From contig NZ_PRDM01000006.1 of NCBI RefSeq assembly GCF_015182285.1, forward strand, positions 62,001 through 126,000: a stretch of 64,000 bases of DNA, given 5' to 3'. This stretch comes from Flavobacterium hungaricum. GTDB lineage: Bacteria > Bacteroidota > Bacteroidia > Flavobacteriales > Flavobacteriaceae. Of this stretch, positions 1-64,000 are shown one piece after another. Numbering within the stretch: the first letter of the stretch is position 1; every line of letters starts with the position of its first letter. The translations under genes and the position numbers were made by a program. The notes beneath the pieces were generated by a model. That model saw only the letters and a program-made list of their open reading frames with translations, was not told the origin of the DNA and did no database searches.

Positions 1-45
1 AATAGTCGTTACTAATAACGCAATTCCGGCTAATAATTTTTTCAT
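1..45 (-). CDS. 5' end of a secreted protein (partial)
   Basis: Only the first 15 codons are inside the window. Read leftward from the ATG at 45 they give MKKLLAGIALLVTTI, a positively charged start followed by a hydrophobic stretch, as in a Sec signal peptide. A consensus -7 element lies about 25 bases upstream on the same strand, which supports this as a real start. The mature protein is outside the window, so no function can be given. Confidence 0.55.
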   Translation of the reverse strand, partial: MKKLLAGIALLVTTI

Positions 46-69
46 GTTTAATCGTATTTATTAAAAAGG

Positions 70-77
70 CAAATTTA
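70..77 (-). promoter_or_regulatory. -7 promoter element for the leftward gene at the window start
   Basis: On the minus strand this reads TAAATTTG, a perfect match to the Bacteroidota -7 consensus TAnnTTTG. It would start transcription about 18 bases before the ATG at 45. I see no clear TTG-type -33 box at the expected distance, so the call rests on the -7 box and its position. Confidence 0.4.
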
Positions 78-331
78 GAATAAATATTATTGTAAGAAAT
101 ACTTTAGTTTTAAAATTTATTATTGAAGCTTTATTTTTACAAATAATTCAGGTTTTTAATTTATCACTTCATTTTGCAATAAATTTAATTGGTATTTTAA
201 GAGATTTAATTCACAGATTTGGCAATAAATGGATGTCTTTGTAAAATCGAAAATTTCGAAAAATCAGCAATTTACCTGTTTAATTGGTTTTGTTTTTTGC
301 TGTAATGCTTATTTTTTCTTTATAAATGAGC
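78..331. other. AT-rich divergent intergenic region, no gene seen
   Basis: This stretch separates the leftward partial gene from the rightward peptidase gene. It is very AT-rich and holds no convincing ORF or strong hairpin. It probably only carries the two divergent promoters at its edges. Confidence 0.5.
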
Positions 332-339
332 TATATTCG
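332..339 (+). promoter_or_regulatory. possible -7 element for the S46 peptidase gene
   Basis: TATATTCG differs from TAnnTTTG at one base and lies 20 bases before the ATG at 360. The same TATATTCGC string occurs before radC at 11679. There is no good -33 box, so this is tentative. Confidence 0.35.
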
Positions 340-359
340 CAGAACTTAAACAAAATAAC

Positions 360-2507
360 ATGAAAAAAGTAATTTTATTCTTGACCATGTGCCTTATGGC
401 TCTTCCTGTGAAAGCCGATGAAGGAATGTGGTTTTTGATGTTTATCGAAAGATTGAACCATAGAGATATGGAAAAAATGGGCTTGCAGTTGACAGCCGAA
501 GAAATTTACAGTATCAATAATCACAGTTTGAAAGATGCGATTGTACAGTTTAATGGAGGCTGTACTGCTGAAATTGTTTCAAAAAACGGATTAGTTTTAA
601 CAAATCACCATTGTGGCTACAATGCGATAGCAGAACTTTCTACTGCAGAAAAAAACTATTTAAAAGATGGTTTCTGGGCAAAAGATAAAAGTGCCGAGAT
701 GAAACCAAAATCGCTATATGTTCGTTTCTTCGTTCGTATGGATGATGTTTCTAAAAGAATTTTGTCAAAAGTCAATGATACGATGACAGAAACAGAAAGA
801 AACGCAATCATTCAACAGGAAATCAGCTTAATCGAAAAAGAGAACAGCGAAAATGGAAAATACACTGTTTCTGTTCGTCCTTTCTTTCAAGGAAATGAAT
901 ATTACTATTTTGTTTACCAAGATTATACAGACGTTCGTTTAGTAGGAACTCCTCCTGAAAGCGTTGGTAAATTTGGCGGTGATACAGACAACTGGGAGTG
1001 GCCTCGTCAAACAGGAGATTTCTCTATGTTCAGAGTTTATGCAGATAAAAACGGAAATCCTGCTGCGTATTCTAAAGACAATGTGCCTTTACAGCCAAAA
1101 CATTATTTACCTGTAAGTATTAAAGGTGTTAAAGAAAATGATTTTGCAATGATTCTTGGTTATCCGGGTAGAACAAATCGTTGGATGCCGGCTGGCGGAA
1201 TTGAGCAAAATATAAACTACTCTTATCCTGCGTGGGTAGAGGGTGCAAAAACCGGAATGGACCAAATGAAAAAGTATATGGATAAAGATGCAACTGTTCG
1301 TTTACAGTATGCTTCTAAATATGCTTCGACTGCAAATTATTGGAAAAACCGTCAAGGTATGATCGATGCTCTTACAAAAGCAGGAACAGTTGACGCAAAA
1401 GCAGCGCAAGAAGATAAATTCTATGAATGGGCAAGCAAGCCTGCAAACAAAGAAAAGTACGAAAATGTAATTCCGACAATTAATGATTATTACAGAGAAA
1501 CAAACTTAAAAGCGCGTCATGATAATTATCTAATACAGCTTTTACGTACTTCTGCTTATGCAACTGGACCAGCGAATCTTGGAAACGCTTTAATTGCTTA
1601 TTACAAAGAAAATGATGCGAAGAAAGCTGAAATGATTCCTAAAATCAATGCATTGGTTGAAAGTATCTATGGGGAATTTTATGCTCCATTAGAAAAAGAT
1701 GTTTTAACAGCACAATTAAATTTATACGCTTCTAAAGCTGCTGAATACGGACTTGCTCCAGAAATTGCAAAAATGCAAAAAGCGAACAATGGAGATTTTA
1801 CTGCAGATGTAGCAAAAGCAACCGAAATTAGTTACTTTACTAATAAAGAAAAAGTATTGGCATTTTTAGCAGATCCAAAACCATTGGCAATTGTACACGA
1901 TCCTTTGTATATTATATCGAATGATTTATTGACAAAATACCGTGCTAAAACAGACGATCAGGCAAAAGCGGACGATGGTTTTGCAACGGCTTACCGTAAA
2001 TTGGTTGAAGGTTTGAGAGAATCAAAATTGAATGCGATTAAATATCCAGATGCAAACTCTACTTTGAGATTAACATACGGAAAAGTTCGTGCTTTACCTG
2101 CTGATAGTCGTAATGAAGATGCAAAAATCAATAACTATACTACAATGGAAAGTATGGTGAAAAAATACAAAGCCGGAGATGCTGAGTTTGATTTACCAGC
2201 CCGTTTATTAGAATTGAACAAAGCAAAAGATTACGGACAATATGCTGATAAAGCAGGTTATATGCCGGTAAACTTTTTAACGGATAATGATATTACAGGA
2301 GGAAACTCTGGTTCGCCTGTTCTTAACGGTAAAGGAGAATTAATTGGTATTGCTTTTGACGGAAACATCGAGGCAATGGCAGGAGATGTAATTTTTGATT
2401 CTAAATTGCAAAGAACGATCAATGTTGATATTCGTTATGTACTTTGGATTATCGATAAATACGCTGGTGCTAAAAACATCATCGACGAATTGACGATTTC
2501 AAAATAA
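360..2507 (+). CDS. S46 family dipeptidyl peptidase, DPP7-like
   Basis: A 715-residue secreted serine exopeptidase that should remove dipeptides from the N-terminus of peptides in the periplasm. A signal peptide (residues 1 to about 19) is followed by DEGMW, the usual mature start of this family. The chymotrypsin-like catalytic residues are visible: His84 in TNHHCGY, probably Asp220 in TGDFS, and Ser650 in GNSGSP. In the characterised Porphyromonas enzymes the residue 18 after the catalytic Ser sets P1 preference: Arg in DPP11 (acidic P1), Gly in DPP7 (hydrophobic P1). Here that residue is Gly668 in FDGN, so I infer DPP7-like specificity. Length matches the family (about 710-720). It stands alone, with its own terminator at 2529. 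The family call is firm; the specificity is inference. Confidence 0.93.
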   Translation: MKKVILFLTMCLMALPVKADEGMWFLMFIERLNHRDMEKMGLQLTAEEIYSINNHSLKDAIVQFNGGCTAEIVSKNGLVLTNHHCGYNAIAELSTAEKNYLKDGFWAKDKSAEMKPKSLYVRFFVRMDDVSKRILSKVNDTMTETERNAIIQQEISLIEKENSENGKYTVSVRPFFQGNEYYYFVYQDYTDVRLVGTPPESVGKFGGDTDNWEWPRQTGDFSMFRVYADKNGNPAAYSKDNVPLQPKHYLPVSIKGVKENDFAMILGYPGRTNRWMPAGGIEQNINYSYPAWVEGAKTGMDQMKKYMDKDATVRLQYASKYASTANYWKNRQGMIDALTKAGTVDAKAAQEDKFYEWASKPANKEKYENVIPTINDYYRETNLKARHDNYLIQLLRTSAYATGPANLGNALIAYYKENDAKKAEMIPKINALVESIYGEFYAPLEKDVLTAQLNLYASKAAEYGLAPEIAKMQKANNGDFTADVAKATEISYFTNKEKVLAFLADPKPLAIVHDPLYIISNDLLTKYRAKTDDQAKADDGFATAYRKLVEGLRESKLNAIKYPDANSTLRLTYGKVRALPADSRNEDAKINNYTTMESMVKKYKAGDAEFDLPARLLELNKAKDYGQYADKAGYMPVNFLTDNDITGGNSGSPVLNGKGELIGIAFDGNIEAMAGDVIFDSKLQRTINVDIRYVLWIIDKYAGAKNIIDELTISK

Positions 2508-2528
2508 TCTCAATTCTTACAATTTTTT

Positions 2529-2586
2529 CCGCCACGAATTCACGAATTAATTAAATAAAATTCGTGAATTCGTGGCGGATTTTTTT
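2529..2586 (+). terminator. long perfect hairpin terminator after the S46 peptidase gene
   Basis: A 20-bp perfect inverted repeat (2529-2548 with 2560-2579, 11-base loop) is followed by a run of seven T's. The sequence CGCCACGAATTCACGAAT resembles intergenic palindromes that I associate with flavobacterial genomes. It sits between convergent genes; the T-run serves only the rightward one. Confidence 0.8.
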
Positions 2587-5500
2587 AATTTACTTTAACT
2601 CGAATTCCCTTAGTATGACTTGTAAATTCGGGCGCATACATACTTTCGATAGTTGTAATTCCATTTGAAAATTCACCGCTGTTGTTAACTCTAATATCAT
2701 ATTCTAAGACGTAAGTTCCTTTGTTTATTCTGTCGAAAAACAAATGTGTTGCAGCATCTTTTGTACTCATATAATATCCTAATCCATTTTTGTATTGGTA
2801 TTCTGAGAGTACATTTACAGGCTCAAAACAAGAAGCACGCATATCTTTTAAATGAATGTATTCAACATTTTCTTTAGTAGAAATAACCAATCTTACAGTT
2901 ACTAGATCTCCAATCTTCAAAGTGTTTCTTGAAGTTATTTTTTCTAATTCGTTTCCGTTCAAAGTATTTTTCTTTATATACAACTCTTTAGAAACCGATA
3001 TCACATCGCCTGAGTTATTTTTGATTTTATCTAAATCTTCAAAATATTGCCAATACACTCCGCCAAAACCAGGAACTTTCGATTTGTTCTGAATGCTGAT
3101 GGAAGCCATTTCTTTCTTTATTTCATCGGCTTTCCAGTTTAGTTTGATGTAGCCTGTTTCGGCTTCTTTTTCGTTTTCGGCTAGTTTTTTGGTGAGGATT
3201 TTTTCATCCCCCAATTTAATAACCGTATTATCTTTTACCGAAAGCCAGTCGGTTCCCTGCATTAATAATGCATAAACAGCTTCGGTTGTCGATTTTGTAG
3301 TCGGCCAGTTTTTGGTCTGTTTGTTTTTCAAGAGCCAGACTTTCATTGCGTCTACAGATTTGGTGTCGTTGGTAATTTCGGCGAAAGCCTCAATCAATAA
3401 TGCTTGAGTTTCTATCGGTGCCTGATACCAAAACCAGCCCGGTTTATTAGCAATCCAGTACATTCCCCAATCTTCATTGTTGGATGATGTTTCTTTTAAA
3501 CTTTCCAAAATGGTTTTGGCAGCTGCTTTTTCGCCAAAACGATTGAGCGTTAAAGCTGCTAGTCCTTTTTCATAAATAGAATACTGCAGCCATTCTTTTT
3601 TCGCTGTTTCTAAATATAACTTTGAAGCTTTTTTTAAAGTATCTGATAATGGATATTTCTCTAAATAAAAACTTCTGGTATATAAATAGTGCAAATCAGA
3701 ATATGGATTGACCCAGATGAGTTTATTTGTCGTTTTTAAATCTTTGACAGTCGTTTTATAATATTCTAAAAATTTAGTGTCTAAGAACGGAATTGCGGTT
3801 TTGGTGATCTCATCGATTTTTGATGCATCAGTTTTACTGAGTTTTTGCAAATGTCCCAGACCGGCCAAAATATGTCTCGTAATATATTCGCTCTCATAAT
3901 CTCCGCCAAACCAAACAAAGCCGCCTGAGGCTTTTTGTTTTTGTTTTAATTTATCAAAAGTGGTTTCTTGTGATGCTTTCATCTTTTCCAAATCAAATAA
4001 AAGCGCTAGATTTTTTTTCTTTTCTTCTTCACTTTGGGCATCTTTTAGCCAAGGTGTTTCGGCTAAAATTATCGATTTTAATTCTTCGTTTTCTTCTAGT
4101 TTAGAATTTAGTTTTCCGTCTTTTCTCCAGTTTTCAAAAACAGTTGCAATTTTCGGATTACTCGAAATAATTTCAGAAGCCAAAGCATTAGCATAAAACC
4201 TAGCAAAAGTCTGTTCTGCACATTCGTGTTCATAATCCATCAAATAAGGCAGCGACTGAATCGCCAGCCAGGTCGGATTTGAAGTATACTCTAAAGTTAA
4301 CTGATGATTTCGTAAAGTCGTTGAATTATTATTTTTAAGATTCTCAAACGTGTATTCTTTTTTAGAATTATCACGAACCCAAATCGGAATACTTTCTGTA
4401 ACCAGCATATTATTTGTCAAGACTGGAAGGATGTTTTCTTCTCCATCAGAATAATTTCCAGCTTTCGCTAAGATCTTATACTGAGCGCCTTGAAGTCCTT
4501 CTGGAATTGCAATTTTCCAAGTTGCTGTTGTATTTCCAAATGAACTAATCGTGAAGTTTTTGACATTTTTTGTATTCAGCATTTTTGCATCAATTGGCTG
4601 CATCGTCATGGCATCAAAAAACTGAAGTATTGCGATTCCAGTTTTAGCTTCAGCTGTAAGGTTCGAGATTTTAGCGCTGATTGTAATCGTATCTTTTTCT
4701 CTTAAAAATCTTGGGAAATTTGGCATTACCATTAACTCTTTTTGAGTAACAATACTTTTTTCTAAATAACCAGAAACAGCTTCTTTATTATGCGCAAGCA
4801 AGCGAAGTTTCCAAGAAGTTAAAGCTTCTGGTGATGTAAACTCAAAACTTACTTTTCCTTTATCGTCTGTTTTTAGGTTTGGATAAAAGAAAGCAGTTTC
4901 TGAGAGGTTTTTTCTGGCTTTGACCTGAGTTATGGCTTCAAGAGATTTTTTGGTTGTAATAATGATTACTCCGCCTGAAGCTTTATTTCCGTAAATGGAG
5001 ATGGCTTTTTCGACAGTTAAGAAATCTATGTCCAGAAAATCGTCAGGGTTTAGTTTTTCGAAATTTTCTTTTGATGAGATCTCTTCGTCAATTACATATA
5101 AAGTTGAAGGAATAACTGTCATTGAAGTTAAACCACTTACAATTTTTTTGCCTGGAATAAATTTTATTTTAGAAGTTCTATAGTAATATTGAATACTATC
5201 CGATACTATTTGAACTCCTGGGACAAATCCAGATAACATTGCTGCTGCATCTTTTTTTGCATTTTCTGCTGCTATCAATTTTGCACCAGCAATAGTTTGT
5301 GCAGCATAAGTAAGCGATTGTTTTTTCTGAGCGCCATAGGCAGTAACAACGACTTCTTCGAGATGACTGGAGTCATCTTCCATGGTTTTATTTAAAGTTT
5401 TAGTATCTGTTACAACAACCGAAATATTTTTTAAGCCGAGAAACGAGAAAACTAATTCTTCACCAGCAACAGCTTCAATTTGATAATAGCCATCAAAATC

Positions 5501-8500
5501 GGAAGTAGCAGTTCTTTTCGTTCCTTTTACAGTTATCGAGACGCCTGGAAGTTCTAATCCACTTTCATCAGTTAATATTCCTGAGATCATTTTTGCATTT
5601 GCAGGTTTTTTTATTTTTTTGCTTAGCTGTTTTAAATATTGGCTTTGCTGATAAAAAGAATCTGAATTATTGAAATCAAAACCAAACCAGATCAAATTTG
5701 TTGACTCGTTGTTAAACTGTATTTTTGGTTTGTATGGGTTTAGATTTTCTATTGTTTTATAGATTTGACCAAAACCTAAAATAGATTTTTTGCTGGCACC
5801 ATTGTAATTGTATTCATAAATATTGGGTGCGATCCACTGTTTTAAGGTGAATTTATCTAAGGAGCTGTCATACATAGACGCTAAAACTTCAGCTTCATTT
5901 TTAGTTTTAGTGGTTTTGAGCTGAAAAGACCAATTTTCAGTGCTTCCCGGCTCAATTTTATTTCTAAAACTTGTAACTTTCCATTCTAATTTTGTCATTT
6001 CGCTTTTTAGAACAACAGGAAATTCTTCATTGAAATACTGATTTTCAAAAATGCTTTCAAATTTTATTTTTAACAACTTTTCGAACTCATTTTTGAATGG
6101 TATTTTAATTACAAGTTCATTGTTGTGTAAATGATGTGCTTGGTCATAAAACAAGTCATTTTTATAATTTCCCGTAATCATAATATAAAGATCTTGAATA
6201 GGAGAAGTTAGTTTTATGCGGACAAAACCATCTTTCTTAGGATCTTCGTTAAGCTGTTGTACGGTCAATAACCTGCTGAGGTTAAACTTGTCTTTGTTTT
6301 GCGAAAGCTGAAAATCTGTAGTGGTTTCAATCGGGTTTTTAAAACTGTCATCGGCACTGAAAACAATTTTGTAATTTCCAGATTTATAATCAGAAATAAA
6401 ATCCAACGGAATGGTTTTCTCTTTTTCGGTGTCGACTTTTCTAGAATAAACCAATGTTTTTAAAGGTTTTTTTTGTAATTCTTTTCCAGTGACTTCAAAC
6501 GGAAATAATTTTTCGAAATCCTGATCTGAGATGTTTTCGATTTCTGGTTTTTCTCCATTCCGAGTTTTAAATTTATTCAAAAATGGATACAGAAAATATA
6601 TTTTCACCTCACCTTTCGCTGCTTTGAATTCACCGTTGAGGTTAGCACTTGTTAAAATAATTTCGTTTCTATCTTTAGTCTGGATTTTGGACGGAAGTCC
6701 AACATGTAGAATTAAATCGTGATAGCCTACTTTTACTTCTGTTTGAGAATCATGCGTCTCTCCATTTATGTCGGTTATAGTGACTTTAATTTCATAAGTA
6801 TAGATTGGTAATTTTTCTTTTACATCGTCTTCTGAAGGCGATGCTGTAAAATCAATAACAAATTTGCCAGCTACATCTGTTTTTGTTTCGCCGTTGGCTA
6901 TTTCTTCTTCATCTTCTCTTCCAAAATAATTTTGTGTATAGCTTGTATAACGTGTAACTGTATATTCTACAATAGCATCCGAAATAGAGCTTCCGGCAAA
7001 AGCTTTGGCAGAACCTCTTACCTTTATTGATTGATTAACTTGAAAAGTTTCTTTTTTAGGATCAAAATTAACCTCAAATTTCGGACGCTTGTATTCTTCA
7101 ACTCTAAAATCTATTTGAGAATTTTCAAAATTTACGTTTTCCCAAAAAGGTAAAATGGCTTTTCCTTTATTTTTTTTATAATTATCAGTTTCATCAACAC
7201 TGATTTTAAACGTGCCTGTTAACCCTTTTTTAGGTAAAATAAATTCTCCCGAGAAAGAGCCAAATTCATTTGTGGTAACGTCAATTTTTTTATAATCGTT
7301 ATTATCAGCATCTTCAATAAGAATTTTGAAAGCAGCATTCGGAAGGACATTCGTTTTCTCGTTGTTTTTTTGAATTGCAATTCCTTTAAAATAAACGGTC
7401 TGGCCAGGTCTGTAAATCGCACGGTCCAGATAAAATTCTACTTTTGCTTTTAGATTATTTGTTTTGTCCGATTGATAACTAGAGTTGTGGTGTAAATAGT
7501 TATTGGTGAGTGAAATTGTGTCATTTCCTAAAGAAAATTCAGTAGTTTCATAATTTCGATTACTATTAGCTTTTTTATAAAAAGCAATACCGTTTTGATC
7601 TGTTATAGCAGTGAATCTTGGAGATCTGATTGTAACATTTTTTAAAGGACTTCCTGTTTTACGGTCTACAACTTGATAGGTTTCTGTTGAATTAATTTCT
7701 GATGCTAATACCGAAAGATTCGAAATCGTAATGGTTTCATAAGTAAAAGCTTCTTGGTTTTTTGCGTTGCTTTCACTTTCAAAATAAACCAAGTATGAAC
7801 CTGTTTTTAGATTCGGCAATAATACTTCTGTAGAATATTGGAAATAATCTTTTTGATTTTTAAGTGGATATGTAATTGCAGCTTCTGGTTTTTGTTTTTT
7901 TGCAATATTCGCAGCTTCAGCATCTTTGCGGCTTTCATATCGATTAAAATAGATCACGTTTTTTTGATCCATTCTAAAAAAAGAAATTTTAAGCTGTTCT
8001 ACGTTTCGGTATTTAATAAAAACGCGTGCATTTTCATTGTCATATAGGTATTTTTGAAGCTGTACACTTACTGATTTTGCGAGTAGTTTTTGTTTTTGAC
8101 TAACAGCCGTTTTATATGCATTCGATCTATTGCTGATTTTTATAATACTGTCCAAAATTGTAATGGCCTGAATATTGTAATCAGGATTTGTCTTTTTTGA
8201 TGCATTTTGCATCAGATATTGCGCTTTTTCTAATTGAATTTTTTGAATCAAAAATTCCTCTTTTGCATTTCTTTGAAGTTTGTTCAGAACATTTAGATAG
8301 TCACTGTCTGTTTCAAATAAAAAGGTGTTACAGAACAATAAACGTTCAAATTGATTGTTTAAAGTCGGATAATTACTTTCTTTTTTTTGGTATAATGAAA
8401 TAACGCAGCGAAGATTTTCATTCGTTACAAAATCCAGATTCACATTTATAAAATCGGAAGTACTGCCCAAAAAAGCCTTTTTATAAGGTGTAAAAGAATA

Positions 8501-9118
8501 TTTTAAGATTTCCCAAGTATGTAGTTTGTTAGTATAAAAAAGTATATTTTCATCTAAAACATAATTAAGCAGATTTTCAGTGTTGAATTTTTCTAATGAC
8601 GGATAATCAAAAATCGCTTCGTAACGTGAAAGCGGTGTTTTTTTTAATTCAAGTTCGTTTTCAAAAGACTGTTTTAGCGCACTTTTTATTTGATCATTAA
8701 AATCTTTTTCAGTCCATGTTAAAAAATTATCTGATAAAACATTAAGATTAGTTCGCTGTCGGATGTTATAATTGTTTTTTTTAAAATAATCATCAAGGCA
8801 TTTGGCATAAACAATATTTAAAATTGCTTTAGATGGAATGGCAGCCTGTTTGATATTTGACTTTAAATTGTTTAAAATTTTAGTCTGCGCATTTTCTTCC
8901 AAAACCAACATGTATTTTGACTGATAAAAAAAACATTTTATCATTTGTACTTCATCTTTTTGGGCGGTAGCTTTTTTATGAATTTTAATAACAAGATCAT
9001 TTGCAGATTTTATTTTACCCGCTTTTTCAAAAGCAATAACATCATCCCATTTTTTTTCGGATTGTTGTGCAAAAAGAGCGGAAGAAAACACAAAGAATAC
9101 AAATAATATATTTTTCAT
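2585..9118 (-). CDS. giant alpha-2-macroglobulin family protein with embedded CarboxypepD_reg/TonB-plug module
   Basis: A 2177-residue secreted protein (signal peptide about 1-17, ending SALFAQ, no lipobox Cys). The N-terminal 450 residues are helical-looking and unassigned. A bacterial MG2 signature (YRPGQTVYFKG) follows near 560, then macroglobulin-like beta domains. Residues 1177-1391 form a carboxypeptidase-regulatory-like domain plus a SusC-type plug (LEEVVVTAYGAQKK to IYGNKASGGVIIITTKK) with no beta-barrel after it. The A2M domain follows (TSPEALTSWKLR), then the thioester motif C1633-A-E-Q1636 inside HECAEQTFARFYAN, and an alpha/alpha-toroid-like thioester domain. An intact CxEQ suggests a working covalent protease trap in the periplasm or at the surface. 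The usual neighbour pbpC is absent. The family call is secure; the role of the plug is unknown. Confidence 0.9.
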   Translation of the reverse strand: MKNILFVFFVFSSALFAQQSEKKWDDVIAFEKAGKIKSANDLVIKIHKKATAQKDEVQMIKCFFYQSKYMLVLEENAQTKILNNLKSNIKQAAIPSKAILNIVYAKCLDDYFKKNNYNIRQRTNLNVLSDNFLTWTEKDFNDQIKSALKQSFENELELKKTPLSRYEAIFDYPSLEKFNTENLLNYVLDENILFYTNKLHTWEILKYSFTPYKKAFLGSTSDFINVNLDFVTNENLRCVISLYQKKESNYPTLNNQFERLLFCNTFLFETDSDYLNVLNKLQRNAKEEFLIQKIQLEKAQYLMQNASKKTNPDYNIQAITILDSIIKISNRSNAYKTAVSQKQKLLAKSVSVQLQKYLYDNENARVFIKYRNVEQLKISFFRMDQKNVIYFNRYESRKDAEAANIAKKQKPEAAITYPLKNQKDYFQYSTEVLLPNLKTGSYLVYFESESNAKNQEAFTYETITISNLSVLASEINSTETYQVVDRKTGSPLKNVTIRSPRFTAITDQNGIAFYKKANSNRNYETTEFSLGNDTISLTNNYLHHNSSYQSDKTNNLKAKVEFYLDRAIYRPGQTVYFKGIAIQKNNEKTNVLPNAAFKILIEDADNNDYKKIDVTTNEFGSFSGEFILPKKGLTGTFKISVDETDNYKKNKGKAILPFWENVNFENSQIDFRVEEYKRPKFEVNFDPKKETFQVNQSIKVRGSAKAFAGSSISDAIVEYTVTRYTSYTQNYFGREDEEEIANGETKTDVAGKFVIDFTASPSEDDVKEKLPIYTYEIKVTITDINGETHDSQTEVKVGYHDLILHVGLPSKIQTKDRNEIILTSANLNGEFKAAKGEVKIYFLYPFLNKFKTRNGEKPEIENISDQDFEKLFPFEVTGKELQKKPLKTLVYSRKVDTEKEKTIPLDFISDYKSGNYKIVFSADDSFKNPIETTTDFQLSQNKDKFNLSRLLTVQQLNEDPKKDGFVRIKLTSPIQDLYIMITGNYKNDLFYDQAHHLHNNELVIKIPFKNEFEKLLKIKFESIFENQYFNEEFPVVLKSEMTKLEWKVTSFRNKIEPGSTENWSFQLKTTKTKNEAEVLASMYDSSLDKFTLKQWIAPNIYEYNYNGASKKSILGFGQIYKTIENLNPYKPKIQFNNESTNLIWFGFDFNNSDSFYQQSQYLKQLSKKIKKPANAKMISGILTDESGLELPGVSITVKGTKRTATSDFDGYYQIEAVAGEELVFSFLGLKNISVVVTDTKTLNKTMEDDSSHLEEVVVTAYGAQKKQSLTYAAQTIAGAKLIAAENAKKDAAAMLSGFVPGVQIVSDSIQYYYRTSKIKFIPGKKIVSGLTSMTVIPSTLYVIDEEISSKENFEKLNPDDFLDIDFLTVEKAISIYGNKASGGVIIITTKKSLEAITQVKARKNLSETAFFYPNLKTDDKGKVSFEFTSPEALTSWKLRLLAHNKEAVSGYLEKSIVTQKELMVMPNFPRFLREKDTITISAKISNLTAEAKTGIAILQFFDAMTMQPIDAKMLNTKNVKNFTISSFGNTTATWKIAIPEGLQGAQYKILAKAGNYSDGEENILPVLTNNMLVTESIPIWVRDNSKKEYTFENLKNNNSTTLRNHQLTLEYTSNPTWLAIQSLPYLMDYEHECAEQTFARFYANALASEIISSNPKIATVFENWRKDGKLNSKLEENEELKSIILAETPWLKDAQSEEEKKKNLALLFDLEKMKASQETTFDKLKQKQKASGGFVWFGGDYESEYITRHILAGLGHLQKLSKTDASKIDEITKTAIPFLDTKFLEYYKTTVKDLKTTNKLIWVNPYSDLHYLYTRSFYLEKYPLSDTLKKASKLYLETAKKEWLQYSIYEKGLAALTLNRFGEKAAAKTILESLKETSSNNEDWGMYWIANKPGWFWYQAPIETQALLIEAFAEITNDTKSVDAMKVWLLKNKQTKNWPTTKSTTEAVYALLMQGTDWLSVKDNTVIKLGDEKILTKKLAENEKEAETGYIKLNWKADEIKKEMASISIQNKSKVPGFGGVYWQYFEDLDKIKNNSGDVISVSKELYIKKNTLNGNELEKITSRNTLKIGDLVTVRLVISTKENVEYIHLKDMRASCFEPVNVLSEYQYKNGLGYYMSTKDAATHLFFDRINKGTYVLEYDIRVNNSGEFSNGITTIESMYAPEFTSHTKGIRVKVN
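4946..5590 (-). other. SusC-like CarboxypepD_reg plus plug module inside the A2M protein
   Basis: This segment encodes residues 1177-1391 of the macroglobulin protein. It starts with ISGILTDESGLELPGVSI and a DFDGYYQI motif, typical of the N-terminal extension of SusC proteins. It continues with a LEEVVVTAYG box and a plug ending YGNKASGGVIIITTKK. The same motifs occur in the true SusC gene at 19943-23170 (DFDGKYSI, IMITTKKGKK). Frame and codon use continue smoothly on both sides, so it is a real in-frame insertion. Confidence 0.85.
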
Positions 9119-9236
9119 AAATAAGTTTTGATCTATAGATGTATAATTTTTTGAAAAGGTTGGAAATAATGCTAAAATAATTTTCGTACAAATTAGTAAT
9201 TTATATCAAAAAGCAAAGCAGCATTTTATATTTCCT

Positions 9237-9244
9237 TATTTTTG
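9237..9244 (+). promoter_or_regulatory. -7 element immediately before the TPR gene
   Basis: TATTTTTG matches TAnnTTTG and ends four bases before the ATG at 9249, so transcription from it would begin at or next to the start codon. A weaker alternative, TATATTTC, lies at 228-235 of the same kilobase (9228-9235) and would allow a short leader. Confidence 0.4.
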
Positions 9245-9248
9245 AAAC

Positions 9249-9935
9249 ATGAAAAAACTGTTATTTCTTTTTGTACTTGTGCCGGCATTCTGCTGGGCAC
9301 AATCTAATTTTGAAAAAGCAGAAAAATTATTCCATTCCAAAAAGTATACTGAAGCCCAAGTTATTTTTGAATCTATATTGAAAACAAAACCTTCAGATGT
9401 CAAGACCTTAGATTATTTGGGAGAAATTGCGGGTCATAAAAAATCTTGGGTAGAAGGTGCTTCTTATTTCAAAAAACTCACAGAATTAAAACCTAACAAT
9501 GCCGATTATTTTTTTAAATATGGAGGATGTCTGGCCATGCATTCGCAAGAAGTAAATAAGTTAAAAGCTTTCGGAATGGTTGGCGATATGAAAGCTGCAT
9601 TTGAAAAAGCAATTGAACTCAATTCAAAACATGTGCAGGCAAGATGGGCATTGATAGAAATTTATCTGCAATTACCAGGAATTTTGGGTGGAAGCGAATC
9701 TAAAGCCGTTTCATATTCTAACGAATTGGCACAGTTTTCTCCAGTTGACGGTTATTTGTCTAAAGGTAGAATCGAAGAATATTTTAAAAGATATAATCTT
9801 GCCGAAAAAAATTATATGAAAGCACATGAAATTGGCAATTCAAAAGTGACATTTCAAAAATTATATAATTTATATTTGAACAAATTAAAGGAGCCTAAAA
9901 AGGCGCAGGAATTGAAACGAAAATTTGAAGCTTAA
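9249..9935 (+). CDS. secreted tetratricopeptide repeat protein
   Basis: A 228-residue protein with a clear signal peptide (about 1-18, ending FCWAQ) followed by helix-turn-helix repeats with TPR-like spacing: FEKAEKLFHSKKYTEAQ, then repeats around residues 55-75, 110-140 and 160-215 (for example YNLAEKNYMKAHEIG). TPR proteins are protein-binding scaffolds, and this one should act in the periplasm. It is divergent from the macroglobulin gene, so co-regulation is possible but nothing shows it. The partner is unknown. Confidence 0.75.
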   Translation: MKKLLFLFVLVPAFCWAQSNFEKAEKLFHSKKYTEAQVIFESILKTKPSDVKTLDYLGEIAGHKKSWVEGASYFKKLTELKPNNADYFFKYGGCLAMHSQEVNKLKAFGMVGDMKAAFEKAIELNSKHVQARWALIEIYLQLPGILGGSESKAVSYSNELAQFSPVDGYLSKGRIEEYFKRYNLAEKNYMKAHEIGNSKVTFQKLYNLYLNKLKEPKKAQELKRKFEA

Positions 9936-9951
9936 ATAAAATCTCAAAAGA

Positions 9952-9977
9952 CAAATTCTAGTAATTTTTGGAATTTG
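9952..9977. repeat. small inverted repeat between the TPR gene and the Mur ligase gene
   Basis: CAAATTC at 9952-9958 pairs with GAATTTG at 9971-9977. A further near-copy (TTGGAATTT) follows at 9990-9998. There is no T-run, so termination is doubtful. It looks like the AT-rich dyads common between flavobacterial genes. Confidence 0.35.
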
Positions 9978-10003
9978 AAATTTAAAAAATTGGAATTTAT
10001 AAA

Positions 10004-11359
10004 ATGAAAACACATTTCATTGCCATTGGCGGAAGCGCGATGCACAATCTTGCATTAGCTTTACATAATAAAGGGTATCAAGTTACAGGAAGTGACGACG
10101 CGATTTTTGAACCATCTAAATCTCGTTTGGAGAAAAAAGGAATTCTTCCTGCAGAAATGGGCTGGTTTCCCGAGAAAATTACAGCAGATATAGACGCCGT
10201 AATTCTCGGTATGCATGCTAAAGCAGATAATCCAGAATTGTTGAAAGCGCAAGAATTGGGTTTAAAAATCTATTCGTATCCAGAATTTTTATACGAACAG
10301 TCTAAAAATAAAACGCGTGTTGTTATCGGCGGTTCGCACGGTAAAACTACGATTACCTCAATGATTCTTCATGTTATGAATTATCATAATGTTGCAGTTG
10401 ATTATATGGTTGGTGCGCAATTAGAAGGTTTTGATACTATGGTGCACCTGACAGAAGAAAATGATTTTATGGTTCTGGAAGGCGATGAGTACTTGTCATC
10501 TCCGATAGACAGACGACCAAAATTTCATTTATACCAGCCCAATATTGCTTTGATTTCTGGAATTGCTTGGGATCATATTAATGTTTTTCCGACTTACGAA
10601 AATTACGTAGAGCAGTTTGAAATTTTTATTCAAATGATTACTAATGGTGGTATTTTGGTTTATAATGAAAATGATCCAGAAGTAAAACGCGTTTCTGAAG
10701 CAGCAACAAATCCGATTAGAAAATTACCTTACAGCACGCCAAATTACACTGTTAGTGATGGTGTAACACTTTTGGAAACTCCAGAAGGCGACATGCCGAT
10801 AGAAGTTTTTGGAGCTCACAACTTAAATAATCTTGCCGGAGCAAAATGGATCTGCCAGAATATGGGAGTTGATGAAGCCGAATTCTACGAAGCAATTGCG
10901 AGTTTTAAAGGAGCTTCAAAAAGATTAGAAAAAATTGCAGAAGGAAAAGGAAAAGTTGCTTACAAAGATTTTGCGCATTCTCCGAGCAAAGTAGCAGCAA
11001 CAACAAAAGCAGTAAAAGAACAATATCCGAACAGGACTTTGGTGGCTTGTTTAGAATTGCATACTTACAGCAGTTTGAACGCAGCGTTTTTAAAAGAATA
11101 CGAAGGCGCTTTAGACCATGCAGATGTTGCAGTAGTATTTTATTCTCCAGATGCTGTAAAAATCAAACAGCTTGACGAGGTTACTTACGATCAGATTGCT
11201 GCTGCTTTTAATCGTAAAGATTTGGTGATCTATACCAATCCAGCCGAATTCAAAGAATATCTTTTTAATTTAAATCTGGAGAATTCTGCTTTACTCTTAA
11301 TGAGCTCAGGAAATTACGGCGGTTTAAATTTTGATGAAGTAAAAGGTCTAGTTAATTAG
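10004..11359 (+). CDS. mpl: Mur ligase family protein, Mpl-like (UDP-MurNAc:tripeptide ligase)
   Basis: A 451-residue ATP-dependent peptide ligase of the MurC/Mpl type. The N-terminal nucleotide-binding fold starts HFIAIGGSAMHNLA and carries the TGSD motif at 28-31. The Mur ATP-binding loop GGSHGKTT is at 109-116, and the family motif DFAHSPSKV follows in the C-terminal half. Mpl recycles cell-wall tripeptide (L-Ala-D-Glu-meso-Dap) by joining it to UDP-MurNAc in the cytoplasm. The AMHNLA start and overall length favour Mpl over MurC, whose family usually begins IGIGGxGMSG, but the substrate is inferred. It is followed by a hairpin terminator and is not in an operon. Confidence 0.72.
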   Translation: MKTHFIAIGGSAMHNLALALHNKGYQVTGSDDAIFEPSKSRLEKKGILPAEMGWFPEKITADIDAVILGMHAKADNPELLKAQELGLKIYSYPEFLYEQSKNKTRVVIGGSHGKTTITSMILHVMNYHNVAVDYMVGAQLEGFDTMVHLTEENDFMVLEGDEYLSSPIDRRPKFHLYQPNIALISGIAWDHINVFPTYENYVEQFEIFIQMITNGGILVYNENDPEVKRVSEAATNPIRKLPYSTPNYTVSDGVTLLETPEGDMPIEVFGAHNLNNLAGAKWICQNMGVDEAEFYEAIASFKGASKRLEKIAEGKGKVAYKDFAHSPSKVAATTKAVKEQYPNRTLVACLELHTYSSLNAAFLKEYEGALDHADVAVVFYSPDAVKIKQLDEVTYDQIAAAFNRKDLVIYTNPAEFKEYLFNLNLENSALLLMSSGNYGGLNFDEVKGLVN

Positions 11360-11490
11360 GCAATTAGATAATTAGAAAGTTAGAAAGTGTCAATTGTGTT
11401 TTATGCAGTTGGCACTTTTTTTAGTAAAATTAATTATCTAATTGGCACATTCTCTAATTGACACATTCTCTAATTGCCTAATTGAATAAT
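11351..11490. repeat. intergenic cluster of TAATTG-type direct and inverted repeats
   Basis: The stretch holds CTAATTGGCACATT, CTAATTGACACATT and CTAATTGCCTAATTG as near-direct repeats at 11439-11484. The left side carries the inverse form AATTAGGCAATTAGATAATTAG at 11354-11375. Together they can fold as one long imperfect palindrome around the terminator hairpin at 11384-11418. It overlaps the last codons of the ligase gene. It resembles repetitive extragenic palindromes and encodes nothing. Confidence 0.55.
11384..11422 (+). terminator. hairpin terminator after the Mpl-like gene
   Basis: AAAGTGTCAA (11384-11393) pairs with TTGGCACTTT (11409-11418), with one G-U pair, and the stem runs into a T-tract to 11422. 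The position just downstream of the stop codon fits intrinsic termination. Confidence 0.65.
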
Positions 11491-11507
11491 TTACTTCCAT
11501 ATTTAAA

Positions 11508-11593
11508 ATGCCCTACGATCGTGTATTCAAAAAGACAATCCCTTTTGCGAACAGGAAATAAAAAGCAAAAGCAGGGGAGAGATTGGTAACCAT
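11508..11593. ncRNA. candidate structured RNA element
   Basis: This block is richer in GC and structure than its surroundings. CCCTTTTGC (11540-11548) pairs with GCAAAAG-CA-GGG (11565-11576) around a 16-base loop, leaving a two-base bulge. The minus strand also holds a 26-codon ORF (11593 down to 11513, starting MVTNLSPAFAF), but no promoter or ribosome site supports it. I cannot tell which strand is expressed. It could be a small RNA, a leader for radC on the plus strand, or a repeat. Confidence 0.3.
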
Positions 11594-11678
11594 TTCATTT
11601 TTAAACAGCTTGGTTTATAAAGATAACTAAATTTAAAAAAGGACTGTATTTTATGAAAGATTTTTCTTCTTTTTAATT

Positions 11679-11686
11679 TATATTCG
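11679..11686 (+). promoter_or_regulatory. possible -7 element for the radC operon
   Basis: TATATTCG, one mismatch from TAnnTTTG, lies 14 bases before the ATG at 11700. It is identical to the element before the S46 peptidase gene. No clear -33 box is present. Confidence 0.35.
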
Positions 11687-11699
11687 CTATTTAAATATT

Positions 11700-12395
11700 A
11701 TGATTATGAAAGGAGATCATTTCGCTATAAAAAATTGGTCTGATGATGATAAACCCCGCGAAAAATTAATGCTCAAAGGGAAAAACGCATTAAGTGACGC
11801 CGAATTGATTGCTATTTTAATTGGTTCGGGAAGCCGAAATGAATCTGCAGTAGATTTGAGCAAGAGAATCCTCAATAGTGTGGCTAATTTAAATGCTCTA
11901 GGGAAGATGACTATTTCGCAGTTAATTAATTTTAAAGGAATAGGTGAGGCTAAAGCAATTACTATTATTGCTGCTTTAGAATTGGGACGAAGACGCAGAG
12001 CCGAAGATTCTTTAGAACTCAAAAAAATTACTTCAAGCAAAATTGCCTTCGAAATGATGCAGCCCATTATTGGGGAATTGCCTCACGAAGAATTTTGGGT
12101 GCTTTTTCTTAATAATTCGAATAGTGTGATTTTGAAGTCACAATTGAGTAAAGGTGGTATTGGAGGAACGGTAGTTGATGTGAGGCTTGTTTTTAAACTA
12201 GCATTAGAAAATTTTGCTACAGGTTTGATATTGTGTCATAATCACCCTTCTGGAAATACAACTCCAAGCGAGGCCGATAAACAAATCACAAAAAAAATCC
12301 GGGAGGCGGGTGACCATTTAGATGTTAAAGTTTTGGACCATTTGATTATAACTGAATCAAAATATTATAGTTTTGTAGATGAAGGAATATTTTAA
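11700..12395 (+). CDS. radC: RadC family protein (JAB/MPN-like metalloprotein)
   Basis: A 231-residue protein with an N-terminal helix-hairpin-helix region (INFKGIGEAKAITI, about 77-90) that may contact DNA. The C-terminal RadC/JAB domain carries the metal-binding signature His180-x-His182-PSG and Asp193 (HNHPSGNTTPSEAD). All putative zinc ligands are present. Despite its name, a role of RadC in DNA repair is not established. It starts an apparent three-gene operon: yjjG begins four bases after its stop and the next gene follows two bases after yjjG. The ATG at 11706 is an alternative start; I kept the first one. Confidence 0.92.
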   Translation: MIMKGDHFAIKNWSDDDKPREKLMLKGKNALSDAELIAILIGSGSRNESAVDLSKRILNSVANLNALGKMTISQLINFKGIGEAKAITIIAALELGRRRRAEDSLELKKITSSKIAFEMMQPIIGELPHEEFWVLFLNNSNSVILKSQLSKGGIGGTVVDVRLVFKLALENFATGLILCHNHPSGNTTPSEADKQITKKIREAGDHLDVKVLDHLIITESKYYSFVDEGIF

Positions 12396-12398
12396 TGT

Positions 12399-13085
12399 AT
12401 GAATACCAATATAACCGACATCTTTTTTGATCTCGACCATACTCTGTGGGATTTTGATAAAAACTCAGAAATGGCTTTTGATCGAATTTTTAGAGAGAAG
12501 TATACAGAAATCCACACTCAGGATTTTATTAAACAGTACATTCCCATCAATCAGGAATGCTGGAGACTGTATCAGAACGATAAAATTACACATCAAGAAT
12601 TGCGATACAATCGTTTAAAGTTTTCTTTTGATGCTTTAAACTATGTAATTTCAGAAGAAAATATTTTCCAAATTGCAAATGATTATATTGATTTTTTGAC
12701 GGATAATAATTTTCTTTTTGATGGAGCAATTGAAGTTTTGGAATATTTAAAACCAAAGTATAAACTTCATATTATAACCAATGGTTTTGCAACAGTGCAG
12801 GATAAGAAAATTACAAATGCAGCGTTGGGAAGCTATTTTACCACCATTACAAATTCTGAATTAGCTGGTGTCAAAAAGCCAAATAGTATTATCTTTGATT
12901 ATGCTGTCAATTTGGCGAAAACTTCAAAAGAAAATAGTATCATGATTGGTGATGATCTTGATGCAGATATTAATGGAGCTTTGAATGCAGGTCTGGATGC
13001 CATTTTTTTTAATGATAAAAAGATCGAAATAACCGAAAATTTCAAACAAATAAACCATTTATTAGAACTCAAAAAATACTTATAA
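12399..13085 (+). CDS. yjjG: YjjG family noncanonical pyrimidine nucleotidase (HAD superfamily)
   Basis: A 228-residue cytoplasmic HAD phosphatase. Motif I is DLDHT with nucleophile Asp11 and Asp13, a helical cap follows, motif II is ITNG, motif III includes KKPNSIIFDYA, and motif IV is GDDLDADINGA. E. coli YjjG dephosphorylates damaged or noncanonical pyrimidine nucleotides, a house-cleaning role. Length and the N-terminal FFDLDHTLWDF string fit that subfamily. It lies three bases after radC and two bases before the next gene, so the three are probably co-transcribed. Confidence 0.85.
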   Translation: MNTNITDIFFDLDHTLWDFDKNSEMAFDRIFREKYTEIHTQDFIKQYIPINQECWRLYQNDKITHQELRYNRLKFSFDALNYVISEENIFQIANDYIDFLTDNNFLFDGAIEVLEYLKPKYKLHIITNGFATVQDKKITNAALGSYFTTITNSELAGVKKPNSIIFDYAVNLAKTSKENSIMIGDDLDADINGALNAGLDAIFFNDKKIEITENFKQINHLLELKKYL

Positions 13086-13087
13086 CT

Positions 13088-13840
13088 ATGAAAATTAAAT
13101 TTTTACTGACTGCACTTCTTTGTTCAGTTATCGGATTTGCACAGTCTGTTAATGATTATAAAGCAGTTATTATTCCATTAAAATACGACTTTATAAAAAA
13201 AGAAAACGAGTATCGTCTGGCAACACTTACGAAATCAAATTTAACAAAAGCTGGTTTTACAGCTTTTTACACAACAGAAGAGCTTCCTGCTGGTTATAAC
13301 GACAGATGCGGTCTTTTGTACATTGATGTAAAAAAAGATAATGCATTTTTGGTTACAAAATTATTTGTACAGCTTAAAGACTGTTTTGGCAGAGTAGTTT
13401 ATACATCAGAAGTTGGTAAAAGCCGTGAGAAAGATTATGAAGTAGCTTACAGAGAAGCATTAGAAAATGCTTTTACATCTGTTATTGCTTTAAAATACAA
13501 ATACAGCGGTAATGCACCTGTAACGCCTGCTCAAGCAGTAACAGCAGCGACACTTCCTGCTGCAGCGTCAACAAGCGTTCAAACTTCAGTTGCACCAGCT
13601 CCAGTTGCAAATATGTCGGATCCAAATCTGCTTTATGCACAGCCAACAGAAAACGGATATCAATTAATTGATAAAACACCAAAAGTGGTTATAAAACTAT
13701 TAAAGACTTCGCGTCCAGATTCTTTTATAGCAATTAAAGACGGTATTCAAGGTTCATTAAATGCAAAAGACAATCAATGGTATTTTGAATATTATCAAAA
13801 TGATAAATTAGTTTCAGAGAAAGTTTCGGTTAAGTTTTAG
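13088..13840 (+). CDS. secreted protein of unknown function
   Basis: A 250-residue protein with a signal peptide (about 1-18, ending VIGFAQ). Residues 20-135 look like a compact alpha/beta domain (KAVIIPLKYDF, then LLYIDVKKDN). A linker rich in Ala, Pro, Thr and Val (about 140-178) leads to a C-terminal segment of about 70 residues (QLIDKTPKVVIKLLKTSRPDSF to KVSVKF). I do not recognise the family. It follows yjjG by two bases. Its stop codon lies in the first units of a tandem heptamer repeat, so the extreme C-terminus could vary between strains. Confidence 0.7.
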   Translation: MKIKFLLTALLCSVIGFAQSVNDYKAVIIPLKYDFIKKENEYRLATLTKSNLTKAGFTAFYTTEELPAGYNDRCGLLYIDVKKDNAFLVTKLFVQLKDCFGRVVYTSEVGKSREKDYEVAYREALENAFTSVIALKYKYSGNAPVTPAQAVTAATLPAAASTSVQTSVAPAPVANMSDPNLLYAQPTENGYQLIDKTPKVVIKLLKTSRPDSFIAIKDGIQGSLNAKDNQWYFEYYQNDKLVSEKVSVKF

Positions 13841-13872
13841 ATTTTAGATTTTAGATTTTAGATTTTAGATTA
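13834..13872. repeat. tandem ATTTTAG heptamer repeat
   Basis: GTTTTAG is followed by four exact ATTTTAG units and a partial fifth. The stop codon of the upstream gene is the TAG of the first unit. Every seven-base slip would shift the frame downstream of any gene reading through, but here the repeat is almost entirely after the stop. Confidence 0.85.
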
Positions 13873-13921
13873 AGATGTTTAAAACTCTCTTTCTAAAACA
13901 TCAAACAATAAATAGAAAGAC

Positions 13922-15199
13922 TTAATATCCATATTTATCTTTCCAGCGGTTCTTTAAAAATTCGCGGGTGCTGTTCTCTCTAGAATTGTTCCCCGGATTG
14001 TAAAGAACCGTTTCTTTTACAGCATCAGGAAGAAATTCCTGCTCTGCAAAATTATTGGCATAATCGTGAGAGTATTTGTATTCTTCGCCATAACCCAATT
14101 CCTTCATCAGCTTGGTTGGAGCATTTCTTAAATGAATCGGAACAGGAAGATCACCAGTTTGTTTTACCAATTGCTGTGCGTTTCCGATCGCAAGGTAAGA
14201 AGCATTGCTTTTTGGCGATGTTGCGAGGTAAATAGCGCATTGGCTTAAAATAATACGGCTTTCGGGATAACCAATTGTTGTTACCGCCTGAAAAGTATTA
14301 TTGGCCATAATTAAAGCCGTTGGATTGGCATTACCAATATCTTCGCTGGCTAAAATGAGCATTCTTCGGGCGATAAACTTTACATCTTCACCGCCTTCGA
14401 TCATTCTGGCAAGCCAATATACAGCACCATTAGGATCGCTCCCTCGAATAGATTTAATAAAAGCAGAAACAATGTCATAATGCTGTTCCCCTGTTTTGTC
14501 ATACAAAACCGTATTCTGTTGTACAAGTTCTAGAACTCTACTGTTTGTAATAACAATTTTGTCTCCCGCAGAAGCATTTACAACAAGTTCAAATATATTA
14601 AGCAGTTTGCGTCCATCACCGCCAGAAAGTCTCAAAAGAGCTTCAGTTTCTTTCAAAACAATGTCTTTAGAAGCCATGTAAGCATCTACTTTCATCGCAC
14701 GATGCAAGAGCGATTCTAAATCGTCTTTAGTAAATGCATTTAAAACATAAACCTGGCAGCGTGACAAAAGTGCGGGAATAACCTCAAAACTCGGATTTTC
14801 TGTTGTAGCACCTACCAGAGTAATCCACCCTTTTTCTACAGCAGCTAAAAGCGAGTCTTGCTGCGATTTACTAAATCGATGAATCTCATCAATAAATAAA
14901 ATCGGATTTTTGGCCGTAAATAGACCACCGCTTTGTTTTGCTTTATCAATTACATCGCGTATGTCTTTGACTCCAGAATTTATGGCGCTTAAAACATAAA
15001 ATGGCCGTTTGGATTCTTGAGCGATAATCTGTGCAAGAGTAGTTTTTCCAGTCCCTGGAGGTCCCCAGAATATAAGTGAAGGAATAATTCCTTTTGAAAT
15101 TTGCTGCGTTAAAGAGCCATTTGGTCCGACCAAATGATGCTGGCTGACATAATCTTCTAGTTTTTGTGGGCGAATTCGCTCGGCTAAAGGTGCTTCCAT
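13922..15199 (-). CDS. rarA: replication-associated recombination protein A (RarA/MgsA AAA+ ATPase)
   Basis: A 425-residue AAA+ ATPase related to clamp loaders that acts at stalled replication forks. Walker A is GPPGTGKT at 46-53 and Walker B is [10 protein letters not shown] with D104 and E105. A sensor region ([20 protein letters not shown]) and the MgsA C-terminal domain follow ([13 protein letters not shown], then [11 protein letters not shown]). The family is about 425-450 residues, so it is complete. Start at ATG 15199, with typical N-terminal PLAERIRPQ. It is convergent with the unknown gene ending at 13840. Confidence 0.95.
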
Positions 15200-15266
15200 T
15201 TTGTAAAATTACTACTTCAATTTTAATTTTCAGTTTTTTTAGGAGCTTAATCCAGCTATCCGCTTG

Positions 15267-15312
15267 TATCTTTTTCTTATCTCGTTAAAAAAACGAGATA
15301 AGAAAAAGGATA
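15267..15312. repeat. long palindromic element upstream of the rhomboid gene
   Basis: TTTTTCTTATCTCGTT (15271-15286) pairs perfectly with 15292-15307 across a 5-base A loop; the stem extends to 15267 and 15312 with one bulge. It is flanked by TCCGCTTGTATC and GATACCGCTTCTATC. It lies between divergent genes, so termination is not its obvious job. It resembles interspersed palindromes I associate with Flavobacterium. Confidence 0.6.
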
Positions 15313-15416
15313 CCGCTTCTATCTGGGCTAAAAAAGACACTGCTATGACAAAATATCAGTAAATTAGTTTTGGATAGTTTTTTGATTTAAAGTTTTTTAA
15401 ATGTAAATAAAATACC

Positions 15417-16178
15417 ATGAATGACAGCCAGTTTAAGTTTTCGAATGCCGTTATTGGACTTCCGGGCCTTTTTGTTTTATTTCTTTGGATTATTTACTGG
15501 CTTCAAATAAGATTTGACTTCGATTTTTATCAACACGGAATATATCCCAGAAACCTGGAAGGCTTACAAGGTGTTGTATTTAGCCCTTTTATTCACGAAA
15601 ATCTGGATCATCTTTATAATAATTCAATTCCGCTTTTAATTTTACTTGCAGCGCTTCAATATTTTTATCCCAAACAAACATTGGGTGTTGTAATTTACGG
15701 CATATTGTTTTCGGGTTTAATTACGTGGATTATCGGTCGTTCGAATTTTCATATAGGAGCAAGCGGATTGATCTATGTTTTGGTTAGTTTTATTTTTTTT
15801 AAAGGACTACAGACAAAGTATTACCGTTTGGTAGCATTATCACTTTCTGTGATTCTTTTGTACGGAGGGATGATTTGGTATGTTTTTCCAGATGTTGATC
15901 AATCTATTTCTTGGGAAGGTCATCTAGCAGGCCTTATCGCTGGTTTTGGATTAACATTAGGATATAAAACCCCAGAATATACTAAACCAATAATTTACGA
16001 TTGGCAGCGCCCTGATTTTGATCCGGAAAATGATCCTTTCATGAAACATTTTGATGAAAAAGGTAACTTTGTGCCAAAACCAGCTCCTGAAGAATTGAGT
16101 TTAGAACAGCATTATTTTATATCTAATTTTCCAGTTAATTACATCGTTAGCAAAACAGAAAAAGAGGAAGAAAATTAA
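15417..16178 (+). CDS. rhomboid family intramembrane serine protease
   Basis: A 253-residue inner-membrane protein with about six transmembrane segments between residues 12 and 184. The catalytic Ser117 is in GASG and the catalytic His169 in WEGHLAG. HENLDHLYNNS (60-70) supplies the conserved His and Asn of the oxyanion side. Rhomboids cut transmembrane segments of other proteins. The C-terminal 65 residues are soluble, acidic and Pro-rich, and presumably cytoplasmic. Its substrate cannot be read from context. The gene stands alone behind a palindromic element. Confidence 0.9.
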   Translation: MNDSQFKFSNAVIGLPGLFVLFLWIIYWLQIRFDFDFYQHGIYPRNLEGLQGVVFSPFIHENLDHLYNNSIPLLILLAALQYFYPKQTLGVVIYGILFSGLITWIIGRSNFHIGASGLIYVLVSFIFFKGLQTKYYRLVALSLSVILLYGGMIWYVFPDVDQSISWEGHLAGLIAGFGLTLGYKTPEYTKPIIYDWQRPDFDPENDPFMKHFDEKGNFVPKPAPEELSLEQHYFISNFPVNYIVSKTEKEEEN

Positions 16179-16204
16179 TGAAAGGTTTTTTAAAGTAAAT
16201 TAAG

Positions 16205-16212
16205 TAATTTTG
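16205..16212 (+). promoter_or_regulatory. -7 element for the small secreted protein gene at 16241
   Basis: TAATTTTG matches TAnnTTTG and lies 28 bases before the ATG. No TTG box stands at the right distance. Confidence 0.4.
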
Positions 16213-16240
16213 TTAAGAACTACTTTTAAATTTACGTACA

Positions 16241-16744
16241 ATGAAGAAAATCAGATTTTTAGTTTTATTTGGTTTTGTTTTTTTGAGCTTTGACTTAGCA
16301 GCGCAATGTGAAATTAAAAACAAAGTTCAAGCTGACGGAAGTATGGCTTATTTTTTTGAGCCAAAGGTTTTTTACACGACTGCATCAAAATCCTTAAAAA
16401 TTAATATTGTTACAGACAAAGAACATTATTTTATAGCTCTTCTGCCCACACCATTCCCAGAAAAAAAAGAAGGCAAGAAGATAAAAGATGATTTGATAAT
16501 GCATTTGGCTAACAATAAAACCTACAAATTAACACATTACGATACTCAATATAGGGATAATGATTCGATCATGCAGGTTTTGTATTTGATGGATGCTAAT
16601 GATGTTGCTGATTTTTCAAACTACGAAGCTGTAACTGCCGAAATTAATATGCAGGGTACAGAATTTATTCGGGCTTATAATTTTAAACTTCATAAAGGAG
16701 CCATCATGAAACAGCTGCAATGTTTTCTTAAGAAAGAAGATTAA
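16241..16744 (+). CDS. small secreted protein of unknown function
   Basis: A 167-residue protein with a signal peptide (about 1-21, ending DLAAQ). The mature part looks like a single beta-rich domain (SLKINIVTDKEHYFIALLP, then YEAVTAEINMQ). It has two Cys, one right after the signal peptide and one near the end (QLQCFLKKED). I recognise no family. Its stop codon directly abuts the stop of the leftward DUF2490 gene, with no base between. Confidence 0.65.
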   Translation: MKKIRFLVLFGFVFLSFDLAAQCEIKNKVQADGSMAYFFEPKVFYTTASKSLKINIVTDKEHYFIALLPTPFPEKKEGKKIKDDLIMHLANNKTYKLTHYDTQYRDNDSIMQVLYLMDANDVADFSNYEAVTAEINMQGTEFIRAYNFKLHKGAIMKQLQCFLKKED

Positions 16745-17548
16745 CTATTCTGTATCTGAAGGATTGGAATGTTCTTGTTCGTTTCTTCTTTTCTGAATGT
16801 TTTTTAGAAGATTATTAAACGTGACAGTAAGAGATGCTGCGTTTGTAATTTGATTGCCTTTATTTCTTGGGAGATATTCATTGCAATAACTTATTTCTAC
16901 CTGAAAATCATCTGTAAACAAATAACCAGCTCCAATGTTTAGCCGATTTCTATCAAAGAAACTTTCTTCCGTTACTTTTGTGCCCGATTTTAAATAGATT
17001 TCGTCAGAAGCAACCGCATATACTACGCCGGCGCGAAGTACTTTACTATTTATCGGTTTTAGATATTTTAGCTGCTGACGGTACCTCAAAACATTTTCGT
17101 AATCTTCATCCTGATTTCTCATGTGTCGAAACTCGGTTCTCATTCTGGTACTCAAAGTATAACCTGTCTTGTGAAAATAGTAAATTCCCTGAAGAGCAAA
17201 ACGCCACTCAGGAGATTCAAATTGGCCGATTTCAGGAACATCTTTGTTACTGTAATAGGCAAGAAAAGATGATATTTTCCATCTGGGATTTAGATAATAA
17301 TGTCCCCAGCCGCGAATAGATCTTTGAATAGTATTTTCAAATAAATTTGAAGAAGATTCGGTACTGCTGTGAGCTGTAGCAATATTAAGTTCTGCAGACC
17401 ATTTTTCGCTGATAGTTCTGTTGAATTGGAGTTCATTCCAGAATTGATTGTATGTTGTGTGTTGTCCGAAGCTTTTATAAGGAGAAAAAGCAACAGACAA
17501 ACAACATAGTAATTTAACCAGCGATATTGAATTAGATTTTGAAAGCAT
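16745..17548 (-). CDS. DUF2490 domain-containing protein
   Basis: A 267-residue exported protein with a signal peptide (about 1-28, ending KSFGQ). The rest consists of alternating amphipathic beta strands rich in aromatic residues and Arg (WSAELNIATAHSS, GWGHYYLNPRWKISS, YTLSTRMRTEFRH), like a small outer-membrane beta-barrel. This pattern matches DUF2490, whose members are thought to be outer-membrane proteins of unknown role. A charged C-terminal tail (KRRNEQEHSNPSDTE) follows the last strand. It shares direction with rlmB 55 bases upstream. Confidence 0.75.
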   Translation of the reverse strand: MLSKSNSISLVKLLCCLSVAFSPYKSFGQHTTYNQFWNELQFNRTISEKWSAELNIATAHSSTESSSNLFENTIQRSIRGWGHYYLNPRWKISSFLAYYSNKDVPEIGQFESPEWRFALQGIYYFHKTGYTLSTRMRTEFRHMRNQDEDYENVLRYRQQLKYLKPINSKVLRAGVVYAVASDEIYLKSGTKVTEESFFDRNRLNIGAGYLFTDDFQVEISYCNEYLPRNKGNQITNAASLTVTFNNLLKNIQKRRNEQEHSNPSDTE

Positions 17549-17603
17549 TAATTAAGTGTTTTTAATTATTCATTCTCATCTTCAATCTCAATGAAGTTTT
17601 GCT

Positions 17604-18338
17604 TTAACTTCTTTGGCGGACAGTTTCGTATAAAAAGGCGCCGCAGGCAACAGAAACATTTAATGATCCGATAGAACCAAACATTGGCAGTTTTGCTTTT
17701 TCGTCTACAATTTTAAGAACAGAAGGATTAATTCCTCTATCTTCAGACCCCATTATAATAGCAACAGGTTCTGTTAATGATACGTCGTATATGTTTTGAT
17801 CTGTTTTTTCTGTAGCAGCTACTGTTTTAATTCCAGAACCCTGCAGGTAAAAAATAGCATCTTTAATATGTTCTACTTTACAGATCGGAACATTAAAAAC
17901 AGCTCCAGCAGATGTTTTTACAGTATCACCGTTAACAGGAGCAGATCCCGCTTTTTGTACGATGATTCCGTTTACGCCTGTACATTCGGCAGTTCTTATA
18001 ATGGCACCAAAATTTCGAGCGTCCGAAATTTGGTCTAATATTAAAAATAAAGGTTTTACTCCAGATTCAATAGTAGATTCAACTAAATGTTCTAAATCGA
18101 TAAATCCAATTGGTGATATTGTGGCAACTGCACCTTGGTGGTTGTTTGGTGTAAGGCGGTTAAGCTTTTCTACCGGCACGTATGAGAAGTTAATGTTGGC
18201 TCGTTTCATCACCTTCATCAAATCTTTCATCAATTCTCCAGAAATCTCTTTTTGGATGAATACTTTGTCTACTTCTTTTCCAGCCTGAATCGCTTCTATA
18301 ATGGCTCTAATGCCGAATATTTGGTGTTCTTTTTCCAT
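17604..18338 (-). CDS. rlmB: 23S rRNA (guanosine-2'-O-)-methyltransferase RlmB
   Basis: A 244-residue SPOUT (TrmH-type) methyltransferase expected to methylate the 2'-OH of G2251 in the P-loop of 23S rRNA. The N-terminal L30e-like substrate-binding domain (about 1-80, IFGIRAIIEAI) is followed by the knotted domain with motif 1 DQISDARNFGAIIRTAE, motif 2 IIMGSEDRGINP and motif 3 GSLNVSVACGAFLYE. All three motifs are intact and the length is typical. The nearest -7 element ends only four bases before the ATG. Confidence 0.93.
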   Translation of the reverse strand: MEKEHQIFGIRAIIEAIQAGKEVDKVFIQKEISGELMKDLMKVMKRANINFSYVPVEKLNRLTPNNHQGAVATISPIGFIDLEHLVESTIESGVKPLFLILDQISDARNFGAIIRTAECTGVNGIIVQKAGSAPVNGDTVKTSAGAVFNVPICKVEHIKDAIFYLQGSGIKTVAATEKTDQNIYDVSLTEPVAIIMGSEDRGINPSVLKIVDEKAKLPMFGSIGSLNVSVACGAFLYETVRQRS

Positions 18339-18342
18339 GGAG

Positions 18343-18350
18343 CAAATATA
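18343..18350 (-). promoter_or_regulatory. -7 element directly before rlmB, leaderless transcript likely
   Basis: On the minus strand this is TATATTTG followed by C, the same form as the strong promoters elsewhere in the window. Only four bases separate it from the rlmB ATG at 18338, so the transcript should start at or beside the A of the ATG. Confidence 0.5.
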
Positions 18351-18370
18351 GCTATAATGTTTATAAAAAA

Positions 18371-18394
18371 AAACCGCTCTGAAGAGAGCGGTTT
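18371..18394 (-). terminator. terminator of the susCD-like genes
   Basis: AAACCGCTCT (18371-18380) and AGAGCGGTTT (18385-18394) form a perfect 10-bp stem with loop GAAG. On the minus strand it is followed by a run of U's (the A-run at 18364-18373). It lies 24 bases after the SusD-like stop codon. Confidence 0.85.
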
Positions 18395-18417
18395 AATGTA
18401 TTGATTTGGAAATAAAA

Positions 18418-19932
18418 TTATTTTACGTCCCAGAAAATTTTTGTTGTCAGTAAATTTCCTCCAATAGCATCTGAAGCTGCGCTCCAGTTGTCACCGTTAA
18501 CAGTTTGTTCAACGATTGGATATGTATATCTTACTGGCACTTTTTTGTCTGATGCAGGAACAGAACTTGGGTGAGAAATTAAGATTGGGAAATCTAATCT
18601 TCTATAAGCAGTCCAAGCTTGGAAACTTCTGTTGTATAAAGCAATCCATTCTTGGTATCCAATTTTTTCTTGCCAAGTACCGCTTCCAGTTCCAGGGAAT
18701 CCAGCAATAGGAGTAGTGGCAGCAGTTGCATAAGCAACTTGTGGATTTGTTAAATAAGCTGTAGTTTCTTCAGGAGATACTCCCCAGAAATTACAAGATA
18801 ATGTAATTGCTTGGTTGTAATAGTACTCAACCGTGTTTCCTACTACAAAACCTCTTGCAGCAGCTTCAGCTAAGTAAAAGTTAACTTCGAAAGCCTCAAT
18901 TAAAACTCCAGGTGCAGATGGATTTTTGATCACATCACCTACGTGAGAATATGTGCTTTCGTATGGAAGTGAATTACGACCTCCTGGAATACCACCAAAA
19001 TAAGTTCCGTCAGCCATTGGAGTAAAGAAAATAGGTCTTCTAGGATCAGACATAGAATTCATTCTGTCAACCAATGTGTTAGCAGGAACGTTGTCGTTTC
19101 TTTGACTTGCTACAAGATTGTCAAAAATCGGGTTGTAGTTTGGTGCAAAAGAAGCATAAGTTAATAATGCATTATTAGCATTTGTTAGTAAAACACCGCC
19201 ATTGTAAGCAGATTCAACTGTAGTTTTTGCTAAAGCAGGATTTTTATCTGCGATATTAATTCCTAATTTAAGTTTTACAGAGTTAGCAAAAATTTTCCAT
19301 TTTGCTACGTCTCCTTTATAAATTAAATCACCAGTATCAAAACTTCCTCCAGTTGCATCTAATTGATTAATTGCAGCATCAATACGAGCAATTAATTTTG
19401 GATAGATCTCTTCGTCATTATCGTATTTAGGTAAAACGATAGTTGGGTTTTGTAGAGATTCAGTATAAGGAACATCTCCAAAAGTATCTACTATAATTTG
19501 GTAAGTATACACTCTTAAGATTTCAAGAATCGCAACTTTGTTTTGCTGCTGTTTTTGCCAGTCACTTGGAGAAGTTGCGTCTGGTTTTGTCTGAGCTTTT
19601 AAAACTTCTTCAGAAGTTTTTAAATTACCTAAAACATCTTGGTATAATTTTGTCCAATGTGTATCGGCAATAGTTCTTGTTGTTAAGTTATATCTTGATT
19701 CAGCAGTATATAAAGTTGCTGCCCAATATTGAACGTAGTAACGTAAAGGGTTGTTATTAACACTTGGAGTTGTTAATTGATCAGATAATTCTTTTTGTGC
19801 ATTTGATAATAATGATTCTGCAGGAACATCATACGATTTCTTTGCATCATCATTAAAAGCTTCATTGTCACTAACACAGCTCGAAAGAGATAAGAAGGTT
19901 AGTGTTACTATTGATAAAAATATTTTTTTCAT
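18418..19932 (-). CDS. SusD/RagB family outer-membrane lipoprotein
   Basis: A 504-residue lipoprotein with lipobox LSSC (Cys19) and a mature protein rich in helices, several TPR-like, as in SusD proteins. The features RYYVQYWAATLYTAESRYNL near the N-terminus and WQEKIGYQEWIALYNRSFQAW near the C-terminus fit the SusD-like family 2. SusD proteins form the lid that captures nutrient over the SusC channel. It follows the SusC gene by 10 bases and shares its terminator, so the pair is one transport unit. No glycosidase, peptidase or regulator is adjacent, so the substrate is not known. Confidence 0.93.
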   Translation of the reverse strand: MKKIFLSIVTLTFLSLSSCVSDNEAFNDDAKKSYDVPAESLLSNAQKELSDQLTTPSVNNNPLRYYVQYWAATLYTAESRYNLTTRTIADTHWTKLYQDVLGNLKTSEEVLKAQTKPDATSPSDWQKQQQNKVAILEILRVYTYQIIVDTFGDVPYTESLQNPTIVLPKYDNDEEIYPKLIARIDAAINQLDATGGSFDTGDLIYKGDVAKWKIFANSVKLKLGINIADKNPALAKTTVESAYNGGVLLTNANNALLTYASFAPNYNPIFDNLVASQRNDNVPANTLVDRMNSMSDPRRPIFFTPMADGTYFGGIPGGRNSLPYESTYSHVGDVIKNPSAPGVLIEAFEVNFYLAEAAARGFVVGNTVEYYYNQAITLSCNFWGVSPEETTAYLTNPQVAYATAATTPIAGFPGTGSGTWQEKIGYQEWIALYNRSFQAWTAYRRLDFPILISHPSSVPASDKKVPVRYTYPIVEQTVNGDNWSAASDAIGGNLLTTKIFWDVK

Positions 19933-19942
19933 TTTGTTTTTC

Positions 19943-22900
19943 TTAGAAGTTAAGTTTTACATTAAATGAGTACACTTTAGTTGCTGGCATAACTCCTGAT
20001 TGGTATCCTTGAATATTTCCTGCTGATGAACCTGCTTCAGGATCAGCAAATGGAAGGTTTTTGTCAATGATCCATAGGTTGTTTCCGATTACACTAAATG
20101 TCATACCTTTAATGTACATTTTGTCTAAAAATTTAGATGGTAAAGTGTATGATAATCCTACTTCTCTCAATTTAACGAATGAACCATCATAAACATAAGC
20201 CTTAGTTGGGTTTGTGTCAGAACTAAAGGCAGTTCCTCCAGATGTAGATGCGTCGATTCTTGTTGTATTTGGTGTTCCATCTTCGTGAACTCCTGGTAAT
20301 ATATATCCTCCACTGTCAGCACCAGATGTCAAAGGATCTCTTACAGAGTTTCCTAAATCATTTACACCTAGATCATAAATTCCAGTTTCTCTTCCGTATG
20401 CTTGGTCAAGTGAGAAGATATCTCCACCTTTTTTAACATCGATTAAGAAGTTGAAAGAAATGTTTTTGTAAGTAAGTCTGTTAGAAACACCACCAATCCA
20501 TTTTGCTTGAGTATTACCAATAACTTTATTTTCAGCTAAGATATAGTATCCGTCTTCGTCAACAACTTTGTTTCCGTTAGTGTCATAAGTATAATCTCTA
20601 CCTCTAAGAGTTCCGTAAGGCTGTCCAACAGTAGCATTCAAAGAAGCTCCACCTTGGAAATTTGCAAGTAATAAGTTATCTCTTCCTTGGTTAAGAGAAA
20701 CTACTGTGTTTTGGTTTTTAGACCAGTTTACACCGATATCCCAAGTAAAGTTTTCAGTTTTGATTGGTTTTCCAGATAATGCAATCTCGATACCTTTGTT
20801 CTCAATTTCTCCAGCATTAACTGTAGAATAGTTTACACCAGTCGCTGTAGATTGAGGAACGTTGAAAATTTGGTCTTCTGTATTTGTTTTGTATAAAGAC
20901 ACATCAAAGTTTAATCTGTTTTTAAACATTGACATCTCTAAACCTGCTTCCCAAGCTTTTTGAGTTTCTGGTTTAAGATTTGCGAAGTCTAAATAAGTAG
21001 TACTGTTTCCAAATAATGGATTTCCTTCTAAACCATAATTGTTAACTTTTGCACCTAATCTTCCAGCAGCTGGGTCATTACCAACTTGAGCGTAGTTAAG
21101 TCTAACTTTTCCTAAAGACAACCAATCAGCTTGTACCAATTCAGAGAAGATTAAACTTGATCCGATAGAGTAGTAGCTGTAGTTATTGTTCTCTTGTGGA
21201 AGAGCAGTACTTTTATCAAGTCTGTAAGATCCCTCAAGGAAAATATATTTTTTGTAGTCTAATGACAATTGTCCGTATAAACCAGATTTCTCATAAGTAA
21301 TTTGAGATTCTTTTGCTGGTAAGAAAACATTTGAGTTGTCTAAGCTGTATAAACCAGCTTTTGCTAATCCACCAGTTGTAGAAGCTTGGATAGAATAAGC
21401 ATCTGATCTTAAGAAAGTATAACCTGCTAAAGCTTTAGCTCCGATATTTTCTGATAAGTTAAAGTCATAAGTAACAATGAAGTCATAAGTTTGCTGCATG
21501 AAATCTCTTTTGTATAAAGAGTATCCAGAACCATCATTAGCACCACTAATACCAAAAGTTTCAGCGTGGCTGCCAACAGCTTTTCTTAATTCTTGTTGAT
21601 CGTTTGAGTAATCAATTGTTGCACGACCCATAGCTGTTAAGCCTTTGATGATCTCGTAAGATAAACTTGTCCCAGCTAAGAATCTTGTTCTTTCGTCTTG
21701 CTCAAAATTTTGATATCTGTCAAAGTAAGGGTTGTTCCAGAAAGCAGGAGCTAAATTGCCATTTGTTGGATCGGTCATGTTCCAAGTAATGTTTTGCTGT
21801 GTTCTGTGGTACTCTCTTTCCAATTCTTTGATGTCAACATTTGTTGCCCACCATTGTCTGAAACCTCCAATAAAGTTATCACCATAACCAGTGTTATTTC
21901 TACCAGTAGTATTTTGATTTGTGAAAGTAAAGAAAGCAGTTGAAGTTAATTTGTCAGATAGATCTCTTGTGAAATTACCATTCAAACTGTTTTTGTTTAG
22001 TAAACTGTTTGGTAAAACACCAGAGTTGTTGCTGTTTGTGAAACCTAAGTTATAACCACCTTTTTCATCACCACCAGTTAAATTGATGTTGTTTGTATAA
22101 GTAGTAGATTTTTGAAAGAAATCAACCGGAGTGTTTTTTGCAGCGACCCATGGAGTAGCTTTTCCGTAGTTTGGATTTCCTAGTACAAATGCATTCCAGT
22201 TATAAACCATAATGTTTGGATCAAAAGCATTTCCGTAAGAAGCATCATCTCCTGTAGAAGCTACCAAACCGTTTGGATTTCCAAAAATGTCAGCAGTGTA
22301 GCTGCTGTCTTCACCAGCGTATCCTTCACCATATTTATTTTGGTAAGTCGGCATAGTTTTTTTGTCAATTGCACCGATAGATACTGTAGAGCTGATAGAT
22401 ACACCTAAAGCAGAGTTCTTTTTACCTTTTTTAGTGGTAATCATAATCGCTCCGTTGGATGCCTGGCTACCATAAAGAGCCGTTGCAGCTGCACCTTTAA
22501 GAACGTTGATAGACTCAATGTTGTTAGGGTCAATATCAGAAGCAGCATTACCAAAGTCAAATCCTTGTCTTCCGTTTTGTGAATCTTGATCATTTAAATT
22601 CGCATTACTTACAGCAACACCATCAATAACAATTAAAGCTTGGTTGTTTCCAGTGATACTTTTCATACCTCTCAAAACGATGTTTGTAGAACCACCAAAG
22701 TTAGAGTTAGCTTTAATCTCTAAACCGGCAACTTTTCCTGATAAATTGTTTAAGAAGTTATTTGTAGGGCTGCTGTTTACTTGCTCAGCAGATACTAATT
22801 GAGAAGAATAACCCAAAGATTTTTTTTCTCTTTTTACACCCAAGGCAGTTGTTACAATAACACCTTCAAGTTCTTGTGCGTCCCCACCTAGTTTTACGTT

Positions 22901-23170
22901 TACAACTGATGAACTTGCAGTTATTTCTTGGGTTTTCATCCCAATGTAGCTAAAAACCAATACTTGGCTTGTGGTTGCTTTGATGGAATATTTACCATCA
23001 AAATCTGTTTGCGTTCCCGATTTAGTTCCTTTAACTAATACACTTACACCTGGCAAAGGCATACCTGCATCGTCAGAAACTGTTCCAGAAACAGCTCTTT
23101 CTTGCGCAAATGATAAATGCGCAGCTAGTACTAGTAAAAGTACTAAGAATCCATTGAACTTTAGTTTCAT
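19943..23170 (-). CDS. SusC/RagA family TonB-linked outer-membrane transporter
   Basis: A 1075-residue outer-membrane channel. A signal peptide (about 1-22, ending LSFAQ) is followed by a carboxypeptidase-regulatory-like domain (GTVSDDAGMPLPGVSVLVKG), a TonB-box-like stretch, and the plug (LEGVIVTTALGVKREKKSLGY to ASNGAIMITTKKG). A beta-barrel of about 800 residues ends in YSFNVKLNF with a terminal Phe. It imports a nutrient with energy from TonB and partners the SusD-like lipoprotein downstream. Length and domain order are those of a complete SusC. The Omp85 gene upstream is in the same direction but 84 bases away with a promoter-like site in the gap. Confidence 0.95.
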   Translation of the reverse strand: MKLKFNGFLVLLLVLAAHLSFAQERAVSGTVSDDAGMPLPGVSVLVKGTKSGTQTDFDGKYSIKATTSQVLVFSYIGMKTQEITASSSVVNVKLGGDAQELEGVIVTTALGVKREKKSLGYSSQLVSAEQVNSSPTNNFLNNLSGKVAGLEIKANSNFGGSTNIVLRGMKSITGNNQALIVIDGVAVSNANLNDQDSQNGRQGFDFGNAASDIDPNNIESINVLKGAAATALYGSQASNGAIMITTKKGKKNSALGVSISSTVSIGAIDKKTMPTYQNKYGEGYAGEDSSYTADIFGNPNGLVASTGDDASYGNAFDPNIMVYNWNAFVLGNPNYGKATPWVAAKNTPVDFFQKSTTYTNNINLTGGDEKGGYNLGFTNSNNSGVLPNSLLNKNSLNGNFTRDLSDKLTSTAFFTFTNQNTTGRNNTGYGDNFIGGFRQWWATNVDIKELEREYHRTQQNITWNMTDPTNGNLAPAFWNNPYFDRYQNFEQDERTRFLAGTSLSYEIIKGLTAMGRATIDYSNDQQELRKAVGSHAETFGISGANDGSGYSLYKRDFMQQTYDFIVTYDFNLSENIGAKALAGYTFLRSDAYSIQASTTGGLAKAGLYSLDNSNVFLPAKESQITYEKSGLYGQLSLDYKKYIFLEGSYRLDKSTALPQENNNYSYYSIGSSLIFSELVQADWLSLGKVRLNYAQVGNDPAAGRLGAKVNNYGLEGNPLFGNSTTYLDFANLKPETQKAWEAGLEMSMFKNRLNFDVSLYKTNTEDQIFNVPQSTATGVNYSTVNAGEIENKGIEIALSGKPIKTENFTWDIGVNWSKNQNTVVSLNQGRDNLLLANFQGGASLNATVGQPYGTLRGRDYTYDTNGNKVVDEDGYYILAENKVIGNTQAKWIGGVSNRLTYKNISFNFLIDVKKGGDIFSLDQAYGRETGIYDLGVNDLGNSVRDPLTSGADSGGYILPGVHEDGTPNTTRIDASTSGGTAFSSDTNPTKAYVYDGSFVKLREVGLSYTLPSKFLDKMYIKGMTFSVIGNNLWIIDKNLPFADPEAGSSAGNIQGYQSGVMPATKVYSFNVKLNF

Positions 23171-23195
23171 TTTTAAATATTTTGAATTAGTATCG

Positions 23196-23226
23196 CAAAA
23201 CTCTTAATAATTTGTTAACTATCCAA
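23196..23226 (-). promoter_or_regulatory. possible promoter of the susCD-like pair
   Basis: On the minus strand CTTG (23227-23224) is followed after 20 bases by GAGTTTTG (23203-23196), which differs from TAnnTTTG only in its first base. Spacing fits the Bacteroidota consensus. It would give a leader of about 20 bases. Confidence 0.4.
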
Positions 23227-23254
23227 GGGAAAAAATTAAAAATTTCGTTAAACA

Positions 23255-24955
23255 CTAAAATTTAACATTGTAACATATGTTTATAATACTGTTATATAAT
23301 TGTAAATCTTTGGTTTTTTCCGCGCCATTTGTAAGATTGATCTTTAGAATGCCGTTAATTGTGTTTAACGTTATGCCGATTCCAAGACCTGTTAAATTTT
23401 TGATTTTTTTAGGGTTTGTTGAGGATGTAAGATCTTGATACAATCCATAATCCAAAATAGAATTGATATATAAATTGCTGGATAAAAGATATCGGTATTC
23501 GGTAAGGATTAATGATGCAAAATTGGCTTGAAGACTGTTTTCTAAAAAACCCCGAATTGAATTTATGCCTCCAAAACGAAATAACTCATTAATGAGATAG
23601 GTTTTGCTTGATAAAATATAGTTTTGCGAAGCAAGGTAAATATAGTTTTTTCTATTTAGTTCAAAATTATATCCAGCGTTTAGCTGGCTGTAAAATTGTT
23701 GTATCGATTCTGTAGAACCAGTAGTGGTGTAAGAATCCCTTTTCCCAAAACCTGCAGAAAAGTTCAGAATAGATTTTTGTGGTAATAAAATGTTAGAGTA
23801 ATCCCGTTTTTTATATTCAAAAGAGCTGGTAATATAAGAATTGTCAAAATCACTTATACTTGAATTGCTGATGTTTTGTATGTCACTTGATTCTGTAGAT
23901 TGATAGCCCAAGTAAATTTTTGAGTTATAATTTAGATAATAACCTAGGTCAATAGCTGTTTTTGTGTTTTGAAAAGTGCTGTCTTGTTTGAAAATATTTA
24001 ATTGCGCTTTTATTCCTAATGGTGTTTGAAATATATATGGGATTTCTAACTTAGTGTTGAATGTTTTTTGTTGATTGCCGTCACTTTTCCAGTAAAGTGA
24101 AAATTGTTCTCCGGCTTTTAGAGTGTTTAAAAGAGACACATCTATATATCCATTTAAATTAAGTTTTTTGTTTTCGTCGTTAGAAAAGCCAATATAACCG
24201 TCAAAATTATTTGCTTTTCTTTTTTCTATATACGTATATATTTTAGTAGAATCTTTTGTAAAAAGTATTTCGGGGTATTTAGATTGTGAAATAAATTCGA
24301 AGCTGTTTACATCATTATAAAGTTCTTTGCTGACTTCTTGATTGAAAGTTCTGTTTAGGTATTTTTTATTAAGTTGTTTTAAATGCCCTTTGGGGAAAAA
24401 GTCTTTTGAATTTGGATTAGTATAATTTATTACAATCGAATTAATATTTCTTTTTTCTTCTAAGCTGAAATTAAGATTTGCAAAAATTGAGTTTTCTGTT
24501 TTTTTAATGTTTTGAAGTTTTATTTTGCTTAATGCGTATCCGGCTTTTTCTGCCTCTGCGATTTTTTGATTTAGATAGGTTTCAAGTTGAGAATAGGGTA
24601 TTGTTATGGTGTCTGATGTTTTTTTATCTGATTCTCGAAAATCAGTTTGTCCACCTATATATATATGAATGTACTTAATTTGTTTTTTTAGATTAATACT
24701 ACATTGGTAAGTGCTGTCATCTTTTTTAACGGTTTCTAATATTTGATTCTCTATATATCCATTTTTTGAAAGTTTTTCGCTTGTTGTACTGATTTCAAAA
24801 AATACTGATTTAAGATTAGTGTGTAGGTTGTTGTAATTTAAAGAATCGATAATTTTAGTTTCTGTTTCATTGCTTCCCAAAATTTTCAAATGTATTTTTT
24901 GAGAAGAAACAGAAAGACTGAGACAGAATAATATAATGAAGAAAAGTGATTTCAA
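23255..24955 (-). CDS. Omp85/BamA-TamA family outer-membrane protein
   Basis: A 566-residue protein with signal peptide (about 1-17, ending SVSSQ), two or three POTRA-like segments (about 20-210; one contains EAEKAGYALSKIKL) and a beta-barrel that ends in YNVKF. The barrel holds SIRGF within FGGINSIRGFLENSLQ, corresponding to the conserved (V/I)RGF motif of the Omp85 superfamily. It is shorter than BamA (about 800), so it is more TamA/FhaC-like. The start is a TTG at 24955: no ATG is in frame before a stop 18 bases upstream or within the signal peptide. Its client or partner is unknown. Confidence 0.8.
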   Translation of the reverse strand: MKSLFFIILFCLSLSVSSQKIHLKILGSNETETKIIDSLNYNNLHTNLKSVFFEISTTSEKLSKNGYIENQILETVKKDDSTYQCSINLKKQIKYIHIYIGGQTDFRESDKKTSDTITIPYSQLETYLNQKIAEAEKAGYALSKIKLQNIKKTENSIFANLNFSLEEKRNINSIVINYTNPNSKDFFPKGHLKQLNKKYLNRTFNQEVSKELYNDVNSFEFISQSKYPEILFTKDSTKIYTYIEKRKANNFDGYIGFSNDENKKLNLNGYIDVSLLNTLKAGEQFSLYWKSDGNQQKTFNTKLEIPYIFQTPLGIKAQLNIFKQDSTFQNTKTAIDLGYYLNYNSKIYLGYQSTESSDIQNISNSSISDFDNSYITSSFEYKKRDYSNILLPQKSILNFSAGFGKRDSYTTTGSTESIQQFYSQLNAGYNFELNRKNYIYLASQNYILSSKTYLINELFRFGGINSIRGFLENSLQANFASLILTEYRYLLSSNLYINSILDYGLYQDLTSSTNPKKIKNLTGLGIGITLNTINGILKINLTNGAEKTKDLQLYNSIINICYNVKF

Positions 24956-25053
24956 TTGTAATGATTTTATTTTTTAAAAATAAGGCAAATATCTCATGTT
25001 TGTTTAGAAAATGATAAGCTTAAATAATGTTATTGAAAATTAATGATTTAACG

Positions 25054-25084
25054 TTTGTATACTGAGAAATATTTTATACATTTG
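25054..25084 (+). promoter_or_regulatory. consensus promoter of the str ribosomal operon
   Basis: TTTG (25054-25057), 19 bases, then TACATTTG (25077-25084) matches the Bacteroidota consensus TTTG-N19-TAnnTTTG exactly. Transcription should begin near 25090, giving a leader of about 48 bases. The leader contains CCCG/CGGG, a small hairpin at 25088-25102. Confidence 0.88.
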
Positions 25085-25137
25085 CAACCCCGTAAAAAGC
25101 GGGAATTTAATAAACATAATAATTTTTAGTATTAATT

Positions 25138-25521
25138 ATGCCAACAATTCAACAATTAGTAAGAACAGGAAGAACTCAGATCACTAAGAAGAGTAAATCG
25201 GTTGCTTTAGATTCTTGTCCTCAAAGAAGAGGGGTTTGTACGCGTGTTTACACTACTACACCAAAAAAACCAAACTCTGCAATGCGTAAAGTTGCGCGTG
25301 TACGTTTGACAAATGGTAATGAGGTGAATGCTTACATCCCTGGAGAAGGACATAATCTACAAGAGCACTCGATAGTATTAGTGCGAGGTGGAAGGGTAAA
25401 AGATTTACCAGGTGTTAGATATCACATCGTTCGTGGAGCGCTTGATACGTCAGGTGTTGCAGGAAGAACGCAAAGAAGATCTAAGTACGGTGCTAAACGC
25501 CCAAAAGAAGCAAAAAAGTAA
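25138..25521 (+). CDS. rpsL: 30S ribosomal protein S12
   Basis: A 127-residue protein at the decoding centre of the small subunit. The conserved loop [16 protein letters not shown] carries the Lys whose mutation gives streptomycin resistance in other bacteria; the wild-type KKPNSA is present. [11 protein letters not shown] and [14 protein letters not shown] are intact too. It is the first gene of rpsL-rpsG-fusA-rpsJ, 24 bases before rpsG, behind an exact-consensus promoter. Confidence 0.98.
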
Positions 25522-25545
25522 TTTAAAAACTTTTAAGAAAAAGAC

Positions 25546-26022
25546 ATGAGAAAAAGAGCGGCAAAGAAAAGACCACTTTTACCAGATCCAAGGTTTAATG
25601 ATCAATTGGTAACACGTTTTGTAAACAACTTAATGTGGGACGGTAAGAAGTCTACAGCTTTTAAAGTTTTTTACGATGCTATTGATATCATCGAAACTAA
25701 GAAGCAAAATGACGAAAAAACTTCATTAGAGATCTGGAAAGATGCTTTAACTAATGTTATGCCTCACGTAGAAGTACGTAGTCGTAGAGTAGGTGGAGCT
25801 ACATTCCAAATTCCAATGCAGATTCGTCCAGATAGAAAAATTTCTATGGCAATGAAGTGGTTGATACTTTATTCAAGAAGAAGAAATGAAAAATCTATGG
25901 CACAACGTTTAGCGTCAGAATGTTTAGCTGCGGCTAAAGAAGAAGGTGCGGCAGTTAAGAAAAGAATGGATACTCACAAAATGGCAGAAGCTAATAAAGC
26001 TTTCTCTCACTTTAGATTTTAA
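25546..26022 (+). CDS. rpsG: 30S ribosomal protein S7
   Basis: A 158-residue primary 16S rRNA binder that nucleates the small-subunit head. It begins MRKRAAKKR and has the conserved [16 protein letters not shown] segment and the C-terminal helix ending AFSHFRF. It lies 11 bases before fusA. In E. coli S7 represses its own operon by binding the rpsL-rpsG spacer; here that spacer is only 24 bases, too short for the same structure. Confidence 0.98.
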
Positions 26023-26033
26023 TTCGTAAAGAA

Positions 26034-28190
26034 ATGGCTAGAGATTTAAAATATACAAGAAATATCGGAATTGCTGCTCACATTGATGCTGGAAAAACAA
26101 CAACAACTGAGCGTATTCTTTTTTATACTGGTAAGTCACACAAAATTGGTGAGGTGCACGATGGTGCTGCTACAATGGACTGGATGGCGCAAGAGCAGGA
26201 AAGAGGTATTACAATTACTTCTGCTGCTACAACTTGTACTTGGAACTTTCCAACAGAGCAAGGTAAAGTTTTACCAGAATCATTGCCATACCACTTTAAT
26301 ATTATTGATACTCCTGGACACGTTGACTTTACTGTAGAGGTAAACCGTTCTTTACGTGTACTTGATGGTTTAGTCTTCTTATTTAGTGCTGTTGATGGTG
26401 TTGAGCCGCAATCAGAAACTAACTGGAGACTTGCTGATCAATATAGAGTTCCTCGTATGGGATTCGTAAATAAAATGGACCGTCAAGGTGCTAACTTCTT
26501 AGGAGTATGCGGACAGGTTAAAGATATGTTGAAGTCAAACGCTGTTGCGATTACTTTGCCTATCGGAGATGAAGCTGATTTTAAAGGTATTGTTGACTTA
26601 GTGAAAAATCAAGCTATTGTATGGCATGATGAAACTCAAGGGGCTACTTTTGATATCGTTGACATTCCTGCTGACATGGTTGATGAAGTTAGACAATATC
26701 GTTCAATTCTTATTGAAGAAATTGCTACTTACGACGAAAATCTTTTGGATAAGTACATGGAGGATGAAAACTCTATTACTGAAGAAGAGATCAACAATGC
26801 ATTAAGAGCTGCGACAATCGACATGGCAATCATTCCTATGCTTGCTGGTTCTTCTTTTAAAAACAAAGGAGTTCAATTTATGTTAGATGCAGTTTGTAAA
26901 TATTTACCATCTCCTTTGGATAAAGAAGGTATTGAGGGTATTCACCCTGACGATGCTGATTTATTAGAAGAAGATCAAACTAAAATCTTGCGTAAGCCAG
27001 ATGTAAAAGAGCCTTTTGCTGCTTTGGCATTTAAAATTGCTACTGACCCATTCGTAGGTCGTTTAGCTTTCTTCCGTGCTTATTCTGGACGTTTAGATGC
27101 TGGTTCTTATGTTTTAAATACTCGTTCTGGTAATAAAGAGAGAATTTCTCGTATTTACCAAATGCATGCTAACAAGCAAAATCCAATCGAATTTATTGAG
27201 GCTGGAGATATTGGAGCTGCTGTAGGATTTAAAGATATTAAAACTGGAGATACTTTATGTGATGAAAAGAATCCAATTATTTTGGAATCTATGAAATTCC
27301 CTGATCCAGTAATTGGTATTGCTATTGAGCCTAAAACTAAAGCTGACGTTGATAAAATGGGTATGGCTTTAGCAAAATTAGCTGAAGAGGATCCAACGTT
27401 TACAGTTAGAACAGATGAGGCTTCAGGTCAAACTATTATCTCTGGTATGGGTGAGCTTCACTTAGATATCTTGGTTGATAGAATGAAGCGTGAATTCAAA
27501 GTGGAGGTGAACCAAGGTGAGCCTCAGGTTGAGTACAAAGAAGCATTTACAAGAGCTGCTACGCATAGAGAAACTTACAAAAAACAATCTGGAGGTCGTG
27601 GTAAATTCGGTGATATCGTATTTACAATTGAGCCTGCTGATGAAGTTGATGGTAAAGTTCCGGTTGGATTGCAATTTATCAATGCTGTAAAAGGTGGTAA
27701 CGTTCCTAAAGAATATATCCCTGCTGTTGAAAAAGGATTTAGAGAAGCGATGAAAACTGGTCCATTAGCAGGATATGCTGTGGATAGTTTGAAAGTAACT
27801 TTAACTGATGGATCTTTCCACCCTGTGGATTCTGATGCATTATCTTTTGAGTTAGCTGCAAGAATGGGTTATAAAGAATCTGGACGTGCTGCTGGAGCTG
27901 TTATTCTTGAGCCAATCATGAAAATCGAAGTTATTACTCCAGAAGAAAACATGGGTGATATCGTAGGTGACTTGAACCGTCGTAGAGGTCAGGTTAATGA
28001 TATGGGTGATAGAAACGGAGCTAAAACTATTAAAGCTGATGTGCCTTTATCTGAAATGTTTGGTTATGTTACTACATTAAGAACATTGTCTTCAGGTAGA
28101 GCTACTTCAACAATGGAGTTTTCTCACTATGCAGAGACGCCTTCTAATATTTCAGAAGCGGTAATTAAAAAAGCAAAAGGTAACGCTTAA
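26034..28190 (+). CDS. fusA: elongation factor G
   Basis: A 718-residue translational GTPase that drives translocation. The G1 loop AHIDAGKTT is at about 15-23, G3 is DTPGHVDF, G4 is NKMD. Domains II-V follow, with [11 protein letters not shown] in domain III and the conserved domain IV-V region ([16 protein letters not shown]). Full length for the family. It is in the classical str order, but no tuf gene follows; rpsJ starts 11 bases downstream. Confidence 0.98.
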
Positions 28191-28201
28191 TTCTTAAGAA
28201 A

Positions 28202-28507
28202 ATGAGTCAAAAAATCAGAATAAAACTAAAATCTTACGATCACATGTTGGTGGATAAATCTGCTGAAAAGATCGTAAAAACAGTAAAAACTACTGGAGCG
28301 GTTGTAACAGGTCCAATTCCGTTGCCAACTCACAAAAAACTTTTCACTGTATTGCGTTCTCCGCACGTTAATAAAAAAGCGAGAGAGCAATTTGAAGTAA
28401 TGTCATACAAGAGATTGATTGATATTTATTCATCTTCATCTAAAACTATTGATGCTTTAATGAAACTTGAATTGCCAAGTGGAGTAGAAGTAGAGATCAA
28501 AGTATAA
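28202..28507 (+). CDS. rpsJ: 30S ribosomal protein S10 (NusE)
   Basis: A 101-residue small-subunit head protein that also works with NusB in antitermination. Conserved motifs are [10 protein letters not shown] and [28 protein letters not shown], broken here only by natural sequence. In many bacteria it heads the S10 operon with rplC immediately after it. Here it closes the str operon, and a terminator plus a new promoter separate it from rplC by 407 bases. Confidence 0.98.
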
Positions 28508-28531
28508 TTTTTTTTATTATATTTTATATAT

Positions 28532-28562
28532 AAAAGCGAGGCATTTTGTCTCGCTTTTTTTT
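28532..28562 (+). terminator. intrinsic terminator after rpsJ
   Basis: AAAAGCGAG (28532-28540) pairs with CTCGCTTTT (28550-28558), loop of 9 bases, followed by T's to 28562. It should end the rpsL-rpsG-fusA-rpsJ transcript. Confidence 0.85.
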
Positions 28563-28813
28563 GTTTCTGGGTATGGGTTTTTTTATGCTCTTTTTGAGTG
28601 TTTTTTTTAATTTGTTTTTAGGGGTATTTTTTTAAATGCTTATGTATTAAAGGGGTTGCGGTATTTTTTTTGTTGCGATTCGATTAATTAATTGTTAAGT
28701 CTGTGCGGGTATAAATACAGGTTTTTATTTTTTGTTTTTAAGTAATTGGGTTTGGTTTTGTTTGTGGTTCTGGGCTTGGATTTTGATTATGAGCGATTTA
28801 ATTTTCGTAACTG
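28563..28813. other. T-rich spacer between the str and S10 operons
   Basis: About 250 bases with long T-runs and almost no C on the plus strand. I find no ORF, hairpin or tRNA on either strand. It ends at the promoter of the rplC operon. Confidence 0.6.
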
Positions 28814-28845
28814 TTTGGTATATTCAATTTTAATATCTACTTTTG
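28814..28845 (+). promoter_or_regulatory. promoter of the rplC-led S10 operon
   Basis: TTTG (28814-28817), 20 bases, then TACTTTTG (28838-28845). Both boxes match the consensus and the spacing is one above the usual 19. Transcription should begin near 28851, giving a leader of about 64 bases before rplC. Confidence 0.85.
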
Positions 28846-28914
28846 CACTCCCTGTTTGGAAATTTCTGTTATTTTCAAATTGAAGGGAATTTTAGTAATT
28901 AATAATTAATATTT

Positions 28915-29532
28915 ATGTCTGGGTTAATTGGTAAAAAAATCGGCATGACTAGTATTTTCGACGAAAACGGGAAAAACATTCCTTGTACAGTAATCGAAGC
29001 TGGGCCGTGTGTTGTTACCCAAGTCAGAACCAAAGGTGTTGACGGGTACGAAGCGTTGCAACTTGGTTTCGATGACAAAAACGAGAAACATTCTACTAAA
29101 GCGGCTTTAGGTCACTTTAAAAAAGCTGGAACTGTTGCTAAGAAAAAAGTCGTTGAATTCCAAGATTTCGCAACTGAGCAAAAATTAGGAGATCTTATTG
29201 ATGTTTCTATTTTTGAAGAAGGAGAATTTGTAGATGTACAAGGTGTGTCTAAAGGTAAAGGTTTCCAAGGTGTTGTAAAACGTCACGGTTTTGGTGGTGT
29301 TGGACAAGCTACTCATGGTCAGCACAACCGTTTAAGAGCGCCAGGTTCTGTAGGAGCTTCTTCTTATCCATCTAGAGTATTCAAAGGAATGCGTATGGCT
29401 GGAAGAATGGGAGGAGATAATGTAAAAGTTCAAAACCTTAGAGTTTTAAAAGTAGTTGCTGATAAGAACCTACTTGTTGTTAAAGGATGTATTCCTGGGC
29501 ACAAAAACTCTTACGTAATCATTCAGAAGTAA
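28915..29532 (+). CDS. rplC: 50S ribosomal protein L3
   Basis: A 205-residue early-assembly protein of the large subunit that reaches toward the peptidyl transferase centre. It has the [16 protein letters not shown] loop and the glycine/histidine-rich tip [18 protein letters not shown] with its methylatable Gln. It is the first gene after the S10-operon promoter. Its stop codon overlaps the rplD start (TAATG). Confidence 0.98.
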
Positions 29533-30161
29533 TGGAAGTAAAAGTATTAGATTTCAACGGAAAAGATACTGGTAGAAAAGTTCAACTTTCTGATTCAGTA
29601 TTCGCAATTGAACCAAACAATCACGCTGTATATCTTGATGTTAAGCAATATCTTGCTAATCAAAGACAAGGTACTCACAAAGCTAAAGAAAGAGCTGAAG
29701 TAACTGGTAGTACGCGTAAGATTAAAAAACAAAAGGGAACAGGTACTGCTCGTGCGGGAAGTATTAAAAACCCATTGTTTAAAGGTGGTGGAACAGTTTT
29801 CGGACCAAGACCAAGAAGTTATTCATTTAAATTGAATAAAAACTTGAAAAGATTGGCTAGAAAATCTGCTTTCTCTATCAAAGCAAAAGAGTCAAATATT
29901 ATCGTTCTTGAAGACTTTAATTTTGATGTACCAAACACTAAAAATTTCGTTAACGTTTTGAAAGCTTTAGGGTTAGAAAGTAAAAAATCTCTATTTGTGT
30001 TGGGCGAGTCAAATAAAAATGTATATTTGTCGTCACGCAATTTAAAGGCTTCTAATGTCGTAACTAGCTCAGAATTAAGCACTTACGCTATATTAAACAC
30101 TAATAATTTGGTGCTTTTAGAAGGTTCTTTGGAGTTAATTGAAGAAAATTTAAGCAAATAA
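29532..30161 (+). CDS. rplD: 50S ribosomal protein L4
   Basis: A 209-residue large-subunit protein lining the exit tunnel. I use the ATG at 29532 ([17 protein letters not shown]), which overlaps the rplC stop by one base and matches the family N-terminus; the longer frame from 29487 lies inside rplC. The tunnel loop with [12 protein letters not shown] and the [14 protein letters not shown] segment are intact. In E. coli L4 represses its own operon; no comparable leader was recognised here. Confidence 0.97.
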
Positions 30162-30168
30162 TAGGATT

Positions 30169-30459
30169 ATGAGTATCATTATTAGACCTATAGTAACGGA
30201 AAAAGTAACCAAAGAAAGTGAAGTTTTAAACCGCTTCGGATTCGTTGTTAACAAAAAAGCAAACAAAGTTGAAATTAAGAAAGCTGTTGAGGCTGCTTAT
30301 GGAGTAACTATTGTTTCTGTAAACACGATGAACGTTAGACCGGATAGAAGTACAAAATACACTAAAAGTGGTTTAATCAGTGGAAAGACAAATGCAATTA
30401 AAAAAGCAATTGTTCAAGTACAAGAAGGAGAAACAATTGATTTTTACAACAATATCTAA
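30169..30459 (+). CDS. rplW: 50S ribosomal protein L23
   Basis: A 96-residue protein at the tunnel exit that forms the dock for trigger factor and SRP. It starts MSIIIRPIVTEKVTKE and has VDVNKKANKVEIKKAVE-type core (here VVNKKANKVEIKKAVE). Seven bases after rplD and nine before rplB. Confidence 0.97.
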   Translation: MSIIIRPIVTEKVTKESEVLNRFGFVVNKKANKVEIKKAVEAAYGVTIVSVNTMNVRPDRSTKYTKSGLISGKTNAIKKAIVQVQEGETIDFYNNI

Positions 30460-30468
30460 GATAGAAAA

Positions 30469-31293
30469 ATGTCAGTAAGAAAATTAAAACCTATTACCCC
30501 AGGTCAGCGATTTAGAGTTGTGAATGGTTATGACGCTATTACAACTGATAAGCCGGAACGCTCTTTGATAGCGCCGATAAAAAACTCTGGAGGTAGAAAT
30601 AGTCAAGGAAAGATGACCATGCGTTATACGGGTGGTGGTCACAAGCAGAGATATCGTATTATTGATTTCAAAAGAACTAAAGATGGAATTCCAGCTACAG
30701 TGAAATCAATCGAATACGATCCAAATCGTACTGCGTTTATTGCTTTATTAGCTTACGCTGATGGAGAGAAAACTTATATTATCGCTCAAAACGGATTGAA
30801 AGTTGGTCAGAAATTAGTTTCTGGTCCAGAATCTCAACCAGAGATTGGTAATACATTACCTTTAAGCAGAATTCCTCTTGGAACTGTTATATCTTGTATT
30901 GAGTTACGTCCAGGTCAAGGAGCAGTTATTGCTCGTTCAGCTGGAACTTTTGCTCAGTTAATGGCAAGAGACGGGAAATATGCAACAATTAAAATGCCAT
31001 CTGGTGAAACAAGATTGATCTTGTTAACTTGTTCGGCTACAATTGGAGCTGTTTCTAACTCTGACCACCAATTAGTTGTATCTGGAAAAGCAGGTAGAAC
31101 AAGATGGTTAGGAAGAAGACCTAGAACTAGACCGGTAGCGATGAACCCTGTTGATCACCCTATGGGAGGTGGTGAAGGACGTTCTTCTGGAGGGCACCCA
31201 CGTTCAAGAAACGGATTGCCAGCTAAAGGTTACAGAACTCGTTCTAAGAAAAACCCGAGTAACAAGTATATCGTAGAACGTAGAAAGAAATAA
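30469..31293 (+). CDS. rplB: 50S ribosomal protein L2
   Basis: A 274-residue protein needed for subunit joining and peptidyl transfer. It has the RNA-binding [15 protein letters not shown] segment and the C-terminal loop [19 protein letters not shown] with the conserved His. The length is standard and there is no insertion. It lies six bases before rpsS. Confidence 0.98.
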
Positions 31294-31299
31294 TAAGAT

Positions 31300-31578
31300 A
31301 TGGCACGTTCATTAAAAAAAGGACCTTTCGTTCATTATAAATTAGACAAGAAAGTTCAGGAAAACATTGAAAGCGGAAAAAATGGAGTAGTTAAGACTTG
31401 GTCTAGAGCCTCTATGATTACTCCGGATTTTGTTGGACAAACTATCGCAGTTCATAACGGTCGTCAATTTGTACCAGTTTACGTAACAGAAAACATGGTA
31501 GGTCACAAATTAGGAGAGTTTTCACCAACTAGATCTTTTAGAGGTCATGCTGGAGCAAAAAATAAAGGTAAAAAATAA
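31300..31578 (+). CDS. rpsS: 30S ribosomal protein S19
   Basis: A 92-residue head protein that contacts S13 and the A-site tRNA. It begins [15 protein letters not shown] and ends with the usual [20 protein letters not shown] tail. Six bases separate it from the genes on both sides. Confidence 0.97.
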
Positions 31579-31584
31579 GAAGCA

Positions 31585-31998
31585 ATGGGAGTTCGTAAAA
31601 GAGAAACAGCAGATGCGAGAAAAGAGGCTAATAAGTCTATTGCTTTCGCAAAATTGAATAACTGCCCTACTTCACCTAGAAAAATGCGCTTAGTAGCGGA
31701 CTTGGTAAGAGGTCAGAAGGTAGAAAGAGCACTTAACATCTTAAGATTCAGTTCTAAAGAAGCTTCAAGAAAATTAGAAAAACTATTATTATCTGCAATC
31801 AATAACTGGGAGCAAAAAAATAGTGAAGGTAATTTAGAAGAAGCTGGATTATTTGTTAAAGAGATCAGAGTAGATGGTGGAATGATGTTAAAAAGACTTC
31901 GTCCAGCTCCACAAGGTCGTGCACACAGAATAAGAAAACGTTCTAACCACGTTACAATCGTGCTTGGAGCTATCAATAACACACAAAGCAATTCTTAA
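31585..31998 (+). CDS. rplV: 50S ribosomal protein L22
   Basis: A 137-residue protein whose beta hairpin narrows the exit tunnel. The core begins with [18 protein letters not shown], and the hairpin tip includes [20 protein letters not shown]. The N-terminus carries about 25 extra residues ([20 protein letters not shown]) compared with E. coli L22 (110), which seems usual for this phylum. Confidence 0.97.
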
Positions 31999-32003
31999 GC
32001 AGC

Positions 32004-32762
32004 ATGGGACAAAAGACAAATCCAATTGGAAATAGACTTGGTATCATCAGAGGGTGGGACTCAAACTGGTATGGTGGAAATGATTACGGTGATAAACTTG
32101 CCGAAGATCACAAAATCAGAAAGTATATCCACGCTCGTTTATCAAAAGCTAGTGTATCTAAAGTAATCATCGAGAGAACTTTAAAGCTTGTAACCGTTAC
32201 TATCACTACTGCTAGACCTGGTATCATTATCGGTAAAGGCGGACAAGAGGTAGACAAGTTAAAAGAGGAACTTAAGAAAGTTACTGACAAAGAGGTTCAA
32301 ATTAACATCTTTGAAATTAAAAGACCTGAATTAGATGCTTATCTTGTGGCGACAAGCATCGCTCGTCAAATCGAAAGCCGTATCTCTTACAGACGTGCAA
32401 TCAAAATGGCTATTGCTGCTTCTATGCGTATGAACGCTGAAGGTATCAAAGTTTTGATTTCTGGTCGTTTGAATGGAGCTGAGATGGCACGTTCAGAAGG
32501 TTTCAAAGAAGGTAGAATTCCTCTATCAACTTTCAGAGCTGACATTGACTATGCTTTGGCTGAAGCTCATACTACTTACGGTAGAATGGGGATCAAAGTA
32601 TGGATCATGAAAGGTGAAGTTTACGGTAAGAGAGAACTTTCTCCACTTGCTGGAATGGACAAAAAACAATCTGGTACAGGTGGTGGTAAAGGTGGAGATG
32701 CTCCTAGAGGCAAATCTAACTTTAACAAAGGCGGAAAACCAGATGCTCGTAAAAGAAAGTAA
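32004..32762 (+). CDS. rpsC: 30S ribosomal protein S3
   Basis: A 252-residue head protein at the mRNA entry. The KH domain motif [14 protein letters not shown] lies near residues 70-85, and the C-terminal domain includes [12 protein letters not shown] and [15 protein letters not shown] Gly/Lys-rich tail ([20 protein letters not shown]) extends beyond the fold. Five bases after rplV. Confidence 0.98.
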
Positions 32763-32781
32763 ATTTTTAAACTAAAGAAAA

Positions 32782-33207
32782 ATGTTACAGCCTAAAAGAA
32801 CAAAATACCGTAAGGTACAAAAAGGTAAAATGAAAGGTAACTCTCAAAGAGGGCATGAACTTTCAAATGGAATGTTTGGTATTAAATCTGTACATGAAGA
32901 TGGAATGTTCTTAACTTCTCGTCAAATCGAAGCTGCGCGTATTGCTGCAACTCGTTACATGAAGAGAGAGGGACAATTATGGATTAAAATATTTCCAGAC
33001 AAACCTATTACTAAGAAACCTCTTGAAGTACGTATGGGTAAAGGTAAAGGAGCAGTTGAGTATTGGGCTGCTGTTGTTAAACCAGGAAGAATTATGTTTG
33101 AAGTTGGAGGAGTTCCATTATCAGTTGCAAAAGAGGCTTTACGTCTTGCAGCTCAAAAACTTCCAGTAAAAACTAAGTTCGTCGTTGCTAGAGATTTCGA
33201 AGCATAA
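32782..33207 (+). CDS. rplP: 50S ribosomal protein L16
   Basis: A 141-residue protein near the A site of the large subunit. It begins [19 protein letters not shown], has GMFGIKS and the [16 protein letters not shown] core, and ends in a conserved helix. Nineteen bases after rpsC and twelve before rpmC. Confidence 0.98.
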
Positions 33208-33219
33208 TTTATATTTATT

Positions 33220-33411
33220 ATGAAACAATCAGAAATAAAAGATCTTTCTGCAGCGGAGTTGCAAGAAAAGCTTAGTCAAACTAAGAAAGTATATGCTGAC
33301 CTAAAAATGGCTCACGCTATTTCTCCAATTGCAAACCCACTTCAAATTAGAAGTGTAAGAAGAACAGTTGCTAGATTAGCTACTGAGTTAACTAAAAGAG
33401 AGTTACAATAA
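33220..33411 (+). CDS. rpmC: 50S ribosomal protein L29
   Basis: A 63-residue two-helix protein at the tunnel exit. It begins MKQSEIKDLSAAELQEKL and ends with RRTVARLATELTKREL, the usual hairpin. It lies between rplP and rpsQ as in most bacteria. Confidence 0.95.
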   Translation: MKQSEIKDLSAAELQEKLSQTKKVYADLKMAHAISPIANPLQIRSVRRTVARLATELTKRELQ

Positions 33412-33428
33412 TTGTATTCTGCTGAAAG

Positions 33429-33689
33429 ATGGAAGAAAAAAGAAATTTAAGAAAAGAAAGAATAGGTGTAGTTACTTCAAATAAAATGGATAAGTCTATT
33501 GTTATTGCTGAAGTAAGAAAAGTAAAACACCCATTATACGGTAAGTTCGTGTTGAAAACTAAAAAATACGTTGCACACGACGAAAAAAACGACTGTAACA
33601 TTGGAGATACTGTAAGAATTAGCGAAACGCGTCCTTTAAGTAAAACAAAATGTTGGAGATTAGTTGAAATCTTAGAAAGAGCTAAATAA
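33429..33689 (+). CDS. rpsQ: 30S ribosomal protein S17
   Basis: An 86-residue OB-fold protein that binds 16S rRNA early. It has [19 protein letters not shown] at the N-terminus and [27 protein letters not shown], both conserved. Two bases precede rplN, so translation is probably coupled. Confidence 0.97.
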
Positions 33690-33691
33690 TT

Positions 33692-34060
33692 ATGGTACAA
33701 CAAGAATCAAGACTAAAAGTAGCAGATAACACGGGAGCAAAAGAAGTTTTAACTATCCGTGTTTTAGGAGGTACCAAAAGAAGGTATGCCTCTGTTGGTG
33801 ACAAGATTGTAGTTTCTATCAAAGATGCAACTCCAAACGGAAACGTGAAAAAAGGAGCTGTTTCAACTGCAGTTGTTGTACGTACCAAAAAAGAAGTGAG
33901 AAGAGCTGATGGTTCTTATATCCGTTTCGATGACAATGCATGTGTTCTTTTGAACGCTGCAGGTGAAATGAGAGGAACTCGTGTTTTTGGTCCGGTAGCA
34001 AGAGAACTTCGTGAAAAACAATTCATGAAAATTGTATCATTAGCACCAGAAGTGCTTTAA
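33692..34060 (+). CDS. rplN: 50S ribosomal protein L14
   Basis: A 122-residue protein at the subunit interface, a bridge to 16S rRNA and the binding site of the silencing factor RsfS. The start [18 protein letters not shown] and the core [15 protein letters not shown] are strongly conserved. Full length. Confidence 0.98.
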
Positions 34061-34071
34061 TTCGTTTTAAG

Positions 34072-34386
34072 ATGATAAAGCTAAAAATAAAATCAGGAGA
34101 TATCGTAAGAGTAATTGCTGGAGACCATAAAGGTGCTGAAGGTAAAGTTTTACGTGTTTACCGTGAGAAAAATAAAGCGATAGTTGAAGGTGTAAACATG
34201 GTTTCGAAACATACAAAACCAAGTGCTAAAAACCCTCAAGGTGGTATCGTTAAGAAAGAAGCTTCTATACAAATATCTAACATTTCACTAATTGATCCTA
34301 AAACTAAGGAAACAACTAGAGTTGGTATTAGAGTAGAAGGAGATAAGAAAGTAAGATTTTCAAAAAAATCTAATCAAGTACTATAG
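34072..34386 (+). CDS. rplX: 50S ribosomal protein L24
   Basis: A 104-residue assembly initiator of the large subunit. The KOW motif ([20 protein letters not shown]) is near the N-terminus, followed by the [19 protein letters not shown] loop. Two bases before rplE. Confidence 0.97.
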
Positions 34387-34388
34387 TA

Positions 34389-34940
34389 ATGGCATATACA
34401 CCTAGACTAAAAGAAGAATATAAGAGTAGAGTTATCTCTGCTCTTAAAGAGGAATTCGGATATACAAACGTAATGCAAGTTCCTAAATTGGAAAAAATCG
34501 TTTTGAGCCGTGGAGTTGGTGCAGCTGTATCTGATAAAAAACTTATTGACTATGCTGTTGATGAGTTAACAAAGATCACTGGACAAAAAGCAGTATCTAC
34601 AATTTCAAAGAAAGACGTTGCGTCTTTCAAATTGAGAAAAGGGATGCCTATTGGAGCAAAAGTTACTTTACGTGGTGAGAGAATGTATGAGTTTTTGGAT
34701 AGACTTATTACTTCTGCTTTACCGCGCGTTAGAGATTTTAGTGGTATCAAAGCTACAGGTTTCGACGGAAGAGGAAATTACAATCTTGGAGTTTTAGAGC
34801 AAATCATTTTCCCAGAAATTGATATTGACAAAGTAAACAAAATTTCAGGAATGGATATTACTTTTGTTACTACTGCAAAAACTGATAAAGAAGCAAAGTC
34901 ATTATTGGCTGAATTAGGTTTACCTTTTAAAAAGAATTAA
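34389..34940 (+). CDS. rplE: 50S ribosomal protein L5
   Basis: A 183-residue protein binding 5S rRNA at the central protuberance. Conserved strings are [29 protein letters not shown] and [17 protein letters not shown]. It lies three bases before rpsN. Confidence 0.98.
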
Positions 34941-34943
34941 GAC

Positions 34944-35213
34944 ATGGCTAAAGAATCAATGAAAGCCCGTGAGGTGAAAAGAGAGAAAACGGTAGCTAAG
35001 TACGCTGAAAAAAGAAAAGCTTTGTTAGAAGCTGGAGATTATGAAGGCTTACAAAGATTACCAAAAAATGCTTCACCAGTTCGTTTGCACAATCGTTGTA
35101 AATTAACAGGAAGACCAAGAGGTTATATTCGTCAATTTGGTATTTCACGTGTAACTTTCCGTGAGATGGCTAATAATGGATTAATTCCTGGAGTTAAAAA
35201 GGCGTCTTGGTAA
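34944..35213 (+). CDS. rpsN: 30S ribosomal protein S14, zinc-free form
   Basis: An 89-residue head protein. It is the long form: it has one Cys ([20 protein letters not shown]) and no CxxC pair, so it should not bind zinc. The last codons (GCG TCT TGG) overlap the -33 box of the promoter that serves rpsH. Confidence 0.97.
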
Positions 35214-35237
35214 TCTCGCAATAAGTTATTACTTTTG
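35207..35237 (+). promoter_or_regulatory. internal promoter before rpsH within the spc section
   Basis: TTG (35207-35209), 20 bases, then TACTTTTG (35230-35237) followed by C. The -7 box is identical to that of the rplC promoter. Transcription should begin near 35243, giving a leader of about 75 bases before rpsH. It lies inside an otherwise tightly packed ribosomal operon. Confidence 0.7.
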
Positions 35238-35267
35238 CAAACCAAAAAATAATTTTAATTGATTAAA

Positions 35268-35297
35268 GGTTCGGGAAACGAGTGTTTCCCGAAAACC
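35268..35297 (+). promoter_or_regulatory. hairpin in the rpsH leader
   Basis: TTCGGGAAAC (35270-35279) pairs perfectly with GTTTCCCGAA (35284-35293); GG at 35268-35269 and CC at 35296-35297 extend the stem across a two-A bulge. No T-run follows, so it is not a terminator. It is 20 bases before the rpsH ATG. A role in translational control, perhaps by a ribosomal protein, is inference. Confidence 0.55.
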
Positions 35298-35317
35298 ATA
35301 ATCGCAATCAAATACAT

Positions 35318-35716
35318 ATGTATACAGATCCTATTGCAGATTATTTGACTAGAGTTCGTAACGCTGTGGCTGCAAACCACAAAGTTGTTGAAATTCCAGC
35401 ATCTAATCTAAAAAAAGAGATAACTAAGATCTTATTTGATCAAGGTTACATCTTGAGTTACAAATTTGAAACGAACACTGTTCAAGGTTCGATCAAAATT
35501 GCTTTGAAGTATGATAAAGATACTAAAGAGCCTGTAATTAAAGATATTCAAAGAATTAGTAAACCTGGTTTACGTAAGTACGCAGGTGCTGCCAAATTAC
35601 CTAGAATCCTTAACGGATTAGGAATTGCTATTGTTTCTACATCAAAAGGTTTGATGACAGGAAAACAAGCTAAGCAATTAAATGTAGGTGGTGAAGTAAT
35701 TTGTTACGTATACTAA
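35318..35716 (+). CDS. rpsH: 30S ribosomal protein S8
   Basis: A 132-residue primary 16S rRNA binder. I use the ATG at 35318 (MYTDPIADYLTRVRNA), the standard family start; the in-frame extension to 35282 would run through the leader hairpin. The C-terminal STSKGLMTGKQAKQLNVGGE is intact. In E. coli S8 represses the spc operon by binding mRNA; here rpsH has its own promoter and a structured leader, which suggests separate control. Confidence 0.97.
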   Translation: MYTDPIADYLTRVRNAVAANHKVVEIPASNLKKEITKILFDQGYILSYKFETNTVQGSIKIALKYDKDTKEPVIKDIQRISKPGLRKYAGAAKLPRILNGLGIAIVSTSKGLMTGKQAKQLNVGGEVICYVY

Positions 35717-35734
35717 TTTTAAACACTAGATAAG

Positions 35735-36277
35735 ATGTCAAGAATAGGTAAAAGCCCAATTGTAATCACTGCTGGTGTAACTGTAGAAGTTAAAGACGGT
35801 ATTATTACAGTAAAAGGAAAAAAAGGTCAACTAACTCAGGAGTTTTCGGACGTAACTGTAAAAGTTGAAGGTGATCAAGTCTTAGTTGAAAGATCATCTG
35901 ATCATAAAGACCAAAGAGCAAAACACGGATTATACAGATCATTAATTAGTAATATGATTGTTGGTGTATCTGAAGGTTTTACTAAAGAACTAGAATTAGT
36001 TGGAGTTGGTTACAGAGCTTCAAACCAAGGTCAAAAGTTAGATTTAGCTCTTGGATATTCTCACAATATTGTTTTAGAAATTGCTCCTGAAGTAAGTTTA
36101 GAAACAATATCTGAAAAAGGAAAAAACCCTATCGTAAAATTAACATCATTTGATAAACAACTTTTAGGTCAAGTTGCTGCGAAAATCAGAGGTTTCCGTA
36201 AGCCTGAGCCGTATAAAGGAAAAGGTGTTAAGTTTGTGGGTGAAGTATTAAGAAGAAAAGCAGGTAAATCAGCTTAA
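35735..36277 (+). CDS. rplF: 50S ribosomal protein L6
   Basis: A 180-residue protein near the GTPase centre made of two similar domains. It begins [15 protein letters not shown] and holds the C-terminal signature [19 protein letters not shown]. Eighteen bases after rpsH. Confidence 0.98.
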
Positions 36278-36288
36278 AAAATAAGATT

Positions 36289-36639
36289 ATGTCATTAACA
36301 AAATCTGATAGAAGACAGAGAATTAAATACAGAATTAGAAAAGCGATTAGTGGTTCTGCTGCTAGACCAAGACTTTCTGTTTTTAGAAGTAATAAAGAAA
36401 TTTACGCTCAAATCATTGATGATGTAAATGGAGTTACTATATTAGCTGCATCTTCAAGAGAAAAAGAAATAGGAAAAGGTACTAACGTTGAAATCGCTGC
36501 TGCTGTTGGAAAACTTGTTGCAGAGAAAGCGTTAAAAGCTGGGATTGATACCATCACTTTTGATAGAGGTGGATATTTGTATCACGGTCGTATTAAATCA
36601 TTAGCAGAAGGCGCAAGAGCCGCTGGACTTAAATTCTAA
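36289..36639 (+). CDS. rplR: 50S ribosomal protein L18
   Basis: A 116-residue 5S rRNA-binding protein. It has [37 protein letters not shown] and the C-terminal [20 protein letters not shown], all typical. Eleven bases after rplF and six before rpsE. Confidence 0.97.
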
Positions 36640-36645
36640 TATATT

Positions 36646-37167
36646 ATGTCTAAATACAAAAATGTAGAATTAGTAAAACCTAGTGGTCTTGAACTTAAAG
36701 ATCGTCTAGTTAGTGTTAATCGTGTTACTAAAGTTACAAAAGGTGGTAGAGCTTTCGGTTTTTCTGCTATTGTAGTTGTAGGTGATGAAAATGGAGTAGT
36801 TGGTCATGGATTAGGAAAATCTAAAGACGTTTCTGAAGCAATTGCGAAAGCAGTAGAAGATGCAAAGAAAAACTTAGTTAGAATTCCTTTGAATGGACAA
36901 TCTGTTCCTCACGAACAAAAAGGTAAATTTGGTGGTGCTCGTGTATTCTTAATTCCTGCGTCTCATGGTACAGGAGTTATCGCTGGTGGAGCTGTTCGTT
37001 CAGTTCTTGAGTCAGTAGGTATTCACGATGTATTGTCTAAATCTCAAGGATCATCAAATCCACATAACGTAGTAAAAGCAACTTTTGATGCTTTATTGCA
37101 AATGAGAAGCGCTCATACTGTTGCAAAACAAAGAGGTGTTTCTTTAGAGAAAGTTTTTAAAGGTTAA
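36646..37167 (+). CDS. rpsE: 30S ribosomal protein S5
   Basis: A 173-residue protein at the mRNA entry and in translational fidelity. The double-stranded-RNA-binding-like domain contains [20 protein letters not shown], followed by [14 protein letters not shown] and [17 protein letters not shown]. Ten bases before rpmD. Confidence 0.98.
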
Positions 37168-37177
37168 TTAGGAAATT

Positions 37178-37360
37178 ATGGCTAAATTATTAGTAAAACA
37201 AGTAAGAAGCAAAATCAACTGTCCGCTTTCTCAAAAAAGAGGATTAGAAGCTTTAGGTCTACGTAAAATTGGACAAGTTGTGGAGCATGAGTCAAATCCT
37301 GCTATCCTTGGGATGATAAACAAAGTTAAACACTTAGTTTCTGTAGAAGAAGCTAAATAA
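37178..37360 (+). CDS. rpmD: 50S ribosomal protein L30
   Basis: A 60-residue protein with the usual fold: [20 protein letters not shown] and the [19 protein letters not shown] segment. It sits between rpsE and rplO as in other bacteria. Confidence 0.95.
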
Positions 37361-37372
37361 CAAAATACTGTT

Positions 37373-37825
37373 ATGAATTTAAGTAACTTACAACCTGCTG
37401 AAGGATCTACACACAATCAAAATAAAAGATTAGGTAGAGGAGAAGGCTCTGGAAAAGGTGGTACCGCTGCAAGAGGACACAAAGGGGCTAAATCTCGTTC
37501 TGGTTATTCTAAAAAGATTGGTTTTGAGGGTGGGCAGATGCCTCTTCAAAGACGTGTGCCTAAGTTTGGTTTCAAAAACATCAATCGTAAAGAATACGAA
37601 GGTGTTAATTTAGATACGCTTCAATTATTGGTAGACAATGGTTCAATTACTGATTCTGTTTCTATGACAGATTTCGTAGCAAATCGTCTAGCTACTAAAA
37701 ATGAAATCGTTAAGATTTTAGGTAGAGGAGAATTGAAAGCAAAATTAAAAGTAACTGCCCACAAATTTACTGCTACTGCAAAAGCGGCGATTGAAGCTGC
37801 TGGTGGAGAAGCTGTAACAATATAA
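37373..37825 (+). CDS. rplO: 50S ribosomal protein L15
   Basis: A 150-residue late-assembly protein. The extended N-terminal half is rich in Gly, Arg and Lys (RLGRGEGSGKGGTAARGHKG, then KKIGFEGGQMPLQRRVPKFG) and the C-terminal half is globular. Thirteen bases before secY. Confidence 0.98.
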   Translation: MNLSNLQPAEGSTHNQNKRLGRGEGSGKGGTAARGHKGAKSRSGYSKKIGFEGGQMPLQRRVPKFGFKNINRKEYEGVNLDTLQLLVDNGSITDSVSMTDFVANRLATKNEIVKILGRGELKAKLKVTAHKFTATAKAAIEAAGGEAVTI

Positions 37826-37838
37826 CTTATCTATTAAG

Positions 37839-39185
37839 ATGAAGAAATTTATTGAATCAATAAGTAATGTTTGGAAAATCGAAGAACTGAAAAATAGAAT
37901 CTTAATTACATTAGGATTACTTTTAGTATATCGTTTTGGAGCACACGTTACGCTTCCTGGAATTGATGCAACGCAATTGACTGGTTTAGCGGGACAAACT
38001 AAAAATGGTCTAGGATCTATTCTAGACATGTTCACTGGGGGTGCTTTCTCTAAAGCTTCTGTTTTTGCTTTAGGTATTATGCCTTATATTTCTGCGTCTA
38101 TTGTTGTTCAGTTAATGGGGATTGCGATTCCATATTTGCAAAAACTTCAAAATGATGGAGAAAGTGGTAGAAAAAAGATTAATCAAATCACTCGTTGGTT
38201 GACTATAGCTATTACACTGGTTCAAGGTCCAACTTATATCTATAATTTATATAAAACATTGCCTAGTAATGCATTTTTACTGGGCTTTAATTCACCAGAA
38301 TTTTTGTTTTCTTCTGTTATTATTCTTGTTACAGGTACAATTTTTGCTATGTGGCTTGGAGAAAAAATTACAGATAAAGGTATAGGTAACGGAATTTCAT
38401 TATTAATTATGGTTGGTATTCTTGCTCGTTTACCACAAGCTTTTATTCAAGAGTTTACAACGAGAGTTACCAATAACAATGGAGGTCCAATGTTATTAGT
38501 TATTGAAATTATTGTGTGGTTATTGGTAATCATTTCTTGTGTATTGCTTACAATGGCGGTGCGTAGAATACCAGTTCAATACGCTCGTCGTACAACAACT
38601 GGAGACTATGAGCAGGATTTGGCTGGTGGTAACAGACAATGGATTCCACTTAAGCTTAATGCTTCTGGGGTTATGCCAATCATTTTTGCTCAGGCAATTA
38701 TGTTTATACCGGCTGCTGTAGCTGGATTGTCTAAATCAGAAACATCACAATCAATTGTTGGGACATTTAGTAATATGTTTGGTTTCTGGTATAATTTTGT
38801 TTTTGCAACTTTAATTATTGTATTTACATTCTTTTATACTGCAATCACTGTACCTACTAACAAGATGGCCGATGATTTAAAGAGAAGCGGTGGTTTTATT
38901 CCAGGGGTAAGACCAGGGGCTGAAACTTCTGAATTCTTAGATAAGGTGATGTCTTTAATAACTTTCCCAGGATCTTTATTCCTTGCTTTGATTGCTGTGT
39001 TCCCAGCTATTGTTGTAAGTATTATGGATGTACAACAATCTTGGGCAATGTTTTTTGGAGGTACCTCATTAATAATTATGGTTGGAGTTGCAATAGATAC
39101 TATTCAACAAATCAATTCATACTTGTTAAACAAGCATTATGATGGTTTAATGAAGACTGGTAAAAATAGAAAAGCAGTAGCTTAA
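37839..39185 (+). CDS. secY: preprotein translocase subunit SecY
   Basis: A 448-residue inner-membrane protein forming the Sec channel. About ten transmembrane segments are visible. The N-terminal [20 protein letters not shown], the plug-region [27 protein letters not shown]-type stretch, the [10 protein letters not shown] loop and the cytosolic [10 protein letters not shown] loop are conserved. It follows rplO by 13 bases. Unlike in E. coli or Bacillus, rpmJ/infA follow directly and no adk or map gene lies between. Confidence 0.98.
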
Positions 39186-39192
39186 TATATTT

Positions 39193-39408
39193 ATGGCAAA
39201 ACAATCAGCAATAGAACAAGACGGATCAATCATCGAAGCATTATCTAATGCGATGTTCCGTGTAGAGTTAGAAAATGGACATATTGTAATTGCTCATATT
39301 TCTGGTAAAATGCGAATGCATTACATCAAATTATTACCTGGTGATAAAGTGAAACTAGAAATGAGTCCTTATGATTTGTCAAAAGCAAGAATTACTTATC
39401 GATATTAA
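39193..39408 (+). CDS. infA: translation initiation factor IF-1
   Basis: A 71-residue OB-fold factor that fills the ribosomal A site during initiation. It begins [20 protein letters not shown] and has [20 protein letters not shown] and the end SKARITYRY. Seven bases after secY and twelve before rpmJ. Confidence 0.98.
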
Positions 39409-39420
39409 AGGATATTCAAT

Positions 39421-39537
39421 ATGAAAGTTAGAGCATCAGTAAAAAAGAGAAGCGCCGAGTGTATTATCGTGCGTAGAAAAGGGAGATTGTACGTAATAAA
39501 CAAAAAGAATCCTAGATTTAAACAAAGACAAGGATAA
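39421..39537 (+). CDS. rpmJ: 50S ribosomal protein L36, zinc-ligand-poor form
   Basis: A 38-residue protein starting [20 protein letters not shown] and ending NPRFKQRQG. The zinc-binding form has a CxxC pair plus a later Cys and His; here only Cys14 is kept, so zinc binding is unlikely. It lies between infA and rpsM, two bases before rpsM. Confidence 0.95.
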
Positions 39538-39539
39538 TT

Positions 39540-39914
39540 ATGGCAAGAATAGCAGGGGTAGATATCCCAAAAAACAAAAGAGGTGTTATTGCACTTACCT
39601 ACATCTTTGGATTAGGAAAAAGTAGAGCTATTGAGATTTTAGAAAAAGCTCAAGTAAGCCAAGATAAGAAAGTTCAAGATTGGAATGATGACGAAATCGG
39701 AGCAATTCGTGAAGCTGTTTCATTTTACAAAATTGAAGGAGAATTACGTTCTGAAATTTCTTTAAACATTAAACGTTTAATGGATATTGGTTGTTACAGA
39801 GGTATTCGTCACAGATCTGGTCTTCCTTTAAGAGGGCAAAGAACTAAAAACAACTCTAGAACTAGAAAAGGTAAAAGAAAAACTGTTGCTAACAAGAAAA
39901 AAGCAACTAAATAA
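39540..39914 (+). CDS. rpsM: 30S ribosomal protein S13
   Basis: A 124-residue head protein contacting the P-site tRNA and forming bridges to the large subunit. It begins [20 protein letters not shown] and has the C-terminal [20 protein letters not shown] segment. First gene of the alpha-operon part here, eight bases before rpsK. Confidence 0.98.
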
Positions 39915-39922
39915 TAAGTAAT

Positions 39923-40306
39923 ATGGCTAAAGCAACTGCAAAAAAACGTAAAGTTATCGTTGAATCAACGGGTGAAGCTCATATTTCTGCGACTTTCAAT
40001 AATATTATCATTTCTTTGACTAATAAGAAAGGTGAAGTTATTTCTTGGTCTTCAGCTGGTAAAATGGGTTTCAGAGGTTCTAAAAAGAATACTCCGTACG
40101 CGGCTCAAATGGCAGCAGAAGATTGTAGTAAAGTAGCTCTTGAAGCAGGACTTAAAAAAGTAAAAGTTTATGTAAAAGGACCAGGAAACGGACGTGAGTC
40201 TGCTATCCGTTCTATTCATAACGGTGGAATTGAAGTAACTGAGATTATCGATGTTACTCCAATGCCTCACAACGGATGTCGTCCTCCAAAAAGACGTAGA
40301 GTTTAA
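39923..40306 (+). CDS. rpsK: 30S ribosomal protein S11
   Basis: A 127-residue platform protein that lines the mRNA exit. Conserved strings are [38 protein letters not shown] and the end [18 protein letters not shown]. It is separated from rpsD by 92 bases that can fold into a hairpin. Confidence 0.98.
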
Positions 40307-40334
40307 TACTCAAATTTAATTATAGTATAACGTA

Positions 40335-40384
40335 GATAGAACATAGATTATCGAAGGATAAGACCTGAATTCATAATCTCTATC
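40335..40384 (+). promoter_or_regulatory. candidate S4 (rpsD) leader hairpin
   Basis: GATAG (40335-40339) and AGATTAT (40345-40351) pair with the continuous right arm ATAATCTCTATC (40373-40384), leaving a 5-base bulge on the left and a 21-base loop. The structure ends 14 bases before the rpsD ATG in the longest gap of the alpha section. In other bacteria S4 binds mRNA leaders to control its own synthesis. That role here is inferred from position and structure. Confidence 0.5.
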
Positions 40385-40398
40385 TTAAACAATTTAAA

Positions 40399-41004
40399 AT
40401 GGCAAGATATACTGGTCCTAGCACAAGAATCGCCCGTAAATTTGGCGAAGCAATCTTTGGAGATGATAAATCATTCGAAAAAAGAAATTACCCACCTGGA
40501 CAACACGGGATGGCTAAAAAAAGAGGAAAAAAATCTGAGTACGCTGTTCAGTTAATGGAAAAGCAAAAAGCTAAATATTCTTATGGAATTTTAGAAAAAC
40601 AATTCAGAAATTTATTCGAAAAAGCATCAGCTACTAAAGGAGTTACTGGTGAAGTTTTATTACAATTATGCGAAGCAAGATTGGATAACGTAGTTTTTAG
40701 AATGGGTATTGCTCCTTCTAGAAGAGGTGCACGTCAAATTGTATCTCACAGACACGTTACTGTAAATGGAGAAGTTGTAAATATTCCTTCTTACCACCTT
40801 AAGCCTGGTGATAAAGTTGCAGTTCGTGAAAAATCTAAATCTTTAGAAGCTATCGAACGTTCTTTATCAAATTCAAGTCATGTTTATGAATGGATTACTT
40901 GGAACAATGATCTTAAAGAAGGAACTTTTGTTTCTGTACCTGCGAGACTTCAAATTCCAGAAAACATTAAAGAACAATTAATCGTAGAGTTGTACAACAA
41001 ATAA
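40399..41004 (+). CDS. rpsD: 30S ribosomal protein S4, zinc-free form
   Basis: A 201-residue primary 16S rRNA binder and assembly initiator. It begins [19 protein letters not shown], without the zinc-binding Cys cluster some S4 proteins carry. The S4 domain ([28 protein letters not shown]) is intact. It is 21 bases before rpoA, and a leader hairpin precedes it. Confidence 0.98.
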
Positions 41005-41025
41005 TAATTGACTTAGTCGAAATTT

Positions 41026-42018
41026 ATGGCAATATTTAATTTTCAAAAGCCCGATAAAGTTATCATGATCGATTCAACCGATTTTGAAGGTAAATTCGAA
41101 TTTAGACCTTTGGAACCTGGTTACGGATTGACAGTTGGTAATGCACTTAGAAGAGTTTTGCTTTCAGCGTTAGAAGGTTATGCAATTACATCGGTTCGTA
41201 TCGAGGGTGTAGATCATGAGTTTTCTACTATTTCAGGTGTTGTTGAGGACGTTACCGAAATTATCCTTAATCTAAAACAAGTACGTTTCAAACGTCAAAT
41301 TGAAGATATAGATAATGAATCAGTTACTATTTCTGTTTCTGGTAAAGATCAATTGACAGCAGGTGATTTTCAAAAATTTATCTCAGGTTTTCAAGTTTTG
41401 AATCCAGACCTTGTTATCTGTAATTTAGATTCGAAAATCAAATTGAACTTCGATTTAACAATCGAAAAAGGTAGAGGATACGTTCCTGCTGAAGAGAACA
41501 AAAAACAGAATGCTGCAATTGGAACAATTTTTACAGATTCTATTTTTACTCCGGTAAAAAATGTAAAATATGCAATCGAAAATTTCCGTGTAGAGCAAAA
41601 AACAGATTACGAAAAATTAGTTTTTGAAATTAAAACTGATGGATCTATTAATCCAAAAGATGCTCTTACTGAAGCTGCTAAAGTTTTAATTCACCATTTC
41701 ATGTTGTTCTCTGATGAAAGAATTACACTTGAGGCTGACGAAATTGCACAAACAGAATCGTATGATGAAGAGTCATTGCATATGAGACAATTGCTTAAAA
41801 CTAAGCTTGTTGATATGGATTTATCTGTGAGAGCATTAAATTGCTTGAAAGCGGCTGAAGTTGATACACTTGGTGATTTAGTATCGTTCAATAAAAATGA
41901 CCTAATGAAATTCCGTAATTTCGGTAAAAAATCTTTAACTGAACTTGATGAACTTGTTGCAGTGAAGAATTTAACTTTCGGAATGGATTTAGCTAAATAC
42001 AAATTAGATAAAGAATAA
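41026..42018 (+). CDS. rpoA: DNA-directed RNA polymerase subunit alpha
   Basis: A 330-residue subunit that assembles RNA polymerase as a dimer. The N-terminal domain contains [20 protein letters not shown] and [20 protein letters not shown]. The C-terminal domain (about 255-320) has [20 protein letters not shown] and [15 protein letters not shown], the helix-hairpin-helix region that contacts UP elements and regulators. Between rpsD and rplQ as in most bacteria. Confidence 0.98.
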
Positions 42019-42021
42019 TTC

Positions 42022-42039
42022 AATCCGCTGCGGCGGATT
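42022..42039 (+). promoter_or_regulatory. short GC-rich hairpin before rplQ
   Basis: AATCCGC (42022-42028) pairs with GCGGATT (42033-42039) across a TGCG loop. It follows the rpoA stop by three bases and precedes the rplQ ATG by 15. There is no T-run. It could stabilise an mRNA end or be a control site; it could also be neutral. Confidence 0.4.
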
Positions 42040-42054
42040 AAATTTAAAATAGCA

Positions 42055-42543
42055 ATGAGACACGGAAAAAAATTCAATCACTTAAGCAGACAGACTGGAC
42101 ATAGAAAAGCTATGTTAGCTAATATGGCTTGTTCTCTTATTGAGCACAAACGTATTAATACTACTGTTGCTAAAGCTAAAGCGCTTAAACAATTTGTTGA
42201 GCCTTTAATTACAAAATCAAAAGAGGATACGACTCACAACCGTCGTATTGTTTTTGCTTACTTACGCAGCAAATATGCAGTAACTGATTTGTTCAGAGAT
42301 GTAGCTGCTAAAGTTGGAGACCGTCCAGGTGGATACACTCGTATCATTAAAGTTGGAAATCGTTTAGGAGATAATGCTGATATGGCAATGATCGAACTTG
42401 TAGATTTCAATGAACTTTACAATGGAGGTAAAAAAGAAGTTAAAAAAGCGAAAAGCCGTCGTGGTGGTAAAGCTAAAAAGGATGCTCCTGCTGCAGAAGC
42501 TCCTGCTGCTGAGACTGAAACGACTACAGAAGCTTCTGAATAA
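42055..42543 (+). CDS. rplQ: 50S ribosomal protein L17
   Basis: A 162-residue protein near the tunnel exit. The core is standard ([59 protein letters not shown]). It then has about 35 extra C-terminal residues compared with E. coli L17 (127), first Lys-rich and then Ala/Glu/Thr-rich ([18 protein letters not shown]). The low-complexity tail is probably disordered. Last gene of the ribosomal block, followed by a strong terminator. Confidence 0.97.
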
Positions 42544-42571
42544 TTATGAGAGTAATCATTCTATAAAAATC

Positions 42572-42608
42572 AAGGATAAACTAATTTTTAGTTTATCCTT
42601 TTTTTTTG
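42572..42608 (+). terminator. terminator of the ribosomal protein block
   Basis: AAGGATAAACT (42572-42582) pairs perfectly with AGTTTATCCTT (42590-42600); two more A-T pairs close the loop. It is followed by nine or more T's. It ends the rplC-rplQ transcript. Confidence 0.9.
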
Positions 42609-42682
42609 AAATTTTTGAACTAAAAATCTAACTTATTTAGAGTAAGCGGTTTTATTTTTATGAGTGAAAGTTCTAAAAAATC

Positions 42683-42713
42683 TTGGACACACTCCTTTAA
42701 AGAGTTAAATTTG
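42683..42713 (+). promoter_or_regulatory. promoter of carA
   Basis: TTG (42683-42685, preceded by C), 20 bases, then TAAATTTG (42706-42713). The -7 box is a full match. Transcription should begin near 42719, giving a leader of about 65 bases. Confidence 0.7.
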
Positions 42714-42783
42714 CAAAATATCTAATTGCACCTAAAATCTGTTTAGGATTTACGATGATAAAAAAAACAATACAAATTAAATA

Positions 42784-43893
42784 ATGAAATACACAACACG
42801 ACAAAGCGCCATTTTATTACTTAGTGATGGAACCATCTTTCACGGAAAATCTATTGGTATCAGTGGTAAAACTTTTGGTGAAGTTTGTTTTAATACTGGG
42901 ATGACGGGATATCAAGAGATTTTTACTGATCCTTCGTATTTTGGACAAATTATGGTTACCACAAATCCGCATATTGGTAATTATGGTATAAATGATTTAG
43001 AAGTCGAATCTGAAAGCGTAAAAATTTCTGGGTTGGTTTGTAAAAATTTCAGCTTCAATTATTCAAGAGAAGGTGCTTCTGGAAGTTTAGAAGATTATTT
43101 TGCAAAACAAAATTTGATATGCATTTCTGATGTTGATACGAGAGCTTTAGTTAGTTACATTAGAGATAATGGTGCTATGAACGCTGTCATTTGTACTGAT
43201 GGAACTTCTATTGAAGATTTAAAGAAAGAATTGGCAAATGTGCCTGATATGGAGGGGCTAGAGTTAGCATCTAAAGTTTCTACAAAAGAACCTTATTTTA
43301 TTGGTGATGAAAATGCTACATATAAAATTTCTGCTTTAGACTTGGGTATAAAAAAGAATATTTTAAGAAACCTTGCTAAGAGAGATTGCTACATTAAAGT
43401 TTTTCCATACGATTCAACATATGAAGATTTGACAGCTTTTAATCCAGATGGTTATTTCTTGTCAAATGGTCCTGGAGATCCGGATCCGTTATACGGAGCA
43501 ATTGAAGTTGCTAAAAGAATTATAGCTGAAGATAAGCCTTTGTTTGGGATTTGTTTAGGGCATCAAGTAATTGCTCTTGCAAATGGTGTTAAGACCTATA
43601 AAATGTTTGGAGGACATAGAGGAATAAATCATCCTGTAAAAAATCTTTTAACAGGTAAAGGTGAGATTACTTCTCAAAATCATGGTTTTGCTGTAAAAAG
43701 AGAAGCTTTAGAAGGTCATCCGGAATTAGAACTTACGCATATACATTTGAATGATGAAACTGTGGCTGGAATGAGAATGAAGAACAAGAATTGTTTTTCA
43801 GTGCAATACCATCCGGAAGCAAGTCCTGGACCACATGATTCTTCTTATTTATTTGATCAATTTGTGGAGAATATAAAACTTGCAAAAGTCTAA
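42784..43893 (+). CDS. carA: carbamoyl-phosphate synthase small subunit (glutaminase)
   Basis: A 369-residue cytoplasmic subunit that releases ammonia from glutamine for carbamoyl phosphate, used in arginine and pyrimidine synthesis. The N-terminal CPSase small-chain domain (LLLSDGTIFHGKSIG, FNTGMTGYQEIFTDPSYFGQ) precedes a class I glutaminase with the nucleophile Cys in FGICLGHQ and the His-Glu pair in QYHPEASPG. Full length. The large subunit gene carB is not adjacent. It has its own promoter and stands alone. Confidence 0.96.
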   Translation: MKYTTRQSAILLLSDGTIFHGKSIGISGKTFGEVCFNTGMTGYQEIFTDPSYFGQIMVTTNPHIGNYGINDLEVESESVKISGLVCKNFSFNYSREGASGSLEDYFAKQNLICISDVDTRALVSYIRDNGAMNAVICTDGTSIEDLKKELANVPDMEGLELASKVSTKEPYFIGDENATYKISALDLGIKKNILRNLAKRDCYIKVFPYDSTYEDLTAFNPDGYFLSNGPGDPDPLYGAIEVAKRIIAEDKPLFGICLGHQVIALANGVKTYKMFGGHRGINHPVKNLLTGKGEITSQNHGFAVKREALEGHPELELTHIHLNDETVAGMRMKNKNCFSVQYHPEASPGPHDSSYLFDQFVENIKLAKV

Positions 43894-43959
43894 AACGATG
43901 TAGTTAATAAATAAAACTGTTTAATGACTAAGATGCGTTTATAGTATTAAATAATTTTA

Positions 43960-43967
43960 TAATTTCG
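43960..43967 (+). promoter_or_regulatory. possible -7 element for eno
   Basis: TAATTTCG differs from TAnnTTTG at one base and lies about 38 bases before the ATG at 44006. A TTTA about 18 bases upstream could be a weak -33 box. Confidence 0.3.
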
Positions 43968-43993
43968 AAAAAAAAAGTATAATTTATTAATAA

Positions 43994-45298
<1,305 letters not shown>

Positions 45299-45322
45299 TT
45301 GTAACGATTATATGTTGAAAAG

Positions 45323-45354
45323 AAACCATCTGTGTGAGCAGATGGTTTTTTTTT
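45323..45354 (+). terminator. terminator after eno
   Basis: AAACCATCTG (45323-45332) pairs with CAGATGGTTT (45339-45348) across a 6-base loop and is followed by a T-run to 45354. Confidence 0.9.
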
Positions 45355-45408
45355 GGAGTTTTAACAAATTCATAGCAGTATTCTTTTTTTAATTAGTCTT
45401 AAATTTAT

Positions 45409-45416
45409 TAGATTTG
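45409..45416 (+). promoter_or_regulatory. -7 element for gltA
   Basis: TAGATTTG matches TAnnTTTG. It would start transcription near 45422, upstream of the ATG at 45453 but downstream of the TTG at 45414. This supports the ATG as the start. Confidence 0.5.
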
Positions 45417-45452
45417 GTAAAATATTATTTAAAGAATTATTTCTCATATATT

Positions 45453-46730
45453 ATGTCAAAAATAGCTACATTAGAAATAGACGGTCAAAAAATTGAACTT
45501 CCAGTAATTACAGGAAGTGAAAATGAATCGGCTATTGATATCAACAAATTACGTGATTTAACAGGTGTTATTACAATTGATCCAGGTTACAAGAACTCTG
45601 GTTCATGTAAAAGTGAAATCACTTTCCTAGATGGAGAGTTAGGGATCCTGCGTTACAGAGGGTATTCAATTGAAGACTTAGCTGAAAAAGCAAGCTTTTT
45701 AGAAGTTTCCTATCTTTTAATTTTTGGTGAACTTCCAACAGCTGCTGAATTGGAGCAATTTGAAAGTGGTATTAAAAAACATTCTTTGGTAAACGAAGAG
45801 ATGAAAAATATCATTGATGGCTTTCCAAAAACAGCTCACCCAATGGGAGTATTGTCTGCTTTGACAAGTGCTTTAACAGCATTTAACCCGAAAGCTGTAA
45901 ATGTTGATAATGAAAAAGAAATGTATGAAGCTATTTGCAAAACAATGGCTAAATTTCTTGTAATTGCTACATGGACTTACAGAAAGTCTATGGGATATCC
46001 TTTAAATTACTATGACAACACAAAAGGATATGTAGAAAGCTTTATGCAATTAATGTTTAAATTGCCTACAGGACCTTATTCAGCAAATCCAGTAATTGTA
46101 AATGCATTAGATAAATTATTTATTCTTCACGCAGACCATGAGCAAAACTGTTCTACATCTACAGTTAGAATGGTAGGTTCTTCTCACGCAGGTTTATTTG
46201 CTTCTGTTTCGGCTGGAGTTTCTGCTCTTTGGGGACCTCTTCATGGAGGTGCAAACCAAGCTGTGTTAGAAATGCTTGAGGAGATTAATAAAGACGGTGG
46301 TGATACTGATAAGTTTTTAGCGAAAGCGAAAGATAAAAACGATCCTTTCCGTTTAATGGGATTCGGACACAGAGTTTATAAAAACTTTGATCCAAGAGCA
46401 AAAATCATCAAAAAAGCAGCTACTGAAGTATTAGAAACTTTAGGTGTTGAAGATCCAATTTTGGATATTGCAAGAAAATTAGAAACAGCAGCTTTAGAAG
46501 ATGATTACTTCAAGTCTAGAAATCTATATCCAAACGTAGATTTTTATTCTGGAATTATTTACAGAGCTTTAGGTATACCAACAGATATGTTTACAGTAAT
46601 GTTTGCTATCGGAAGATTACCAGGTTGGATCGCGCAATGGAAAGAAATGCGTGAAAATAAAGAGCCAATCGGAAGACCAAGACAAATTTATACTGGACAC
46701 CCTTTAAGAGAGTTCAAGTCTAATAAATAA
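45453..46730 (+). CDS. gltA: citrate synthase
   Basis: A 425-residue enzyme condensing acetyl-CoA and oxaloacetate at the entry of the citric acid cycle. The sequence MSKIATLEIDGQKIELPVI from the ATG at 45453 is the normal N-terminus; a longer frame with a TTG at 45414 would start inside the promoter. Catalytic motifs are present: the HADHEQNCSTSTVR region, GPLHGGANQ with the active-site His, GFGHRVYKNFDPRA, and the Asp in NVDFYSG. Its length and motifs fit the type II (NADH-regulated, hexameric) class of Gram-negative bacteria. Confidence 0.97.
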   Translation: MSKIATLEIDGQKIELPVITGSENESAIDINKLRDLTGVITIDPGYKNSGSCKSEITFLDGELGILRYRGYSIEDLAEKASFLEVSYLLIFGELPTAAELEQFESGIKKHSLVNEEMKNIIDGFPKTAHPMGVLSALTSALTAFNPKAVNVDNEKEMYEAICKTMAKFLVIATWTYRKSMGYPLNYYDNTKGYVESFMQLMFKLPTGPYSANPVIVNALDKLFILHADHEQNCSTSTVRMVGSSHAGLFASVSAGVSALWGPLHGGANQAVLEMLEEINKDGGDTDKFLAKAKDKNDPFRLMGFGHRVYKNFDPRAKIIKKAATEVLETLGVEDPILDIARKLETAALEDDYFKSRNLYPNVDFYSGIIYRALGIPTDMFTVMFAIGRLPGWIAQWKEMRENKEPIGRPRQIYTGHPLREFKSNK

Positions 46731-46736
46731 AAAAAG

Positions 46737-46766
46737 AAAGCTTCACTTAACTGTGAAGCTTTTTTT
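46737..46766 (+). terminator. terminator after gltA
   Basis: AAAGCTTCAC (46737-46746) pairs perfectly with GTGAAGCTTT (46753-46762), followed by T's. The last T overlaps the -7 box of the next gene. Confidence 0.88.
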
Positions 46767-46773
46767 ATATTTG
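46766..46773 (+). promoter_or_regulatory. -7 element of the amidinohydrolase gene, abutting the gltA terminator
   Basis: TATATTTG followed by C is a full match. It starts at the last base of the gltA terminator T-run and lies 19 bases before the ATG at 46793. Its -33 region would fall within the terminator stem, and no TTG is there. Confidence 0.5.
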
Positions 46774-46792
46774 CTCAAAATATAATAAGGTT

Positions 46793-47707
46793 ATGTTGCA
46801 ATTAAATGTAAAGAACGAAACATCGAGACTACGTGCTGTTGTTTTGGGTTCTGCTGTTCATAATGGGCCTACTCCAACAATTGAGGAAGCTTATGATCCT
46901 AAATCATTGGAACATATTAAGGCAGGAACTTATCCTGTAGAAAAAGATATGGTTGTTGAAATGGATGCTTTTAATGCCGTTTTTCAAAAATATGATGTAA
47001 CTGTCTATCGTCCGGAAATGATTGAGAACTACAACCAGATATTTGCCAGAGATATTGGGTTTGTAATTGATGACATTTTTGTGAAATCAAATATTCTTCC
47101 AGATAGAGAGCGTGAATTGGACGCGATTCAATATGTAATAGATCAAATAAACCCTTTAAAAGTAGTTCGTCCGCCAGAAGAAGTTCATATTGAAGGAGGA
47201 GATGTTATGCTTTGGAATGATCATATCTTTATTGGAACATATAAAGGGAGTGATTATAAAGATTACATTACAGCTAGAACCAACATGCATGGTGTAAACT
47301 TTATTAAAGAATTGTTTCCAAATAAAATTGTAAAAGAGTTTGATTTAGTAAAATCTAAACTTGAAGCTAGAGATAATGCTTTGCATTTAGACTGTTGTTT
47401 TCAGCCTGTTGGAAAAGATAAAGGTATTATTTATAAAAGAGGTTTCCGCGAAGAAGCAGATTATTTATACTTGGTAAATCTTTTTGGAAAAGAAAATTTA
47501 TTTCATATCGAAAGAAACGAAATGTATAATATGTTTTCTAATGTGTTTTCCATTGATGAAAACATTGTGGTTTCTGAAAAGAATTTTACCCGATTGAATA
47601 ACTGGCTCCGAGCAAATGGTTTTACAGTAGAAGAAATTCCATATGCAGAAATTGCAAAACAAGAAGGTCTGTTGAGATGTTCAACTTTACCATTAATTAG
47701 AGAGTAA
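46793..47707 (+). CDS. dimethylargininase/amidinotransferase-like hydrolase
   Basis: A 304-residue cytoplasmic protein of the arginine-deiminase (GME) superfamily. The fold signatures are RAVVLGSAVHNGP, FARDIGFVIDDIF, HIEGGDVMLWND (acidic ligand region), His198 in NALHLDCCF and the predicted nucleophile Cys296 in LRCSTLPLIRE near the C-terminus. The Asp/Glu-His-Cys catalytic set appears complete. Substrate could be arginine, methylated arginine or another guanidino compound. The adjacent CtlX-like gene suggests a joint role in arginine or citrulline turnover. Exact reaction unknown. Confidence 0.8.
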   Translation: MLQLNVKNETSRLRAVVLGSAVHNGPTPTIEEAYDPKSLEHIKAGTYPVEKDMVVEMDAFNAVFQKYDVTVYRPEMIENYNQIFARDIGFVIDDIFVKSNILPDRERELDAIQYVIDQINPLKVVRPPEEVHIEGGDVMLWNDHIFIGTYKGSDYKDYITARTNMHGVNFIKELFPNKIVKEFDLVKSKLEARDNALHLDCCFQPVGKDKGIIYKRGFREEADYLYLVNLFGKENLFHIERNEMYNMFSNVFSIDENIVVSEKNFTRLNNWLRANGFTVEEIPYAEIAKQEGLLRCSTLPLIRE

Positions 47708-47772
47708 GAAACAACAGTTTCAAGTTTCAAGTTAGAAAAAGCTGAAATTTGTAATCTGAAACAAAAAGAAAA

Positions 47773-48708
47773 ATGAAACAAACAACAAATTCAATCGTTA
47801 TGATTCGCCCAGCTGCATTCAGAATGAATGAACAAACGGCTGTTAATAATTACTACCAAAAAGTATTAGACGGACTTTTGCCAAGTACTGTAAATGCTAA
47901 AGCACAACAAGAATTTGATGCTTTTGTTGAAAAACTTAGAGAAGTTGGTGTTGATGTAACTGTGATTGAAGATACATTAGAAACAGATACTCCAGATAGT
48001 GTTTTTCCAAACAATTGGGTTTCGTTTCATGAAAATGGGGATGTAGCATTATATCCTATGTTTGCAGAAAATCGTCGTCAGGAACGTCGTGAAGATATTT
48101 TGGATACTTTGGAAGAAAAAGGATTCGAAATCACCAATATTATGGATTATACTTCTGCAGAAGAAGATGGTATTTTTTTAGAAGGAACAGGAAGTTTATT
48201 ATTAGACAGAGCTAATGGGAAAGCATACTGTGCGTTATCACCTCGAGCAGATGAAGAATTATTTATAGAATTCTGTGAAGATTTTGATTATGCACCGGTC
48301 ATTTTTGAAGCTTTTCAAACTGTTGAAGGAGAACGTAAACTGATTTATCATACCAATGTAATGATGTGTTTAGGAGAAACTTTTGCCGTTATCTGCGCAG
48401 ATTGTATTGATGATAAAAAAGAACGCAAAATGGTTTTGGATAATTTGAAAGCCGATAACAAAGAAATTATCTTAATAACAGAAGCACAAGTGAATAATTT
48501 TGCGGGGAATATGTTGGAACTTCGCGGTTCTAATGACAAACGATATATTGTCATGAGTGCATCTGCTCATCAAAGTTTGACTCCTAAACAAATTGCTCAG
48601 TTAGAAAATCATGCTGAGATTTTAAGTTCAAGTTTAGATACTATCGAGGCTTGTGGAGGAGGAAGTGCCAGATGTATGATGGCTGAAGTTTTTTTACCTA
48701 AAAATTAA
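47773..48708 (+). CDS. ctlX: CtlX-like arginine-deiminase-superfamily hydrolase
   Basis: A 311-residue cytoplasmic enzyme of the same superfamily as the gene before it but of a different subgroup. Typical strings are IVMIRPAAFRMNEQT at the N-terminus, FPNNWVSFHENGDVALYPM, His in LIYHTNVMM, and the predicted nucleophile Cys301 in GGGSARCMMAEVF. This pattern matches proteins named citrulline utilization hydrolase (CtlX). The catalytic residues are intact. It follows the first hydrolase by 65 bases without a terminator, so the pair may share a transcript. Confidence 0.78.
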   Translation: MKQTTNSIVMIRPAAFRMNEQTAVNNYYQKVLDGLLPSTVNAKAQQEFDAFVEKLREVGVDVTVIEDTLETDTPDSVFPNNWVSFHENGDVALYPMFAENRRQERREDILDTLEEKGFEITNIMDYTSAEEDGIFLEGTGSLLLDRANGKAYCALSPRADEELFIEFCEDFDYAPVIFEAFQTVEGERKLIYHTNVMMCLGETFAVICADCIDDKKERKMVLDNLKADNKEIILITEAQVNNFAGNMLELRGSNDKRYIVMSASAHQSLTPKQIAQLENHAEILSSSLDTIEACGGGSARCMMAEVFLPKN

Positions 48709-48728
48709 TTCAGAATTTTGATAAAAAG

Positions 48729-48762
48729 AGGGGATAAAACGTCAAGTTTTATCCCTTTTTTT
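48729..48762. terminator. bidirectional terminator between ctlX and marC
   Basis: GGGATAAAAC (48731-48740) pairs with GTTTTATCCC (48746-48755) around a 5-base loop. T's follow on the plus strand and an A-rich run precedes it, so it can end both convergent genes. Confidence 0.85.
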
Positions 48763-48782
48763 ATGTTTGACAAAGAAATTAA

Positions 48783-49412
48783 TTACATCAAATTTCCTTT
48801 TATGATATTTACAATCGAACTTACAATGTATTGAATTCCGATAGAAATTACAATAAAACCAACAATTCTAGAAATGGCAACAATTCCTGACGCACCCAAG
48901 ATTCTAGCTAAATAATGGGCACTTTTTAAAATAGCAAAAATGGCAATTGCTATGGCTAGAATTGCTAAAGTTGAAATTATAATTTCGTTAAGTTCGTGAT
49001 GTTCTTGATAGAAAGCAATTAAAAGTGACATAGAACCTGGTCCTGCAAGCATAGGAATAGCCAGTGGTGTAAGTGCGATATCATTTCGCTGGTGCGCTTC
49101 ATTTTCGATCTTTTTATTAATTCCTCGTTTTTTGTTGAATTTTCCTGAAAGTAAAGAAAAGCCAGAATTTACGATCACAATTCCTCCTGCAATTCTTAAG
49201 GCGTCAATACTAATTCCGAAAAAGGATAATACATATTGGCCGATAAAATAAGATACCAATAAAATAATAAATACATTAATAGCAGTCCATAGAGAAATTC
49301 TAGATCTTTCTTTTTTAGAATCATGCTGTGTTAATCCGACAAAGATGGGTACGGTTCCGATTGGATTAAGAACTGAAAATAATGCGGCAAATAAGTAAAT
49401 AAATAATTCCAT
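48783..49412 (-). CDS. MarC family integral membrane protein
   Basis: A 209-residue inner-membrane protein with about six transmembrane helices and the MarC family signatures FSVLNPIGTVPIFVGLT near the N-terminus and ALRIAGGIVIVNSGFSLL in the middle. The function of the family is not settled; the old link to antibiotic resistance is doubtful. A His/Lys/Arg-rich loop (HQRNDIALTPLAIPMLAGPG) precedes the second half. Convergent with ctlX. Confidence 0.87.
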   Translation of the reverse strand: MELFIYLFAALFSVLNPIGTVPIFVGLTQHDSKKERSRISLWTAINVFIILLVSYFIGQYVLSFFGISIDALRIAGGIVIVNSGFSLLSGKFNKKRGINKKIENEAHQRNDIALTPLAIPMLAGPGSMSLLIAFYQEHHELNEIIISTLAILAIAIAIFAILKSAHYLARILGASGIVAISRIVGFIVISIGIQYIVSSIVNIIKGNLM

Positions 49413-49540
49413 AAAAATTGGGTTAATAAAGTAAAAGTACTCTTTTTTTAATACTTAAATACTGATCGATGTTAGGATGCAGGTTTTAAATATTAAGTTA
49501 TCTAAAATAGGTAAATAAAATAAGGCTCAATCTTTTTGAT

Positions 49541-49548
49541 TACTTTTG
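49541..49548 (+). promoter_or_regulatory. -7 element of the CoA-binding protein gene
   Basis: TACTTTTG followed by C matches the consensus and lies 18 bases before the ATG at 49567. No TTG -33 box was found. Confidence 0.55.
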
Positions 49549-49566
49549 CATTTCTAAATCGAAAAA

Positions 49567-49932
49567 ATGAAAAATAAAAAAACACTAGTTCTTGGAGCAT
49601 CCACAAATCCAGAACGTTATTCATATAGAGCAGTAAATATGTTGGTTGGAAAAGGGCACTCTGTTTTGGCAATTGGCCAAAAGGCAGGAGAAGTTGCTGG
49701 AGTAAAAATTCAAACTAAAGCGATTCCAGTTAAAAATATAGATACTATTACGCTTTATTTAAATCCTTCTCGTCAGAGAGATTACTATAATTATATTGTA
49801 GAAGCTCATCCAAAAAGAGTAGTATTTAATCCAGGAACAGAGAATCCAGAACTGTATCAATTACTTGAGTTGAATAATATTGAAGTTGAAGTTGCCTGTA
49901 CTTTGGTTTTACTGGCTACAAATCAATATTGA
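49567..49932 (+). CDS. CoA-binding domain protein (YccU-like)
   Basis: A 121-residue Rossmann-fold protein of the CoA-binding family. It has TLVLGASTNPERYSYRAVNM, matching the Gly-x-Ser nucleotide loop, and the later PKRVVFNPGTENPELYQLL and ACTLVLLAT elements. Proteins of this family bind CoA or acyl-CoA, but the physiological role is unclear. The stop codon lies inside an 18-base perfect palindrome. Confidence 0.82.
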   Translation: MKNKKTLVLGASTNPERYSYRAVNMLVGKGHSVLAIGQKAGEVAGVKIQTKAIPVKNIDTITLYLNPSRQRDYYNYIVEAHPKRVVFNPGTENPELYQLLELNNIEVEVACTLVLLATNQY

Positions 49933-49936
49933 TTTG
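49919..49936. repeat. perfect 18-base palindrome over the stop codon of the CoA-binding gene
   Basis: CAAATCAATATTGATTTG is fully self-complementary. It covers the last codons and the TGA of the upstream gene. A second dyad with the same half-sites follows at 49965-49978. Confidence 0.7.
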
Positions 49937-49964
49937 AAAGAAAAACCTCTTTTTGAATGTATAA

Positions 49965-49978
49965 CAAATCTTGATTTG
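49965..49978. repeat. second CAAATC/GATTTG dyad upstream of recR
   Basis: CAAATC-TT-GATTTG has the same half-sites as the palindrome at 49919, with two central bases instead of six. Both are followed by AAA. Centres are about 44 bases apart, and the recR -7 box lies some 50 bases further on. The pair resembles an operator, but could be a duplicated fragment. Confidence 0.55.
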
Positions 49979-50028
49979 AAACTAAATAATAGTGAAGTAA
50001 TTAAAGTTAAAAAGCAACTTTAAAGTAT

Positions 50029-50036
50029 TACTTTTG
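50029..50036 (+). promoter_or_regulatory. -7 element directly before recR, leaderless transcript likely
   Basis: TACTTTTG matches the consensus and ends five bases before the ATG at 50042. Transcription from it would start at or beside the start codon. Confidence 0.5.
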
Positions 50037-50041
50037 TCGCT

Positions 50042-50662
50042 ATGGAATTTTCATCAAAATTAATAGAAAAAGCAGTAGGCGAAATGTCGCAACTTCCAGG
50101 TATTGGTAAGCGCACGGCGTTGCGCTTAGTGCTTCATCTGTTGAAACAACCTAAAGAACAAACTGCTTTTTTATCTCAAGCACTTTTGGCGATGAGAGAA
50201 GATATTAAATTTTGTGAAAGCTGCCATAATATTTCGGATACAAAAGTCTGTGAAATTTGTGCAAACAGTAACAGAAATCATCGAACCATTTGTGTTGTTG
50301 AAGATATTCGAGATGTAATGGCAATTGAGAATACAGGCCAATATAAAGGAATTTATCATGTTTTGGGAGGTAAAATTTCTCCAATTGAAGGAGTCGGGCC
50401 AAGCCAGCTTACCATTTACAGTTTGGTTGAAAAAGTGAAGCAAGGAAAAGTTGATGAAATTATTTTTGCTTTAAGTTCTACAATGGAAGGAGATACTACC
50501 AATTTCTATATCTATAAACAAATTGTAGATACGAATATCATCATTTCAACAATTGCGAGAGGAATTTCTGTTGGTGATGAGCTTGAGTATGCTGACGAAA
50601 TTACTCTGGGAAGAAGCATTTTGCATAGAGTTCCGTTTGAAAAAACATTTAAAAATAATTAA
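50042..50662 (+). CDS. recR: recombination mediator protein RecR
   Basis: A 206-residue protein that, with RecO (and RecF), loads RecA at gaps. It has the N-terminal helix-hairpin-helix ([17 protein letters not shown]), a C4 zinc finger with Cys58, Cys61, Cys70 and Cys73, a Toprim domain ([13 protein letters not shown], then [12 protein letters not shown]) and a Walker-like C-terminus ([19 protein letters not shown]). All zinc ligands are intact. No dnaX gene is adjacent, unlike in many Proteobacteria. Confidence 0.97.
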
Positions 50663-50684
50663 CTAAACCCAAATTAAACTTAGA

Positions 50685-50716
50685 TTTCCTGAAATTTAAA
50701 GGAAAAGCTATATTTG
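50685..50716 (+). promoter_or_regulatory. promoter of the polysaccharide locus
   Basis: TTTC (50685-50688, one mismatch from TTTG), 20 bases, then TATATTTG (50709-50716) followed by C. Transcription should begin about 50722, with an 11-base leader before the ATG at 50733. Confidence 0.6.
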
Positions 50717-50732
50717 CGACAAATTTAAACTG

Positions 50733-51527
50733 ATGACAAAAAAAAGCATTTATATCTTACTATTAATTAGTTCGCTATTTACTTCTTGTATTCCTCTTAA
50801 AGAATTAGTTTATCTGCAGGATAAAGACACTTCAAGCGAACAAAATAATGTTAAAGAAGTAGATTTAAAACCTTATAGGTTACAGGTAAACGATATTATA
50901 AGTATCAATATAAAAGCTAGTGATCCAAAATTAGTTTCGATTTTTAATACTTCAGAAAATGGATCTGGAAGTACAGCTAAATCTGAATCTACACTTTATT
51001 TTGATGGTTTTACTGTAGATGACCACGGAAACATTAGAATGCCGCTTTTAGGTGAAATAAATGTAATTGGTTTTACATTAGAAGAAGTTCGTATTAAAAT
51101 AGAAAAGAAATTATTAGAAGAATATTTTAAGAGCGAAGCAAATCTTTTTGTGAACGTAAAATTAGGAGGTTTCAGATATACGATTAATGGCGAAGTAGGA
51201 AGCACAGGTACAAAAATGTTGTTTAAAGAAAATGTAAATATCATGGAAGCCATTGCCAATTCGGGAGATATCACCACTGTTGGAAATAGACGTGCAGTGA
51301 CAGTAATTCGCCAGAATCCGACTGGAGTACAGATGCAGGAATTAGATTTGACAGATGTGAACGTAATGAAATCGCCTTTTTACAATTTACAGCCTAACGA
51401 TTACATTTATGTAAAACCTTTAAGACAAAAAACTTGGGGTACAGGACAAACAGGAATTCAGTCAATTGGAACAATCATTACACTGTTATCTTTGGCAACT
51501 ACAGTATATCTAATTATCAAAAACTAA
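50733..51527 (+). CDS. Wza-like polysaccharide export outer-membrane lipoprotein
   Basis: A 264-residue lipoprotein with lipobox FTSC (Cys19). The Poly_export domain (YRLQVNDIISINIKASDPK, about 50-140) is followed by an SLBB-type segment (GFRYTINGEVGSTGTKMLFK) and a C-terminal hydrophobic stretch (TIITLLSLATTVYLIIKN). It should form the export channel in the outer membrane. It is smaller than E. coli Wza (379) and similar to other Bacteroidota homologues. First gene of the locus, 15 bases before the Wzc-like kinase. Confidence 0.9.
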   Translation: MTKKSIYILLLISSLFTSCIPLKELVYLQDKDTSSEQNNVKEVDLKPYRLQVNDIISINIKASDPKLVSIFNTSENGSGSTAKSESTLYFDGFTVDDHGNIRMPLLGEINVIGFTLEEVRIKIEKKLLEEYFKSEANLFVNVKLGGFRYTINGEVGSTGTKMLFKENVNIMEAIANSGDITTVGNRRAVTVIRQNPTGVQMQELDLTDVNVMKSPFYNLQPNDYIYVKPLRQKTWGTGQTGIQSIGTIITLLSLATTVYLIIKN

Positions 51528-51542
51528 AAGAACCTTTAAAAG

Positions 51543-53984
51543 ATGTTAGATATAAAAGATTTCTCGATTTTTGAAAATCATTCCAATTTTGATTTTAAAG
51601 GTTTTCTGATGAAAATTCTTAGTTATTGGAAATGGTTTTTAATTAGTTTAATTATAACATTTACAATTGCCTATCAAGTAAACATTCGTAAAGAAAAAAT
51701 TTACGCAATGCAGACTATGATTTCTATAAAAGAAGAAAGTAACCCTTTTTTTACTTCCAATACTAGTTTAGTTTTTAATTGGGGAGGGATTTCGGACCAA
51801 GTAAATGGAATATCTACTATTTTACAATCAAGGTCTCATAACGAAAGGGTAGTAGATAAACTACAATTTTATATCGATTACCTGCAACAGGGTAAATACA
51901 ACCTAATTGATTCATACGGTCAGGTTCCTTTTTATGTTGAAATTGATAAAACGAAACCGCAGATTGCAAATGCATTAATAGGAATTAAGTTTTTAAGTGC
52001 AAATGAGTATCAGATTCAAATCTTATTTGAAAACAATTCGGTTTCAACAATTACCTACAGCACCAACACCTACGCACCAGTTTCAGTACAACCTGCAAAT
52101 CTAATTAGAAGATTTAAAGTAGGCGAACGTGTAGTAATGCCTTTTTTAAATTGGAAATTACAGATAACTGATAATCCTGGTAGTTATATCGGAAAAGAAT
52201 ATTTCGTAAAATTTAATGATTTTGACGGAACAGTTTCAAGGTATAAAGGCTTAAATATTGATGGAGATAAAGGCAGTGGTTCTATATTAACTTTGTCAAT
52301 GCAGGGAACTAATAAATATAGAATGGTCGATTATCTGAATTCGACCGTAAAGATGCTTATTAAAATACAGCTTGATGGTAAAAATCAATTTGCTACGAAT
52401 ACTATTCGTTTTATTGATAGCACATTAGTGGCAATGGAATCTCAAATAAAACAAACAGGTAACGAATTAAAGTCGTTTCAGAAGGATAAAAATATTTATG
52501 AGATAGAACAAGGCGGAGCGGGAGTTTCAAATAAAATAATGGGGTTTGATGTAGAAAAAGATCAGGTTACTAGAAAGATAGCTTATTACAATTCGTTAAA
52601 ATCCTATTTAAATAATAGTAATGATTATTCAAGATTACCAGCTCCTTCAGTAGCTGGAATAGAAGATCCTAATATTGTATCGAGCGTAAGTAAGCTAATA
52701 GCGCTGTCTACTCAAAGATCGGAAATGGCTTATGCTGTAAAAAGTGAAAAAATATTTAGGGATTTTGATAATCAAATGGTTGCCCTAAAGAATGTTCTTT
52801 TAGAAAATATTAATTCGGCAAAAGCTTCGTTGTTATATGATTTGTCATTAGTGAATTCGAAAATTGGACAAGCTGAAAGTGCAGTTAGAAAATTACCTCA
52901 AGAACAACAAGAGTTATTGAAGATCAAAAGAAAGTATGATTTAAATGATAATATTTACAGTGAATTTTTGCAAAAAAGAAACGAAGCAGAAATTGTAAAA
53001 GCTTCTAACTTATCAGATATACACTTTATCGATCCAGCAAAAGATGTAGGAGGAGGCTTAATCGGGCCAAAAACATCAGTTAATTATGTTATGGCGTTGT
53101 TTTTAGGTATATTAATTCCGCTATTGTTTGTATTTGGAATATTTTTTATTAATAACTCGATTCAAAACACAGATGATATTGCCAAATTAACTCAAATCCC
53201 AATTATTGGGGTTGTGGGTGTAAATAAAGACGTAGTTAGCCTTGCGGTATTTGATAAGCCTAAGTCAGCTCTTTCAGAAGCGTTTAGAGGAATACGTTCT
53301 TCTCTTCAGTTTTTGTACAAAAAACAGCAGTTGAGTGGTTCTAAAACTTTAATGATAACTTCTTCTATTAGTGGAGAAGGAAAAACATTTTGCTCTATAA
53401 ATATTGCGACAGTATTTGCATTAAGCGAAAAGAAAACAGTTATTGTTGGTTTAGATTTAAGAAAACCTAGATTAGCAGATGAGTTTAAATTAACTACTCC
53501 TCTAGGAGTTGTAAATTATTTGATTAGACAAAATAGTTTAGAAGAAATTACCAATAAGACTCCAATAGCAAATCTCGACGTAATTCTTTCGGGTCCAATT
53601 CCTCCAAATCCTTCAGAATTGATTTTAAGCGATGCAATGTCAGAGTTGATTAATGAGCTTAAACATAAGTACGACTATATTATATTAGATACTCCTCCAG
53701 TAGGTTTGGTTGCAGATGCATTAGAATTAGTTCAGTTTGCAGATGTGACATTATATATTGTGAGACAGAATTACACTAAAAAAGATATGATAACGTTGTT
53801 GAATAACAGAGTTAAGCGAGGGGAATTGAATAATGCAAGTATTGTTCTAAATGGTTATCAGAATAAAGCAAAATATGGTGCTGCTTACGGATACGGTTAT
53901 GGAGCTTATTCAAACGGCTATCATGAAGAAGAAGTAAAAAAAGGCTTTTGGAAAACCCTTTTTAGTAAAATTAAAAAAGATTAA
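51543..53984 (+). CDS. Wzc-like polysaccharide co-polymerase and tyrosine autokinase
   Basis: An 813-residue inner-membrane protein controlling polymer length and export. The N-terminal Wzz-type domain has a transmembrane helix near residues 33-48. A long periplasmic coiled-coil part and a second helix (about 517-540, MALFLGILIPLLFVFGIFFI) lead to the cytoplasmic BY-kinase. Its Walker A is SISGEGKT (608-615), Walker A' VGLDLRKPRL, Walker B YIILDTPPVG. The C-terminus has six Tyr in a Gly-rich cluster (YGAAYGYGYGAYSNGY), the autophosphorylation site. All elements are present, so the kinase should be active. Pairs with the upstream Wza-like gene. Confidence 0.93.
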   Translation: MLDIKDFSIFENHSNFDFKGFLMKILSYWKWFLISLIITFTIAYQVNIRKEKIYAMQTMISIKEESNPFFTSNTSLVFNWGGISDQVNGISTILQSRSHNERVVDKLQFYIDYLQQGKYNLIDSYGQVPFYVEIDKTKPQIANALIGIKFLSANEYQIQILFENNSVSTITYSTNTYAPVSVQPANLIRRFKVGERVVMPFLNWKLQITDNPGSYIGKEYFVKFNDFDGTVSRYKGLNIDGDKGSGSILTLSMQGTNKYRMVDYLNSTVKMLIKIQLDGKNQFATNTIRFIDSTLVAMESQIKQTGNELKSFQKDKNIYEIEQGGAGVSNKIMGFDVEKDQVTRKIAYYNSLKSYLNNSNDYSRLPAPSVAGIEDPNIVSSVSKLIALSTQRSEMAYAVKSEKIFRDFDNQMVALKNVLLENINSAKASLLYDLSLVNSKIGQAESAVRKLPQEQQELLKIKRKYDLNDNIYSEFLQKRNEAEIVKASNLSDIHFIDPAKDVGGGLIGPKTSVNYVMALFLGILIPLLFVFGIFFINNSIQNTDDIAKLTQIPIIGVVGVNKDVVSLAVFDKPKSALSEAFRGIRSSLQFLYKKQQLSGSKTLMITSSISGEGKTFCSINIATVFALSEKKTVIVGLDLRKPRLADEFKLTTPLGVVNYLIRQNSLEEITNKTPIANLDVILSGPIPPNPSELILSDAMSELINELKHKYDYIILDTPPVGLVADALELVQFADVTLYIVRQNYTKKDMITLLNNRVKRGELNNASIVLNGYQNKAKYGAAYGYGYGAYSNGYHEEEVKKGFWKTLFSKIKKD

Positions 53985-53990
53985 ATAATT

Positions 53991-54971
53991 ATGGATAAAG
54001 CAAAAAATACAATTTTAATTACTGGTGGAGCAGGTTTTATCGGTTCAAATTTATCTGAGTACTTTTTGCAGAAAGGTGATAAAGTAATTTGTCTGGATAA
54101 CTTTTCAACTGGACATCGTCATAATTTAAAAGACTTTATTAGTCATCCTAATTTTAAATTGATTGAAGGAGACATAAGAAATATTTCGGATTGCAATACT
54201 GCTGTGGAGGGAGTAGATTTTGTGCTGCATCAGGCAGCGCTTGGATCAGTTCCAAGATCTATAAATGATCCAATTACAACAAACGATGTAAATGTTTCTG
54301 GTTTTTTGAATATGCTGGTTGCAGCAAGAGACGCAAAAGTAAAACGTTTTATATATGCGGCTAGTTCTTCTACATATGGAGATTCTCAAGGTCTGCCAAA
54401 AGTAGAAGAAGTCATTGGCAAGCCGTTGTCTCCGTATGCTATTACAAAGTATGTGAACGAACTCTATGCGGAGATTTTTAGTAATACATATGGAATTGAG
54501 ACCATTGGATTGCGATATTTTAATGTTTTTGGAAGAAAGCAAGATCCTAATGGAGCTTACGCTGCTGTAATTCCTAAGTTTGTTTCGCAATTAATAAAAT
54601 ATGAAAGTCCTGTAATAAATGGTGATGGAAATCATTCTCGTGATTTTACTTATATTGATAATGTAATTCAAATGAATGAACTTGCAATGAACTGCCAGAA
54701 CAAGGAAGCTGTTAACACAGTTTACAATACCGCTTTTGGAGATCGAAATACTCTGAATGATCTGGTTGGCTATCTCAAAGAATACTTGTCTGAGTTTGAC
54801 TCAAAAATTGCAGACGTACCTGTGATACATGGAGAAAATCGTGCTGGAGATATTCCGCATTCATTAGCTTCAATAGAAAAAGCAAAAACAAATTTAGGAT
54901 ACGAACCAAAATATTCTTTGCAAGAAGGGCTAAAAGAAGCGATAAGCTGGTATTGGAAGAATTTAAAATAG
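53991..54971 (+). CDS. UDP-N-acetylhexosamine C4-epimerase, WbpP/TviC type
   Basis: A 326-residue short-chain dehydrogenase/reductase. It has TGGAGFIGSNL (NAD binding, about 11-21), AASSSTYGD and the catalytic YAITK. ALGSVPRSINDP and GLRYFNVFGRKQDPNGAYAA match the WbpP/TviC subfamily closely. Such enzymes interconvert UDP-GlcNAc and UDP-GalNAc or their uronic acid forms in making acidic O-antigen or Vi polymer. The TviB-type dehydrogenase gene downstream is its natural partner. Seven bases after the kinase gene. Confidence 0.9.
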   Translation: MDKAKNTILITGGAGFIGSNLSEYFLQKGDKVICLDNFSTGHRHNLKDFISHPNFKLIEGDIRNISDCNTAVEGVDFVLHQAALGSVPRSINDPITTNDVNVSGFLNMLVAARDAKVKRFIYAASSSTYGDSQGLPKVEEVIGKPLSPYAITKYVNELYAEIFSNTYGIETIGLRYFNVFGRKQDPNGAYAAVIPKFVSQLIKYESPVINGDGNHSRDFTYIDNVIQMNELAMNCQNKEAVNTVYNTAFGDRNTLNDLVGYLKEYLSEFDSKIADVPVIHGENRAGDIPHSLASIEKAKTNLGYEPKYSLQEGLKEAISWYWKNLK

Positions 54972-55005
54972 TTAAAATTAAACGATCAAGATAATAGTTA
55001 TATAA

Positions 55006-56397
55006 ATGAAAATTACAAAGATTTGCTGTATTGGTGCTGGTTATGTGGGAGGTCCAACTATGGCAGTAATAGCTCAGAAATGTCCAGATATTAAGGTTAC
55101 GGTTGTCGATTTGAATGAGCAGCGAATCAAAGATTGGAATGATCCAAATACAGATAATATTCCGATTTATGAACCAGGATTGTCAGAAATAGTTGCTGAG
55201 GCTAGAGGTCGAAATTTATTTTTTTCTACAGAAGTTGATAAAGCGATAGATGAAGCAGAAATGATTTTTATATCGGTTAATACGCCAACCAAAACTTACG
55301 GAAAAGGTAAAGGTATGGCTGCTGATTTGAAATATATAGAATTATGTGCAAGACAAATTGCCAGAGTAGCAAAACAAAATAAGATTGTAGTTGAGAAATC
55401 GACCTTGCCTGTACGTACGGCCGAAGCAATTAAAAGCATATTAGATAATACGGGAAATGGCGTTCAATTTCAAATATTATCTAATCCAGAGTTTTTAGCA
55501 GAGGGAACTGCCGTTACAGATTTACTTAATCCTGATCGTATTTTAATTGGCGGTGATACAACTCCAGAAGGAGAAACGGCTATTAATGCTTTGGTTGATG
55601 TTTATGCAAATTGGGTAACTAAAGATAGAATTTTAACAACAAATGTTTGGTCTTCAGAATTATCAAAATTAACAGCAAATGCTTTTTTAGCACAGCGAAT
55701 TTCCTCAATAAATGCGATGTCTGAATTGTGTGAAAAAACGGGTGCTGATGTTAGTGAGGTAGCAAGAGCTATTGGAATGGATAGCCGAATAGGTCCAAAG
55801 TTTCTTAAAGCTTCTGTTGGATTTGGAGGTTCTTGTTTTCAGAAAGATATTTTGAACTTAGTTTACATTGCAAAAACTTACGGTTTAAATGAAGTGGCTG
55901 ATTATTGGGAGCAGGTTATTATTATGAACGATCATCAGAAAAGAAGATTTTCTAATAAAATTGTCCAAACATTATACAATACAGTAGCCGATAAAAAAAT
56001 TGCTTTTTTAGGCTGGGCTTTCAAAAAAGATACAAATGATACCCGTGAATCGGCAGCTATATATGTCGCAGACGATTTGATTAATGAGCAGGCAAAAATT
56101 GCTGTTTATGACCCGAAAGTTTCCAAAAATAAAATGCTGAATGATTTAGATTATTTAGAAACAAGACCAAGTGCAGATAATAAAGATTATTTAAATGCGT
56201 TTGATAATGCTTATGAAGCTTGTAAAGGAGCTCACGCTGTTGCAATTTTGACAGAATGGGATGAATTTACCACTTATGACTGGAAAAAGATTTATGATTC
56301 AATGCATAAACCAGCATTTGTTTTTGATGGAAGAAATATATTAAACCCTAAAGAATTAGAAGCTATTGGTTTTGTTTACAATAGAATTGGTTCTTAA
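55006..56397 (+). CDS. ugd: UDP-glucose 6-dehydrogenase, animal-like sequence type
   Basis: A 463-residue NAD-dependent enzyme oxidising UDP-glucose to UDP-glucuronate. The Rossmann motif is GAGYVGGPT near 9-17 and the catalytic Cys277 is in [10 protein letters not shown]. The lengths and strings [45 protein letters not shown] and [19 protein letters not shown] are unusually close to animal UGDH, whose catalytic Cys is at 276. This type is larger than the E. coli-type Ugd (about 388). It gives the acidic sugar for the polysaccharide. It follows the epimerase gene by 34 bases. Confidence 0.93.
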
Positions 56398-56473
56398 TTA
56401 ATACCATGAATTTCATAAAAGATGAAAGAATAGAATAAGATTAAAGTTTTTTATTCAATTTAAATTGAAGGAT

Positions 56474-56938
56474 ATGAATTGGTATGTTGTATACACAAAA
56501 CCTAAATGGGAAAAGAAGGTTGCGGAAAAACTGATTCAGTTGGGAATTGATTGTTACTGTCCTTTAATTATACAGTTAAAGCAATGGTCAGACCGTAAGA
56601 AGAAAGTCGAAGTGCCGCTTTTTAATTCTTATGTATTTGTTCATTTAAATGAAGCTGAAAGAAACAGTGTTTTTCAAGTTGCTGGTGTAGTTAGATATTT
56701 ATTTTGGTTAGGAAAACCTGCGGTTGTAAAAGATCAAGAAATTGAAATTATAAAAACAAGTTTAAAAGCTCCTAATATAAGTGAGGTTTCTGTTTCACCA
56801 ATTCAAGTAGGTGATAAAATTACATTAGAATCTGGAGCATTTGCCAATCAGAGAGCAATCGTTCAAGAAGTCTCTAGCAATTATTATATTCTTGTATTAG
56901 AAACATTAGGCTGTGTCTTGAAAATAAAATATAAATAA
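56474..56938 (+). CDS. UpxY family transcription antiterminator (NusG paralogue)
   Basis: A 154-residue NusG-like regulator. The NGN domain (MNWYVVYTKPKWEKKVAEKL, then VPLFNSYVFVHL) leads to a C-terminal KOW domain (QVGDKITLESGAFANQRAIV). UpxY proteins of Bacteroides bind RNA polymerase and let it read through long capsule operons; usually upxY is the first gene. Here it is the fifth gene of the locus and is followed by a terminator-like hairpin and a new promoter. I chose the ATG at 56474; a TTG three codons upstream also lies in frame. Confidence 0.88.
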   Translation: MNWYVVYTKPKWEKKVAEKLIQLGIDCYCPLIIQLKQWSDRKKKVEVPLFNSYVFVHLNEAERNSVFQVAGVVRYLFWLGKPAVVKDQEIEIIKTSLKAPNISEVSVSPIQVGDKITLESGAFANQRAIVQEVSSNYYILVLETLGCVLKIKYK

Positions 56939-56954
56939 ATAAAATATAAAAGTA

Positions 56955-57003
56955 AAAAACAGAAGAAAATAGCCTTTTTTGGAAAATTTTCTTCTGTTTT
57001 TTT
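56955..57003 (+). terminator. strong terminator hairpin after upxY
   Basis: AAAAACAGAAGAAAAT (56955-56970) pairs perfectly with ATTTTCTTCTGTTTTT (56986-57001) around a 15-base loop, and the stem ends in a T-run to 57003. It lies 16 bases downstream of the upxY stop. It would end the first half of the locus unless antitermination occurs. Confidence 0.8.
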
Positions 57004-57094
57004 ATAAAGTAAATTTTTACAGGCTGATTGATAGTAAGTTGTAATGATTGATGTTTTAAAGATCAGTTGTTTTTTGACCATTACGGGAAAGCGT

Positions 57095-57126
57095 ATTGAA
57101 TTACTAGACTTATTGTGCTATATTTG
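57095..57126 (+). promoter_or_regulatory. second promoter of the polysaccharide locus
   Basis: TTG (57096-57098, preceded by A), 20 bases, then TATATTTG (57119-57126) followed by C. Transcription should begin near 57132. The 68-base leader has GGC-GAA-GCC (57177-57185), a small triloop hairpin, and little other structure. Confidence 0.7.
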
Positions 57127-57199
57127 CCGAAATGATTAATTTTAGGTATCTGTGTTACTGTTGTGTGACTCGGAAGGGCGAAGCCGTGAATTGACGTAA

Positions 57200-58510
57200 T
57201 TGAGTAAATTAAAAAGAGAATTGAATTTGAAAAAAGATATAAAAATTGCAGTGATTGGGCTAGGTTATGTTGGACTGCCTTTGGCTCGATTATTTGCTAC
57301 AAAATATTCAGTTGTTGGATTTGATATAAATGAATCAAGAGTTGCTTCTTTAAAGTCTGGAATTGATAGTACTTTAGAAGTTGAAACAGCTATTTTAAAT
57401 GAAGTTTTAGTAAGTGATTCTACTACAAAAACAGGTTTGTTTTGTACTTACTCTATTAAAGATATTGAAGATTGTAATTATTATATTGTTACTGTTCCTA
57501 CACCTGTTGACAAAAATAATCGTCCAGATCTGACACCTTTGTACAAGTCTAGTGAAACAGTGGGTAAAGTCTTGAAAAAAGGAGATATTGTTATTTACGA
57601 GTCGACTGTATATCCTGGAGTAACTGAAGAGCAATGCGTACCAGTTTTAGAAAGAGTTTCAGGACTTACATTTAATGAAGATTTTTTTGCAGGATATTCA
57701 CCGGAGAGGATAAATCCGGGAGATAAAGAACATACAGTAGAAAAAATTTTAAAAGTTACTTCAGGATCAACGCCTGAAATAGGTTTAAAAGTAGATTCAT
57801 TATATAAATCAGTTATTACAGCGGGAACTTATCTCGCACCAACTATAAAAGTAGCTGAAGCAGCAAAAGTTATTGAAAATTCACAAAGAGATATCAATAT
57901 TGCTTTTGTAAATGAATTGGCAAAAATATTCAATTTAATGAATATTGATACACAAGAAGTATTAAACGCAGCTGCAACAAAATGGAATTTTTTGCCTTTT
58001 AAACCTGGACTTGTTGGTGGGCATTGTATTGGTGTAGATCCTTATTATTTGGCACAGAGAGCACAAGAGTTTGGTTATCACCCAGAAATAATTCTGGCAG
58101 GAAGACGTTTAAATGACAGTATGGGAGAATACGTTGCTTCACAAATTGTCAAGTTGATGATCAAAAAAGGAATTTCAGTTAATGGCGCACATCTTTTAAT
58201 GCTTGGAATTACCTTTAAAGAAAACTGTCCAGATGTAAGAAATACAAAAATAGTTGATGTCGTAAAAGCATTAAAGGATTACGGAATAGCTGTAACAATT
58301 TTTGATCCGCTAGCAAATGCGAAAGATGTAAAAAAAGAATATAATTTAATAACATTAAACACTGTTCCTGAAAATAAATTTGATGCGATAGTGCTAGGAG
58401 TTTCCCATTCAAAATTTTTAGAATTAGATTTTCCAATTTTGCAAAAAGAAAAAAGTTTAATTTATGATATAAAAGGAGTTTTAGGATCTATAGCGGATAA
58501 CAGGCTTTAG
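57200..58510 (+). CDS. nucleotide-sugar dehydrogenase, TviB/WbpO type
   Basis: A 436-residue NAD-dependent dehydrogenase that makes a UDP-N-acetylhexosaminuronate. IAVIGLGYVGLPLARLFA is the NAD-binding N-terminus (about 16-33), FFAGYSPERINPGD and catalytic Cys276 in GGHCIGVDPYYLA identify the TviB/WbpO/WbpA group. It is a different branch from the UDP-glucose dehydrogenase at 55006. The start is a TTG at 57200: a stop codon lies directly before it and no ATG is in frame within the first 100 codons' Rossmann core. With the WbpP-type epimerase it should supply UDP-GalNAcA or UDP-GlcNAcA. Confidence 0.9.
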   Translation: MSKLKRELNLKKDIKIAVIGLGYVGLPLARLFATKYSVVGFDINESRVASLKSGIDSTLEVETAILNEVLVSDSTTKTGLFCTYSIKDIEDCNYYIVTVPTPVDKNNRPDLTPLYKSSETVGKVLKKGDIVIYESTVYPGVTEEQCVPVLERVSGLTFNEDFFAGYSPERINPGDKEHTVEKILKVTSGSTPEIGLKVDSLYKSVITAGTYLAPTIKVAEAAKVIENSQRDINIAFVNELAKIFNLMNIDTQEVLNAAATKWNFLPFKPGLVGGHCIGVDPYYLAQRAQEFGYHPEIILAGRRLNDSMGEYVASQIVKLMIKKGISVNGAHLLMLGITFKENCPDVRNTKIVDVVKALKDYGIAVTIFDPLANAKDVKKEYNLITLNTVPENKFDAIVLGVSHSKFLELDFPILQKEKSLIYDIKGVLGSIADNRL

Positions 58511-58543
58511 GTTCAAAATTTCTTTTTTCTATTTAGTAAATAT

Positions 58544-59551
58544 ATGAGTTTAGATAAATCAGTAACACACGTTATTCTTACTGGAGGAGTTGGGAGTCGT
58601 CTTTGGCCGCTTTCGCGTAAAAGCAGACCAAAACAATATCTTGAGATATTTGACGGAAAATCTTTATTTGAGATGACAGTTGAAAGAAATAGTCATTTGG
58701 CTGATAAGGTAATGGTGGTTGGAAATATTGACAATCATCAGTTAAGTGGTGATGTAATGGATAAAACCAATACTTCCTACATCAATATTGTGGAAGCAAC
58801 ACCTAGAAACACAGCAGCGGCTATTGCTTTTGCAGCATTTGCGTCAGAACCAGATGATATATTGATTATTACACCTTCGGATCATATTATTGATTTAATG
58901 GAAAATTATAACCAAGCAATAAGCGAGGCAGTTTCAAAAGCTAATGATGGTTTTATTGTAACTTTTGGAGTTATTCCAACAAAACCAGAAACTGGTTATG
59001 GGTACATTGAAGCAAAAGGTGATAAAGTAATTTCATTCCGTGAAAAACCTAATGAAACCACAGCAAAAGAATTTATTGCAAAAGGTAATTTTTTATGGAA
59101 CAGTGGTATGTTTTGCTTTAAAGCTAGTGTTCTTTTAGAAGAATTGAAGCAATTTCAACCAGATGTTTATGAAAAATCAAAAAGAGTTTGGGAAGCAAGT
59201 AAAGATGGTTTTTTAGACTTCGATTTATCAATGGAAATTCCATCAATAAGTATTGATTACGCCGTAATGGAACGCAGTAAAAAGATAAAAGTGGTTCCAG
59301 CATCATTTTCATGGTCAGATCTGGGATCTTTTGAATCAGTTTACGATTATTTGGCTGCAAAAGGACATCCAGTAGATGCCAATGGCAATATGGTGATTGG
59401 CTGCGATAAGCACACCACCTTTTTAGGTGTAAAAAACACTATTTTTGTTTATACTGATTCAGCTAATTTAATTTTACAAAAAGAAAATTCGCAGGATGTA
59501 AAGGATATTTACAGCGAATTAGAGAAAATAAACTCAGAATTACTAAATTAA
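58544..59551 (+). CDS. manC: mannose-1-phosphate guanylyltransferase
   Basis: A 335-residue nucleotidyltransferase making GDP-mannose from mannose-1-phosphate and GTP. The signature GGVGSRLWPLSRKSRPKQYL starts near residue 14, PSDHII and the EKPN metal/sugar motif (SFREKPNETTAKEF) follow. It lacks the C-terminal phosphomannose isomerase domain of the long bifunctional forms, so it is monofunctional. It follows the dehydrogenase by 33 bases, and rfbB starts 12 bases after it. Confidence 0.93.
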   Translation: MSLDKSVTHVILTGGVGSRLWPLSRKSRPKQYLEIFDGKSLFEMTVERNSHLADKVMVVGNIDNHQLSGDVMDKTNTSYINIVEATPRNTAAAIAFAAFASEPDDILIITPSDHIIDLMENYNQAISEAVSKANDGFIVTFGVIPTKPETGYGYIEAKGDKVISFREKPNETTAKEFIAKGNFLWNSGMFCFKASVLLEELKQFQPDVYEKSKRVWEASKDGFLDFDLSMEIPSISIDYAVMERSKKIKVVPASFSWSDLGSFESVYDYLAAKGHPVDANGNMVIGCDKHTTFLGVKNTIFVYTDSANLILQKENSQDVKDIYSELEKINSELLN

Positions 59552-59563
59552 AATTAAACTTAA

Positions 59564-60610
59564 ATGAAAAAAATTCTAATAACTGGGGGAGCTGGTTTTA
59601 TAGGTTCACATGTTGTAAGACGTTTTGTAAATAAATATCCTGAATATCATATCTTTAATCTGGACGCTTTAACATATGCAGGAAATCTGGAGAATATAAA
59701 AGATATTGAAAATAAATCAAATTATACTTTTGTAAAAGGTGATATTGTAGATGAAGCTTTCATCAGCGAATTATTTAATCTTCATGACTTTGATGGAGTT
59801 TTACACTTAGCAGCTGAATCTCATGTTGATCGTTCTATTGAAGATCCTTTAGCATTTGTAAAAACAAATATTATCGGAACAGTGAATCTTTTGAATGCAG
59901 CAAAGAATCAGTGGAAAAATAATTTTAAAGGGAAAAGATTCTATCACATTAGTACTGATGAAGTTTATGGCTCATTGGGAGCTGAAGGACTTTTTACCGA
60001 AACAACTCCATACGATCCAAATTCACCATATTCCGCTTCAAAAGCAAGTTCAGACCATTTTGTAAGAGCTTACGGAGAAACTTATGGACTGCCTTATGTT
60101 TTAACAAATTGCTCAAACAATTATGGTTCATTTCATTTTCCTGAAAAATTAATCCCTCTATTTATAAATAATATTATCAACAATAGGCCTCTTCCGGTTT
60201 ATGGAGATGGGAATTATACTCGTGATTGGCTTTTTGTTGAAGATCATGCTATTGCGATAGATTTGGTTTTCCATAAAGGAAAAAATCACGAGACTTATAA
60301 TATTGGAGGTTTTAACGAGTGGAAAAATATTGATTTGGTAAAACTGCTGTGTCAGATTATGGATCAAAAATTAGGACGTCATGCGGGTGATTCTGAGAAA
60401 TTAATTACTTATGTAAAAGACAGACCTGGTCATGATTTACGTTATGCAATTGATGCATCTAAAATCAATAAAGAATTAGGATGGAAACCTTCTGTTACTT
60501 TCGAAGAAGGATTAGAAAAAACAATTAATTGGTATTTAAATAATGAAGAGTGGCTGCAAAATGTTACTTCGGGAGCTTATAAAGAATACTATCAAAAACA
60601 ATATTCTTAG
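59564..60610 (+). CDS. rfbB: dTDP-glucose 4,6-dehydratase
   Basis: A 348-residue NAD-dependent SDR enzyme. TGGAGFIGSH (7-16), the catalytic triad Thr131-Asp132-Glu133 in STDEVYG, and Tyr156 and Lys160 in PYSASKAS are intact. It makes dTDP-4-keto-6-deoxyglucose, the precursor of rhamnose and other deoxy sugars. The partner genes rfbA, rfbC and rfbD are not in the window. It is followed four bases later by the SLBB exporter gene. Confidence 0.95.
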   Translation: MKKILITGGAGFIGSHVVRRFVNKYPEYHIFNLDALTYAGNLENIKDIENKSNYTFVKGDIVDEAFISELFNLHDFDGVLHLAAESHVDRSIEDPLAFVKTNIIGTVNLLNAAKNQWKNNFKGKRFYHISTDEVYGSLGAEGLFTETTPYDPNSPYSASKASSDHFVRAYGETYGLPYVLTNCSNNYGSFHFPEKLIPLFINNIINNRPLPVYGDGNYTRDWLFVEDHAIAIDLVFHKGKNHETYNIGGFNEWKNIDLVKLLCQIMDQKLGRHAGDSEKLITYVKDRPGHDLRYAIDASKINKELGWKPSVTFEEGLEKTINWYLNNEEWLQNVTSGAYKEYYQKQYS

Positions 60611-60614
60611 ATTT

Positions 60615-63044
60615 ATGAAAAAAATCACATATGTTTTTTTCTTGTTTTTTACGCTTAGTATGTCTTTAAGTGTGAATGCACAAGATTTAATGAAGTCAAA
60701 AGACTTAAGTACTGTGAATGTTGATTATTTATCAGATGATGATTTAGCTAAAATCAGTGCACAGTTGAAAAGTAATAATGCAACCATAGATCAGGTTGAA
60801 CCGATGGCATTGTCAAAGGGAATGACTCAGGCTAATTTTAATAAATTAAAATTAAAATTAACAGAATACGAAAAGAAAAATGGCGTAGGTACTAAAACTA
60901 CTGCGAAGACAACTGAAAAAAAAGAATCCGAATTTGGAAGAAAACAAGAAAGCATTAAGAATGTTAAAGTAAAAGATTCTGCAAACGCACTTATTTTTGG
61001 ATCAGAACTATTTGATAATCCTACTCTTAATTTTGAATCGGATTTAAAGATGGCTACTCCAATCAACTACGTTTTAGGTCCTGGAGATGAACTTCAGGTT
61101 TCTGTTTATGGAGTGCAAGAGTATAATGGAAATCTACCAGTAAGTGTTGAAGGGAAAGTTACTATTGACTATGTTGGGCAAATAACAGTTTCGGGAATGT
61201 CAATTGAAGCGGCAACTCAAAAAATTAAGAGTGCTATTGCAAGAGTTTACAGTACAGTTAGAGCCGGTCAGTCGCAGGTAAGTGTAAGTTTAAGTAAAAT
61301 TAGAACGATTAAAGTTACCATTGTAGGAGGAAAACAGCCAGGGAATTATTCGATTTCTTCACTTGCGACAGTATATAATGCTTTACATCTAGCAGGCGGT
61401 CCAGGGAAAAATGGCAGCTATAGAAATATAGAATTGATTAGAAACAATAAAGTTTATAAAAATATTGACATTTATAGATTTCTAGTAAAAGGAGATCAAT
61501 CTGATAATGTCGCTTTAAAAGAAAATGATGTCGTCAGAATTCCAGCCTACAGTCATAGAGTTACAGTTGAAGGAGAAGTAAAACGCCCAGGAATCTTCGA
61601 AATGAAAAAAGGGGAATCATTTTCTGATTTATTAAATTTTGCTTCTGGATTTAATGAGTTTGCATATACAGCATCAGTAAATGTGATTCAAAAAACAGGA
61701 AAGGAATTCAAAGTTCATGATATTAATGAAAGCGAATATAAATCTTATCAACTGCAATCAGGCGATGTTTTTAGAATTACAAAAATTTTAAATCGTTTTG
61801 AAAATAGAATAAAAATAGAAGGAGCTGTTTTTAGACCAGATTACTATTCTTATACAGATGGGATGCGAGTTTCTGATCTTATAACAAGAGCAGAAGGATT
61901 AAAAGAAGATGCCTACAGTAAACGTGCGCGAATTATTCGTCTGAAAACAGATTTAACTACGGAAATTGTTAATGTTAATCTAGAGGCTGCCTTGTCAGGA
62001 GATTTAAGCGCAGATATAGAATTGAAGAGAGAAGATATTGTTACGGTTTATTCGATTTTAGATTTTAGAGAAGAATATAAAGTTACAATTGATGGAGAGG
62101 TAAAAAATCCTGGAGAATATGAATACTATGAAAATCTAACTTTAAATGATTTGGTTGTACAAGTTGGAGGCTTGACTGGTTCAGCATCAAAAAGAGTTGA
62201 GATTGCCAGAATGGTTAAATCAGATGAAATTGATGATGCAGATCCAAAAAGAGTTGAATTAGTAGAACTTGAAATTACTGCGGATAATAATGAGCAGGTT
62301 AAAAATTTTGTGTTAAAGCCTTTTGATGTCATTAATATTAGAAGGATGGCAGTTTATGAGAAGCCACAAATGGTAACAATAAGTGGTGCAGTGAGTTATC
62401 CAGGGAAATACGTTTTAGCTAATAAAAAAGAAACGGTGTACAATGTCGTAATGAGAGCAGGAGGATTAACTTCTATTGCTAACCTTGACGGAATGAAAAT
62501 TAAGAGGCCGATTAAAGCAGAAGAAATAGAAAAGTTAGAAAGTATTGATTTAAATTTAGCAAAAAGTGATACTATAAAAGATAAATTAACAAAGAAATTA
62601 AAGGAAGAGTTAAAATATGCAACAATTCCTGTAAACTGGGAAAAAATTGTAAAAGATAAAAATCATTATTCAAATGTTACTTTGTTTCCAGGTGATGAAA
62701 TCGAAGTATCGATTTATAATGAAGGGGTAAAAGTTACTGGGAATGTTTTATTGACTTCTGAAATTCCTTACAGAAGTGGTAAAGGATTTAAATATTATCT
62801 AAATGCTGTTGGGGGGGTTGATAATAAAGGATGGAAACGTAAAGCTTATATAATTTATCCCAATGGAAAAGCAGACGTAACAACCTCATTTTTATTTTTT
62901 AGATCATACCCAAAAGTAGAGCCTGATTCACAAATTGTTGTACCCGAAAAACCTGAAAGAAAGAAAATGACTGCTGGTGAATGGGTTGGTATTGGAAGCG
63001 TAATTTCTAGTCTAGCATTATTAATAGTTACTGCTTTTAAATAA
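60615..63044 (+). CDS. large SLBB-domain polysaccharide export protein
   Basis: An 809-residue secreted protein with signal peptide (about 1-23, ending SVNAQ). I use the ATG at 60615; the longer frame to 60543 overlaps rfbB. After a helical N-terminal part (to about 100), a Poly_export domain (YVLGPGDELQVSVYGVQEYN) is followed by four or five SLBB domains (for example VEGEVKRPGIFEMKKGE, IDGEVKNPGEYEYYENL, ISGAVSYPGKYVL). The C-terminus has a hydrophobic segment (VGIGSVISSLALLIVTAF). It is much larger than the Wza-like protein at 50733, with no lipobox, so it may be an alternative or additional outer-membrane exporter. Next gene seven bases later. Confidence 0.9.
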   Translation: MKKITYVFFLFFTLSMSLSVNAQDLMKSKDLSTVNVDYLSDDDLAKISAQLKSNNATIDQVEPMALSKGMTQANFNKLKLKLTEYEKKNGVGTKTTAKTTEKKESEFGRKQESIKNVKVKDSANALIFGSELFDNPTLNFESDLKMATPINYVLGPGDELQVSVYGVQEYNGNLPVSVEGKVTIDYVGQITVSGMSIEAATQKIKSAIARVYSTVRAGQSQVSVSLSKIRTIKVTIVGGKQPGNYSISSLATVYNALHLAGGPGKNGSYRNIELIRNNKVYKNIDIYRFLVKGDQSDNVALKENDVVRIPAYSHRVTVEGEVKRPGIFEMKKGESFSDLLNFASGFNEFAYTASVNVIQKTGKEFKVHDINESEYKSYQLQSGDVFRITKILNRFENRIKIEGAVFRPDYYSYTDGMRVSDLITRAEGLKEDAYSKRARIIRLKTDLTTEIVNVNLEAALSGDLSADIELKREDIVTVYSILDFREEYKVTIDGEVKNPGEYEYYENLTLNDLVVQVGGLTGSASKRVEIARMVKSDEIDDADPKRVELVELEITADNNEQVKNFVLKPFDVINIRRMAVYEKPQMVTISGAVSYPGKYVLANKKETVYNVVMRAGGLTSIANLDGMKIKRPIKAEEIEKLESIDLNLAKSDTIKDKLTKKLKEELKYATIPVNWEKIVKDKNHYSNVTLFPGDEIEVSIYNEGVKVTGNVLLTSEIPYRSGKGFKYYLNAVGGVDNKGWKRKAYIIYPNGKADVTTSFLFFRSYPKVEPDSQIVVPEKPERKKMTAGEWVGIGSVISSLALLIVTAFK

Positions 63045-63050
63045 AAAATA

Positions 63051-64000
63051 ATGAAAACATCTATAGAAAACGATGAAATATCGTTAAAGGAATTAAAACA
63101 AAAAACAAAAGAATGGCTTAAGTACTTATATTCAAAAAGTATTGTCATTGCTATTTCTATTTTTTTAGGTGCTTTATTAGGGTTAATATATTCTATTTCA
63201 AATAAGCCCGTTTATACAGCAACATTATCATTTGCTCTGGAAGATGAAAAAGCAGGCGGTGGTGGATTAGGTAGTGCGTTAGGGTTAGCCAGCTCATTGG
63301 GAATAGATTTAGGAGGAAGCGGAGGAAGTATTTTTACAGGATCAAACCTTACAGAATTGTTTAAATCAAGAACAATGGTGGTACAAACTTTATTAAAACC
63401 AGTAAGTAAAGATGGTAAAGTTATTTCATTAGCAGAAATGTATATTCAAAATGCTGGTTGGCGTGAAAATTGGGATAGAGATTCTAAACTTAAGCAAGTA
63501 AATTTTATTCCAAATAATAAAAAGCTAGTGTTTACTAGAGTTCAGGATAGTATTTTGGGAGTGATTTACCAGAACATCTCAAAAGGGAACTTATCTGTAG
63601 CGCAGAAAGATAAAAAAATTGCTATAATAACTATAGATGTGGCTTCAAATGATGAACAGTTCTCAAAATCTTTTTGTGAAGCATTAGTAGGCCAAGTTTC
63701 AGAATTTTATGTTGAGACGAAAAGTAAGAAAGCTAGAATGAATATGGATATTCTAGAATTCCAGTTAGATTCAATTAGAAGAGAACTAAATGGAGCAATT
63801 ACAGGTGTTGCTATTGCCAATGATAATACTTTTGGTTTGAATCCAGCACTTAATATTCGTCGTACTCCTTCTGCTAGACGACAAGTTGATGTACAAGCTA
63901 ATACAGCGATTTTGACAGAGTTAGTTAAACAATCGGAGATTGCTAAAGTCACCTTGCGCAAGGAAACACCTTTAATTCAAATTGTTGATAGACCAATTTT
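63051..64000 (+). CDS. Wzz/chain-length determinant family protein (partial, cut by window end)
   Basis: The ATG at 63051 opens a frame still open at 64000 (316 codons). Residues 1-28 are charged and cytoplasmic, then a transmembrane helix follows (about 30-52, SIVIAISIFLGALLGLIYSI). The periplasmic part includes a Gly-rich loop (GGGGLGSALGLASSLG) and a long helical region. This is the N-terminal half of a Wzz/Etk-type polysaccharide co-polymerase. Whether a kinase domain follows cannot be seen. It comes seven bases after the SLBB exporter gene, so the two are co-transcribed. Confidence 0.82.
   Translation, partial: MKTSIENDEISLKELKQKTKEWLKYLYSKSIVIAISIFLGALLGLIYSISNKPVYTATLSFALEDEKAGGGGLGSALGLASSLGIDLGGSGGSIFTGSNLTELFKSRTMVVQTLLKPVSKDGKVISLAEMYIQNAGWRENWDRDSKLKQVNFIPNNKKLVFTRVQDSILGVIYQNISKGNLSVAQKDKKIAIITIDVASNDEQFSKSFCEALVGQVSEFYVETKSKKARMNMDILEFQLDSIRRELNGAITGVAIANDNTFGLNPALNIRRTPSARRQVDVQANTAILTELVKQSEIAKVTLRKETPLIQIVDRPI

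Follow-up and report, generated by a model that had tools for sequence, protein, structure and literature searches.

A macroglobulin of Flavobacterium hungaricum with a SusC-derived plug module at its predicted bait position

The macroglobulin described here, from Flavobacterium hungaricum, is predicted by orthologue alignment and structure modelling to carry, at the bait position itself, a module derived from the N-terminus of SusC-family transporters. Its gene was found in a stretch of 64,000 nucleotides (NCBI RefSeq assembly GCF_015182285.1, contig NZ_PRDM01000006.1, positions 62,001 to 126,000 of the forward strand), which we call the window; its features are listed in Table 1. A preliminary description of this DNA had correctly given the gene as a single 2177-codon frame at 2585–9118, which lies on the minus strand, but had placed the module just before the bait domain. 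The orthologue alignment, an overlap with the paralogue L033 and a fold match instead put the module in the bait position. Both this position and the variable nature of the segment support the proposal that the module acts as an alternative bait.

Table 1. Features of the macroglobulin gene (positions in the window; residues of the encoded protein).
Feature	Residues	Position	Strand	Basis
Macroglobulin gene		2585..9118	minus	Single open frame, 2177 codons
Signal-peptide-like start	1-17	9068..9118	minus	Judged by eye from the sequence
MG2 domain	562-647	7178..7435	minus	Pfam PF01835, E 3e-17
Split MG domain hosting the bait, first part	~1012-1110	5789..6085	minus	Structural match to A2M of E. 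coli/Salmonella; weak overlap by profile with the A2M_BRD region in paralogue L033
Whole bait position	~1150-1398	4925..5671	minus	Orthologue alignment
SusC NTE / CarbopepD_reg_2	1178-1258	5345..5587	minus	Pfam E 5e-14; NTE fold match to SusCdex 9hfj, Z 6.7, 61 aligned
TonB box LEEVVVTAYG	1253-1262	5333..5362	minus	Sequence motif
TonB-type plug including TonB box	1253-1391	4946..5362	minus	TIGR04056; custom SusC plug profile, E 4e-24
A2M domain PF00207	1408-1492	4643..4897	minus	Pfam E 7e-17
Thioester motif CAEQ	1633-1636	4211..4222	minus	Single occurrence in the protein
bMG10 domain	2040-2164	2627..3001	minus	Pfam E 5e-31

The protein belongs to the macroglobulin family, with MG2 and A2M (PF00207) both above their curated Pfam cut-offs, and to type I by its CxEQ thioester motif (CAEQ at 1633). 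The bait lies in an MG domain ahead of PF00207, as judged from alignment and a low-confidence model. NTE, TonB box and plug, the N-terminal parts of SusC/RagA proteins, were recognised by Pfam, TIGR04056 and our own profiles taken together. However, the NCBIfam model for SusC (TIGR04056) aligned residues 1177–1406 with its positions 2–220 of 981 only (E 5e-48), with a score of 164 bits against a family cut-off of 368. Since the match is confined to these positions, the SusC N-terminal module is embedded in the protein and the barrel is missing. This agrees with the initial reading of a macroglobulin with MG2 and an intact thioester cysteine (Pfam MG2, A2M and bMG10; CAEQ once) that contains a CarboxypepD_reg domain and a plug at 1177–1391 (CarbopepD_reg_2 and the TIGR04056 match) and no barrel. 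For comparison, a passage of PMC7782687 gives the TonB box of Bt1763 as VDEVVV. The Pfam Plug model PF07715 was not listed for the protein at E up to 1; it was found in orthologue L009. All seven PDB chains that matched the protein by sequence (E up to 0.01) were N-termini of SusC/RagA proteins or TonB receptors. In NCBIfam, SusC-type matches only were obtained for this protein and for the paired-type macroglobulin described below, neither of which has a model of its own, and the anti-phage defence models of PADLOC matched none of three proteins at E 1e-3 (0 families each). As no cysteine directly follows the signal-peptide-like start, read by eye, the protein is probably soluble and either periplasmic or secreted.

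Two trivial explanations could be set aside. A frame error or chimeric assembly was ruled out by full-length orthologues in other genomes that have the same layout, so that the module is neither chance nor a frame error. An ordinary macroglobulin domain is excluded by the match of the module to the SusC profile.

In the orthologue alignment, conserved blocks (around WFGF and RKNLxETAFFxP) flank a segment of widely varying length. Its length is about 50–95 residues in some members of the window's family and in another family of the same order, 127–191 residues in some other orthologues and 236–320 in the remainder. A structure model of residues 1000–1530, built from an alignment with 44 relatives taken from the scan of named genomes described below, was of low confidence (pLDDT 60, pTM 0.37). 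Its four best structural matches were E. coli and Salmonella A2M, namely 4rtd (Z 9.2, rmsd 6.5, 166 aligned; model 13–531 on chain 855–1076), 4u4j (Z 9.1), 4ziq (Z 8.8) and 5a42 (Z 8.3), with chain residues 846–1076 covered across all four. The Z of 9.2 is modest, because best values of 7–8 are usual for models with no clear match according to the notes of the aligner. Several MG/Ig-type matches spanned model residues ~14 to 460 with only 90–110 positions aligned, which suggests that one MG domain is built from both sides of the module, and the NTE part (model 175–235) matched the SusC NTE 9hfj at Z 6.7. Foldseek alone returned no match for this model at E<0.001, and a profile from 21 short-bait orthologue segments matched no macroglobulin among PDB sequences; the bait placement rests on the fold match, the orthologue alignment and the weak overlap with L033. 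A passage of PMC4498604 reports that bait residues 923–942 of the E. coli protein are unseen in the cleaved structure. These residues fall within the chain range matched by our model, and with the A2M fold match this indicates that the module either takes the place of the bait or enlarges it.

Within the order, 75 of 296 genomes have the window type at E<=1e-60; for the phylum the figure is 61 of 296 at E<=1e-30. We scored 73 baits (55 from the order and 18 from the rest of the phylum) with NTE, plug and barrel profiles derived from 30 SusC proteins that the window's genome encodes; the count leaves aside L033 and L034 (other paralogues), L038 (truncated frame), L223 (motif not found) and L027 (boundary rule). 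At E<1e-3, 37 baits matched the NTE or the plug profile and 31 matched the plug, whereas none of 1460 shuffled baits, 73 preceding and 73 following segments matched either (0/146 flanks; 8 of the following segments are shorter than the bait). The other 36 baits gave no NTE or plug match at this threshold. Outside the order, several baits are Ala/Pro/Glu-rich linkers and the NTE matched in 4 of 18 (L209, L211, L216 and L221). By eye, the bait of L210 looks like the N-terminus of a TonB receptor from another class.

Even close relatives differ in the state of their bait, which may be a full module, an NTE with TonB box and plug start, the second plug half only, or short. When the 55 orthologues are placed on a tree inferred from their post-bait part, the bait state must have changed at least 16 times (least possible 4; shuffled mean 27). 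The sisters L035 (NTE, TonB box, plug start) and L036 (full module) are 95% identical in their C-terminal parts; their dS is uneven along the gene, at 1.72 for the N-terminal and 0.50 for the C-terminal half, which points to allelic recombination. Among 38 short baits, the TonB-box motif occurs in 13, vs 5 of 760 shuffles and none of the flanks, and is absent from 25 by the same pattern. A GRAG/IRG-type plug motif, searched with a wider pattern chosen after reading the sequences, occurs in 13 of the 38 vs 40 of 1900 shuffles; the first IRG pattern was not clearly enriched (4/38 short baits, 23/760 shuffles, 10/38 preceding segments). Where a short bait has both TonB box and GRAG/IRG motif, their order is opposite to that in SusC in seven of eight cases, by these post hoc patterns. 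A TSP3-like motif was seen in 3 of the 73 baits (L069, L074 and L219). Judged from these comparisons, the bait is a fast-changing patchwork, with scraps often kept in short baits.

We tentatively favour the reading that the window protein is a macroglobulin-type protease trap whose SusC-plug bait mimics the cell's own proteins. The protein would be periplasmic, and its bait region would be built from the N-terminal module of the SusC family (NTE, TonB box and plug). A periplasmic protease that attacks the cell's own transporter parts, such as the NTE, the TonB-box linker and plugs expelled from the barrel, would also cut the SusC look-alike in the macroglobulin bait. The cut macroglobulin would collapse around the protease, and the CAEQ thioester would bind it covalently. 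The bait would be swapped, trimmed and rebuilt fast, as expected for a part tuned to changing proteases. The evidence, at the level of sequence or model, comprises the bait position, the SusC origin, the intact thioester motif, and the recurrence and rapid turnover of baits of this kind among relatives.

Published work on transporters is consistent with such a target. A passage of PMC7782687 describes SusC plugs that exit the barrel in closed SusCD in vitro, and one preparation in which the plug was cleaved; a free plug can thus be a protease target, and plugs with their linkers may be natural targets of periplasmic proteases. Oar, a TonB transporter with an NTE, is needed for secretion of the protease PopC in Myxococcus, according to a passage of PMC6434023, which at most gives an earlier instance of TonB transporters coming into contact with proteases. 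Mimicry would not be required for trapping, given the 36 baits without a match and the Ala/Pro/Glu-rich linkers. In orthologues L006, L007 and L041, SAEQ replaces CAEQ, so that the covalent step cannot be what retains the module there, and the substitution argues against a purely covalent trap in this lineage. A Pseudomonas macroglobulin that lacks the thioester still traps protease, as a passage of PMC5764988 reports.

It is unlikely, in our judgement, that the module is neutral filler. In that case the bait would tolerate nearly any sequence, SusC N-termini, of which a genome holds dozens, would be the commonest recombining DNA, and the module would merely be cuttable. The high copy number of SusC (37 genes over the family cut-off in this genome), the scrambled SusC scraps in short baits, the presence of other material such as the TSP3-like motif and the large changes of bait length between close relatives all fit this explanation. 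However, dN/dS in the module was 0.23–0.26 in the three pairs among L006, L007 and L041 (module dS 0.39–0.72), near the 0.17–0.19 of the N-terminal half, with 0.10–0.13 in the C-terminal half. These values indicate that the module is constrained, less so than the rest of the gene, and that where close pairs align it is under purifying selection. Wider pairs with a full or partial module gave 0.18–0.47, rough values with many dS over 1; for short baits, the pair L062/L063 gave 0.25 and the hardly alignable pair L064/L066 gave 1.7. The persistence of the TonB-box motif in 13 of the 38 short baits also speaks against filler.

Nor was recent copying from SusC seen in the two cases compared. The window module matched all 30 SusC proteins compared from its own genome (30 of the 37 over cut-off), and the eight best were 31–38% identical. 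The bait of L044, a single genome picked for its well-kept-looking plug, reached at best 49% identity to a SusC protein of its own genome, save for a 42-residue piece at 55%. Recent gene conversion from a SusC gene of the same genome was thus not seen for either. A plug tree (129 columns, 131 rows) was poorly resolved, with 24 of 128 inner branches starred, and so the donor of the plug cannot be named; window-type plugs require eight changes on the best plug tree, at least two of them forced by starred branches.

More doubtful still is the idea that the module of the window protein works as a plug in trans. It would dock in the lumen of a SusC-type barrel and hold the macroglobulin under an outer-membrane pore, coupled to TonB through the TonB box of the bait. 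No plugless SusC barrel was found beside the window gene, nor was a barrel found in the flanks, mostly short, of 56 orthologue loci. Furthermore, this genome has 37 SusC genes that score over the family cut-off, and the matches of all of them begin at profile position 1–4; these genes therefore retain their own N-terminus. The convergent neighbour of the window gene at 360–2507 is peptidase-like, by its look of the S46 type; the divergent neighbour at 9249–9935 is TPR-like by its look. Relatives of these two genes lie beside orthologues in 12 and 16 of 56 loci, respectively, mostly with short flanks. In the very divergent L032, a plug match was noted in the flank, in a frame cut by the end of the locus.

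The case for a plug in trans comes from a second type of macroglobulin. This genome has three A2M matches, and one of these paralogues (L105:7386-11921; 1511 codons, thioester CFEQ) has Plug PF07715 at 690–780, between MG2 and A2M. Four bases upstream lies a 918-codon SusC-family gene with an NTE and without a plug. A plugless pore gene beside a plug-bearing macroglobulin hints that one part serves both the pore and the protease trap. The link to TonB/SusCD proteins put forward in the preliminary description thus gains indirect support from the paralogue, but not from the surroundings of the window gene itself. In a search with the C-terminal part, this paired type was found in 10 of 196 genomes of the order and, with two candidates scored per genome, in at least 5 of 395 genomes of the phylum. 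When named genomes were scanned with no guide but the C-terminal part, there were 530 loci, and the best 80 came from Flavobacterium, other Flavobacteriaceae, Chitinophaga and relatives, Cytophagales bins, a Bacteroidales bin and others.

The macroglobulin frame is intact in 90 of the 91 loci collected (the exception is L197), and 86 have at least 2.4 kb upstream; L147, L155, L169 and L177, with less, were left out of the pair count. A plug-bearing macroglobulin stands next to a barrel frame without a plug in 76 of the 86 loci and next to a barrel frame with a plug in none; two have a plug without an adjacent barrel frame (L160 and L194), and eight have neither plug nor barrel. This count used frames of at least 200 residues. 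A six-frame search of the 3.2 kb upstream recovers the barrel in L160 and L194; by this search all 78 plug-bearing loci have a barrel and none of the 8 plug-free loci does. The gap between macroglobulin and barrel is 3–6 nt in 58 of 77 loci, and neighbours beyond the two genes vary between genera (15 loci listed). An NTE was matched in 40 of the 77 barrel frames and not in the other 37. The pair of Flavobacterium phragmitis (L128:1831-4593 and 4601-9136) divides the SusC model between its two proteins, with positions 209–981 in the barrel protein, which has its own NTE, and 67–225 in the macroglobulin. From the loci of the named-genome scan, 44 of 70 macroglobulin fragments and 57 of 63 listed barrels entered the fold alignments. 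The barrel model was confident (pLDDT 87.4, pTM 0.79) and matched SusC best, in 5t4y_C (Z 26.9, 657 aligned, chain 210–1016) and 5fq6_B (Z 24.3, 706 aligned, chain 171–984). As these matches start at chain residues 210 and 171, the matched part of SusC begins after the plug. In NCBIfam, the barrels matched SusC only, below cut-off, with one additional weak BamP match, and have no model of their own.

Several observations temper this picture. The co-occurrence of plug and barrel amounts to one independent pair on starred branches, so that the independent-pairs test has no statistical power. On the same tree, genome G060, marked as belonging to the window's genus, groups with F. hydrophilum, in keeping with Flavobacterium as the most likely genus. 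The mirror-tree partial correlation between plug and barrel is weak at 0.20 (0 of 500 permutations as high) and lies below that between the N-terminal MG domains and the barrel (0.48), which means that the distance correlation is not specific to the plug. L119 and L122, 2 of the 78 loci, have an extra plug piece further upstream in a separate frame. With 494–707 residues, five of the 77 barrel frames fall below 750 and may be missing their own N-terminus; a six-frame search upstream of the short barrel frames, L155 not included, found no plug.

For the paired type we nevertheless prefer the reading that the macroglobulin supplies the plug in trans to the SusC barrel, which we consider somewhat probable. 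A fuller version, possible though more speculative, is a two-gene machine in the outer membrane: a SusC-type pore would have handed over plug and TonB box to a periplasmic macroglobulin, which carries them in its bait and plugs the pore in trans. The plug would be freed by TonB pulling on the box or by the cut of a protease that has come in through the pore, and this would spring the thioester trap at the pore mouth. The window protein would then be a free-standing cousin with a plug-like bait and no private barrel. That TonB binds the TonB box of the bait and, by pulling, mechanically springs or resets the trap of the window protein is very improbable, for although the TonB box is a persistent SusC piece in short baits, 25 of 38 lack it.

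Macroglobulins and SusC proteins are both well known; their combination did not come up in the open-access library searched, which returned no paper joining macroglobulins with SusC/TonB plugs. The trap with a SusC-plug bait, if correct, would join TonB-dependent import and macroglobulin protease trapping, both well studied and previously unconnected. It offers a concrete hypothesis for the target that bacterial macroglobulins protect, the cell's own transporters, and shows that pieces of self-proteins can be put together into bait regions. The paired type offers a candidate for a transporter that receives its plug from another protein; we know of no earlier case.

The window protein shares MG2, A2M, bMG10, the CxEQ thioester and a bait inside an MG domain with the bacterial A2M proteins of E. 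coli (YfhM/ECAM) and Salmonella. In E. coli, however, the bait is a disordered loop, with 20 residues unseen in the cleaved structure in the account given in a passage of PMC4498604, whereas the window bait has about 250 residues with SusC NTE, TonB box and plug. Some orthologues resemble Pseudomonas MagD (type II; described in a passage of PMC5764988) in having no thioester cysteine, whereas the window protein keeps CAEQ. Unlike the E. coli and Salmonella proteins, the window protein has no cysteine after the signal-like start. With the N-terminus of SusC/RagA, the module shares the NTE fold and TIGR04056 positions 2–220; it differs in the absence of the barrel and in being flanked on both sides by macroglobulin domains. 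Complement C3, C4 and C5 have an anaphylatoxin domain at the bait position, where A2M has a flexible bait. They are thus alike to the window protein in placing a folded domain there, but the domain is unrelated, and its cleavage in complement releases a peptide signal.

The genome that holds the window gene carries, outside the window (locus L105, contig C1), a SusC barrel gene without a plug, followed after a gap of 4 bases by a macroglobulin gene whose bait contains a plug. Such pairs were present at 76 of the 86 testable loci, defined by an intact macroglobulin frame and at least 2.4 kb of upstream sequence. SusC plug pieces were also found in genes immediately 5′ of the plugless barrel, close to the start of the available frame, at loci L120, L124, L121 and L126; a domain scan covered two of these genes (L120 and L124), and both encode VWA proteins.

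Coordinates of the paired locus and of plug-piece genes upstream of plugless barrels
Locus	Feature	Remarks
L105:4625-11921	Plugless SusC barrel, then macroglobulin with plug in bait	On contig C1 of the genome, beyond the window
L105:4625-7378	Plugless barrel gene	NTE part weakly matches the NCBIfam BamP model
L120:1-1749	Plug-piece gene	VWA protein, T9SS sorting tail (scanned)
L124:3-1739	Plug-piece gene	VWA protein, YfbK-like (scanned)
L121:8428-10200	Plug-piece gene	
L126:3-1706	Plug-piece gene	

The baits hold other material as well. TSP3-like repeats lie within those of L069, L074 and L219. At L122, the frame at the low end of the locus, next to the paired genes, encodes a protein with similar repeats. 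By eye, the L210 bait resembles the N-terminal part of a TonB receptor that is not of the SusC type.

The N-terminal half of the gene shows about three times the synonymous divergence of the C-terminal half in two pairs, L035/L036 and L064/L066, a difference that suggests allele exchange. In a second family of the order, orthologues of the window gene, among them L030 and L062–L071, have lost the thioester, with SADV and similar motifs at its site; their C-terminal part can still be recognised and shares about 42% identity with the window protein. The contig L138, labelled Limnohabitans, clusters with Flavobacterium in the macroglobulin tree and is probably mis-binned.

Against the BamP model, the NTE part of the L105 barrel scored 21 bits, compared with a cut-off of 230, and this match probably reflects only a common NTE-type domain.
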